A stretch of DNA of 37,684 nt from an uncultured bacterium (GTDB lineage Bacteria > Actinomycetota > Actinomycetes > S36-B12 > CAIYMF01): the NCBI GenBank assembly GCA_903927265.1, contig CAIYMF010000166.1, positions 1 to 37,684 on the forward strand, written 5' to 3'. Positions 1 to 37,684 of the stretch are shown piece by piece; within the stretch, counting starts at the first letter, position 1, and each line of letters starts with the position of its first letter. The notes under the pieces were generated by a model. It was not told the origin of the DNA and did not search any database. It worked only from the letters and a program-made list of their open reading frames with translations. The translations under genes and the position numbers were made by a program.

Positions 1-1263
1 CACGTGATCACCTTCGGCGGCAGCCTGCTGCATTTGAAGTGAGGCGGCCAGAAGCCGGGATTGCACGGTGTTGTGCAGGAACGAGGCGACATCGGACTCG
101 ACCTGTCGGCGATGCAGTTCACCGAGGTGCTCATCCCAGTCGTCGTCGGCGATACGTTCACGCAGTTCAACCAACATCGCTTCACGGTCGAGGATGACGG
201 TGTTGGCGATCGCCCCGAGAACGAATGCGAGTGGGATAGCAGCGGACAGTAGAAGGTGCACCGATTTGGTAAGGGGCACAGTGGCAATTGAGTCGACGAT
301 GGCCACCTCTACATTTGCAGGCAGTAGGAGAAGTAGCACGTACATTGCGATGTTCCATGGCAGTCGATGCTCTCGGCCGAAGTGAGTACACGTGATCACA
401 ATGAGGGCCACCAGCGCACTGCTGATGAGCCCTGCGTAGAGCCCGAGGGGCCAGCCCACACCGACCAGGCTGTTCCACACCAGCAGGACAGCCATGAGGG
501 GTACCGCCCGTCGCCACGGAACGGGCGCGGTCAGCACCCGACGGATGAAGTCGAGGGGGCTGCGTGGTGGGGCAATGACGGGCGCGCGGTCAAACCAGAA
601 CTGGTGGCTCAGGGGTCGCAAACGCTCCTCGATGGCGTCTTGTACAAGCCGTGCTGTCCGTGCGTAGTCACGCGAAATACTCTCGGAACCGAGCGCCGTG
701 GATATCGGGGCAGAGGCATCGGCGATCTTTGCCGACACCTGACGGACCTGGTGCGACGAGTGATGGTCGTCGACCACGCGCAACTGCAACTCGTGCATGG
801 CCAACTCGTCAACCAGCGTGGTGAGATCGGCCTGATAGCGATCGTTGGCTCCGAGTGCTGCTCCGATGAGGACTAGCCATAGTCCGAAGATGATTCCCGA
901 CGAGACGACACGCACAGCAATGGGAGTACTGGTTGGCAGATCGAAGGTTGCCGGCAGCACGGCCAGCACGACTCCTCTCGCCGCGCCGGCAAGAACCGCC
1001 ACGCCGATCGTCGCCACACGCGTTGCGAGGAGGTTGTAGTTGCGTCGCCGAAGTAGAAAGTTGCCACAGAGTACGACGGCACCGAGCGCAAGTTGCGCGA
1101 TCGCGCCGACGAAAAGCCAGGCCCCCACTTCACCAGCAGAAACAAAGGGATCGCTGGTGGTGGTCAGAGCCGAGGGAATGCCAATTGGAACACTGAGCAG
1201 AAAGGTCATCAGCCCGATCGTGCGCGCATTGCCCAGCAGCGACAGGAAACGGCGGTCAAACAT
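1..1263 (-). CDS. Membrane sensor histidine kinase (partial, left edge)
   Basis: An open frame runs without a stop from an ATG at 1263 to the window edge, giving 421 visible residues. The start TFLLSVPIGIPSAL and several later hydrophobic stretches (roughly residues 15-35, 48-68, 84-105, 118-140, 250-300 and 330-360) look like membrane spans. Near the end, VASFLHNTVQSRLLAASLQMQQ resembles the H-box of NarL-partner kinases, with H397 as probable phospho-acceptor. The ATP-binding domain would lie beyond the edge. The ATG overlaps the stop of the response-regulator gene by one base (TGATG), so the two are probably translated together and form a cognate pair. The signal sensed cannot be told. Kinase assignment rests on the H-box, the membrane architecture and the partner gene. 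Confidence 0.82.
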   Translation of the reverse strand, partial: MFDRRFLSLLGNARTIGLMTFLLSVPIGIPSALTTTSDPFVSAGEVGAWLFVGAIAQLALGAVVLCGNFLLRRRNYNLLATRVATIGVAVLAGAARGVVLAVLPATFDLPTSTPIAVRVVSSGIIFGLWLVLIGAALGANDRYQADLTTLVDELAMHELQLRVVDDHHSSHQVRQVSAKIADASAPISTALGSESISRDYARTARLVQDAIEERLRPLSHQFWFDRAPVIAPPRSPLDFIRRVLTAPVPWRRAVPLMAVLLVWNSLVGVGWPLGLYAGLISSALVALIVITCTHFGREHRLPWNIAMYVLLLLLPANVEVAIVDSIATVPLTKSVHLLLSAAIPLAFVLGAIANTVILDREAMLVELRERIADDDWDEHLGELHRRQVESDVASFLHNTVQSRLLAASLQMQQAAAEGDHV

Positions 1264-1907
1264 CAGGTCGGCAACTCGGGCAGCTTGCCCGCGAGTTCGA
1301 GGTACGCGCGTGCCAACTGCACGTAGTGGTTGCTAGAACTATCGCGCGGGACACCCAAAATCTCACTGAGTCGTTTGATCATTTGCTCAACCGCCTTGAC
1401 GCTGACATTGCGTTCATCGGCAATCGCCTGAGTACTGCGCCCTTCGGCGACAAGGCGAAGCACCTCCAACTGAGCCTCGGTGAGAGGTGGCAGGCCGTCG
1501 GGCAGGGCGGCGCGACTGCCCAGCGGGGTGCGTGCTGCGGAGATGACTCGCGTGACGATGGCAGAGAAGTCGTGCACGTCTGCCTTGCTCAGGTACGTGG
1601 TTCCGCGCGGCATGGCGATCATGCCGGGCGCGATGAGGCGCGGATCGCGGTAGGTCGACAGCAGAACCAGTCCGATTTCGGGTTGACGAATGCGCAGACC
1701 ATGGGCAAGGTCGACTCCGGTCGGACCGGCTCCGAGGTCGAGGTCGAGCAGTGCGACGTCGGGCATGACCTCGCGCTGCAGTTCGAGGGCTTCGCGTGCA
1801 GTCGTCGCGCGCGCCACCACCGACACGCGCTGGTATTCCAGCGCGTTGGACACACTGGCGAGGGTGAACGGATCGTTGTCCACCACCAGTGCGCGAACTC
1901 CGGTCAT
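1263..1907 (-). CDS. NarL/FixJ-family response regulator
   Basis: The 214-residue protein has a receiver domain (residues about 4-125) with acidic residues D10 and D12, the probable phosphorylation site D55 in VALLDLDLGAG, the LLST switch segment and the lysine in YLSKAD. A LuxR-type helix-turn-helix follows (LTEAQLEVLRLVAEGRSTQAIADERNVSVKAVEQMIKRL, about residues 142-180). It should be phosphorylated by the membrane kinase encoded immediately downstream and then bind DNA; targets are unknown. An AAGGA sequence about 7 nt upstream of the ATG supports the start. It lies downstream of crtB on the same strand with a 146-bp gap containing a short hairpin, so it is probably a separate transcript. 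Confidence 0.9.
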   Translation of the reverse strand: MTGVRALVVDNDPFTLASVSNALEYQRVSVVARATTAREALELQREVMPDVALLDLDLGAGPTGVDLAHGLRIRQPEIGLVLLSTYRDPRLIAPGMIAMPRGTTYLSKADVHDFSAIVTRVISAARTPLGSRAALPDGLPPLTEAQLEVLRLVAEGRSTQAIADERNVSVKAVEQMIKRLSEILGVPRDSSSNHYVQLARAYLELAGKLPELPT

Positions 1908-1937
1908 AGCCGTCCTTCGGTCGGGTTCATAACAATG

Positions 1938-1958
1938 GCGCGAGCATGTGCCTCGCGC
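1938..1958. repeat. Short GC-rich hairpin between crtB and the regulator gene
   Basis: GCGCGAG (1938-1944) and CTCGCGC (1952-1958) form a perfect 7-bp stem with a 7-nt loop. It lies after the crtB stop and before the regulator ATG. Read on the minus strand it is followed only by a mildly T-rich stretch (CATTGTTATG), so it may be a weak crtB terminator or an operator. Confidence 0.4.
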
Positions 1959-2053
1959 AACTACCGATTGGGCAACACGTTAGGGAAGTTTGCTGCCGAG
2001 GGGTGATTCGGCCTTACCGTTTGGAAAGACCTACCCGTGGATACGCGGCGCGC

Positions 2054-3001
2054 TCAGGTGCGAACAAGCCCCTCAACGTGGCCGGGGCCAAAGCGTCGCC
2101 GATTGCGCACCGCTTTGCCCCAGGCTGGAAGTGCAACGGCGAGGCGGCGGCGCATTGAAACCGTCGCGCGTTTGTCGAACACCTCGTAGTCAATGTCTTC
2201 GACCGCATCCACGATGCCGCAATAGAGAACGCGCGCGGCCTCAATGCAGGGCTGTGATGACGGGTGCAGCATGCCGATACCAACGCGCGACTTCTCTTCA
2301 AGTTCGCGTACGCGTGCGATTTGAAACTGCAATGCCTCGCGTACCGCGGGAGTAACGATGCGCTTTTCAAGATCGGCGCGTGTGACGCCAAATTGTGCGA
2401 GGTCGTCGAGCGGAATATAGACCCGTCCCCGTTCGAGGTCTTCGCCGATGTCGCGCACGAAGTTGGCGAGTTGGAACGCGACGCCGAGATCCTTGGCCGG
2501 TTCGTACGCGTGCGGTGACGTGGGCTCAAGTACTGGAACCATCTGCAATCCGATGACCGCAGCTGAGCCGTAGACGTATTCGTACAGATCGTCGAAGGTC
2601 TGATATTCGGTGACAGTGAGGTCCATGCGCATCGAATGCAAGAACGCTTCGAAGTACTCGAGTGGAATGTCCCACCGCTTCACCGTGTCGACCACTGCCA
2701 TGCACACCGGATCGTCGCTGTGGCCGCGCTGTACATCGGCTAGGAATGCGTCGCCCCAGGTGTGGAGCCAGTGAGCCTTCTGCTCTTCGGTGAGAGTGGA
2801 TGCGAGGTCGTCGACAATCTCGTCGGCGTAGCGGGCGAACCCATAAAGCGCGTGCACATAGGGGCGCTTGCCCGCGGGGAGTAGCAGGGTGGCGAGGTAG
2901 TACGTCTTGCCGTGAGCCGCATTGAGTTCGCGGCACCGTTCATACGACGCACGCATGTCGGGGTCGGTGATACCGGCCGCATCCAACTCCTTCGCGCTCA
3001 C
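2054..3001 (-). CDS. crtB: Phytoene synthase
   Basis: Condenses two geranylgeranyl diphosphates to phytoene, the first committed C40 carotenoid step. From GTG 3001 the protein is 315 residues, normal for the family. Both Asp-rich Mg-diphosphate motifs are present: YADEIVDD (D60, D64) and FVRDIGEDLERGRVYIP (D184, D188). The open frame extends far upstream, but that part has no family similarity. An ATG at 3010 is directly abutted by GGGAGG (3011-3016), leaving no spacer, whereas the same motif sits 9 nt before GTG 3001, which I therefore prefer; the difference is three residues. It is divergent from the ribonuclease gene (start 3075) and separated from crtI and crtE by the mannosyltransferase and RNase/barstar genes. 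crtE and crtI in the window supply its substrate and use its product. Confidence 0.93.
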   Translation of the reverse strand: MSAKELDAAGITDPDMRASYERCRELNAAHGKTYYLATLLLPAGKRPYVHALYGFARYADEIVDDLASTLTEEQKAHWLHTWGDAFLADVQRGHSDDPVCMAVVDTVKRWDIPLEYFEAFLHSMRMDLTVTEYQTFDDLYEYVYGSAAVIGLQMVPVLEPTSPHAYEPAKDLGVAFQLANFVRDIGEDLERGRVYIPLDDLAQFGVTRADLEKRIVTPAVREALQFQIARVRELEEKSRVGIGMLHPSSQPCIEAARVLYCGIVDAVEDIDYEVFDKRATVSMRRRLAVALPAWGKAVRNRRRFGPGHVEGLVRT

Positions 3002-3074
3002 GGCGGCCATCCTCCCACGTCGAACTGGGGACACCCTCAGGGCGGCTTGGGAGGCCCTGGTCTGACACGATGCT

Positions 3075-3545
3075 GTGATGCGTCTGTCCCGGTGCACTGT
3101 CGTGCAACTGCTCACTGCCGTCCTCGTGGCTTTTGTCGCGCTCACAGGCTGCGGCAGGGGCTCGGATGCGTCGATCGCCACCGGAAGTGCCGCGGCCTCG
3201 ACTAGTTCGGGCGGTGCCACGACAGAGCAGGGAGGTGTTCTCGCTCCGACTGCGCCCACCACATCGCTGCAGCCCATCACGGTGGCCCAACTGCCACCGC
3301 AGGCGGTGGGGACCCTCAAGCTCATTCGCTCTGGCGGGCCTTTCCCGTACAAGCAAGACGGTGTGGTGTTCCAGAACCGCGAACGCATTCTGCCCAAGCA
3401 GGCCAACGGGTATTACCACGAATACACCGTGAAGAAGCCGGGTGAGAGTGACCGCGGTCCGTGGCGACTGGTAACCGGTGACAACGGCGCGGTGTTCTGG
3501 ACCAGTGACCACTACGCGAGTTTCCAGGAAGTGGTGCAACCATGA
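3075..3545 (+). CDS. Lipoprotein-anchored RNase Sa-type guanyl-specific ribonuclease
   Basis: The 156-residue protein starts with a signal peptide and lipobox (LTGC, C26), then a Ser/Thr/Ala-rich linker (about 30-75) and a compact ribonuclease domain of the barnase/RNase Sa (N1/T1) family at about 80-156. GPFPYKQDGVVFQNRERILP, GYYHEYTV and TSDHYASF match RNase Sa closely. The catalytic residues of that family all have counterparts: E116 (YHEYTV), R127 and R131 (DRGPWR), H146 (SDHY). It should cleave RNA 3' of guanosine outside the cytoplasm. The cysteine pair known in RNase Sa has no counterpart in the catalytic domain. Starts at GTG 3075 or ATG 3078 are both possible. The stop overlaps the barstar gene as ATGA, making a toxin-inhibitor pair. 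Confidence 0.9.
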   Translation: MMRLSRCTVVQLLTAVLVAFVALTGCGRGSDASIATGSAAASTSSGGATTEQGGVLAPTAPTTSLQPITVAQLPPQAVGTLKLIRSGGPFPYKQDGVVFQNRERILPKQANGYYHEYTVKKPGESDRGPWRLVTGDNGAVFWTSDHYASFQEVVQP

Positions 3546-3991
3546 GCGGCATGAGTGGTGTTCCTCGTCGACTGCGTCACGGAGCCTTGCGTGGTGTGTG
3601 GCATTGGCCCGTCGATGCGTCGGCCGAAGAAGTCGAAGCGATTGGTGGCGGACTCGAGTGGCACACGGTGGTACTCGACACCGCTGACGTCGAGAGCAAA
3701 GAAGCATTCCTGCAAGCGTGCGCCGAGACGTTCGCGCTGCCCAGTTGGTTCGGCATGAACTGGGATGCGTTGGTCGACTGCCTGTCCGACCTTGATGTGG
3801 GGGAGTCGATGGGCATCCTCATTGGGTGGCGCGGCTGGCAGTCATTGGCTGTCGCGGATCCGGAGGAGTTTGCCACTGCCGTCGATGTCTTTGGTGATGC
3901 CGCAACTCGTTGGCAGAACGACGAGGTTCCCGGCGCCGTGGTGCTGGTGGGCGAGGCAGACGGTTCGAATCCTGACCTCAGGGTTCTGTGA
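3542..3991 (+). CDS. Barstar-family ribonuclease inhibitor
   Basis: The 149-residue protein carries the barstar core: a beta strand LEWHTVVLDTADVESKEAFLQACAETFALPSWFGMNWDALVDCLSDLD with the characteristic GMNWDAL segment, then VLIGWRGWQ-type strands. It has about 30 extra N-terminal residues relative to classical barstar, as in longer actinobacterial homologues. It lacks a signal peptide, so it would protect the cytoplasm from the ribonuclease before export. It overlaps the ribonuclease stop (ATGA), which implies coupled synthesis. ATG 3551 is an alternative start. The 3' end overlaps the convergent mannosyltransferase gene by 14 bp. Confidence 0.9.
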   Translation: MSGMSGVPRRLRHGALRGVWHWPVDASAEEVEAIGGGLEWHTVVLDTADVESKEAFLQACAETFALPSWFGMNWDALVDCLSDLDVGESMGILIGWRGWQSLAVADPEEFATAVDVFGDAATRWQNDEVPGAVVLVGEADGSNPDLRVL

Positions 3992-5558
3992 GGTCGACTC
4001 TGTTGGGCCCCACAAACACCAACTGACGCGAGCGTGCCTGCGCTGGTGGGTCGTCGGGCGTGATTCCGTGTGAGAACTGCCGGCCGAGAACGAGTTCACG
4101 TTCGCGCGGACTAGCCAGTACGACGAACGCGATAGCGCCGGCGGCAAACAGCATGGCCAAACCGTCTTGAAGTTGCAGGAACGAGTTGGCAGTAGCGCTG
4201 GACTCAGCAAGGCCGTAGATGACGAAGGCGGCGGTACCGATCGTGATGGCGCGCAGGTGCCACGGTTTGCGAAGGCCGGTGGCGGCAACGAGGGGAAGGG
4301 CCCACAGCAGATACCACGCCTGAATTACGGGTCCGAGCAGCACGACGGCCGTGAATGCCAACGCGGCCGAGCGCACCGGCGAGCGCCCTTCAGGCTTGAA
4401 ACACAGCCACAGCACGACACCGACGGCGAGCGCCATGGCAAGTAGCCGGAAAACGGTGACCAATAGATCGGTGTAGTCACCAACTCCCAGGGCGTTACCA
4501 ATCGCGCCGGTGGCCATTCCGACTGCTGTCGAAGGTGAAAGCCAAGTGCGCACACTGCCGGGAGTGGTGAGCGCACGAATCCAGCCGAGTCCCACGCCGA
4601 TCATGGCGCCCATGATCACCAGCGTGAGCACGGAGATCACAGCAGTCGCCGCCCAGGTGGCGAAACGTCGACCCCAACTCGAGCGACTGCCAGCCCACAA
4701 CAACCCCACAAACGGCAATGCCAGCAGTGCGATCGGTTTTACGCCTCCCGCGAGCGTCACCAGTAGAACTCCTGGGATGGGTCGTCCCTCGGCGGCGAGG
4801 GTGATACCGGCGACCATGAGGCCGACCATGAGTGCGTCGTTGTGGGCACCCGCGATGAAGTGCATGAGGATGAGCGGGTTGAGAACGCCGAGCCATAGCG
4901 CCTTGCCGCCGTCGATTCCGTGCAGGAAAGCCAGTCGCGGCACAAACCATGCCATCAGCGCGACCCCGGCAACGGCCACCAACCGCAGCAGCAGACTGCC
5001 GAGGAAGGGTGAATCAGGCAGCAGGGTGGCGACCCCACGCTCGATCATCAGAAAGAAGGGACCATACGGAGTTGGTGCCTCAGCCCACATCGGATCGACG
5101 CCGTCGTTAAACCAGCCAGGAACAGTGGCGACCCCGTTGGTGTAGGGGTCAATGCCCGCTGCAACGAGTTTTCCTTGAGCAAAGTATGAGAAGACATCGC
5201 GACTGAACAGGGGAGCCGCAACCAGCAGCGGGGCGCACCACGCGGCGAGGGCTAGCCAGAGGCGCTGAACGGGGATGCGTACACCTGAGAGCAGGTCGGC
5301 ACCGAGCACGAGCCATGTCTGCAGCAGGAGTGCTCCGCCGGCGATGAGCATGATGCGTGCAATCGACACACCGATCGGGTTGGTGCGCATGGCGTCGACG
5401 ACCGACAGATCGAGCAGCGCGGAACCCAGCGGAAGCCAGCCCACACCAATGGAACCGAGAGTGATTAGTCCGGTGGCAACCGCCCCAGGAATGACGAACC
5501 TGCTGACGAAAACGGCGCGGCTCGTGGCCTCGTCGGGGATTCCGTCGGCCGTCGTCAT
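3978..5558 (-). CDS. MptB-like polyprenol-phosphate-mannose alpha-1,6-mannosyltransferase
   Basis: A 526-residue polytopic membrane protein with about a dozen predicted hydrophobic spans. The loop SRDVFSYFAQGKLVAAGIDPYTNG followed by PTPYGPFFLMIERG is characteristic of the MptA/MptB branch of GT-C glycosyltransferases, which use polyprenyl-phosphomannose outside the membrane to extend an alpha-1,6-mannan core. Further family-like segments are FIAGAHNDALMVGL and GGVKPIALLALPF. The start ATG is preceded by TATCCT with a 9-nt gap and by AGAGG, so either a very short leader or a Shine-Dalgarno start is possible. It sits 58 bp after crtI and could be cotranscribed with it. Acceptor specificity cannot be deduced. 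Confidence 0.85.
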   Translation of the reverse strand: MTTADGIPDEATSRAVFVSRFVIPGAVATGLITLGSIGVGWLPLGSALLDLSVVDAMRTNPIGVSIARIMLIAGGALLLQTWLVLGADLLSGVRIPVQRLWLALAAWCAPLLVAAPLFSRDVFSYFAQGKLVAAGIDPYTNGVATVPGWFNDGVDPMWAEAPTPYGPFFLMIERGVATLLPDSPFLGSLLLRLVAVAGVALMAWFVPRLAFLHGIDGGKALWLGVLNPLILMHFIAGAHNDALMVGLMVAGITLAAEGRPIPGVLLVTLAGGVKPIALLALPFVGLLWAGSRSSWGRRFATWAATAVISVLTLVIMGAMIGVGLGWIRALTTPGSVRTWLSPSTAVGMATGAIGNALGVGDYTDLLVTVFRLLAMALAVGVVLWLCFKPEGRSPVRSAALAFTAVVLLGPVIQAWYLLWALPLVAATGLRKPWHLRAITIGTAAFVIYGLAESSATANSFLQLQDGLAMLFAAGAIAFVVLASPRERELVLGRQFSHGITPDDPPAQARSRQLVFVGPNRVDLTEP

Positions 5559-5616
5559 AGTGCCTCTAGGATAACGCCGATTCGGCCGTTGGTAACCGAG
5601 GTGGCTCGCCGATTAG

Positions 5617-7116
5617 TCAGCGTGACGCACGCGAGTGGTAGGTGGTGTCCGCGCCTGTGATGCGTTCTGCCGCCAGGCGGCCTGAAACGAGCACCATCGG
5701 CACACCCACGCCCGGCTGGGTTCCAGACCCGGCGAACACGACGTTCTCGCCCCACATGTTCGACGGCCGGAACGGGCCGGTTTGCAAGAACGAATGGGCC
5801 GCAGCGAAGGGGGCTCCCCGTTCCATTCCGCGGTCGGCCCAGTCTTGTGGAGTCGTGAGGTGTTCGACTTCGATGGCGTCGCCGAAACCGATGTATCCGC
5901 GTTCCTCGAGTACGCGCACCACCTCCTCGCGGTACCACGGACCTTCGGTTTTCCAGTCGATGCCGGCGTCGAGATTGGGTGTGGGAAACAGTACGTAGTA
6001 GATCTGCCGGCCGTCGGGGGCGAGTGCGGGATCGGAGTGGGTGGGGTTCGTGACCAAGACGGAGGGGTCAGTCATCAGGCGCTTCTCGTCAATGAGTTCG
6101 CGGAACACCCCCTTCCACGACTTGCCGAAGTGAATGTTGTGGTGCGCGATTTTCGAATAGGTGGCCGAGGAGCCGGCAAGGAGTAGGAAGCAGCTGGGCG
6201 AGTAGTTCAGTCGGCGTACATTCCATGGCTCTTCGCCGAGTAGGTCGCGGTAGGCCACCGGGAGGTCGGGATTGAGTACCACGACATCGGCCTCGATGCG
6301 CTCGCCGTCGGTGGTGATGACTGCGGTGGCGCGGTGGCCATTGTGCTCGACCTTCGCCACTTCGGTGTTGTAACGGAAGGTGACGCCGTGCTTGGCGGCC
6401 GCGCCAGCAAGTGCGCGCGGCACCGCGTTCATCCCGCCCTTGGGGAAGAACACCCCAGCCACGGAATCCATGTAGGCGATGACCGCGTAGATCGCGAGTG
6501 CGTCGTAAGGCGAGAGTCCGGCATACATCGACTGGAACGAAAACACGCGCTCGGTTCGTGGGTCGCGCAGGTACTGGCGCACTTTCGGCGCAAGTTTGCG
6601 GAATCCGCCGATGGCCGTGAGTCTGGCCAGATCAGGGGTGAGTAAGTCGAGGGGTGAGTCAATGTTGCGGTCGATGAAGTCCTTCATCTCGTAGCGGTAC
6701 AGGTCGCTGACGAAATCGACGTACTTGAGGTAACCGGCGGCTTCCTGATCTCCGATGACGCGACGGATTTCCTCGGCCATTTGTTGCGGATCGGCTTTCA
6801 CATCAAGCGTGGAGCCGTCGGGGTAATACGCGCGGTAGAGCGGATCAATGGGTTCGAGTTCGAGCCAGTCGGACATCTCTTCGCCCACGCAGTCGAGGGC
6901 GTCGGCGATGAGGTCGGGCATGGTGAGCACGGTCGGACCAGTGTCGAACTGGTAGCCGGCGTCGCTGATGAGTCCGGCCCGACCGCCGGGGATGGCTTCA
7001 CGTTCAAGCACGGTGACTTCGCGGCCAGCGCCGGCGAGGCGAAGCGCGGCGGAGAGTCCAGCAAGTCCCGCGCCCACGATGACGACTCGATTGGTGGGTC
7101 CGGTGACGGTACGCAT
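5617..7116 (-). CDS. crtI: Phytoene desaturase (lycopene-forming type)
   Basis: The 499-residue flavoprotein has the N-terminal FAD-binding dinucleotide fold (VVIVGAGLAGLSAALRLAGAGREVTVLE, residues about 11-38, then GGRAG) and the C-terminal CrtI signature GSGTQPGVGVPMVLVSGRLAAERI. Length and motifs fit bacterial CrtI, which dehydrogenates phytoene stepwise, normally to lycopene. The number of desaturations cannot be read from sequence. Upstream, TAGGCT (7126-7131) lies 9 nt before the ATG with GGAGG in between. It follows crtE by 177 bp containing a hairpin and precedes the mannosyltransferase gene. A second CrtI-like gene at 10115-11635 probably acts on the end group. Confidence 0.93.
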   Translation of the reverse strand: MRTVTGPTNRVVIVGAGLAGLSAALRLAGAGREVTVLEREAIPGGRAGLISDAGYQFDTGPTVLTMPDLIADALDCVGEEMSDWLELEPIDPLYRAYYPDGSTLDVKADPQQMAEEIRRVIGDQEAAGYLKYVDFVSDLYRYEMKDFIDRNIDSPLDLLTPDLARLTAIGGFRKLAPKVRQYLRDPRTERVFSFQSMYAGLSPYDALAIYAVIAYMDSVAGVFFPKGGMNAVPRALAGAAAKHGVTFRYNTEVAKVEHNGHRATAVITTDGERIEADVVVLNPDLPVAYRDLLGEEPWNVRRLNYSPSCFLLLAGSSATYSKIAHHNIHFGKSWKGVFRELIDEKRLMTDPSVLVTNPTHSDPALAPDGRQIYYVLFPTPNLDAGIDWKTEGPWYREEVVRVLEERGYIGFGDAIEVEHLTTPQDWADRGMERGAPFAAAHSFLQTGPFRPSNMWGENVVFAGSGTQPGVGVPMVLVSGRLAAERITGADTTYHSRASR

Positions 7117-7125
7117 GATGCCTCC

Positions 7126-7131
7126 AGCCTA
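7126..7131 (-). promoter_or_regulatory. Candidate -10 element of crtI
   Basis: TAGGCT on the minus strand, identical to the crtE -10, ends 9 nt before the crtI ATG at 7116. The gap is slightly longer than in the clear leaderless promoters of this window, so the transcript would carry a 1-3 nt leader. GGAGG (7121-7125) could instead serve as a ribosome binding site on a longer transcript. Confidence 0.45.
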
Positions 7132-7230
7132 GGTGTGGATCGTGCAAGCGGCCATTCGCGCGTGATGGGATGTCGAAACAGCGCGCATCGTCGAAGTGAA
7201 ACATCGCGACTGATTCGCGCGAATTCCGCG

Positions 7231-7277
7231 ATCTCTGGGCAATTAAGCACGTTGAACACAGGGATTTGCCCAGAGAT
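7231..7277. repeat. 12-bp perfect inverted repeat in the crtE-crtI gap
   Basis: ATCTCTGGGCAA (7231-7242) and TTGCCCAGAGAT (7266-7277) pair perfectly around a 23-nt loop. It begins 16 bp downstream of the crtE stop in the crtE direction. No T-run follows on either strand, so it is not a textbook intrinsic terminator; a partial terminator, RNA-stabilising hairpin or operator is possible. Confidence 0.6.
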
Positions 7278-7293
7278 TGCCCCACACTGGTGG

Positions 7294-8376
7294 TTACATC
7301 GAGCGGCTGGTGGCGGCGATCGCCAAACCCTCAAGCACGGTGACTGCCTCGGGGGCTAAGAGTGGCGACCGAGCCGCGGTGAGCGCGCGCTCGGTGTACT
7401 CGCTGATCGTTGACTCAGCGCGGGCGAGCGCACCCGATGTCGTGATGATCTCGCGCAGCGCATTTACGCCCTCAAGTGACAGAGCGGGGTCTCCGAGGTG
7501 TCGGCGCACCTCGTCTGCTTCCGCGGAGGTACACCGCTCGAGCGTCTCTGCGATGAGCACGGTGCGCTTGCCTTCGCGCAGGTCATCACCTGCCGGCTTA
7601 CCCGTTTGTGAGGGATCGCCGAAGACGCCAAGCACGTCGTCGCGCAATTGGAATGCCTCGCCGAGGGGGAGCCCGTAGTCGGACAGCGTGGCGATCACCT
7701 GGTCATTGGCACCTGCGAGTGAGGCACCGAGATGTAGGGGTCTCTCGATGGTGTACTTCGCCGACTTGTAGCGCACCACGGTGAGGGCGCGCTCAACCGA
7801 ACCGCCTCCGACTGCCTGCTCCAGAAGGTCGAGGTACTGACCGGCCATCAGTTCGGTGCGCATGATGTCGTACATGGCCTTACCGCGACGAAGTGAATCG
7901 GCGTCGAGTCCGCAGGTGTAGAGCAACTCGTCGGCCCATGACAGGCAGAGGTCTCCGAGCAAGATGGCGGCGCCGACGCCGAAGTTCTCCGGGGAACCCA
8001 GCCACCCGGCACCGCGGTGAATGGTGGCGAAGCGTCGATGGGCGGCCGGCATTCCACGGCGGGTATCGCTGCCGTCCATGACGTCGTCGTGGATGAGGGC
8101 GCAGGCTTGCAGGAATTCCAGTGAACTCGCGGCGACAATCGCTTCTTGGCAGTCGTTTCCACCTGCTGCACGCCAGCCCCAGTAACAAAATGCCGGGCGC
8201 AGTCGCTTGCCGCCGGCTAGCAGATCGCCGAGCGCATCACCGAGTGGCACTGTCTCGGGGCTGATCGATGTGAGGATGGGACGTTGTCGATCAAGGAAGC
8301 CGGTTACGACGTCCTGAACGCGAGCGCGAAGGTTCTCGGCATCGAGTGGGGAGGCCGCTCGAGAGGGTGATGTCAC
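7294..8376 (-). CDS. crtE: Geranylgeranyl diphosphate synthase (trans-polyprenyl synthase)
   Basis: The 360-residue protein is a trans-isoprenyl diphosphate synthase making the C20 precursor for phytoene. It shows the GGKRLRP substrate-binding segment (55-61), the first Asp-rich motif DDVMD (97-101) with following DTRRG, and the second QLRDDVLGVFGD (D246, D247, D254). Chain length is inferred from carotenoid context and typical length; a longer or shorter polyprenyl product is not excluded. The GTG start is favoured by TAGGCT (8383-8388) exactly 6 nt upstream, a leaderless arrangement. It is divergent from the methylenetetrahydrofolate reductase gene, whose start is only 32 bp away. Confidence 0.92.
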   Translation of the reverse strand: MTSPSRAASPLDAENLRARVQDVVTGFLDRQRPILTSISPETVPLGDALGDLLAGGKRLRPAFCYWGWRAAGGNDCQEAIVAASSLEFLQACALIHDDVMDGSDTRRGMPAAHRRFATIHRGAGWLGSPENFGVGAAILLGDLCLSWADELLYTCGLDADSLRRGKAMYDIMRTELMAGQYLDLLEQAVGGGSVERALTVVRYKSAKYTIERPLHLGASLAGANDQVIATLSDYGLPLGEAFQLRDDVLGVFGDPSQTGKPAGDDLREGKRTVLIAETLERCTSAEADEVRRHLGDPALSLEGVNALREIITTSGALARAESTISEYTERALTAARSPLLAPEAVTVLEGLAIAATSRSM

Positions 8377-8382
8377 ACACTG

Positions 8383-8388
8383 AGCCTA
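8383..8388 (-). promoter_or_regulatory. -10 element of crtE (leaderless)
   Basis: TAGGCT on the minus strand is followed by 6 nt and then the crtE GTG at 8376, which puts the expected transcription start on the start codon. No convincing -35 is seen. Its -35 zone would overlap the start codon of the divergent gene. Confidence 0.68.
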
Positions 8389-8396
8389 CCGACGCC

Positions 8397-8402
8397 TACC
8401 CT
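8397..8402 (+). promoter_or_regulatory. -10 element of the methylenetetrahydrofolate reductase gene (leaderless)
   Basis: TACCCT is followed by 6 nt and ATG 8409. The spacing predicts transcription starting at the A of the ATG. Its -35 zone would fall on the crtE start codon, so the two promoters overlap physically. Confidence 0.68.
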
Positions 8403-8408
8403 GAACCC

Positions 8409-9335
8409 ATGGCATTCGGCAGGAGGGGCGGCGCGGTCGGTCGACGACCGTCGCTCACTCGGTTACTCGGTGATGGTTCGCGGTCGGTGTCGTTTGAGTT
8501 CTTCCCGCCGAAAGACGCCGACGCCGAGGACGTGCTGTGGGGCGCGCTCTTCCAGCTGGAGGAGCTTGATCCCAGCTTCGTCTCGATCACCTACGGTGCC
8601 GGTGGCACCACACGCGACCGCACTGTCGACATCACGTCGTCCATTCAGCGGCGTACCACGCTCACCACGATCGCCCACCTCACCTGCGTTGGTTCATCGC
8701 GCGACGAACTCCATGATGTGATCGATGAGTACGCGGCCGCTGGAATTGAGAACGTGCTCGCGTTGCGTGGTGATCCCGCTGGGGGTCTAGGAACGGCCTG
8801 GGTTGCGCACGCTGACGGCCTCAATCACGCGGTTGAACTCGTTGAACTGCTTCGTGAGCGTGGCGGATTCTGTGTCGGAGTTGCAGCGTTTCCCAACGGT
8901 CACCCCGAGTCGACCTCGCTCGACCAGGACGCACGTGTTCTTGCCGACAAGCAACGCGCGGGTGCTGAGTTTGCGATCACACAGTTCTTCTTTCGATCAG
9001 CCGATTGGTTCCGACTGCGCGATCGCGCCGCTGCTGCCGGCTGCGATATGCCGATCATTCCGGGAATCATGCCGCTCACGAGCGTGACGCAAATTGAGCG
9101 ATTCGCGAGGTTGTCGGGGGTTGAATTTCCTGCCGAAGTCGCCGCGCGTTTTGAGGGAATTGAAGACGATCCGGTGGCGGTGCGAGAACGTGGTGTTGAG
9201 ATCGCGACGGAGTTGTGCGCGGAACTGCTTGAAGGGGGTGCGCCCGGTTTGCACTTCTACACGCTCAATCGCTCCACAGCCACACGCGAGGTGTACCGCA
9301 ATCTCATGAGCAACCCCCACCTCATTCGGCACTGA
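8409..9335 (+). CDS. metF: Methylenetetrahydrofolate reductase
   Basis: The 308-residue flavoprotein reduces 5,10-methylene-THF to 5-methyl-THF for methionine synthesis. Family hallmarks are SVSFEFFPPKD (catalytic Glu E30), SITYGAGGTTRDRT, IAHLTCVGSS, NVLALRGDP and IPGIMPLTS. ATG 8409 is chosen over the earlier in-frame ATG 8370 because TACCCT lies 6 nt upstream and the 8370 start would run into the crtE coding sequence. It is followed after 6 bp by the CDP-alcohol phosphatidyltransferase-like gene and probably cotranscribed with it. Confidence 0.94.
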   Translation: MAFGRRGGAVGRRPSLTRLLGDGSRSVSFEFFPPKDADAEDVLWGALFQLEELDPSFVSITYGAGGTTRDRTVDITSSIQRRTTLTTIAHLTCVGSSRDELHDVIDEYAAAGIENVLALRGDPAGGLGTAWVAHADGLNHAVELVELLRERGGFCVGVAAFPNGHPESTSLDQDARVLADKQRAGAEFAITQFFFRSADWFRLRDRAAAAGCDMPIIPGIMPLTSVTQIERFARLSGVEFPAEVAARFEGIEDDPVAVRERGVEIATELCAELLEGGAPGLHFYTLNRSTATREVYRNLMSNPHLIRH

Positions 9336-9341
9336 TCTGCC

Positions 9342-10013
9342 ATGGCCTTCACTCGCGACGAGTACTTCGAGCGTTGGTCGGAACTTCACGGCGGCTATGA
9401 CCCACGATCGTCTCGCTGGGCATTGGGGTGGCTGACCGGAATTCATGTGCTGGCAAAGCCGTTTGCTGCCATGCGTATTCCGCCCGATCTGATCACTGTG
9501 CTGGGAGTGCTCGTCGCCGGTGCTGCCGCCTGGCTCGCATCGCTGGGCGGTCGTTGGTGTCTGGCTGCCGCCGCTGTTGTGGTGCTGTCAGGAATCACCG
9601 ACAACCTTGATGGCGCAGTGGCGGTGATGACTGGTCGAACCACTCGCTGGGGTTATGTGCTGGATTCGGTTGTCGATCGCGTCAGTGACGGGTTGTACTT
9701 GGTCGCCCTGTGGCTGGCCGGTGCACCCGCGAGTGCGTGCGTGGTTGCTGGTGCGTTGATGGCCTTGCAGGAATATGCGAGGGCGCGGGCCGGTGCCGCG
9801 GGAATGAGTGAGGTCGGTGTTGTCACGGTGTGGGAGCGGCCGACCCGAATCGTGGTGACGACGATGTTCTTGATCGGCGCTGGTCTCTACCTGTCGGCCA
9901 CGGCGACATGGGCGACGTGGGGTTCGTGGGCGTGGGTGGGCCTCGGCGTCATTGGCCTCGTTCAATTGCTGATCGTGATACGACGCCGGCTTGCAGCACC
10001 CGACGCACACTGA
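9342..10013 (+). CDS. CDP-alcohol phosphatidyltransferase-like membrane protein
   Basis: The 223-residue protein has about five or six membrane spans and the CAPT-type aspartate array: D87-x2-D90-G, G104-x3-D108-x3-D112 in DNLDGAVAVMTGRTTRWGYVLDSVVDRVSD. These aspartates bind metal and CDP-alcohol in the family. The usual Ala-Arg after DG is altered: the conserved Arg position holds V95, so substrate or activity may differ. It starts 6 bp after the reductase stop and likely shares its promoter. Head-group (inositol phosphate, glycerol phosphate, other) cannot be told. A related but catalytically different membrane protein is possible. Confidence 0.78.
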   Translation: MAFTRDEYFERWSELHGGYDPRSSRWALGWLTGIHVLAKPFAAMRIPPDLITVLGVLVAGAAAWLASLGGRWCLAAAAVVVLSGITDNLDGAVAVMTGRTTRWGYVLDSVVDRVSDGLYLVALWLAGAPASACVVAGALMALQEYARARAGAAGMSEVGVVTVWERPTRIVVTTMFLIGAGLYLSATATWATWGSWAWVGLGVIGLVQLLIVIRRRLAAPDAH

Positions 10014-10032
10014 CGCGCTTCGCGGCCCCTTT

Positions 10033-10084
10033 ATCCATGCCTATCCGTCAATTCCGGCCGGTTTGATGACGGATAGCGATGGAT
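10033..10084. repeat. Large imperfect inverted repeat between convergent genes
   Basis: Arms ATCCAT-GC-CTATCCGTCA (10033-10050) and TGACGGATAG-CG-ATGGAT (10067-10084) pair over 16 of 18 positions around a 16-nt loop that itself contains the palindrome CCGGCCGG. It lies between the end of the phosphatidyltransferase-like gene and the convergent end of crtD, and GGCC on both sides (10024-10027, 10087-10090) could extend it. Position suggests a bidirectional terminator, though no T-run is present. Confidence 0.6.
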
Positions 10085-10114
10085 GAGGCCGTGGCGCGGC
10101 TAGTTCTCCCACTG

Positions 10115-11635
10115 CTACTCGGCGCGGCCGATCAGATCGGCCACGATGCCCGCCGACAGTCCCACCAGCGGAAGCCCACCCCCCGGATGCGCGGAACCAC
10201 CTACGAGGAACAGTCCGGGCACGGGTGAGCGGTTCGACGGTCGCAAGAATGCTGAACGCGCGCCGTTAGACGAACTGCCGTAAATAGCGCCGCCGGGTGC
10301 TCGCGTATGGGCTTCTAGTCCGGCGGGAGTAAGAAGTTCCCGCCACACCACGCGGTCGCGAACATCGCAGCCGCGCGAGGCAAGTACGGCGAGCATTCGG
10401 TCGGCGTACGAGTCAGGCAGGCCCGGCTCATTCCAATTCAGCGTGCCGGTACCGGGTGCGCCGCTTCCATGTCGAGCGGCGTTGATGAGCACGAACCACG
10501 ATTCGTGATCAGCATCGGGACGCATGAGTGGATCGTCGGGTGAGCACACGTAGATCGTGGGGTCGTCGACTGGCATGACCGTGCGCTGCCGACCCGTTCC
10601 GAATACGGAATCGAACTCGGCGTCGTAGTTGGCAGGAAACCAGACGTTGTGGTGCTGCAGACCCGGGGTGCGTCCGCGCACAGCGAGCAGCATCACGAAG
10701 CCCGATAGCGAAGGAGTTGCTCGCCGGAGTTGGCGACGAGGAGCGTGAGCGGAGGAGAGCGCGGGATCGAGAAGATCGTCGTAGACGTGTTGAGCATCGG
10801 CGTTGGCGACCACGATGTCAGCGTCGAGACGCGAACCGTCAACGAGTTCAACGCCACAGACGCGTCCGCCGTCGGTGCGAATGCGTGCGACGTCGGTGTT
10901 GAACCGGTAGTCGACACCACGTTCGACACCACGTTCGTACAGCGCATCGGCGAGACGACGAATTCCGCCGCTGATGTGCCAGGCTCCAAACACCTGCTCG
11001 ACGTAGGGAACGGTGACCAATGCCGCCGGGGCACGGCGAGGATCAGAGCCGGTGTACGTCGCGTAACGATCGAGCAGGGTGACCAGTCGCGGATCGCGCA
11101 TCAACTGTTGGCCGAGTTTGCGTAGCGAGGTGAAGGGCGCGACCGTGCGAATATCGCGGGGTCGGCGCGCCATTGAGAGCAGATCGCGTGGACCTTCAAG
11201 CGGTGATTCGAGAACTGGTCGACGCGTGAGTTCCCAGATAGCGCTGGCGCGGTCGATGAGAGCGCGCCAATCGTCAGCGGCCTGGCCCCCGAGTGCATCA
11301 CCGAGTGCGTCAGCGCACAGGGCCGGGCCAGCCCCCGGCATTTCGACGATCGTGCCGTCGGACCATCGATAGCGGAAGGCGGGCTCGAGCGGAACGATAT
11401 CGAGCGTGTCATCTAGTGAGGCACCCGTGGACAAGAAGAGGTCGCGATACACCGCGGGAAGGGTCAGCAGACTCGGGCCGGTATCGAAGACGAATCCGTC
11501 ACGCTCGTACGTGCCGAGTTTGCCTCCATAGATCGGTGACTGCTCCAGCACAGTGACGTCATGTCGCTTCACGCGGAGGCGCGCAGCGGTCGCCATGCCA
11601 GCAACACCGGCGCCGATCACAATGACGCGGGCCAT
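10115..11635 (-). CDS. crtD: CrtD-like carotenoid 3,4-desaturase (CrtI family)
   Basis: A 506-residue CrtI-family flavoprotein: FAD site RVIVIGAGVAGMATAARLRVKRHDVTVLEQ (residues 3-32), GGKLG, FDTGPSLLTLP, and a C-terminal segment GGSAHPGGGLPLVGLSAGIVADLI. It is clearly distinct from the CrtI at 5617-7116. Being last in an operon with CruF-like, GT2 and CrtA-like genes, it most probably introduces the C-3,4 double bond into a 1-hydroxylated acyclic end group, as CrtD does in spheroidene and related pathways; this is inferred from context. Alternative roles within the CrtI family, such as another desaturation, cannot be excluded. Its ATG overlaps the glycosyltransferase stop by one base (TAATG). 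Confidence 0.82.
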   Translation of the reverse strand: MARVIVIGAGVAGMATAARLRVKRHDVTVLEQSPIYGGKLGTYERDGFVFDTGPSLLTLPAVYRDLFLSTGASLDDTLDIVPLEPAFRYRWSDGTIVEMPGAGPALCADALGDALGGQAADDWRALIDRASAIWELTRRPVLESPLEGPRDLLSMARRPRDIRTVAPFTSLRKLGQQLMRDPRLVTLLDRYATYTGSDPRRAPAALVTVPYVEQVFGAWHISGGIRRLADALYERGVERGVDYRFNTDVARIRTDGGRVCGVELVDGSRLDADIVVANADAQHVYDDLLDPALSSAHAPRRQLRRATPSLSGFVMLLAVRGRTPGLQHHNVWFPANYDAEFDSVFGTGRQRTVMPVDDPTIYVCSPDDPLMRPDADHESWFVLINAARHGSGAPGTGTLNWNEPGLPDSYADRMLAVLASRGCDVRDRVVWRELLTPAGLEAHTRAPGGAIYGSSSNGARSAFLRPSNRSPVPGLFLVGGSAHPGGGLPLVGLSAGIVADLIGRAE

Positions 11636-12780
11636 TAACGGCTACTTCCGTCGACAGTCACGAGTCGACCCTTCCACGTCAGCGTGCCGCGTCGGCGTCG
11701 ATTCCACGACATCGCCGTAAGAGTGGCGAGAGTCACGATCGAGACCGGGTGCGCCACAACATCGGGAAGGATTCGTTGCTGGGTGCGGCGCGCCACCATG
11801 ACACGACCGGCCACGGCGGCTGCATACCCGGCGAGACCGATGGTGCGCGTGAGTGGTGATCGGGCGGTGACCGCAGCAAGTGGAGGTACCACGTACGCCA
11901 GCGCGAGCGAGGTCATCACGGCAGCCGAACCGAGAGGGCTTCCGAACGCGGACCATAGCGATTTCGTGTACCCGTCAATGAGTGCGGGGCCGGTTGCGTA
12001 CATGCGACATGTTGCGAGGTCAGTTCCGTCGACAACCGTGCCGCGGCCGCTACTGCGCTTTACTGCGCGCATCAGCGCGACATCGTCGAGTACCTCGCCT
12101 CGCACGGAAGTAAACCCGCCCGCGCGACGCAGCGCGACGGCGTCGGCGACGAGGAACTGCCCGTTAGCCACCGCCAACGACTCGCGCCGACTGACCTCAG
12201 ACGCTCGCAGCGGAACGGTAGTGAGCCACGACCATTGCAGCAGCGGCTGGATCAGTCGGGGGAGTAGTCCGTCGGCCAATTGGCGCGGGTAGGGCGAGAT
12301 GAGATCGGCCGGCATCGATCGCAGGAGCGTGATCGCCTGAGCGAGAGCTGTGGGTTCAAGCACGACGTCAGCGTCGATGAAGACCAGAACAGATCCGGAA
12401 GCTTCGCGCGTGAGTCGTTCGCACGCCCATGGTTTGCCAAGCCACCCGGCGGGCAGCGGGTCAGCGCTTCCATCAACAACGCGGGTCTGTTGTCGGTCAG
12501 CGAGCGCCTCACGTGCGATGCCAGCTGTGCCGTCGGTTGATCCGTCGTCAAGAACGAGGATCTCGACGTCATCGAGTTCGACTTGGTTGACCACGGACGA
12601 CAGACACGCGTGCGCGTGCTGCGCCTCATTACGCATGGGGAGCAGCACCGAAACTCGCTCAGAGATTGCATCGACAGAAGCGGAAGGTCGGCGCATCAGG
12701 CGCAGATTGGCCGCGGTATGTACTGTGCCGGCGACTGCAAGGCCTGTGCCCACCGCAGTGAGGAGACGTACAGGTTTCAT
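11635..12780 (-). CDS. GT2 carotenoid glycosyltransferase, CruC/CrtQ-like
   Basis: The 381-residue protein has an N-terminal membrane segment (about 5-25), a GT-A fold domain with VSVLLPMRNE, DDGSTDGT (78-85), the nucleotide-sugar/metal motif D136-A-D138, PAGWLGKPWAC (110-120), GQF and EVLDDVALM, then two or three C-terminal hydrophobic spans. The GWLGKPWA segment recalls CruC/CrtQ-type carotenoid glycosyltransferases. It probably glycosylates the hydroxyl made by the CruF-like hydratase; the sugar is not predictable. It overlaps cruF (ATGA) upstream and crtD (TAATG) downstream, so the operon is translationally coupled. Confidence 0.83.
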   Translation of the reverse strand: MKPVRLLTAVGTGLAVAGTVHTAANLRLMRRPSASVDAISERVSVLLPMRNEAQHAHACLSSVVNQVELDDVEILVLDDGSTDGTAGIAREALADRQQTRVVDGSADPLPAGWLGKPWACERLTREASGSVLVFIDADVVLEPTALAQAITLLRSMPADLISPYPRQLADGLLPRLIQPLLQWSWLTTVPLRASEVSRRESLAVANGQFLVADAVALRRAGGFTSVRGEVLDDVALMRAVKRSSGRGTVVDGTDLATCRMYATGPALIDGYTKSLWSAFGSPLGSAAVMTSLALAYVVPPLAAVTARSPLTRTIGLAGYAAAVAGRVMVARRTQQRILPDVVAHPVSIVTLATLTAMSWNRRRRGTLTWKGRLVTVDGSSR

Positions 12781-13613
12781 GGCGCCCGTTCAGTGAGGCG
12801 TAGCGCGTACGGAACGGCGACGAGACCCATTGCAATACCGCCGATGATGCCTACCGCAGGTCGACCGAGGAAGAATACGTTGGCGATGATGCCGCCCAGC
12901 CACGTCCACAAATAGAGAGCGCCGGGTACCGCCTCGGGAGTGCGACGACGAGGCGCGGGGGCTGAAGGAGCCCGCCAATCAGGGTCGGGTAGCCGATTGA
13001 GAAGAAACATGAGAACGGCGGCGGCTAGTAGCCAGCCGAGGTAGTTGACGATCGGGATCCCAGGGATACCTGGCAGCGAAGGGCTCGGCGATTCCCATGT
13101 CCAGTAGCCCTCACCGACCATTTGCGGGTCGAGGAAGAGATCCCATGAGGCCAATGCCCACGCGGCCACGATGACTGCTCCGCGGCCAGTGGCGGCAAGC
13201 CGTCGCCCAACCAGTAACGCGGGGTAACTCATCATCGCCCACGCCAGTGGAATCACGACCGGCACATTCGACACAGTCCAACCGAGAGTGTCGGGTTGGT
13301 AGGAGTACGTGCTGAACGGCAACCCCGTTCGCGTGCCAACGAGTTCGATGACGAACCCGAACGCGATGGAGATCACGGCCCAGGCCAGGGTCCAACCCCA
13401 GCCGCGGTTAAGCCAGGCATGGCTCAATGACGAGAGGAAGAACGTGCACACGATGGCGATCGTCAACGTCGTTCGTGTTGACCCGCTGGCAAGCGGCCAC
13501 GCGATCTGTAGCAGCACCGTCGCGATGGCGAAGATCAGTGGAAGTCGACGAATCCATGGTGAGGGTCCGTCGTGTCGGTCGGAGTGCGGTCCGTTATAGA
13601 CGCGGATACTCAT
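12777..13613 (-). CDS. cruF: CruF-like carotenoid 1,2-hydratase (DUF422/PF04240)
   Basis: A 278-residue polytopic membrane protein with about seven hydrophobic spans. Family-like segments include PFSTYSYQPDTLGW, VPVVIPLAWAMMSYPALLVGRR, ALASWDLFLDPQMVGEGYWTWE and GIPIVNYLGWLL, matching CruF/bisanhydrobacterioruberin hydratase proteins that add water across the terminal C-1,2 double bond of acyclic carotenoids. ATG 13613 is preferred over the longer frame because it overlaps the crtA stop as ATGA and because the extension is arginine-rich and non-conserved. It sits second in the crtA-cruF-GT2-crtD operon and should supply the hydroxyl that is glycosylated. Confidence 0.88.
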   Translation of the reverse strand: MSIRVYNGPHSDRHDGPSPWIRRLPLIFAIATVLLQIAWPLASGSTRTTLTIAIVCTFFLSSLSHAWLNRGWGWTLAWAVISIAFGFVIELVGTRTGLPFSTYSYQPDTLGWTVSNVPVVIPLAWAMMSYPALLVGRRLAATGRGAVIVAAWALASWDLFLDPQMVGEGYWTWESPSPSLPGIPGIPIVNYLGWLLAAAVLMFLLNRLPDPDWRAPSAPAPRRRTPEAVPGALYLWTWLGGIIANVFFLGRPAVGIIGGIAMGLVAVPYALRLTERAP

Positions 13614-14368
13614 GAGGCGGCCCCCGCGATCGAGACCGGCTGGCCGCCGTAGTTGCCTGTGGCGCCGAGTAGTGCGAAGCGTGCGAAGAGTTCCTCTGCG
13701 TACCAACCTGTATCGACGGTGCGCTGCATCGCTTGCTGGTGGGGCGAGCGGCGATGGGCAAAGTCGGTGAGCGTTGCGTTGTCACGCCATGCGCTGAACG
13801 TTCCTTGCAGGCCAACCGGTGCCTCACCGATTCCGAGACGAAAGAGCACGCCGTCGATGTGGTCGAGGTCGCCCGACACTGCCGGAACTGACTTCCAGAA
13901 ATCAACCCACTGTGAGGGGCGAATGCGTGCGCGTGTGACCGCGGCGACAGGCCCGTCCCAACGGTGAGCAACGGGATCGCCAAAGGGTTGGCGACCGGCC
14001 CATGTGCCGCGTGCGCTCAGAGGTCGCATCGTGAATCTCGCGTGCTCATCGCAGATCGATTCCCAGCCGCGAGCCACGCTGCTGGTCGCAAATGTTTCGG
14101 CAGCTTCGGCATCGCTCCACGCGATCAGCGCGGCCCAGTGCCGGGCGTCAGCATCGCGCGTGGTGAAGGTGCGCCCCGAGCCCGTTCCGAGCATTTTGGC
14201 GAACGTGACTCCCGGAATGCGTCGAGCGCCGCTGCGATCTAGACCCATACGTGCGAGTGCTCGTGGGGCACGAGTGAGTGGAACTCCCCAGACATCGAGC
14301 GTGACCAGAGCCGGAACTGCTTCGCGAGCGCCCTCGGCGCCGCGAACGCTGTAATCGGCTTGACTCAC
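13610..14368 (-). CDS. crtA: CrtA-like carotenoid ketolase (spheroidene monooxygenase family)
   Basis: The 252-residue protein resembles CrtA of purple bacteria, which oxidises C-2 of acyclic carotenoids. Segments supporting this are VAAVTRARIRPSQWVDFWKSVPAVSGDLDHIDGVLFRLGIGEAPVGLQGTFSAWRDNATLTDFAHRRSPHQQAM and GWYAEELFARFALL near the C-terminus. GTG 14368 is chosen over ATG 14392 because TACTCT (14375-14380) lies exactly 6 nt upstream. It heads the second carotenoid operon and overlaps cruF by 4 bp. A 2-keto product is inferred from the family; regiospecificity in this organism is unknown. Confidence 0.85.
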   Translation of the reverse strand: MSQADYSVRGAEGAREAVPALVTLDVWGVPLTRAPRALARMGLDRSGARRIPGVTFAKMLGTGSGRTFTTRDADARHWAALIAWSDAEAAETFATSSVARGWESICDEHARFTMRPLSARGTWAGRQPFGDPVAHRWDGPVAAVTRARIRPSQWVDFWKSVPAVSGDLDHIDGVLFRLGIGEAPVGLQGTFSAWRDNATLTDFAHRRSPHQQAMQRTVDTGWYAEELFARFALLGATGNYGGQPVSIAGAAS

Positions 14369-14374
14369 CCTTGA

Positions 14375-14380
14375 AGAGTA
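14375..14380 (-). promoter_or_regulatory. -10 element of the crtA-cruF-GT2-crtD operon (leaderless)
   Basis: TACTCT on the minus strand, 6 nt, then GTG 14368. It lies in the 47-bp gap after the ABC permease gene, so the carotenoid operon has its own promoter. Confidence 0.68.
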
Positions 14381-14415
14381 GGGGACTGGCATGTGTGAAT
14401 GATGCGGCTCTCCGC

Positions 14416-15216
14416 TCAGCCTGCTCCGCGGGGAGTCCAACGGAAGACGCGGAGGGCAAGTACGAAGCCCACCACGGTCCAGATCACGAGCACGAGGGCG
14501 CACTTTCCTAGTTCCCAGGTTCCTGTTGCTTCCAGAGCCTGCGCGGTGTCGGGGAGGAAGACTGACCTCATGGCTTGCGTGAGCCATTTGAGCGGAAAGA
14601 GCGACGCGAACGTCTGCATCCATTGGGGTAACTGCGTGAAGATGAAGAACACTCCCGAGGTGAATTGCAAGATCAGTACGACGGGAGCAACGAGCGCCGA
14701 TGCACCCTTGCCGCTACGCGGAACGACGGAATAGGCGATGCCCAACAGTGTGCAGGCGATCAAGCCAAGCACGCTGACCCACACGAATGTGAACCATTGA
14801 GTGGCGGTGCTGGGCAGGTTGATGTGAAAGAAGAGCACACCAACCACGAGCAGCAGGAGGACCTGTGCGATGTAGGCGACGAAGACCATTCCGATCTTGC
14901 CGATGAAGTACGAGGCCTTCGGCATCGGTGTTCCCTGTAGACGCTTGAGTGTGCCGTCTTCGCGTTCCATCGGAATAGCAATCGCGAGGTTCTGAAACGA
15001 CGTGTAGAGCACGCCCGACGCGATCATGCCGGCGAGGAAATACTGCGCAAAGGTCACGCCGCTGCCACCCATGTCTTGGTTGGCAAACACCGATCCGAAG
15101 ATCACGAGCAGCACCATGGGGAGAGCGAAGTTGAAGACGGCCGATTCGCGATCGCGGAAGAACTGGCGCAGTTCGATGCCGACGCGTGCACGGCCGAGGC
15201 GAAGCGTGCGGCTCAT
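14416..15216 (-). CDS. ABC-2 type exporter permease
   Basis: The 266-residue protein has six predicted membrane spans with the ABC-2 layout: RQFFRDRESAVFNFALPMVLLVIFGSVF, an AQYFLAGMIASGVLYTSF segment, the IPMEREDGTLKRLQGTPMPKASYFIGK coupling region, and a later LTQAMRSVF segment. It should form the membrane part of an exporter with the adjacent ATPase. It is third in the padR-ATPase-permease operon; its ATG overlaps the ATPase stop (ATGA). Substrate is unknown; drug or lipid efflux under PadR control is the common theme for such operons. Confidence 0.9.
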   Translation of the reverse strand: MSRTLRLGRARVGIELRQFFRDRESAVFNFALPMVLLVIFGSVFANQDMGGSGVTFAQYFLAGMIASGVLYTSFQNLAIAIPMEREDGTLKRLQGTPMPKASYFIGKIGMVFVAYIAQVLLLLVVGVLFFHINLPSTATQWFTFVWVSVLGLIACTLLGIAYSVVPRSGKGASALVAPVVLILQFTSGVFFIFTQLPQWMQTFASLFPLKWLTQAMRSVFLPDTAQALEATGTWELGKCALVLVIWTVVGFVLALRVFRWTPRGAG

Positions 15217-16079
15217 GACTGTGCCCCATTTCGCTCGTTGTCGGCGTGTTCGTCGAGGAGCGCGAGGTAGGTATCTTCCAGCGTCGGTCTGCGCACGGTG
15301 AGATCTGGTATCTCGCCGGGGAATCGGGAGGCAAGTTCGTTGACCAAACGCGTGGGGGAGTGGGTGCGTTCGGATCTCTCGCCACCTTCGTCAACCCAAC
15401 TGACGATGGCTTCACCAGAATTGCGACCGCCGATCTTGCTGGGTGTATCGCAGGCGATGATGCGGCCTGAGGCGATCACCGCAACACGCTCGGCGAGATG
15501 CTCGGCCTCTTCGAGGTAGTGCGTGGTCAGCAGGATTGTGGTTCCTGCAGCCTTGAGTGCATCGATGAGTTCCCAAAATTCGCGCCGCGCCTCGGGATCG
15601 AAGCCGGTGGTTGGCTCGTCGAGGAACAACACATCGGGACTGCCGATCACGCCAAGGGCCACATCGAGGCGTCGACGCTGACCGCCCGAAAGCTTGTCAT
15701 TGCGAGCGTTTGTCTTCTCGGTGAGGCCCACTGATGCGATGACCTCATCGGGGTCGCGGGGTGAAGGATAGTAGCGCGCGAAGTGTCGAACCGCCTCGCG
15801 CACGGTGAGGTCACCGAGGTCGCGCGAGGTTTGCAGCACAATGCCCAAGCGGGCGCGCCAGGCCAGATCGCCGTTCTGGGGATCGACGCCGAGCACGCGC
15901 GCTTCACCCGAATCGGCGTGTCGGTATCCCTCAAGGATTTCCGTCGCCGTTGTCTTGCCCGCACCGTTGGGGCCGAGGAGGGCAACACATTCGCCATCGG
16001 CCACCTCAAGGCTGATTCCATCGAGTGCCTGATGGTCGCCGTAGCGCTTGGTGAGATTGACAACGCTGATAGCGCTCAT
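15213..16079 (-). CDS. ABC exporter ATP-binding protein
   Basis: The 288-residue ATPase contains Walker A GPNGAGKTT, signature LSGGQRRRLDVALG, Walker B VLFLDEPTTGFDP and the switch histidine in LLTTHYLEEAEHLAERV. The C-terminal about 70 residues (GRNSGEAIVSWVDEGG onward) form the accessory domain seen in DrrA-like proteins. ATG 16079 overlaps the padR stop as ATGA; upstream in-frame codons are non-conserved. It pairs with the permease encoded next. Confidence 0.93.
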   Translation of the reverse strand: MSAISVVNLTKRYGDHQALDGISLEVADGECVALLGPNGAGKTTATEILEGYRHADSGEARVLGVDPQNGDLAWRARLGIVLQTSRDLGDLTVREAVRHFARYYPSPRDPDEVIASVGLTEKTNARNDKLSGGQRRRLDVALGVIGSPDVLFLDEPTTGFDPEARREFWELIDALKAAGTTILLTTHYLEEAEHLAERVAVIASGRIIACDTPSKIGGRNSGEAIVSWVDEGGERSERTHSPTRLVNELASRFPGEIPDLTVRRPTLEDTYLALLDEHADNERNGAQS

Positions 16080-16633
16080 GGTGAATCCTTTCCCGAGGAT
16101 TTCGGTGGTGCGAGGATGGTGGCGCGCGTTTCGTTGACCCACGCGAGTTGTGCCCGTGCAGCATGTTCGCCCGCACTGACGGTTGCGAGCCAGTAGTGAC
16201 CGTGTACTGAGTGGTGCTCTCCATTGGCAATCTGTTCGCGAGCAGCGGCAAAGGTCGACAGTTGTTCACGTGCCTGCAATTCCGTGCGATCGAGAATTGC
16301 TGCGAGATCATTGTCGTCGAGGGAGGCACCGAAGAAGACCCTCAGCAATGTGGCGTTGCGCGGCTGTTGCCGCTCGGGCTCGTCGCGTAAGCGGCGAGTG
16401 AGTTCACGTCGCCCCGCTGCCGTGATGCGGTAGGTCGAGGAGCGATCGACGCTGGTTGACGTGACGAATCCGAGTTGCTGCAGGGTGGCCAGGCACGGAT
16501 AAATCTGTCCAAAACTTTCATGCCAGAAGTGGCCGAGGACATCGGTGATCGCCTGACGAAGTTCGTACCCGGTCATGGGCTGAATCGACAGAGCGCCCAG
16601 TACCGCGAGGTCTGTTTGAGACTGACGTGCCAT
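16076..16633 (-). CDS. PadR-family transcriptional regulator
   Basis: The 185-residue protein has an N-terminal winged helix (LAVLGALSIQPMTGYELRQAITDVLGHFWHESFGQIYPCLATLQQLGFV, residues 9-57) and a helical C-terminal dimerisation domain, the PadR plan. It is the first gene of the exporter operon. The -10 TATAGT (16640-16645) is 6 nt before the ATG and is overlapped by a perfect 19-bp palindrome at 16641-16659, implying autorepression. The same site lies 40 bp upstream of the divergent PPOX gene and may control it too. Confidence 0.92.
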   Translation of the reverse strand: MARQSQTDLAVLGALSIQPMTGYELRQAITDVLGHFWHESFGQIYPCLATLQQLGFVTSTSVDRSSTYRITAAGRRELTRRLRDEPERQQPRNATLLRVFFGASLDDNDLAAILDRTELQAREQLSTFAAAREQIANGEHHSVHGHYWLATVSAGEHAARAQLAWVNETRATILAPPKSSGKDSP

Positions 16634-16639
16634 GGCATT

Positions 16640-16645
16640 ACTATA
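16640..16645 (-). promoter_or_regulatory. -10 element of the padR operon (leaderless)
   Basis: TATAGT on the minus strand followed by AATGCC and the padR ATG at 16633. Five of its six bases lie within the adjacent palindrome. Confidence 0.7.
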
Positions 16646-16659
16646 TCTAGTAGATATAG
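16641..16659. promoter_or_regulatory. PadR-type operator palindrome
   Basis: CTATATCTA-G-TAGATATAG is a perfect inverted repeat with a one-base centre, AT-rich against a GC-rich background. It overlaps the padR -10 box and lies between padR and the divergent PPOX-fold gene. Binding by the adjacent PadR protein is inferred from position and symmetry. Confidence 0.8.
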
Positions 16660-16698
16660 GATTGTTGAGGCTTTCACCAACCGGATCAAAGGATTGAT

Positions 16699-17088
16699 AT
16701 GACCACCACCCTCGAATCCCTCGCAGCGGGCAAGTACATGTCGCTCACGACGTTCAAGCGCGACGGCAGTGCGGTGGCGACTCCCGTGTGGCTCGTGCGT
16801 GATGGCGATGCGCTTCGAGTGGTCACCGACGTAGACGCAGGCAAGGCAAAGCGAATCCGCAACAACGACTCTGTCCTCGTGGCGCCCTGCGACATGCGAG
16901 GCAACATTCAAGGTGATCAGGTTCCGGCAACCGCTGAACTCCAAGACGCTGACGCAACGATCGAAACGGCAGCAGCCATTCGAGCGCGCTACGGAATGAT
17001 GGGCTGGTTCTTGATGAAGCGTGCCCAGCGCAAGGTAAAGAAAACTGGTGTGCCGACCCAGGTTGGCATCGTGATCAGGCTGAGCTAA
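16699..17088 (+). CDS. PPOX-fold (F420/FMN-binding split-barrel) oxidoreductase-like protein
   Basis: The 129-residue protein has the split-barrel pattern of the actinobacterial PPOX class: KYMSLTTFKRDGSAVATPVWLVRDGDALRVVTDVDAGKAKRIRNNDSVLVAPCDMRGN. Members bind F420 or flavin; the cofactor is not decidable here. It has no partner domain. AAAGGA 6 nt upstream of the ATG acts as ribosome binding site, unlike the leaderless neighbours. It is divergent from padR and may share its operator, perhaps as part of a detoxification response together with the exporter; that link is inference. Confidence 0.85.
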   Translation: MTTTLESLAAGKYMSLTTFKRDGSAVATPVWLVRDGDALRVVTDVDAGKAKRIRNNDSVLVAPCDMRGNIQGDQVPATAELQDADATIETAAAIRARYGMMGWFLMKRAQRKVKKTGVPTQVGIVIRLS

Positions 17089-17110
17089 CGCGATCGATTT
17101 GGTCGCACTA

Positions 17111-17154
17111 CTGCAAGTGACTTGCAGTCGCTGAACAGTCGCAAATCCCTTGCA
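17111..17154. promoter_or_regulatory. Two TGCAA-N5-TTGCA-type boxes upstream of the peroxiredoxin gene
   Basis: The first box is a perfect palindrome, CTGCAAGTGACTTGCAG (17111-17127). A second copy, CGCAA-ATCCC-TTGCA (17140-17154), keeps the same 5-bp spacer, with centres 28 bp apart. They precede candidate promoter hexamers TACACT (17175-17180) and TAGGGT (17184-17189). This looks like a tandem operator for a dimeric regulator; the regulator is not in the window. Confidence 0.65.
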
Positions 17155-17257
17155 CCCCAATGGATTTCGCCATTTACACTCAGGTAGGGTGAGGTTACCG
17201 AAGGAAAGTATCGCGCTTTCCGGATTCCCTGATGCAGCACACAACGAGGAGATGATC

Positions 17258-17890
17258 GTGGCGATTCGCCTGGGCGACGAGGCCCCCAACTTCACTGCCG
17301 AGACCACCGAAGGCCCCATCGACTTCCACGAATGGAAGTCGGGCGCGTGGGCAGTGTTCTTTAGCCACCCCGCCGACTTCACTCCCGTGTGTACCACCGA
17401 ACTGGGTCGCACTGCTGCTCTGCAGTCGGAGTTCGTCAGGCGCAACGTCAAGACGATCGCGGTGTCAGTTGACCCGCTTGAGTCGCACAAGAACTGGGCA
17501 GGTGACATCGGCGACGTCGGCGGTACCGACTTGAACTTCCCGATCATCGCTGACGAGAGCCGCGTTGTTTCGAACCTGTACGACATGCTGCACCCGGGTG
17601 AGGGTGATACCTCAACGGTTCGCTCGGTGTTCATCATCGACCCGGCCAACAAGGTGCGGCTGACCCTCACCTACCCCAAGTCAGTGGGACGTAACTTCGA
17701 CGAGATTCTGCGCGTCATCGATGCCCTTCAGCTCACCGACGCGGCGCCAGTGTCGACTCCGGTCGACTGGGTTCCCGGTGGCCGGGTCATCGTGTCGCCG
17801 GCACTGTCGACGGCCGATGCCACCGAGCGCTTCGGTGATGTCGAGGAGGTCAAGCCCTACCTGCGCTGGACCCCCCAGCCGACCGTCTAA
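17258..17890 (+). CDS. 1-Cys peroxiredoxin (Prx6 type)
   Basis: The 210-residue protein reduces peroxides. The peroxidatic site is FSHPADFTPVCTTELG with C45 and T42; no other cysteine occurs, so it is a 1-Cys enzyme. The C-terminal extension (TPVDWVPGGRVIVSPALSTADATERFGDVEEVKPYLRWTPQP) is typical of the Prx6 group. GAGGAG (17246-17251) abuts ATG 17252 but stands 6 nt from GTG 17258, so the GTG is the likelier start; the alternative adds two residues. Two palindromic boxes lie upstream. Confidence 0.93.
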   Translation: MAIRLGDEAPNFTAETTEGPIDFHEWKSGAWAVFFSHPADFTPVCTTELGRTAALQSEFVRRNVKTIAVSVDPLESHKNWAGDIGDVGGTDLNFPIIADESRVVSNLYDMLHPGEGDTSTVRSVFIIDPANKVRLTLTYPKSVGRNFDEILRVIDALQLTDAAPVSTPVDWVPGGRVIVSPALSTADATERFGDVEEVKPYLRWTPQPTV

Positions 17891-17914
17891 GAGGCTATTC
17901 GCCAGACTGAGCGC

Positions 17915-18958
17915 ATGAGAGCAGTCAGCTACCCCGATTACGGCATTACGCCAACCTTGGGGAAGCTGGCTGCTCCTGTGTGCAGTGACGACGGCGTGGT
18001 GGTTGAGGTGCGCGCCACCGGCGTCTGTCGTAGTGACTGGCATGCGTGGCAAGGGCACGATGAGGTGCCGTGCTTTCCCCATGTTCCGGGTCATGAATAC
18101 GCGGGCGTTATCTCCGAGGTGGGCGCTGATGTCTCGGGATGGAAAGTCGGCGACCGCGTCGTGGTGCCCTTCGCTTTGGGCTGCGGAACCTGTCCCACCT
18201 GTCTGGACGGCGCGCATCATGTGTGTCCCGACAACCTGCAGCCGGGCTTCACGTCGTGGGGATCCTTTGCTGACTACGTAGGGGTGCCGCGGGCTCAGGC
18301 CAATCTCGTCGCGCTGCCCGAGGCGGTGGATTTCGTCTCTGCTGCATCGATCGGTTGCCGCTTCGCCACCTCGTACCACGCCGTCGTTGAGCGAGCCCGC
18401 ATCCGTGAGGGCGAATGGTTGGCAGTTCACGGGTGCGGCGGCATCGGACTTTCGGCGCTGATGGTCGGAGTGGCGATGGGTGCCCGAGTGATTGCCGTTG
18501 ATGTGTCGGAGACGGCGCTGAAGGCGGCGAGCGAACTTGGAGCTGAAGTCGTGGTGCAGGGGCCTGGCGAGGTGGCGGCTCGCATTATCGAGATCACCGG
18601 AGGGGGCGCCCATGTGTCGATGGATGCGCTGGGAGCAGTACCCACCATGCGCGCCTCGATCGAATGTTTGCGACCACGCGGTCGGCACCTGCAGGTCGGC
18701 TTGATGCTCGGTGACGCCTCAGACACCGCCGTTCCCATGGGTCGAGTGCTCGCGTATGAACTGGCATTGATGGGAAGCCACGGCATGCCTGCTGGTGATT
18801 ATGGATCGATGCTCGATCTGGTGGCGTCGGGTCAACTTCGGCCCGAACTTTTGGTTGGTCGAGTGATTGCTTTGTCGGAAGCGGGCAAGACTCTCGCGGC
18901 AATGAGCCAGCCACCGACAGGATCAGGTATGACGGTGGTCGACATGGCGCTGTCATGA
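17915..18958 (+). CDS. Zinc-dependent alcohol dehydrogenase
   Basis: The 347-residue medium-chain dehydrogenase has catalytic-zinc ligands C38, H60-E61 and C148, structural-zinc cysteines C90, C93, C96 and C104 (GCGTCPTCLDGAHHVC), and a nucleotide fold HGCGGIGLSALMVGVAMGARVIAVDVS. It should oxidise an alcohol or reduce an aldehyde with NAD(P). It opens a three-gene operon: its stop overlaps the next start as ATGA. Neighbours suggest a catabolic route through an aldehyde and a 2-oxo acid, substrate unknown. Confidence 0.92.
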   Translation: MRAVSYPDYGITPTLGKLAAPVCSDDGVVVEVRATGVCRSDWHAWQGHDEVPCFPHVPGHEYAGVISEVGADVSGWKVGDRVVVPFALGCGTCPTCLDGAHHVCPDNLQPGFTSWGSFADYVGVPRAQANLVALPEAVDFVSAASIGCRFATSYHAVVERARIREGEWLAVHGCGGIGLSALMVGVAMGARVIAVDVSETALKAASELGAEVVVQGPGEVAARIIEITGGGAHVSMDALGAVPTMRASIECLRPRGRHLQVGLMLGDASDTAVPMGRVLAYELALMGSHGMPAGDYGSMLDLVASGQLRPELLVGRVIALSEAGKTLAAMSQPPTGSGMTVVDMALS

Positions 18959-20982
18959 CCGAACTCACTGTTCTCGGCGCCTGTCATCACGACTGCCCCG
19001 ACACATGTGCGTGGGAGGTGACGGTCGTTGACGGGGTGGCCACAGGTCTTCGAGGTAGCGCTGGCCATCCGTTCACGCGCGGCACCCTGTGCCCGAAAGT
19101 TAACCGCTTCATCGATCGCGTGTACCACCCCGAACGGCTTCTGACACCCCTGCGTCGAGTGGGCCCGAAGGGGAGTGGTGAATTCGAGCCGATCACGTGG
19201 GACGAGGCGATCGGCGAGATAGCCACACGCATGCGCACGTTGATCGATGCAGGTCGCGCCGAGTCAATCCTGCAATTTGAATTTGCTGGCACCCAGGGTG
19301 AGATTCAAATGGGCGTGATGATCGACCGGTTGTTTGACGCCATTGGCGCCAGCGACATTAAGCGTGAGCTCTGCGGGGTGACTGCCAGTAGGGGTGCGGC
19401 CGAAGTGCTGGGAGTGCCGTTCGGTGTCGAGCCGGAGTCATTGCGTCATGCGCGCACCGTTGTTCTGTGGGGCACCAACACGCGCATCACGAACCGCCAT
19501 CTCTGGCCATTCATTGAGCAGGCTCGCGCCGATGGCGCGTTGGTGATCGTCATCGACCCGATCCGTACTGACACTGCTCGCGAAGCAGACGTTTTCGTGC
19601 AACTGCGGCCCGGTTCCGATGTTGCTCTCGTACTTGCACTCGTTCATGTTCTTGATCGTGAAGGACTCATCGATCAGCCATGGCTCATCGACCACACCAC
19701 GGGTTGGGACGCCCTTCGTGCATCGGCTGCTCAGTGGACGCCAGCGCATGCGGCGAAGGCAACCGGTATCGACGCCGAGCGCATCGAATGGTTGGCACAT
19801 CGGCTCGCAACCGAGCAGCCCACAGGCATTCGGGCGTTGATCGGCGCTGAACACCGCGAAAACGGTCAAGAAATCCTGCGCTCGGTCGCGATGTTGTCGG
19901 CGGTGCTCGGTTCGTGGCGTGAGGTGGGCGGTGGTTTCGCTCGATCGGTTGGAATCTGGCATGAGAGTGCTCTCACATCACAGGTGAGACCCGAACGTCG
20001 CACTTTCAACATGGCTCGACTCGGAGAAGTGCTCAACGATTCGAACGTTGACCCCGGCATTGAGATGCTGTTCGTCCACAATTGCAATCCGGCGAACATT
20101 CTTCCCGATCAGAACCTCGTCGTCGCCGGTCTCGAGCGCGATGACTTGTTCACGGTGGTCATTGAGCAGTTCATGACCGACACAGCACGGTATGCCGACA
20201 TTGTGCTGCCCGCTACCACGCAGATTGAGCATCTCGACCTTTCGCCTGCATGGGGTCACTTCTACCTCGCACTGAACCAACCAGCGATCGAGCCTCGCGG
20301 CGCGGCGTTGCCCAATACCGAAATCGCCCGACGCTTGGCCGCGGCGCTCGAACTCGATGATCCGCGACTTCACGAAAGTGATGAGGAGCTGGTGCGCGAC
20401 CTTCTTGATTCCGGTCATCCATTCCTCGATGGCATCACCTATGAGCGGTTGGCCGCTGAAGGATGGGCGCGCTTGGCGGTTCCTGAGGGTGCGCGGCCCC
20501 ATATCGATCCGCTCCCGGGCATTCCGACCGATCCGATGCGATTGGGCGCGCTCGAACATCGGCCCGGTCGCGAGACGACGGACGGTGACTCGCAACTTGT
20601 GCAACGCTTCCCGCTGGCACTGATGTCGCGCAAGCAGCATCCCAAGTTCCTCAACGCCAACTACGGCGGATTCACCGCGCATCTACCCTCCTCGGGTCAG
20701 CCGTTGCTGCAGATTCATCGCGACGATGCCGTCGCGCGTGACATTGCCGAAGGCGATCGGGCGCGTGTGTTCAATGACCGTGGCTCGCTTACTCTCACCG
20801 TTGAGATCAGTGACGTGGTGCAGCCCGGGCTTGTCGCCATGCCTTTCGGTTGGTGGCACCGCAGTACTCCAGAAGGGCGTGCGGTGAATGCCCTCACGAA
20901 CGCGACGGTCGCCGCCGACGATCGCGGCTCGGCCTACTTCCACGACACCTTGGTGCAGGTAGAGAAAGCAGTTGGCAACTAA
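18955..20982 (+). CDS. Molybdopterin oxidoreductase with N-terminal Fe4S4 cluster (DMSO reductase family)
   Basis: The 675-residue protein begins with a cluster motif C10-x3-C14-x3-C18-x27-C46 (CHHDCPDTC ... TLCPK), followed by molybdopterin-binding domains: VVLWGTNTRITNRHLWPFIEQARADGALVIVIDPIRTDTA, LFVHNCNPANILPDQN, FMTDTARYADIVLPATTQIEHLD, and a C-terminal dinucleotide-binding barrel (VFNDRGSLTLTVEISDVVQPGLVAMPFGWW). C140 (ELCGVTASRG) lies where the family usually places its Mo ligand; that assignment is inferred. There is no Tat signal, so it is cytoplasmic and single-subunit as encoded here. The substrate is unknown. It overlaps the dehydrogenase gene (ATGA) and the hydratase gene (TAATG). 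Confidence 0.9.
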   Translation: MTELTVLGACHHDCPDTCAWEVTVVDGVATGLRGSAGHPFTRGTLCPKVNRFIDRVYHPERLLTPLRRVGPKGSGEFEPITWDEAIGEIATRMRTLIDAGRAESILQFEFAGTQGEIQMGVMIDRLFDAIGASDIKRELCGVTASRGAAEVLGVPFGVEPESLRHARTVVLWGTNTRITNRHLWPFIEQARADGALVIVIDPIRTDTAREADVFVQLRPGSDVALVLALVHVLDREGLIDQPWLIDHTTGWDALRASAAQWTPAHAAKATGIDAERIEWLAHRLATEQPTGIRALIGAEHRENGQEILRSVAMLSAVLGSWREVGGGFARSVGIWHESALTSQVRPERRTFNMARLGEVLNDSNVDPGIEMLFVHNCNPANILPDQNLVVAGLERDDLFTVVIEQFMTDTARYADIVLPATTQIEHLDLSPAWGHFYLALNQPAIEPRGAALPNTEIARRLAAALELDDPRLHESDEELVRDLLDSGHPFLDGITYERLAAEGWARLAVPEGARPHIDPLPGIPTDPMRLGALEHRPGRETTDGDSQLVQRFPLALMSRKQHPKFLNANYGGFTAHLPSSGQPLLQIHRDDAVARDIAEGDRARVFNDRGSLTLTVEISDVVQPGLVAMPFGWWHRSTPEGRAVNALTNATVAADDRGSAYFHDTLVQVEKAVGN

Positions 20983-21716
20983 TGGCTGAAGAGACAAATG
21001 TTGATGTGCGCCGCGCAGTCGCCGAGTCGATCGTGCAGGCGCGACGCGAGGGTCGGCTGTTGTCGCCAGAAGAAGGTCGGCGGCTTCCGGTAGTCGACGC
21101 CTATGCGGTGCAGGATGTGGTCATCGCGCAACTTCGGCAGGGCGAGGTCAGAGCCGGGTGGAAGCTGGGCTACACCTCCGATGCCATGCGCCGACAGATG
21201 GGTATCGACGAGCCCAATCTCGGACCGTTGTTCGAGTCGATGATGTTGACCAACGACGCTGTTGTTTCCTCCGGCGTGGTGCAGCCGAAGGCCGAGCCTG
21301 AGATTGCCGCGATCATTGGTTCTGATGGCCAGGTAGTCGAGTGGCGTGCGGCAATTGAAGTCGTCGACTCGGTGTGGGAGGGGTACGCCTTTGACTGGGC
21401 ACTGAATACGGCCGACGGATCGTCGGCGGCCTTGGTGGTTCTCGGCGAGGCATTGTCGGCCGATGGTCTGGCACGTCTACCGGTGTCGCTCGCTCGCAAC
21501 GGCAGCATTGAGCAACACGGTTGGGGGCGCAATGCGATGGGCGATCCGGCCGCAGCACTCCAGTGGCTGATCGAGCGACTGGCTGAACGTGGCGATCAGT
21601 TGTGCGAAGGCGACGTCGTGATCACCGGAGGGCTCACTGCCGCCGTGGCGTTCGAGTCAGGCGATGTGATTGAAGCGGCCATCGGCAACGCATCGGTGCG
21701 CGTGTCACGCCGTTAG
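20982..21716 (+). CDS. 2-keto-4-pentenoate hydratase / 2-oxo-3-hexenedioate decarboxylase family protein
   Basis: The 244-residue protein fits the MhpD/DmpH branch of the FAH superfamily: GWKLGYTSDAMRRQMGIDEPNLGPLFESMM, QPKAEPEIAAIIG with the metal-binding acidic pair, EVVDS, and ITGGLTAAVAFESGDVIEAAIG at the C-terminus. Such enzymes hydrate or decarboxylate 2-oxo acids in meta-cleavage pathways; which of the two applies is unclear. ATG 20982 overlaps the oxidoreductase stop by one base. No ring-cleavage dioxygenase is present in the window. The operon ends at the terminator immediately downstream. Confidence 0.87.
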   Translation: MAEETNVDVRRAVAESIVQARREGRLLSPEEGRRLPVVDAYAVQDVVIAQLRQGEVRAGWKLGYTSDAMRRQMGIDEPNLGPLFESMMLTNDAVVSSGVVQPKAEPEIAAIIGSDGQVVEWRAAIEVVDSVWEGYAFDWALNTADGSSAALVVLGEALSADGLARLPVSLARNGSIEQHGWGRNAMGDPAAALQWLIERLAERGDQLCEGDVVITGGLTAAVAFESGDVIEAAIGNASVRVSRR

Positions 21717-21749
21717 TCCGTCTGGGAGATGCCGTGAAACCGGCTTCTA

Positions 21750-21786
21750 TGAGCAAAAACAACCCGCTTCGGGCGTTTTTCGCTCA
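21750..21786. terminator. Bidirectional intrinsic terminator
   Basis: TGAGC-AAAAAC (21750-21760) pairs with GTTTTT and GCTCA (21775-21786), enclosing a CCCG-CTT-CGGG hairpin (21763-21773). A T5 tract is present on each strand. It separates the convergent hydratase and alpha/beta-hydrolase genes and should stop both transcripts. Confidence 0.85.
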
Positions 21787-21812
21787 CAGAACGAGGTGAG
21801 CTGACGTGCGAC

Positions 21813-23834
21813 CTACAGCGGCTGCAGTCCCGACTCGATGATGGAGTGCAACTCGGCTTCGTCGACCGGGTGGCCCACATACGTCGATGCTTTCTCGAGC
21901 GTCTTGGCCGTCGCGGCATCCTGCTCGTGACCGGGCTTGGCCAAAGCCGACGTCCAGTCACGGTGCAGTTCCCAGGCCAGTTCACGCTTCTGCAGGGCGA
22001 TCCACATACTGGCGCGCTGTTCATCAGTCATGGGCAAACGCCAGGTCTGGCTGATCGCCGTGGGCAACACGTGGCGATAGTCGTGTCCACCTTCCGAGAA
22101 GACGCCGGGTGTGGGCACCAGTGCGTTCTGCATGTCGAAGAACGTGGTGAGGTACGTCATTCCAGGGAGCCAGCGCGTGCCACGCGGTGAACCGAATGGG
22201 CGCTTGTCGTCAGGGCCGAGCCAGTCGGGCTTGCGCCAGGCGAGTTGCGGGCCGAACTTCGGAATCGGGTCGTCGCCGTTCATGAGCAACAGGAAGCGCA
22301 CCTTCTCGCGCTCGCTATCGGGTAGTGCACGCCAGTCGACGAGGTGGCGGGGCAGGTAGATCTCGCCTGGTCCTACTTCGGGTGCCTCGGCAACTGTGCG
22401 CTTACCCCACAACTGGCGACGCCACACGGTGGCAGCAGGTGTTCCGATCCAGAGTGCTCCGTCGAGTCCGGTTCCGGCGAGTCCGAGGATTCCGGTGTCG
22501 CGGAACATCTCCTCGCTCACCTGCGATCCGAGACTCTCACCGAACAGGTAGAAGCGCGGACGCTTGTCGACCGGCATGGCAAGAAGTCGTTCGACGATTC
22601 CGTGCATCACCATCTGGGTTTGAGCGGTGCCGGTCGGTACGTCGCCGAGTGAGAGTGCGGACGGCAGCACCGAGTACTGAATGCAGGCTGAGGCGCAGTC
22701 TCCGCCGGTGAGGTACTCGAGGGTTTCGTTGGCCACGTAGTTGACGTAGCCCGATCCGGTAGCTGAGAACAATGCGAACACCGAGCGCTCGAGAGCGTGG
22801 GTGCGGTCGATTTCGGCGAGCAGGATGTCGGCACGCTCGGCTTCGGTGGAGGCCAGATCGAGGGAGGCGTACACGCGAATGGGCTGCAGCGCTCCGGTTG
22901 TTCCCATCACTGAGTCGATCGTTGCGGGTGGCAGGGCCATGCTGAGCCAGCGTGCGCCTTCGCGGGTCATCTTGGTCCAGGGAAGTCCTGATGCGGGCGA
23001 TCCGGAGATCTCAGGGGCTTGCGGCTGGGCTGAGTGTCCGGGCTCAATGGAGGCGCCGCCCTTGCTCAGCATTCCGGAGGCCTGCGAGATAGCGAACCAG
23101 CCGAAGGCGAAGGTGGCAGCGGCTGCCGAGATGCGGCCCAGCATGCGGTGGTCGGTCGCCTCGCCGCCGACAACAAGGGCCGCTCCGCGACTCATGGTGC
23201 CGGTGAGCCACGATTCGCCGCGGGCGAGGCCGTAGGTGAACACGGCCACGCCGGCAGCGATTCCGGCAGCCTGCACAGGTGATACTTCGCGCACGGTGTC
23301 TTCAAGGAAGTACTCGTCGCCGCTCTTGATCGCACCAGGAAGCGCCGTGTCGACCAGTGATCCGGGGCGCGCATTCCACGGCTTAGTGCTGGCCCACGAA
23401 GCGATTCCGACGAGCACTGATGCGGCGATCGTGGTGCGACTGGCAGCAGTGGGGCGAATGTTGGTCGCAATGCCCGAACCGATGCTGGCAACAGCGACGG
23501 CTGCGCCGGTCTCGGCAGCAAGGCGGGCAAGTGCGCGCTTGTCGCTCTCGTGTTCGCGCCAGCGCAGTGCGTAGGCGGCACCGACACCGGCGGTTGCGGC
23601 AGCTGCGGCGACTGCGATTCGCGCGGGGGTTGTGGCTTGATCGTTGCGGCTAAAGCGGGTGGCGATCGAATCGATCACCGAATCGCCTGCGCTGAACAGC
23701 CCGTAGGCCGCCGCCGCGGTGGCGCCCGTAATGATGGCCTGATCGGTCGATCGGCGAGTCAGCAAATTGGGCTGGAATGAGCGGGCGGTCGCGAACGCCG
23801 CGCCGATGAGTCCTGTGCCTGCACCATGGTCCAT
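21813..23834 (-). CDS. Membrane alpha/beta-hydrolase (Abhydrolase_9 family)
   Basis: The 673-residue protein has an N-terminal half with several hydrophobic spans (Abhydrolase_9_N type) and a C-terminal alpha/beta-hydrolase domain. The nucleophile elbow is FYLFGESLGSQ with S434; MNGDDPIPKF and GGHDYRHVLP supply candidate acid and histidine. These match the actinobacterial PF10081/PF15420 family, whose substrate is not well defined; a lipid or ester is plausible. ATG 23834 is chosen because TACTCT ends 7 nt upstream. The 3' end faces the terminator at 21750-21786. Confidence 0.88.
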   Translation of the reverse strand: MDHGAGTGLIGAAFATARSFQPNLLTRRSTDQAIITGATAAAAYGLFSAGDSVIDSIATRFSRNDQATTPARIAVAAAAATAGVGAAYALRWREHESDKRALARLAAETGAAVAVASIGSGIATNIRPTAASRTTIAASVLVGIASWASTKPWNARPGSLVDTALPGAIKSGDEYFLEDTVREVSPVQAAGIAAGVAVFTYGLARGESWLTGTMSRGAALVVGGEATDHRMLGRISAAAATFAFGWFAISQASGMLSKGGASIEPGHSAQPQAPEISGSPASGLPWTKMTREGARWLSMALPPATIDSVMGTTGALQPIRVYASLDLASTEAERADILLAEIDRTHALERSVFALFSATGSGYVNYVANETLEYLTGGDCASACIQYSVLPSALSLGDVPTGTAQTQMVMHGIVERLLAMPVDKRPRFYLFGESLGSQVSEEMFRDTGILGLAGTGLDGALWIGTPAATVWRRQLWGKRTVAEAPEVGPGEIYLPRHLVDWRALPDSEREKVRFLLLMNGDDPIPKFGPQLAWRKPDWLGPDDKRPFGSPRGTRWLPGMTYLTTFFDMQNALVPTPGVFSEGGHDYRHVLPTAISQTWRLPMTDEQRASMWIALQKRELAWELHRDWTSALAKPGHEQDAATAKTLEKASTYVGHPVDEAELHSIIESGLQPL

Positions 23835-23841
23835 GCGGGAA

Positions 23842-23847
23842 AGAGTA
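23842..23847 (-). promoter_or_regulatory. -10 element of the alpha/beta-hydrolase gene (leaderless)
   Basis: TACTCT on the minus strand, 7 nt, then ATG 23834. It is identical to the crtA -10. Confidence 0.65.
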
Positions 23848-23880
23848 ACCCGCAGGCCCCACAACGTGATGCGGCCGGTC

Positions 23881-23886
23881 TATTCT
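23881..23886 (+). promoter_or_regulatory. -10 element of the VOC gene (leaderless)
   Basis: TATTCT, 6 nt, then ATG 23893. It is divergent from the hydrolase promoter 33 bp away. Confidence 0.7.
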
Positions 23887-23892
23887 TGCGCG

Positions 23893-24369
23893 ATGTCTAT
23901 CTCTGGAATCACCACCTGCCTCTGGTTCGATCAGCACGCGGCGGAAGCAACCGAGTTCTACGTGGCGACCTTCCCCGACACGCGAATCATCTCGACTTCC
24001 TACTACCCGACCGATGCGCAGCATCCTGCGGGCACGGTGCTGACGGTGGAGTTCGAACTGTTCGGACAGCCTTTTCTCGCGCTCAACGCCGGCCCGGAAT
24101 TCCCGCACTCACCAGCGGTGAGTTTCCAGATTTTCTGCGACACACAAGACGAGGTCGACCGACTCTGGAATGCGATCGTCGGTGGCGGAGGCGAAGAAAG
24201 TCGCTGCGGCTGGTGTTCTGACCGCTTCGGAATCAGCTGGCAGATCATTCCTCGGCGCCTGGGTGAATTGCTGTCGAGTTCCGAGCCCGATGTCGCGCGA
24301 CGTGCGACCGAATCGATGATGACGATGGGCAAGATCGATATTGCCGCGCTCGAAGCTGCGGTGAGTTAG
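23893..24369 (+). CDS. VOC-superfamily protein (PhnB / 3-demethylubiquinone methyltransferase-like)
   Basis: The 158-residue protein shows the VOC pattern of PF06983-type proteins: ITTCLWFDQHAAEATEFYVATFPDTRI, GTVLTVEFELFGQPFLALNAGPEF, and the C-terminal CGWCSDRFGISWQIIPRRLGELL. The annotation as a methyltransferase is historical; enzymatic role is unknown. The start is fixed by the leaderless promoter just upstream. The stop overlaps the convergent YbaK-like gene by 4 bp. Confidence 0.88.
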   Translation: MSISGITTCLWFDQHAAEATEFYVATFPDTRIISTSYYPTDAQHPAGTVLTVEFELFGQPFLALNAGPEFPHSPAVSFQIFCDTQDEVDRLWNAIVGGGGEESRCGWCSDRFGISWQIIPRRLGELLSSSEPDVARRATESMMTMGKIDIAALEAAVS

Positions 24370-24905
24370 TCGCCGACGATCGCCGGAGTGCCGCCGGTCA
24401 GGCGCACGAGTTCGTTGTAGGTCGTCGGAAAGACGCAGTGGGGATGGCCGGCGGCGGCCCACACGACGTCGTACTGCGCGAGCGCACGGTCAACGAGCAC
24501 CGTGAGCGGGTGGGGTGCGGTGATCGCGGTGGCGACGCCACCAGAATCGGCGAGCCAACCGACAGGACTCACTCCACCGATGGCAAAACCCGACCAGCGA
24601 CGCACGAAATCGGCATCGGCGCGCAGCAACTTCGGAATACCGAGAAGCGCTGCAACCACGGTGGTGTCGACGCGATGGGCGCCCGAGGTGACGACGAGAA
24701 GTGGCAGGGGATCGGCGCCTTCCTGAGCAGGGGGAAGTCCGAACACGATGGAACTGGCGATCTGGCCGACCTCGATACCCAATCCGGCGGCAGCTTCGGC
24801 AGCGGTGCGGGCACTGTCGTCGAGTGCATGAACCTGGCCGGCGACCCCGGCGGCAAGGAGAACTTCGCGCACGCGCGCGACGGAGGGATGATCGAGTGCA
24901 GTCAC
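24366..24905 (-). CDS. YbaK/ProX-type aminoacyl-tRNA deacylase
   Basis: The 179-residue protein has the YbaK fold: a conserved lysine/serine region replaced here by GQIASSIVFGL, then LPLLVVTSGAHRVDTTVVAALLG, ADADFVRRWSGFAIGGVSPVGW and CVFPTTYNELVRLTGG. The family hydrolyses mischarged tRNAs, for example Cys-tRNA(Pro). GTG 24905 is chosen because TATCGT (24912-24917) is 6 nt upstream; the much longer open frame is not conserved. It is divergent from the FUSC-like gene. Confidence 0.9.
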   Translation of the reverse strand: MTALDHPSVARVREVLLAAGVAGQVHALDDSARTAAEAAAGLGIEVGQIASSIVFGLPPAQEGADPLPLLVVTSGAHRVDTTVVAALLGIPKLLRADADFVRRWSGFAIGGVSPVGWLADSGGVATAITAPHPLTVLVDRALAQYDVVWAAAGHPHCVFPTTYNELVRLTGGTPAIVGD

Positions 24906-24911
24906 GCCGTC

Positions 24912-24917
24912 ACGATA
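24912..24917 (-). promoter_or_regulatory. -10 element of the YbaK-like gene (leaderless)
   Basis: TATCGT on the minus strand followed by GACGGC and the GTG at 24905. Confidence 0.63.
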
Positions 24918-24954
24918 GTCGGGGCGTCGTCGGAGCTTCCGGTGAGGACGGCAG

Positions 24955-24960
24955 TAGGGT
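24955..24960 (+). promoter_or_regulatory. -10 element before the FUSC-like gene
   Basis: TAGGGT lies 6 nt before an ATG at 24967. The predicted transcript would start at that ATG, which opens a 7-codon minicistron ahead of the FUSC-like gene. Confidence 0.6.
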
Positions 24961-24966
24961 CCGGGA

Positions 24967-24990
24967 ATGACCCACGGACGGCGACCATGA
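24967..24990 (+). CDS. Putative leaderless 7-codon leader peptide
   Basis: ATG 24967 begins MTHGRRP followed by TGA at 24988-24990, which overlaps the ATG of the FUSC-like gene (ATGA). The position of the -10 box makes this the first codon of the predicted mRNA. It may serve only to deliver ribosomes to the downstream start by termination-reinitiation. The peptide itself shows no recognisable function. Confidence 0.4.
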   Translation: MTHGRRP

Positions 24991-26069
24991 GCACCACCAA
25001 AGAGCACCTCAGGCACGTTCTCGTGGGGTCGGGTGGCGTGGTGCGCGACAGCATTGCCCTCGATCGGGGCAAGGTGCTGATCTGGCAGGCCGTGTATCGG
25101 TCTGCGGTGGTGACGGGGCTGATCGTGGTGGCCATTGCGCTCGGCGCTCCACATGACGCGCTCGCGCTTGGCGCTGGCTCGCTCTTCGTGGCCCTCGCCG
25201 GCGAGTTTCAGCGCATTGGTCGCCGCTGGCGGCTGATGGTGTGGACCCTGCTGTGGATCACTGTCGGCACGTATCTCGGCGGCATCGTTTCCGACAATCT
25301 GGTGCTCCGTGTCGTCGTGTCGGCTGCGGTCGCGTTGATCTGTGGTTTTGTCGGCGCTGCGGGGCCGGGCGCTGGAATCGCCGGTCTGCTCACGTTGGTG
25401 CTGTTCACAGTGTTTGGAGGAATCCCGTCGAACCCGGTGAGTGATCTGCATACGGCGCTGCTGGTGGCGCTGGGTGGTCTGGTGCAGTTCATCGCGATTG
25501 TGGTGCCGGTGCTGGTGCGCCGCCCGCTCGATGTGTTCGACGGCGGCGAGCAGCCAGTTCCGTTGCTCACCCGGCTTCGCTCACATCTGCACGTCAATGA
25601 CCTGATGCTGCGGCACGGGTTTCGAATTGCGGTGGCGATCTCGATCGCGACGGTGTTGGCAAGTGCTGGGTCGCGCCCCAATCAGTACTGGATTCCGATG
25701 ACAGTGGCGTGGATGAGCCGTCCGGACCCCGGGGGAACCGTCACTCGTGTGGTGGGTCGCATCATCGGAACAGTCGGGGGAGTGCTGTTGGCGCTGCTGC
25801 TGATCGACGTGGTGGGAATGCGTCCCAATGGCTACCTGCTGGCGTTGGTCGCGGGTGCGGGGGCCTTGCTGGCTCTGATCTTCATCTGGGCCGAGTATCC
25901 CCTCGCGGTGGTAGGAGTGACGCTGTTCGTGATCGCGCTGCTCGCCTTGCTGGGTGAGTCGGCCGATGAATCTGCCGGGTTGCGCGTGATCGACACTCTG
26001 ATTGCCGGTGTCATCACGGTGGCGTGTTCGTTCCTGTGGCGGCCGTCCGCGATCGCTGCGAAGACCTGA
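24987..26069 (+). CDS. FUSC-family (aromatic acid exporter-like) membrane protein
   Basis: The 360-residue protein has two halves of hydrophobic spans, the second beginning LMLRHGFRIAVAISIATVLASAGSRPNQYWIPMTVAWMSRPDPGGTVTRVVGRIIGTVGGVLLALLL, which is the FUSC/YccS-type core. Members are proposed to export aromatic acids or similar compounds; no substrate is evident. ATG 24987 has only a weak purine stretch upstream but overlaps a leaderless minicistron. GTG 24942 is an in-frame alternative but lies upstream of the predicted transcription start. Confidence 0.87.
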   Translation: MSTTKEHLRHVLVGSGGVVRDSIALDRGKVLIWQAVYRSAVVTGLIVVAIALGAPHDALALGAGSLFVALAGEFQRIGRRWRLMVWTLLWITVGTYLGGIVSDNLVLRVVVSAAVALICGFVGAAGPGAGIAGLLTLVLFTVFGGIPSNPVSDLHTALLVALGGLVQFIAIVVPVLVRRPLDVFDGGEQPVPLLTRLRSHLHVNDLMLRHGFRIAVAISIATVLASAGSRPNQYWIPMTVAWMSRPDPGGTVTRVVGRIIGTVGGVLLALLLIDVVGMRPNGYLLALVAGAGALLALIFIWAEYPLAVVGVTLFVIALLALLGESADESAGLRVIDTLIAGVITVACSFLWRPSAIAAKT

Positions 26070-26124
26070 GGTTCGTCTTTCTCGCTGGTTTCCCTCGCTT
26101 TGCCGACCCATCCGACGTGGGGTC

Positions 26125-26155
26125 TTGACGCATTGTCGGGGGGAGGGGGTACTGT
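26125..26155 (+). promoter_or_regulatory. Promoter of the DUF6504-HEPN-dnaE2-dinB locus
   Basis: TTGACG (26125-26130) and TACTGT (26150-26155) form plausible -35 and -10 hexamers with a rather long 19-bp spacer. The predicted start at about 26162 lies at the edge of the LexA box, so bound LexA would block transcription. Confidence 0.6.
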
Positions 26156-26187
26156 GCAGTTATTCGAACATGTGTTCGAATAACTGC
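26156..26187. promoter_or_regulatory. LexA (SOS) box inside a 32-bp palindrome
   Basis: TCGAAC-ATGT-GTTCGA (26164-26179) is a perfect match to the actinobacterial LexA consensus TCGAAC-N4-GTTCGA. The symmetry extends well beyond it: 15-nt arms at 26156-26170 and 26173-26187 are perfectly complementary around TG. It lies directly downstream of the -10 box and upstream of translesion-synthesis genes, consistent with SOS control. Confidence 0.93.
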
Positions 26188-26230
26188 AGTTCGAGCGGTA
26201 CATGTTCGATCACTGCAGGTTCGAAACGGT
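26168..26230 (+). repeat. Imperfect tandem duplication downstream of the LexA box
   Basis: Two adjacent units, 26168-26199 (32 nt) and 26200-26230 (31 nt), share ACATG, TTCGA, ACTGCAG, TTCGA and CGGT in order with small indels. The copy carries a degenerate site, TCGAGC and GTTCGA spaced by 7 instead of 4, so it is unlikely to be a normal LexA box. Confidence 0.65.
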
Positions 26231-26344
26231 ATCTGACCGATATCGCTCTACTGCCGAGATTCTCGCCGGAGTCGTGGCAGTACCTAGAGCACTGTCGCTG
26301 CGCTGATGGACCTCGACCCCCATCAGATCCCATCGCGGAGACAG

Positions 26345-26389
26345 CCGGTCGAGGCGGTGGCACTTGGGGAAGGGCCTCGCCTCGACCGG
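26345..26389 (+). ncRNA. Structured 5' leader hairpin of the SOS locus
   Basis: CCGGTCGAGGCG (26345-26356) and CGCCTCGACCGG (26378-26389) form a perfect 12-bp stem with a 21-nt loop. It lies within the roughly 275-nt leader between the LexA-controlled promoter and GTG 26440. No T-tract follows, so it is not an intrinsic terminator. A role in mRNA stability or translation control is possible. The rest of 26188-26439 shows an open frame but no recognisable coding content. Confidence 0.55.
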
Positions 26390-26439
26390 AGCTTGAAGGA
26401 ATGTCCTGTCTGAACTTTCACCTAGCGCAAGGAGTAGTG

Positions 26440-26751
26440 GTGAGTCGTCGGTATCTCGAGCCCGTGCAGGTGCGCACCTGCACGTCCGAGTCCGATAGCG
26501 AGCCCACTACTGAGTTCGAAGCCCAAGCACGTCCACGCGACTTCCTCTGGCGTGGGCGACGGTATGTCGTTCGCGCAGTCGTGGCGCACTGGATTGAAGG
26601 TGGTTCGTGGTGGCGTCGACCTGAGCGCTCGGGTGAGCGACAACTGTGGCGAGTGGAGGCCGAGTGTCATCGGTCAACTGCTCTCGGGGTCTACGACCTC
26701 AGTTGCGATCCCATGGTCAGTCAGTGGCACCTCGTGCGTGCTCTCGATTGA
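26440..26751 (+). CDS. DUF6504 family protein
   Basis: The 103-residue protein has the DUF6504 pattern: PVQVRT near the start, ARPRDFLWRGRRYVVRAVVAHWIEGGSWWRR, then QLWRVEAECHRSTALGVYDLSCDPMVSQWHLVRALD. Members are commonly encoded beside dnaE2 and Y-family polymerases in actinobacteria; molecular function is unknown. AAGGAG (26429-26434) stands 5 nt before GTG 26440, which fixes this start over GTG 26437, ATG 26401 or the longer frame reaching back to the LexA box. It is the first gene after the SOS-controlled leader. Confidence 0.85.
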   Translation: MSRRYLEPVQVRTCTSESDSEPTTEFEAQARPRDFLWRGRRYVVRAVVAHWIEGGSWWRRPERSGERQLWRVEAECHRSTALGVYDLSCDPMVSQWHLVRALD

Positions 26752-26844
26752 CTCCCGATTATTTCCTGGCGTACTCGCTCATCGAACTCAACTGGTCTGG
26801 TTTACCTCGGCGACGCGGTCAACCACGGAAGAAAGGACACGACG

Positions 26845-27258
26845 ATGTCCGTTGCTCTTGATGCACCCCCCATCGCTCCGGCTGCCCGCGACTTACTGGC
26901 ACTCGCAGCGCGTGGGTTGACCGACTCAGCTCATGCTCTCGATCCCTCGGCTCGCTACGCCGCCGCTCATTTAGCCGCCCTGCGTGCCGCAGCTGCAGTA
27001 CTCGCAGCACGTGCGCGGCCTGCAACGCGTCGTCGGGTGCGCAGCGTGTGGGTGCTGCTTCCGGGTGTTGCCCCTCAACTGCAGGAGTGGGCCGTTTTCT
27101 TTGCTGGAGGTGCGGCCAAGCGTGCTGCGGCCGAGGCGGGCATTCCTCATGTGGTGACTGAACGCGAAGCAGACGATCTGCTGCGCGACGCTGAACGCTT
27201 CGTCATTGTGGTCGCCGACTTGCTGGGTCTTCCCGTACAGCAAGGCATTCCTGGTTGA
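26845..27258 (+). CDS. SAV_6107-type HEPN domain protein
   Basis: A 137-residue, mostly alpha-helical, alanine-rich protein resembling the SAV_6107 HEPN family: ARDLLALAARGLTDSAHALDPSARYAAAHLAALRAAAAVLAARARP, then a segment LQEWAVFFAGGAAKRAAAEAG. R37-x4-H42 fits the R-x4-6-H spacing of nucleolytic HEPN proteins, but activity in this family is not established. GAAAGGA precedes the ATG. It lies 93 bp after DUF6504 and 3 bp before dnaE2, a recurrent arrangement suggesting a role with the error-prone polymerase. Confidence 0.85.
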   Translation: MSVALDAPPIAPAARDLLALAARGLTDSAHALDPSARYAAAHLAALRAAAAVLAARARPATRRRVRSVWVLLPGVAPQLQEWAVFFAGGAAKRAAAEAGIPHVVTEREADDLLRDAERFVIVVADLLGLPVQQGIPG

Positions 27259-27261
27259 TCT

Positions 27262-30200
27262 GTGGTGACTACCGACCCATTCGTGCATCTGCACGTCGCC
27301 TCCGGTCACTCGATGCGCCACGGCGCTTCGAGCCCATCGGTGTTGGTGGCGCGCGCTGCTGAGCTGGGGCAGACCGCACTCGCGCTCACCGACCGCGACA
27401 CTCTCGGTGGTGCTGTGCAGTTTCTCTTGGCATGTCGTGAAGCGGGCATCCGACCGCTACTCGGAGTTGACCTTGCGGTCATGGCGGTGGCCAATTCCAC
27501 GACTTCCGCGACACTCGACACAGCGACCCGTCGTCGATCGCCAGTGCGTGGTGGTTCCGACGTTGATCCACGACACCCACGAGTGGTGCTGCTCGCGCGG
27601 GGTGCGCGCGGATGGGCGGCGTTGTGTCGCATCGTGTCCGTGGCGCATCAGGCTGATCCGCCAGTGCTCACTCTCGACCGCATCGCTGCGGTTCTCGATC
27701 GGCATGCACTCGAGGGATCGCTCACGGTGTTACTCGGCGTCGAGTCCGAGGTAGCGCGGGCGATCAGGGCGCGGCGACCAGATAGTGCGGCAGCGGCATT
27801 GCGTCCGTGGCGTGAGGTGTTCGGGTCCGAGGTCAGACTCGAAGTGGTGTCGCATCGCGCCCGCGATTCGTCGCTGGCGGTCTCTGACCTTGAGGGTGCG
27901 ATGAGTCGAGGACTTCCGCTGTCGACGGCTGCGGCCGCGCGGGTACTCGGATTTGCTCGCGAACAGAACGTGGGTGCGGTGCTCACGAATGCGGTTCGCC
28001 ATGTCGATCCGCAATCCGCGCGGGTGGTCGATCTACTCGATGCTGTACGCAGGCTCGTTCCGCTTGACTCGCGACATCTTGATCGCGCGAATGCCGAAGG
28101 GCACTTAAAGTCCGGCCCCGCAATGGCACGTATCGCCGAGGAAGTCTGTGCCTCTGCGGGTCTGGACCCACATGACGTGGCACGGCTACTCGCCGATACT
28201 CGTGAGTTGGCGCAGCGATGCGTTCTCGATCCCGTGACCGATGTGGGTCTCGGTGATCTGCATGTTCCCGAACTTGATGTACTGCTCGATCCATCATCGG
28301 TGCAGCGTGGAGTGCCGGCTCGACACAGCGAGCGGCGACGCGATCCGGTACACGTCGCTGCCGAGGCGGTGCGGGCTGATGCAGTCCTGCGTGCTCGCTG
28401 CGAGCAGGGGCTCGCACGTCGTGGTTACGATCACGGACCGTTGCGACGTGAGGCACGTCAGCGACTCGATGATGAACTCGATGTTTTCGCCACTCTCGGA
28501 TTTGCCGGCTATGTGCTTACCGTGGCCGAGGTCGTCGACCTCATCGTGGCACGCGGAATCCGAGTGGCCGCACGCGGCTCGGGCGCGGGCAGTTTCGTCG
28601 CGCACCTGCTCGGTATTTCAGGAGTTGATCCACTCGAACACGGGCTCTTGATGGAGCGGTTCTGTTCGACTCTGCGTCGCAGTTTGCCCGATATCGACAT
28701 CGACGTTGAAAGTGCGCGACGCCCGGAAATCTATGAGGCGATTCTCGAGCGATTCGGAACTGACCGAGTGGCGTGTGTTGCGATGTACGACACGTACCGC
28801 GTACGTCATGCGGTGCGCGATGTCGGCGCGGCTCTCGGAATGCCGCCCAGCGAAGTTGATGCCTTCGCTAAGGCATTCCCACATGTACGTGCGCGTCAAG
28901 CCCGCGCCGCACTCGCCGATCTCCCTGAATTGCGTCGATCGGGATTCGGTCGCCTAGCGGCCCAGGGGCGACTGGATGGGTTCCTTGATTTGGTCGAAGC
29001 GCTTGACGGCTTGCCCCGACATATCGCACTGCATCCCTGCGGGGTGCTGCTCTCCGATGCTTCGTTACTCGATCGCACTCCGGTACAGGCCAGTGCGGCA
29101 GGCTTTCCGATGAGTCCCTTCGACAAAGACGATGTTGAGGAATTGGGTTTTCTCAAACTCGACGTGTTGGGTCTGCGCATGCAGTCGGCAATGGCACACG
29201 CAATCGATGAAGTGGCACGTGTTGACGGTGTTGCTGTGGTGGGCACCGGGGGAGCCACCCTGCTACCTGATGGCCGCATCGATCTTGATGCGCTCCCGCG
29301 CGATGACGACGCCACCTTTGAGTTGATCCGATCCACTCGAACCCTGGGTTGTTTTCAGATTGAGTCACCGGGGCAGCGTGAACTTCTCGGTAAGTTCGCT
29401 CCCGAAACCTTCGGCGATCTGATCATCGACATCTCGCTCTTCCGCCCGGGGCCGGTCAAGAGCGACATGGTCACGCCATTCCTGCACGCTCGTCAAGGTT
29501 GGTCGATGCCCACCTACCTGCACGACGATCTCAAGCCCGTGCTTGCTGAAACTCGCGGTGTCGTGGTGTTCCACGAGCAAGTCATGCACATCGTGTCGAT
29601 TACCACGGGCTGCTCGCTGGCCGAAGCCGACGACGTACGGCGGCGCATGGGTTCACCTGAGGGGCAGTCCGCGGCGCGTGATTGGTATTACCCGGCAGCG
29701 CTTGCTCGCGGTTACACGCTGCCGACTGTGGAGGCCTTCTGGGATGTACTCGCAGCTTTCGCGTCCTTTGGCTTCTGCAAAGCGCATGCGGCGGCTTTTG
29801 CTCTACCCACGTATCAGTCGGCGTGGCTCAAGGCGCACCATCCGGCGGCGTTCCTCGCCGGGGTACTCACTCACGATCCGGGCATGTATCCCAAACGACT
29901 CATCCTCGACGACGCACGACATTGCGGTGTTGAAGTGCTCGGTCTCGACGTTAATCGCAGCGGTGCTGAGTATCACGTTGAGCGCATTGGTGAGGCGAGT
30001 GAGGACGCAACGTACGGCATTCGACTCGCCCTGAATGAGGTGCGCGGTATCAGTGACGATGAAGTCGAACGCATTGTCGCGGGTCAGTCGTATGCGTCAC
30101 TCGCTGACTTTTGGCACCGTGCTGGTGTGTCACGACCGGTGGCCGAGCGACTCGTCGTCATCGGTGCTTTCGATTCTCTGCACAGCATCATCGATTCGAC

Positions 30201-31020
30201 CGGAATGAGTCATCGCGGCCGAGTGACCCGACGCGATTTATTGCTCACGATCGCCGATCTCGATCGGTGGTCGCGTGCTGCACGGTCGGCAGGCTCCTCT
30301 CGGTCAGCACGTAAGAGTGTCGAGGGCGTCGAGTCGCAACTCACTCTCGATCTCGGTGATTGCCCGGAAGAGGTCACAGTGAGCGGACTGCCCGAACTCA
30401 CCGCCCACGAGCGAGTGCAGGCCGAACTTCAGGTACTCGGTCTCGATGTCAGCAGTCATGTGCTCGACCCGTATTTGCCGCTGATGCGCGCACTGCAGGT
30501 AGCGCGCGCACGTGATCTAGTGCGTACCCGATCGCGCCAGCAGGTGCTGGTCGCCGGAGTAAAGGTCGCCACGCAGACACCGCCGGTACGTTCAGGACGC
30601 CGAGTCATCTTCCTGACCCTCGACGATGCCACCGGTCCGGTTGATGCCACGTTCTTTGACGATGCGCAGGGCCCCTACGCCGAGACGGTCTTTCATTCCT
30701 GGCTCCTGATCGTGCGCGGCGAGATACGTCGTACTGGGCCGCGTGGGGTATCGGTGCGAGCCACGGGCTGCTGGGAACTGCCGATGGTCGATGCACTCTG
30801 GCGATCTGAGGGGTTGGCCGAGGTGCAAGCGCTCCTCAGTACACGCGACGATCCCGATCAGAGCACTCCGGCGAGCCGACGAGTCTTGGTTCATCCCAGC
30901 GGATTCCGGCAGTCGCCCTACGCCGATTTGGCACCGGCGGGTACCTCAGTGCGATCCGGAGCCCCGGGTGCGCCGCCGGGCAAGGTGTGGCACTCCAGCC
31001 CGGGCAGCAGCGGATGGTGA
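27262..31020 (+). CDS. dnaE2: Error-prone DNA polymerase III alpha subunit DnaE2
   Basis: The 1252-residue protein is a C-family polymerase for damage-induced translesion synthesis. It has an N-terminal PHP domain (FVHLHVASGHSMRHGASSP ... ALALTDRDTLGGAVQF), the catalytic palm with P476-D-I-D-I-D481, the third aspartate in FLKLDVLGL (D634), a finger region RRMGSPEGQSAARDWYY, and a C-terminal OB fold (VLVAGVKVATQTPPVRSGRRVIFLTLDDATGPVDATFF). The end PPGKVWHSSPGSSGW is typical. It is somewhat longer than most DnaE2 proteins. GTG 27262 follows the HEPN stop by 3 bp. The stop codon lies inside the first unit of a 12-bp tandem repeat. SOS control through the upstream LexA box is likely. Confidence 0.95.
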   Translation: MVTTDPFVHLHVASGHSMRHGASSPSVLVARAAELGQTALALTDRDTLGGAVQFLLACREAGIRPLLGVDLAVMAVANSTTSATLDTATRRRSPVRGGSDVDPRHPRVVLLARGARGWAALCRIVSVAHQADPPVLTLDRIAAVLDRHALEGSLTVLLGVESEVARAIRARRPDSAAAALRPWREVFGSEVRLEVVSHRARDSSLAVSDLEGAMSRGLPLSTAAAARVLGFAREQNVGAVLTNAVRHVDPQSARVVDLLDAVRRLVPLDSRHLDRANAEGHLKSGPAMARIAEEVCASAGLDPHDVARLLADTRELAQRCVLDPVTDVGLGDLHVPELDVLLDPSSVQRGVPARHSERRRDPVHVAAEAVRADAVLRARCEQGLARRGYDHGPLRREARQRLDDELDVFATLGFAGYVLTVAEVVDLIVARGIRVAARGSGAGSFVAHLLGISGVDPLEHGLLMERFCSTLRRSLPDIDIDVESARRPEIYEAILERFGTDRVACVAMYDTYRVRHAVRDVGAALGMPPSEVDAFAKAFPHVRARQARAALADLPELRRSGFGRLAAQGRLDGFLDLVEALDGLPRHIALHPCGVLLSDASLLDRTPVQASAAGFPMSPFDKDDVEELGFLKLDVLGLRMQSAMAHAIDEVARVDGVAVVGTGGATLLPDGRIDLDALPRDDDATFELIRSTRTLGCFQIESPGQRELLGKFAPETFGDLIIDISLFRPGPVKSDMVTPFLHARQGWSMPTYLHDDLKPVLAETRGVVVFHEQVMHIVSITTGCSLAEADDVRRRMGSPEGQSAARDWYYPAALARGYTLPTVEAFWDVLAAFASFGFCKAHAAAFALPTYQSAWLKAHHPAAFLAGVLTHDPGMYPKRLILDDARHCGVEVLGLDVNRSGAEYHVERIGEASEDATYGIRLALNEVRGISDDEVERIVAGQSYASLADFWHRAGVSRPVAERLVVIGAFDSLHSIIDSTGMSHRGRVTRRDLLLTIADLDRWSRAARSAGSSRSARKSVEGVESQLTLDLGDCPEEVTVSGLPELTAHERVQAELQVLGLDVSSHVLDPYLPLMRALQVARARDLVRTRSRQQVLVAGVKVATQTPPVRSGRRVIFLTLDDATGPVDATFFDDAQGPYAETVFHSWLLIVRGEIRRTGPRGVSVRATGCWELPMVDALWRSEGLAEVQALLSTRDDPDQSTPASRRVLVHPSGFRQSPYADLAPAGTSVRSGAPGAPPGKVWHSSPGSSGW

Positions 31021-31080
31021 GCGGGATGGTGAGTTGGATGGTGAGCTGGATGGTGAACTGCAGGGTGAGCTGCAGGGTGA
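31009..31080 (+). repeat. 12-bp minisatellite, six units, at the dnaE2-dinB junction
   Basis: Six contiguous 12-mers end in GGATGGTGA or CAGGGTGA: units at 31009, 31021, 31033, 31045, 31057 and 31069. The first contains the dnaE2 stop. In the dinB frame the array would encode Asp/Gln-Gly-Glu-Leu repeats, but no ATG or GTG start is available there. In another frame four units begin ATGGTGA, giving repeated start codons. Confidence 0.9.
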
Positions 31081-31136
31081 GCACTGCGCGGCGACACACG
31101 CTGAAACTCGCTGCGAGCGGCAGGATGGGTTCGTGA
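31026..31136 (+). CDS. Small repeat-encoded ORF between dnaE2 and dinB
   Basis: ATG 31026 opens a 36-residue frame, beginning MVSWMVSWMVNC and ending RMGS, whose TGA overlaps the dinB GTG (GTGA). It starts 5 nt after the dnaE2 stop and runs through the minisatellite. It could couple dinB translation to dnaE2. No homologue is recognised; it may be an accidental frame. Confidence 0.3.
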   Translation: MVSWMVSWMVNCRVSCRVSTARRHTLKLAASGRMGS

Positions 31137-32371
31137 GCCGAAGTCAGATCCGACGCGGCGCCCGGCCCGAAGGGCTTGGCACTGACGATGACGGCTGCAC
31201 CGTGCTGCATGTCGACATGGACGCATTCTTTGCGTCGGTCGAACTGCGACATCGGCCGGAGTTGCGCGGGCTTCCACTGGTTGTCGGTGGGCAAAGCGGT
31301 CGAGGGGTTGTGCTCGCTGCCACCTACGAAGCGCGTCGATTCGGAATCCACTCGGCGATGCCCATGTCGCGTGCACGACGGCTGTGTGCCGACTTGGTGA
31401 TCGTTCCGCCCGATCACCACAGTTACACCGAGGTGAGCGCCAGCGTCATGGCATTGTTCGCCAGCATCACTCCACTGGTCGAACCACTCTCACTTGATGA
31501 AGCATTCCTTGATGTGTCCGGTGCGGTACGCCGCATCGGATCACCAGCTCACATCGGCGAACTGTTGCGCGCACGCGTTCACGATGAGCAAGGCATTACC
31601 TGTTCAGTGGGAGTTGCCAGTTCGAAGTTTGTGGCCAAGCTTGCCTCAACACGTGCCAAACCCGATGGGCTCCTTGTCGTGCCTACTGACGAGGTCATCG
31701 CATTCCTGCACCCACTTCCAGTCGATGCACTCTGGGGAGTCGGTGAGCGCACGGAAGAGCAACTGCACCGACTTGGTTTGCTCACGGTGGGCGATATCGC
31801 GCACACCCCCGAATCAACGCTGCAGCGTGCACTCGGAAAATCCCTCGGAGCCCATCTGTACGCCCTGTCGTGGGGACGCGACCCCCGCACCGTGTCGCCC
31901 CACGAGTCGGAGAAGAGCATCAGCAATGAAGAAACATTCGCCAGTGATGTTGATGATCCAGCAATTATTCGACGTGAACTGCTGCGCTTAGCCGAGCAGG
32001 TAGCCCGCCGATTGCGCGCGGCGGGAGTCGTGGGTCGCACCGTCAGCCTCAAAGTGCGATTTGCCGATTTCACCACCATTACCCGCAGTCGAACACTGCC
32101 TGAGCCCACCGATGTGGCGCGCGATCTCTACTCCACGACGGTGCAGTTGTACGAGGCTCTCGGTTTGCAGCGGGCCAGATTGAGGCTGGTCGGAGTGCGA
32201 GTTGAGGGTTTGCTTGACGCCGATGATGCTCCCGAGCAGTTACTGCTCGATGCTCCTGAACATGGCTGGCGCGATGCTGAGCGGGCCGCCGATGCGGCAA
32301 CTCGCCGTTTCGGGCGCGGCGCGGTGATTCCAGCGCGACTGGTGACCCCTCACGAGCAGGCAGACGAGTGA
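31133..32371 (+). CDS. dinB: DNA polymerase IV (Y family, DinB)
   Basis: The 412-residue protein keeps all catalytic features of Pol IV: VLHVDMDAFFASVE with D28 and steric-gate F33, and SLDEAFLDV with D122-E123. It also has the HhH segment ALWGVGERTEEQLHRLGLLTVGDIAHTP and a little-finger domain, plus the actinobacterial C-terminal tail with EQLLLDAPEHGW, a possible clamp-binding motif. It is therefore an active polymerase, not the inactive ImuB usually linked to DnaE2. GTG 31133 has AGGA 7 nt upstream. It lies 112 bp after dnaE2, on the same strand. Confidence 0.93.
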   Translation: MSRSQIRRGARPEGLGTDDDGCTVLHVDMDAFFASVELRHRPELRGLPLVVGGQSGRGVVLAATYEARRFGIHSAMPMSRARRLCADLVIVPPDHHSYTEVSASVMALFASITPLVEPLSLDEAFLDVSGAVRRIGSPAHIGELLRARVHDEQGITCSVGVASSKFVAKLASTRAKPDGLLVVPTDEVIAFLHPLPVDALWGVGERTEEQLHRLGLLTVGDIAHTPESTLQRALGKSLGAHLYALSWGRDPRTVSPHESEKSISNEETFASDVDDPAIIRRELLRLAEQVARRLRAAGVVGRTVSLKVRFADFTTITRSRTLPEPTDVARDLYSTTVQLYEALGLQRARLRLVGVRVEGLLDADDAPEQLLLDAPEHGWRDAERAADAATRRFGRGAVIPARLVTPHEQADE

Positions 32372-32582
32372 GGCGCTGTCCCCCACTCGGCCGACCTGAG
32401 AGGGTGCGTTCGGGAACCTCACGGCGGCTCGGGACGTCTTTGTGGTTAAGGACTGGCGTTCAGCGTCTTCGGGACTCATAATCTGTGAGAGCCTTCCAGT
32501 TCCCCACCGGGGACTTGAGGGGTCTAGTCTGATACAGACGAACACGGTCGATTCGATATGCGGCAGAAGCGAGGAGGTTCCC
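32372..32582. other. Intergenic region upstream of the DUF3040 gene
   Basis: This 211-bp gap holds a TATAAT-like CATAAT (32477-32482) and a small inverted repeat GTCTG-ATA-CAGAC (32527-32539). GAGGAGG (32571-32577) is the DUF3040 ribosome binding site. A promoter for DUF3040 probably lies here, but I cannot fix it. No convincing terminator for dinB is seen. Confidence 0.4.
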
Positions 32583-32966
32583 GTGCCACTTTCTGAGCAT
32601 GAGCAGCGACTGCTCGAGCAGATGGAACGTGCCCTCTATGCCGAGGATCCCAAGTTTGCGTCCAGTCTGAGAGACGGCTCCGGGCGCCGTGGTAATCGTC
32701 GTCACGTGGCCATCGGGGTGCTCGGTCTCATCGCCGGCGTTGGGCTGCTCGTCGCCGGCGTTGCGATGAGTCAGCCGCTGGTGGGCGTCGTCGGATTCAT
32801 CCTGATGCTCGGTGGCGCCTTCCTGGCCATCCGCGCGCTGCGAGCGCCAGCCCCTGAAGAAACCACGGACGAGACCACGGCACCGCAGGCCGGTAAGCAG
32901 AAGCAGTCCGGTGGTTTCATGAACCGCGTTGAAGATCGCTGGAACCGTCGCCGCGACGAGCAGTGA
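32583..32966 (+). CDS. DUF3040 family membrane protein
   Basis: The 127-residue protein opens with PLSEHEQRLLEQMERALYAEDPKFASSLR, the DUF3040 signature, then two hydrophobic spans (about 43-63 and 67-86) and a charged C-terminal tail. Function is unknown; in actinobacteria it is typically found near dinB and the mraZ/division cluster. GAGGAGG 5 nt before GTG 32583 fixes the start. Its end lies 1 bp from the convergent transglutaminase gene. Confidence 0.9.
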   Translation: MPLSEHEQRLLEQMERALYAEDPKFASSLRDGSGRRGNRRHVAIGVLGLIAGVGLLVAGVAMSQPLVGVVGFILMLGGAFLAIRALRAPAPEETTDETTAPQAGKQKQSGGFMNRVEDRWNRRRDEQ

Positions 32967-32967
32967 C

Positions 32968-35268
32968 CTACCAGCGTCCTGCGTATTCCCTCTCTTGAAG
33001 TCCCTCGTTATCTGAGGGCGTTTCGCGCGGTCGTGACCTCTGTCGGCGAGCACTGGGTGGAAACAGGATGGCCGCCCATCGTGCTCCACCGCGCGTCTGG
33101 TGGCGAAGAGCCTGACGAATGATCCGAAGGTCATCGTGCACCGACGTCGTCGCACCCGACTGCGTCGATCCCGGGGCTCGGTAGGCGGCCGTTTCGGTTC
33201 CTGCGACCAGTCGATTGACAGCCGCAACTGCGTCAGGCGAGAACGACAGGCTGGTCACCAGTCGCCGGCCCGCTTGGCGAGGAGTCTCGCTGGCCGACCA
33301 GGTCCGGCCGTAGTCAATCACGCTGTCGCGTAGTTCAGCCCACGCGCCTCTCGCCAACTCGTCGTGAGCGCTGCTGTGAAGTCGTGATCGACGTCGGTAC
33401 GAGCGCACGAGCAGGGGCAGGGCGAGAACAAGCAATGCCAGTGCGCTCACCGCAACAAGTAACAGCCATCCCGCACTCACGCCGGACGAGTTCGACGATG
33501 AGGTACCTCGGTCGGCTCGGTCGGCTGCGCTGGCGCGTGGATCACGTGGGCTCGCTGTCGATGAACTCGTTGCCGATGGTGCGGAGGTCGGTTCGTTGCC
33601 CGACGTCGCCGGGGCATAGGCAGGAGTGGTGATCGTCGAACCGTCACCACTGCGAGGTGTGGGTTCAAACCGCGTCCATCCGGTTCCTGGAATCCACAGT
33701 TCTGGCCAGGCGTGAGCATCATGTGATGACACCGACCATGTTCCCGGTGAAACCGCGCGACCAGGTGCAAAGCCCACGGCAACGCGAGCAGGGATTCCTT
33801 GTGAGCGCGCCATGAGCGCCATAGCGGCAGCAAACTGCTCGCAGTACCCGACTCGTTCAGTGAGGAATTGTTCAAGGTAGGTCGAGTCGCTTCCACTGCG
33901 CACGCTGGTGGAGTAGCGGAAATTGGTGCGGAACCACTGCTGCAGTCGGATGGCCTTGTCGAAGGAGTTGTCGGTTCCAGCGGTGATTGATTGGGCAAGT
34001 GAGGCAACCGATGCCGGCGCCTCGGAGTTTGTCGAGATTGTGGGGCTTGAGCCGATTCCGGCTCGCGCACCCGCGCGAATTGCCTCAGCGTCACTGCCGA
34101 GATCGAGAGCGTTGACGGTGTAGACGGTGTTCGCGCTCGAGAATTGCTCAGAGAATACGGTCAGCGTGGTGGGGTCGACATACCAACCGCCGCCAATCGT
34201 TTGGCGTACTGCCGGATAAGGCTGTGGCAGGTAGGGACCGGTGAGCGCACCGACCCGAATTGTGTAACTGCGCTCGGGATGGCTGGTCTGCCATGCAAGT
34301 CCGTCGACGGTCGTGGGCATGCCTGCGTTGAGTTCGTTTGACGCGTTAGGAACGAAAGGTGATGCGGTCCACTGGTTTCCATCGAACGTGTCGAGGGCGA
34401 CGAGGCGCAGATACGGTGCTTGGGCTGCTCCGGAAGTGACTGTCAGCAGCTCGCGATTGGAGGAATCGAGGTAGTCGCGTTTGAGCGACACCAGCGGGTT
34501 GACGCTCACGCCCGCAATGTTCGCGCCGCCGCCTCCTCCGGTACCTCGCCCCAACAATGGTTCGCCGAAGGCGGGCACGACCACAGGAACAACGAGAGCA
34601 AGCAGGATGGCCACCGCGCCAGCGCGTCGGGCCCCCGATCCCGCGCGCAGACCCGACCCCGAGTCTTCGAGCACGGCTCCCCATTCGCGCGTGGAGTAGC
34701 GGGAGTCGGTAGCGAGGATGAGTAGCCACCCGGTGGCGCCCGGAAGGAAACACCACCAGGGAGTGCCTCCGGAGATCACCGACACCGGAACCATGAGCAG
34801 CGCAAGGAGGGGTAGACCTGCCAGCGCGGGCGAGCGCAGTGTCACTGCAGAGACATCCACCAGGATCGCAATGAGGGCGATACCTCCCATGAGCAGCACA
34901 GTGAGACCGGCACTCACAGGAACCGGCGGTGCGTACTGCGCAATGGAAGCGAGTCCGTCGATCGCGACGGCCCGGAGGTCGTCAATGGTGTTGCTCGTTG
35001 GCACCACTCCACCCCAGAGGTCGCCGCGCACGTAGAGCCAGCAGGCGAGGAGTACCGCACCGGCGCCTTGGGCGAGGGGGGTGAGTACGAGCGGCCAATG
35101 AATAGTGCGGGCGACGAACCCCACCAACGCCACCATGGCAATGGTGGCGAGCACCGGCGGGTACCACTGCCAATCTCCGAATAGAGGCCACAGTGCCAGG
35201 GCGCCGAGTGCGGTGGCGATGGCCGCAATGAGGGTGAAGCGAGCGCCCGTTACCCCCTGCGGATTCAT
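32968..35268 (-). CDS. Membrane transglutaminase-like protein (TgpA family)
   Basis: The 766-residue protein has an N-terminal block of membrane spans (about residues 10-235), an extracytoplasmic region, a transglutaminase core with C476 (ERVGYCEQFAAAMALMARSQGIPARVAVGF), H519 (DAHAWPELWIPGTGW) and the acidic E535 (RFEPTP), a Ser/Thr/Ala-rich linker, another span (about 605-630) and a C-terminal DUF4129-like domain. The family acts on proteins or peptidoglycan-linked peptides outside the membrane; the substrate is unknown. ATG 35268 overlaps the DUF58 stop (ATGA) and has AGGAG upstream. It is last in the MoxR-DUF58-transglutaminase operon. Confidence 0.92.
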   Translation of the reverse strand: MNPQGVTGARFTLIAAIATALGALALWPLFGDWQWYPPVLATIAMVALVGFVARTIHWPLVLTPLAQGAGAVLLACWLYVRGDLWGGVVPTSNTIDDLRAVAIDGLASIAQYAPPVPVSAGLTVLLMGGIALIAILVDVSAVTLRSPALAGLPLLALLMVPVSVISGGTPWWCFLPGATGWLLILATDSRYSTREWGAVLEDSGSGLRAGSGARRAGAVAILLALVVPVVVPAFGEPLLGRGTGGGGGANIAGVSVNPLVSLKRDYLDSSNRELLTVTSGAAQAPYLRLVALDTFDGNQWTASPFVPNASNELNAGMPTTVDGLAWQTSHPERSYTIRVGALTGPYLPQPYPAVRQTIGGGWYVDPTTLTVFSEQFSSANTVYTVNALDLGSDAEAIRAGARAGIGSSPTISTNSEAPASVASLAQSITAGTDNSFDKAIRLQQWFRTNFRYSTSVRSGSDSTYLEQFLTERVGYCEQFAAAMALMARSQGIPARVAVGFAPGRAVSPGTWSVSSHDAHAWPELWIPGTGWTRFEPTPRSGDGSTITTPAYAPATSGNEPTSAPSATSSSTASPRDPRASAADRADRGTSSSNSSGVSAGWLLLVAVSALALLVLALPLLVRSYRRRSRLHSSAHDELARGAWAELRDSVIDYGRTWSASETPRQAGRRLVTSLSFSPDAVAAVNRLVAGTETAAYRAPGSTQSGATTSVHDDLRIIRQALRHQTRGGARWAAILFPPSARRQRSRPRETPSDNEGLQEREYAGRW

Positions 35269-36578
35269 CGCAGCACTCCTGAAGCCAGCGGTATCGAGAG
35301 CCCCTCCCATGCCGCGACCAGTCGAGCGTCATCATCGGCTCGACGAAGCACAGAATCGCTGAGCAGTCGGTCGGGTGAGAGTACGGCGCTACGCCAACCG
35401 TGCGACGACAGGAGTGCGGCTGATGTCGGTGCCGGGGTGATGAGCGAATCGGTTGACCATGAGAGCGGATCAACGATGAGGCAGGCGGCCACGCCTCCCG
35501 CTCCGCGAAGACTTCCCAGGATTTGGGCATCCGCCGGACTTAGATCGCTCACGATCGCCAGCAATGTGCCATCGGAAATTGCACGGCGCAGTGCCGCTGA
35601 GTCTGAGAGCGTTCGATTGCTGCCAGAGAGATGCGAGGAAACGTCCGACAGCTCAACTATTGCCAGCGAATCGAGGAGTACACCTTCGGCGTCGCCGTCG
35701 GGCTCGCAGTGGGCGATGGTCAGCGCATCGGTATCAACCACGCGTACCTGGAGTCCGTGTCGGATGAGGTTGAGCGCCGCACTGGCTGCGGCACTCACCG
35801 CCGTTTCGAAACTCGAGTCGGGAAAAGAGCCGCGGTGTGACGATGCGCGTCGATCAAGCAAGATCGTCGCGGTGGTGCGCCACGGCTGCTCTTCACGGCG
35901 CACCATCAACTCGCCAGCACGCGCGGTTGCGCGCCAATGAACCCGTCGGAGTTCGTCGCCGATGCGGTACATCCGAGGAATCACGTCATCATCGCCCGAG
36001 TGTGCGATGGACCGAGACTCACTATCGCCGCGGCCACCCCACATTCCCGCGAGTGTGCTGGGTGGAAGCGGAACGACGTGGGGCGTCACAATGACGGTGT
36101 CGGTTGCGGTGAACGAGCGTTGCACTTCGCACAAACCGAAGGGGTCTCGCAAGGTGAGTTGAACGGGGCCGACGGTGTATCGACCGCGCGCATTTCCAGT
36201 CAGTGCCGTGCCGAGGTCGCGGCGGCCACCTGATTCGAGTCGGTCGATGACGATGCGCGAGGTGGTGCCGAGTGCGTCAGGCACAGCGTCTTCGACGAGT
36301 AGTAGTCCGCTCGCGAAGTTCGATGAATTCTCGAGTCGAACCAGGGCAGTCGTCGAGGTGCCGACAGCGATTCGTGGTGAGCCCACACCGCGAGCGCAGG
36401 TGAGTCGGTAGCGCGTGCGAACAACGAGCGCGGCGCACACAAGCGGCAGGGCCACGGCGAGAATGCCCACGCTGAGGAGATCGTGTTGACCCAGCAGCCA
36501 CGCAAGAAACAGCACGGCAATTCCGGACACGGCCACGGTTCGACCACGAACCGTCAGCCCTCGCAGTGCCTCACCCAT
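35265..36578 (-). CDS. DUF58 domain protein
   Basis: The 437-residue protein has two N-terminal membrane spans (about 13-55), a beta-rich segment with RGRYTVGPVQLTLRDPFGL, and the DUF58 core DVIPRMYRIGDELRRVHWRATARAGELMVRREEQPWRTTATILLDRR, followed by a vWA-like region. DUF58 proteins are regularly encoded with MoxR ATPases and transglutaminases, as here. The start is 5 bp after the MoxR stop; the end overlaps the transglutaminase start. Molecular function is not established. Confidence 0.92.
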   Translation of the reverse strand: MGEALRGLTVRGRTVAVSGIAVLFLAWLLGQHDLLSVGILAVALPLVCAALVVRTRYRLTCARGVGSPRIAVGTSTTALVRLENSSNFASGLLLVEDAVPDALGTTSRIVIDRLESGGRRDLGTALTGNARGRYTVGPVQLTLRDPFGLCEVQRSFTATDTVIVTPHVVPLPPSTLAGMWGGRGDSESRSIAHSGDDDVIPRMYRIGDELRRVHWRATARAGELMVRREEQPWRTTATILLDRRASSHRGSFPDSSFETAVSAAASAALNLIRHGLQVRVVDTDALTIAHCEPDGDAEGVLLDSLAIVELSDVSSHLSGSNRTLSDSAALRRAISDGTLLAIVSDLSPADAQILGSLRGAGGVAACLIVDPLSWSTDSLITPAPTSAALLSSHGWRSAVLSPDRLLSDSVLRRADDDARLVAAWEGLSIPLASGVLR

Positions 36579-36583
36579 GTCGG

Positions 36584-37675
36584 TTACGTAGCAACCGGAA
36601 CGCGTGCGAGTAGGTCAGTGACGATTGCTTCGGGAGTGCGGCGTGCCACGGCGGCTTCGGCGGTGAGCAGAAGTCGATGGGCGAGAACTGGGATAGCGAG
36701 TGACTTGATGTCGTCGGGAAGTACGTGATCGCGACCAGCAAGTGCAGCAGCGGCCTTCGAAGCGCGCACAAGATGTAGGGTCGCGCGCGGTGAGGCGCCC
36801 AGACGCAAGTCGGGAGAGGTACGAGTCGCGGCGACGAGATCGACGGCGTAGCGACGGATTGGCGCCGACACATGAATTGATCGCACCAACTCGACCAGTC
36901 GCGAAAGTTCGGCGGCATCGGCTACGGGTACCACCCGTTCAAGAGGTTCGGCGCCAGCGTGTGAGTTGAGCATGTCCATCTCAGCATTGACGCTGGGGTA
37001 CCCCATGGCGATGCGCGCCATGAAGCGATCGCGCTGCGCTTCAGGAAGTGGGTAGGTGCCTTCCATGTCGATCGGATTCTGTGTCGCGATGACCATGAAC
37101 GGTGAGGTGAGTCGGTAAGTAGTTCCATCGACTGTGACCTGCTGCTCTTCCATGCATTCAAGAAGCGCGGACTGTGTCTTGGGCGATGCCCGGTTGATTT
37201 CGTCACCGAGCACGATGTTGGCGAAAACGGCACCGGGCCGGAATTCGAAGTGTCGAGTCTCCTGATTAAAGACGCTGACGCCGGTGACATCGCCGGGAAG
37301 GAGGTCAGGCGTGAACTGGATTCGTTGCATCGAACAGTCGATTGATCGCGCGAGTGCCTTCGCGAGCATCGTCTTTCCGACCCCGGGTACATCTTCGATC
37401 AGTAGGTGGCCTTCGGCGAGTAGCACAGTGACGGCCAGACGCACGGTGTCGCTCTTGCCCTCGATCACCGAGGCGACGGATGAGCGGATGGTTTCGGCGG
37501 CTGCCGCGACGGTAGTCGCGTCTGTGGGGGATGTGGCGACGGAAGTCGCGTCTGTGGGGGATGTGGCGACGGTAGTCGCGTCTGTGGGGGATGCGGTCAC
37601 CCCCCGATTGTCACCCGAGACCGGCTCTGCCGCGAACCTGACCCCACTCCCGGAGGCCGAACGGGTGGGCGGCAC
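36584..37675 (-). CDS. MoxR-family AAA ATPase
   Basis: From GTG 37675 the protein is 363 residues. The AAA core has Walker A EDVPGVGKTMLAKALA, Walker B ANIVLGDEINRASPKTQSALLECMEEQQVTVDG, sensor 1 VIATQNPIDMEGTYPLPEAQRDRFM and a C-terminal lid domain. MoxR proteins act as chaperones for partner complexes, commonly with DUF58 and vWA proteins. The N-terminal 60 residues are low complexity and include three SPTDAT[T/S]VAT repeats encoded by a 30-bp tandem repeat. GTG 37600 is an alternative start: GACAAT lies 6 nt upstream, matching the leaderless spacing seen elsewhere but with a poor hexamer. The promoter for GTG 37675 would be outside the window. Confidence 0.92.
   Translation of the reverse strand: MPPTRSASGSGVRFAAEPVSGDNRGVTASPTDATTVATSPTDATSVATSPTDATTVAAAAETIRSSVASVIEGKSDTVRLAVTVLLAEGHLLIEDVPGVGKTMLAKALARSIDCSMQRIQFTPDLLPGDVTGVSVFNQETRHFEFRPGAVFANIVLGDEINRASPKTQSALLECMEEQQVTVDGTTYRLTSPFMVIATQNPIDMEGTYPLPEAQRDRFMARIAMGYPSVNAEMDMLNSHAGAEPLERVVPVADAAELSRLVELVRSIHVSAPIRRYAVDLVAATRTSPDLRLGASPRATLHLVRASKAAAALAGRDHVLPDDIKSLAIPVLAHRLLLTAEAAVARRTPEAIVTDLLARVPVAT
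37506..37595 (-). repeat. 30-bp tandem repeat, three units, in the MoxR N-terminus
   Basis: Units at 37506-37535, 37536-37565 and 37566-37595 differ at only a few bases (GGTAGTC versus GGAAGTC, final GTG versus GCG). Being a multiple of three, they encode a ten-residue repeat and copy-number change would not break the frame. Confidence 0.9.
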
Positions 37676-37684
37676 GATGGAATC

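Follow-up and report, generated by a model that had tools for sequence, protein, structure and literature searches.

A compact crtA-cruF-GT2-crtD gene block of an uncultured actinobacterium as a likely psi-end modification unit for a monocyclic, sioxanthin-type carotenoid

The crtA-like, cruF, family-2 glycosyltransferase (GT2) and crtD genes found in the window, i.e. in the whole stretch of 37,684 nucleotides analyzed here (contig CAIYMF010000166.1), likely constitute the unit that modifies the open psi-end (the “tail”) of a C40 carotenoid in an actinobacterial pathway, with a monocyclic product of the sioxanthin type. Most likely, the block is an ordinary member of this known pathway and not the basis of a new keto pigment. 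A preliminary description of this DNA had predicted an acyclic, possibly undescribed 2-keto carotenoid glycoside; the gene families that it named are supported by the profile matches given below, and crtE, crtB and crtI are indeed present nearby on the same strand. The genes concerned are the following:

13610..14392, minus strand: crtA-like gene of the heme-type monooxygenase family, predicted psi-end carotenoid 2-hydroxylase (NF045923 CrtA family, 4.8e-54, 183 bits)
12777..13613, minus strand: cruF, predicted psi-end carotenoid 1,2-hydratase (PF04240, 2.5e-32; TIGR03460, 1e-29)
11635..12780, minus strand: GT2, family-2 glycosyltransferase, predicted to glycosylate the 1-OH (PF00535, 1.7e-18)
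10115..11635, minus strand: crtD, predicted 1-hydroxycarotenoid 3,4-desaturase (NF045637, 5e-104)
9342..10013, plus strand: CDP-alcohol phosphatidyltransferase, a neighbor outside the pathway with conserved position (PF01066, 4.6e-13)
8346..9335, plus strand: metF-like gene, a neighbor outside the pathway that also occurs in the Salinispora locus and is conserved in much of the order
7294..8376, minus strand: crtE/idsA-like prenyl diphosphate synthase (PF00348, 9.7e-53; best NCBIfam model that of the mycobacterial GFPPS)
5617..7116, minus strand: crtI, phytoene desaturase (TIGR02734, 500 bits, over the cut-off)
about 2054..3010, start approximate, minus strand: crtB, phytoene synthase (NF045686, 5.8e-62)

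We infer the enzyme activities, the site and kind of the sugar, the ring type and the order of steps as follows. CrtE, CrtB and CrtI would supply lycopene, one end of which would be closed by a heterodimeric CrtYc/CrtYd cyclase encoded just outside the window. At the open end, CruF would hydrate C1-C2 to give the 1-OH, CrtD would desaturate the 3,4 position, the CrtA homologue would place a single oxygen on C2 in an O2- and heme-dependent 2-hydroxylation, and the GT2 would attach a sugar to the 1-OH. The expected pigment is a 1'-glycosyloxy-2'-hydroxy-3',4'-didehydro-gamma-carotene of the phleixanthophyll type; should the genome encode an unrecognized CrtU, it would instead be the phi-ring analogue. 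With a beta ring and glucose as the sugar, the product would exactly match phleixanthophyll of Mycobacterium phlei. Calculated masses are about 730.48 for the glucoside with 2-OH (C46H66O7), about 728.47 for that with a 2-keto group (C46H64O7) and about 726.45 for the phi-ring form with 2-OH (C46H62O7), acyclic and monocyclic products being of equal mass. The 1-hydroxy, 3,4-desaturated and glycosylated psi-end of a lycopene derivative, which the preliminary description had proposed, is likewise what the gene families predict.

According to the ORF check of the window, the four genes follow one another on the minus strand in the order crtA-like, cruF, GT2, crtD, from 14392 or 14368 down to 10115, and they overlap throughout, in agreement with the overlaps of 1-4 bp reported before. 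The end of crtA (13610) and the ATG of cruF (13613) share an ATGA, which gives an overlap of 4 bp; the same applies to the end of cruF (12777) and the ATG of GT2 (12780); and at 11635 the GT2 end coincides with the crtD start in a TAATG, with an overlap of 1 bp. As the proteins encoded by all four genes are 87-95% identical to those of a same-genus genome (locus L119), chance can be excluded for this arrangement, and the four-gene operon is real and conserved. For crtA, two starts come into question, the GTG at 14368 and the in-frame ATG at 14392, the latter being a GTG in the sister genome. A TACTCT box lies 6 bp ahead of the GTG at 14368 and is kept in the sister genome, and a leaderless promoter common to the four genes is therefore possible. 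Read-through is equally possible, since the upstream ABC permease gene lies on the same strand and ends only 23 or 47 bp from the crtA start, depending on which start is used. This permease belongs to a group of genes at 14416-16633 (minus strand), directly upstream of crtA, that encode a PadR regulator and an ABC transporter of DrrA/DrrB-like type. The transporter genes recur with 62-66% identity in a second genus of this family (L015, L017), but there they are found directly downstream of crtA. The transporter may export the pigment, or it may merely be a repeated neighborhood.

The closest parallel is the sioxanthin pathway of Salinispora, a genus that produces sioxanthin (PMC8469146). In Salinispora mooreana (L071), crtA is followed by an extra gene, then by cruF, which is syntenic with the window cruF, GT2, crtD, the CDP-alcohol transferase, metF and crtE, so that the window shares the order crtA-cruF-GT2-crtD as well as the continuation into CDP-alcohol transferase, metF and crtE. 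This bears out the previously suggested link to actinobacterial glycosylated carotenoids. The two systems differ in that the four genes of the window overlap and crtI and crtB lie in the same cluster, whereas the Salinispora block contains gaps, one of which holds the extra gene. CrtI and CrtD of the window are 63% and 51% identical to their Salinispora counterparts. Most NCBIfam equivalog cut-offs are missed by the window proteins, and the Salinispora counterparts miss them likewise; for CrtD, NF045637 is the best model with 348 bits and a cut-off of 580. The psi-end predicted for the window, with 1-O-sugar, 2-OH and 3,4-didehydro bond, equals that of sioxanthin, and the predicted end group thus is not an undescribed one.

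Nor is the association with a CrtA homologue unusual, as had been supposed. Hundreds of stretches in the genome collection contain a CrtA homologue, and the best 80 belong nearly all to Actinomycetota. Among the 61 named loci that extend 6 kb or more past crtA, the genes crtA, cruF, GT2 and crtD lie in this order on one strand within 8 kb in 40 cases, and the genera with this four-gene block include Salinispora, Micromonospora, Gordonia, Kineosporia, Kineococcus, Frankia and Nocardioides. The other 21 loci come mainly from relatives of Geodermatophilus and Blastococcus, in which crtA stands apart. In Geodermatophilaceae (L038, L039, L042, L062 and others), crtA has no cruF, GT2 or crtD nearby, and the protein is 50-56% identical to the window CrtA. 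In the relatives of the window genome, a CrtA homologue is present in 32 of 60. The sioxanthin-type tail block is kept in compact form throughout an order of aquatic Actinomycetota, most of them uncultured, for which no pigment analysis was found in the literature searched.

What speaks for a monocyclic product? The preliminary description had seen no cyclase and had postulated an acyclic pigment, which is unlikely because a cyclase is present in the same genome, by synteny in the neighborhood of the crt cluster, and in all CrtA-positive relatives. At its very end, contig C252 of the window's own genome carries crtYc (TIGR03462, 71.7 bits) together with a truncated crtYd. In the same-genus genome, crtYc and crtYd adjoin the crt cluster, and since L119 matches position 1 of C252 at its position 1153 and position 3 of the window at its position 1844, the cyclase genes would lie about 0.7 kb past the left end of the window, with C252 and the window joined by synteny only. 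In those relatives for which a single stretch covered both ends, crtYc is found next to crtB, at the cluster's far end. A genome-level cyclase for a sioxanthin-like pathway is thus present, but it is of the CrtYc/CrtYd type and not a CrtY; PF05834 matches in the same genome cover the N-terminal Rossmann part only and were rejected as CrtY-type cyclases. The preliminary description had also named a cyclase elsewhere with a beta-ring product as a finding that would contradict it; of this, the genome search supplies the first half, the cyclase. Taken together, crtYc/crtYd occur in 54 of the 60 relatives, and the cyclase is kept in 32/32 CrtA-positive versus 22/28 CrtA-negative relatives (Fisher p 0.0075, with kinship ignored). 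It could in principle be that lycopene is modified at one or both ends to an acyclic pigment and that the cyclase serves only the supply of beta-carotene and retinal. The rhodopsin genes of 24 of 60 relatives, among them the same-genus genome (G001:C1:14241-14921), make such a separate use plausible, but no rhodopsin was found in the window's own genome, and together with the retention of the cyclase in every CrtA-positive relative this makes the acyclic alternative unlikely.

The type of ring in the presumed monocyclic product is a matter of its own. Salinispora has a CrtY-type cyclase and a phi-ring, whereas the window genome has CrtYc/CrtYd, and no match to the likely Salinispora CrtU was found in it. 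For the latter, Salinispora flavoproteins were compared with all PF01593 matches of the window's own genome. L182, an HpnE/zeta-carotene-desaturase-like protein, is the likeliest Salinispora CrtU, and in a search without positive control no counterpart of it was found in the own genome or in the relatives at E<=1e-30. As no CrtU counterpart was found, a beta ring is tentatively taken as the simplest guess. Salinispora L178 was rejected as CrtU, as it is L-amino acid oxidase-like. Another flavoprotein of the own genome, L167, matches Salinispora L180 with 44% identity. A CrtO-like flavoprotein is encoded elsewhere in the own genome (C270) with 289 bits at a cut-off of 1000, and Salinispora has a distant homologue with 27% identity; it is possible that the CrtO-like protein adds a keto group to the ring.

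The position of the sugar depends on the GT2. Its best NCBIfam models are HpnB (119 bits) and CruG (95 bits), both far under their cut-offs. With CruG as the second-best model, the GT2 might act like the cyanobacterial CruG on the 2-OH, resulting in a myxoxanthophyll-like 2'-O-glycoside. However, with 94.6 bits it stays far under the cut-off of 600 of the CruG model NF045692 (2'-O-glycosyltransferase), and the Salinispora GT2, of which the window GT2 is the positional counterpart, has the same profile (HpnB 131, CruG 114 bits), yet the sugar of sioxanthin is at 1' (PMC8469146). A CruG-like action is therefore improbable, and 1-O-glycosylation by the GT2 is the preferred assignment by analogy, because the sioxanthin sugar sits at C1'.

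The remaining oxygen function is assigned to the CrtA homologue, which homology, fold and invariant residues place in the CrtA superfamily of ketolases and 2-hydroxylases. In the AlphaFold model (pLDDT 82), the protein forms a dimeric alpha/beta barrel that resembles those of ABM monooxygenases and of aldoxime dehydratase, a heme enzyme, and in the alignment 24 positions, including H218 as candidate heme ligand, are invariant and common to the purple-bacterial and actinobacterial groups. Purple-bacterial CrtA, the spheroidene monooxygenase, hydroxylates C2 twice in succession, after which water is lost and the 2-keto group results; the reaction uses O2, reduced ferredoxin and a five-coordinate heme (PMC10604819). 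In contrast to this, flavobacterial CrtA from Nonlabens and Flavobacterium P99-3 carries out a single 2-hydroxylation, as demonstrated in E. coli in combination with CruF and CrtD (PMC11855829), and an earlier survey derived the ketolase from a hydroxylase (PMC2889829).

For the window protein, a single 2-hydroxylation is the better prediction, as sioxanthin bears a 2'-OH and Salinispora has the corresponding block. The sioxanthin psi-end carries a 2'-hydroxyl, and no 2'-keto group, beside a 1'-glucosyl and the 3',4' double bond (PMC8469146), and we infer that the Salinispora CrtA homologue is responsible for this 2'-hydroxylation. The window CrtA reaches 183-184 bits with the ketolase equivalog NF045923 and the Salinispora CrtA 157 bits, both below the cut-off of 300, while the purple-bacterial reference from Roseobacter litoralis reaches 370; in the window's order, none of 21 genomes searched had a CrtA over this cut-off. 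In a maximum-likelihood tree of purple and actinobacterial proteins, without Bacteroidota CrtA-OH sequences, the purple CrtA sequences are set apart in a fully supported group of their own, and the protein of the window falls inside the actinobacterial clade, where it groups with that of Salinispora. Twelve positions that are invariant in five purple CrtA proteins are conserved otherwise in the actinobacterial clade (68, 70, 81, 82, 172, 181, 194, 197, 208, 225, 231 and 236 in the numbering of the window protein), and they are candidates for the difference between ketolase and hydroxylase. The window CrtA shares the family and the probable heme site with the purple proteins, but identity to them is 34-38%, and purple crtA lies in the photosynthesis cluster adjoining bchI, unlike the crtA of the window.

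The 2-keto product that had been predicted would require a true 2-ketolase, with two hydroxylations at C2, loss of water and a 2-keto-1-glycosyl carotenoid as result. The family relationship with a purple enzyme that acts in precisely this way, the shared invariant positions and the reported combination of hydroxylase and ketolase action in CrtA enzymes (PMC5822342) agree with such an activity, but the score under the cut-off, the separate clade, the twelve differing positions and the 2'-OH pigment that accompanies the Salinispora homologue argue against it and make it quite unlikely. That CrtA performs both hydroxylations within a monocyclic pathway, giving an undescribed 2-keto-1-glycosyl-3,4-didehydro carotenoid that might serve as antenna for the rhodopsins of some relatives, is highly improbable. 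For the preferred 2-hydroxylase assignment, the literature searched yielded no measured activity of any member of the actinobacterial CrtA clade. This assignment also corrects a naming trap, as an actinobacterial match to “spheroidene monooxygenase” is less likely to be a ketolase than a 2-hydroxylase from a pathway to glycosylated carotenoids. The myxol pathway of Nonlabens and Flavobacterium employs the same three families (CruF, CrtD and CrtA-OH) on the psi-end as does the window, but the respective gene cluster lacks a glycosyltransferase and contains CrtY and CrtZ (PMC11855829).

Some further observations concern the surroundings of the block and the distribution of its genes. Between crtI and crtB, at 3978-5558 (minus strand), the window encodes an MptA/MptB-type mannosyltransferase (TIGR03459, “crt_membr”, 238 bits; MptB 205 bits, over the cut-off), whose position is kept across much of the order. 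Mycobacteria and corynebacteria have a metF-idsA-mptA neighborhood, and as the mannosyltransferase together with metF and the idsA-like crtE resembles it, the enzyme may function in lipomannan synthesis rather than in carotenoid formation. A 386 kb plasmid of Deinococcus taeanensis carries a lone CrtA homologue annotated as hypothetical protein (L156:7932-8717), with no annotated carotenoid genes within the 16.7 kb examined. The aquatic-actinobacterial crt cluster described here is also found on two contigs of public MAGs that bear the title Bifidobacterium breve (L053, L099), L099 with crtA and part of cruF only before the contig ends, and because of this content their titles are probably wrong.
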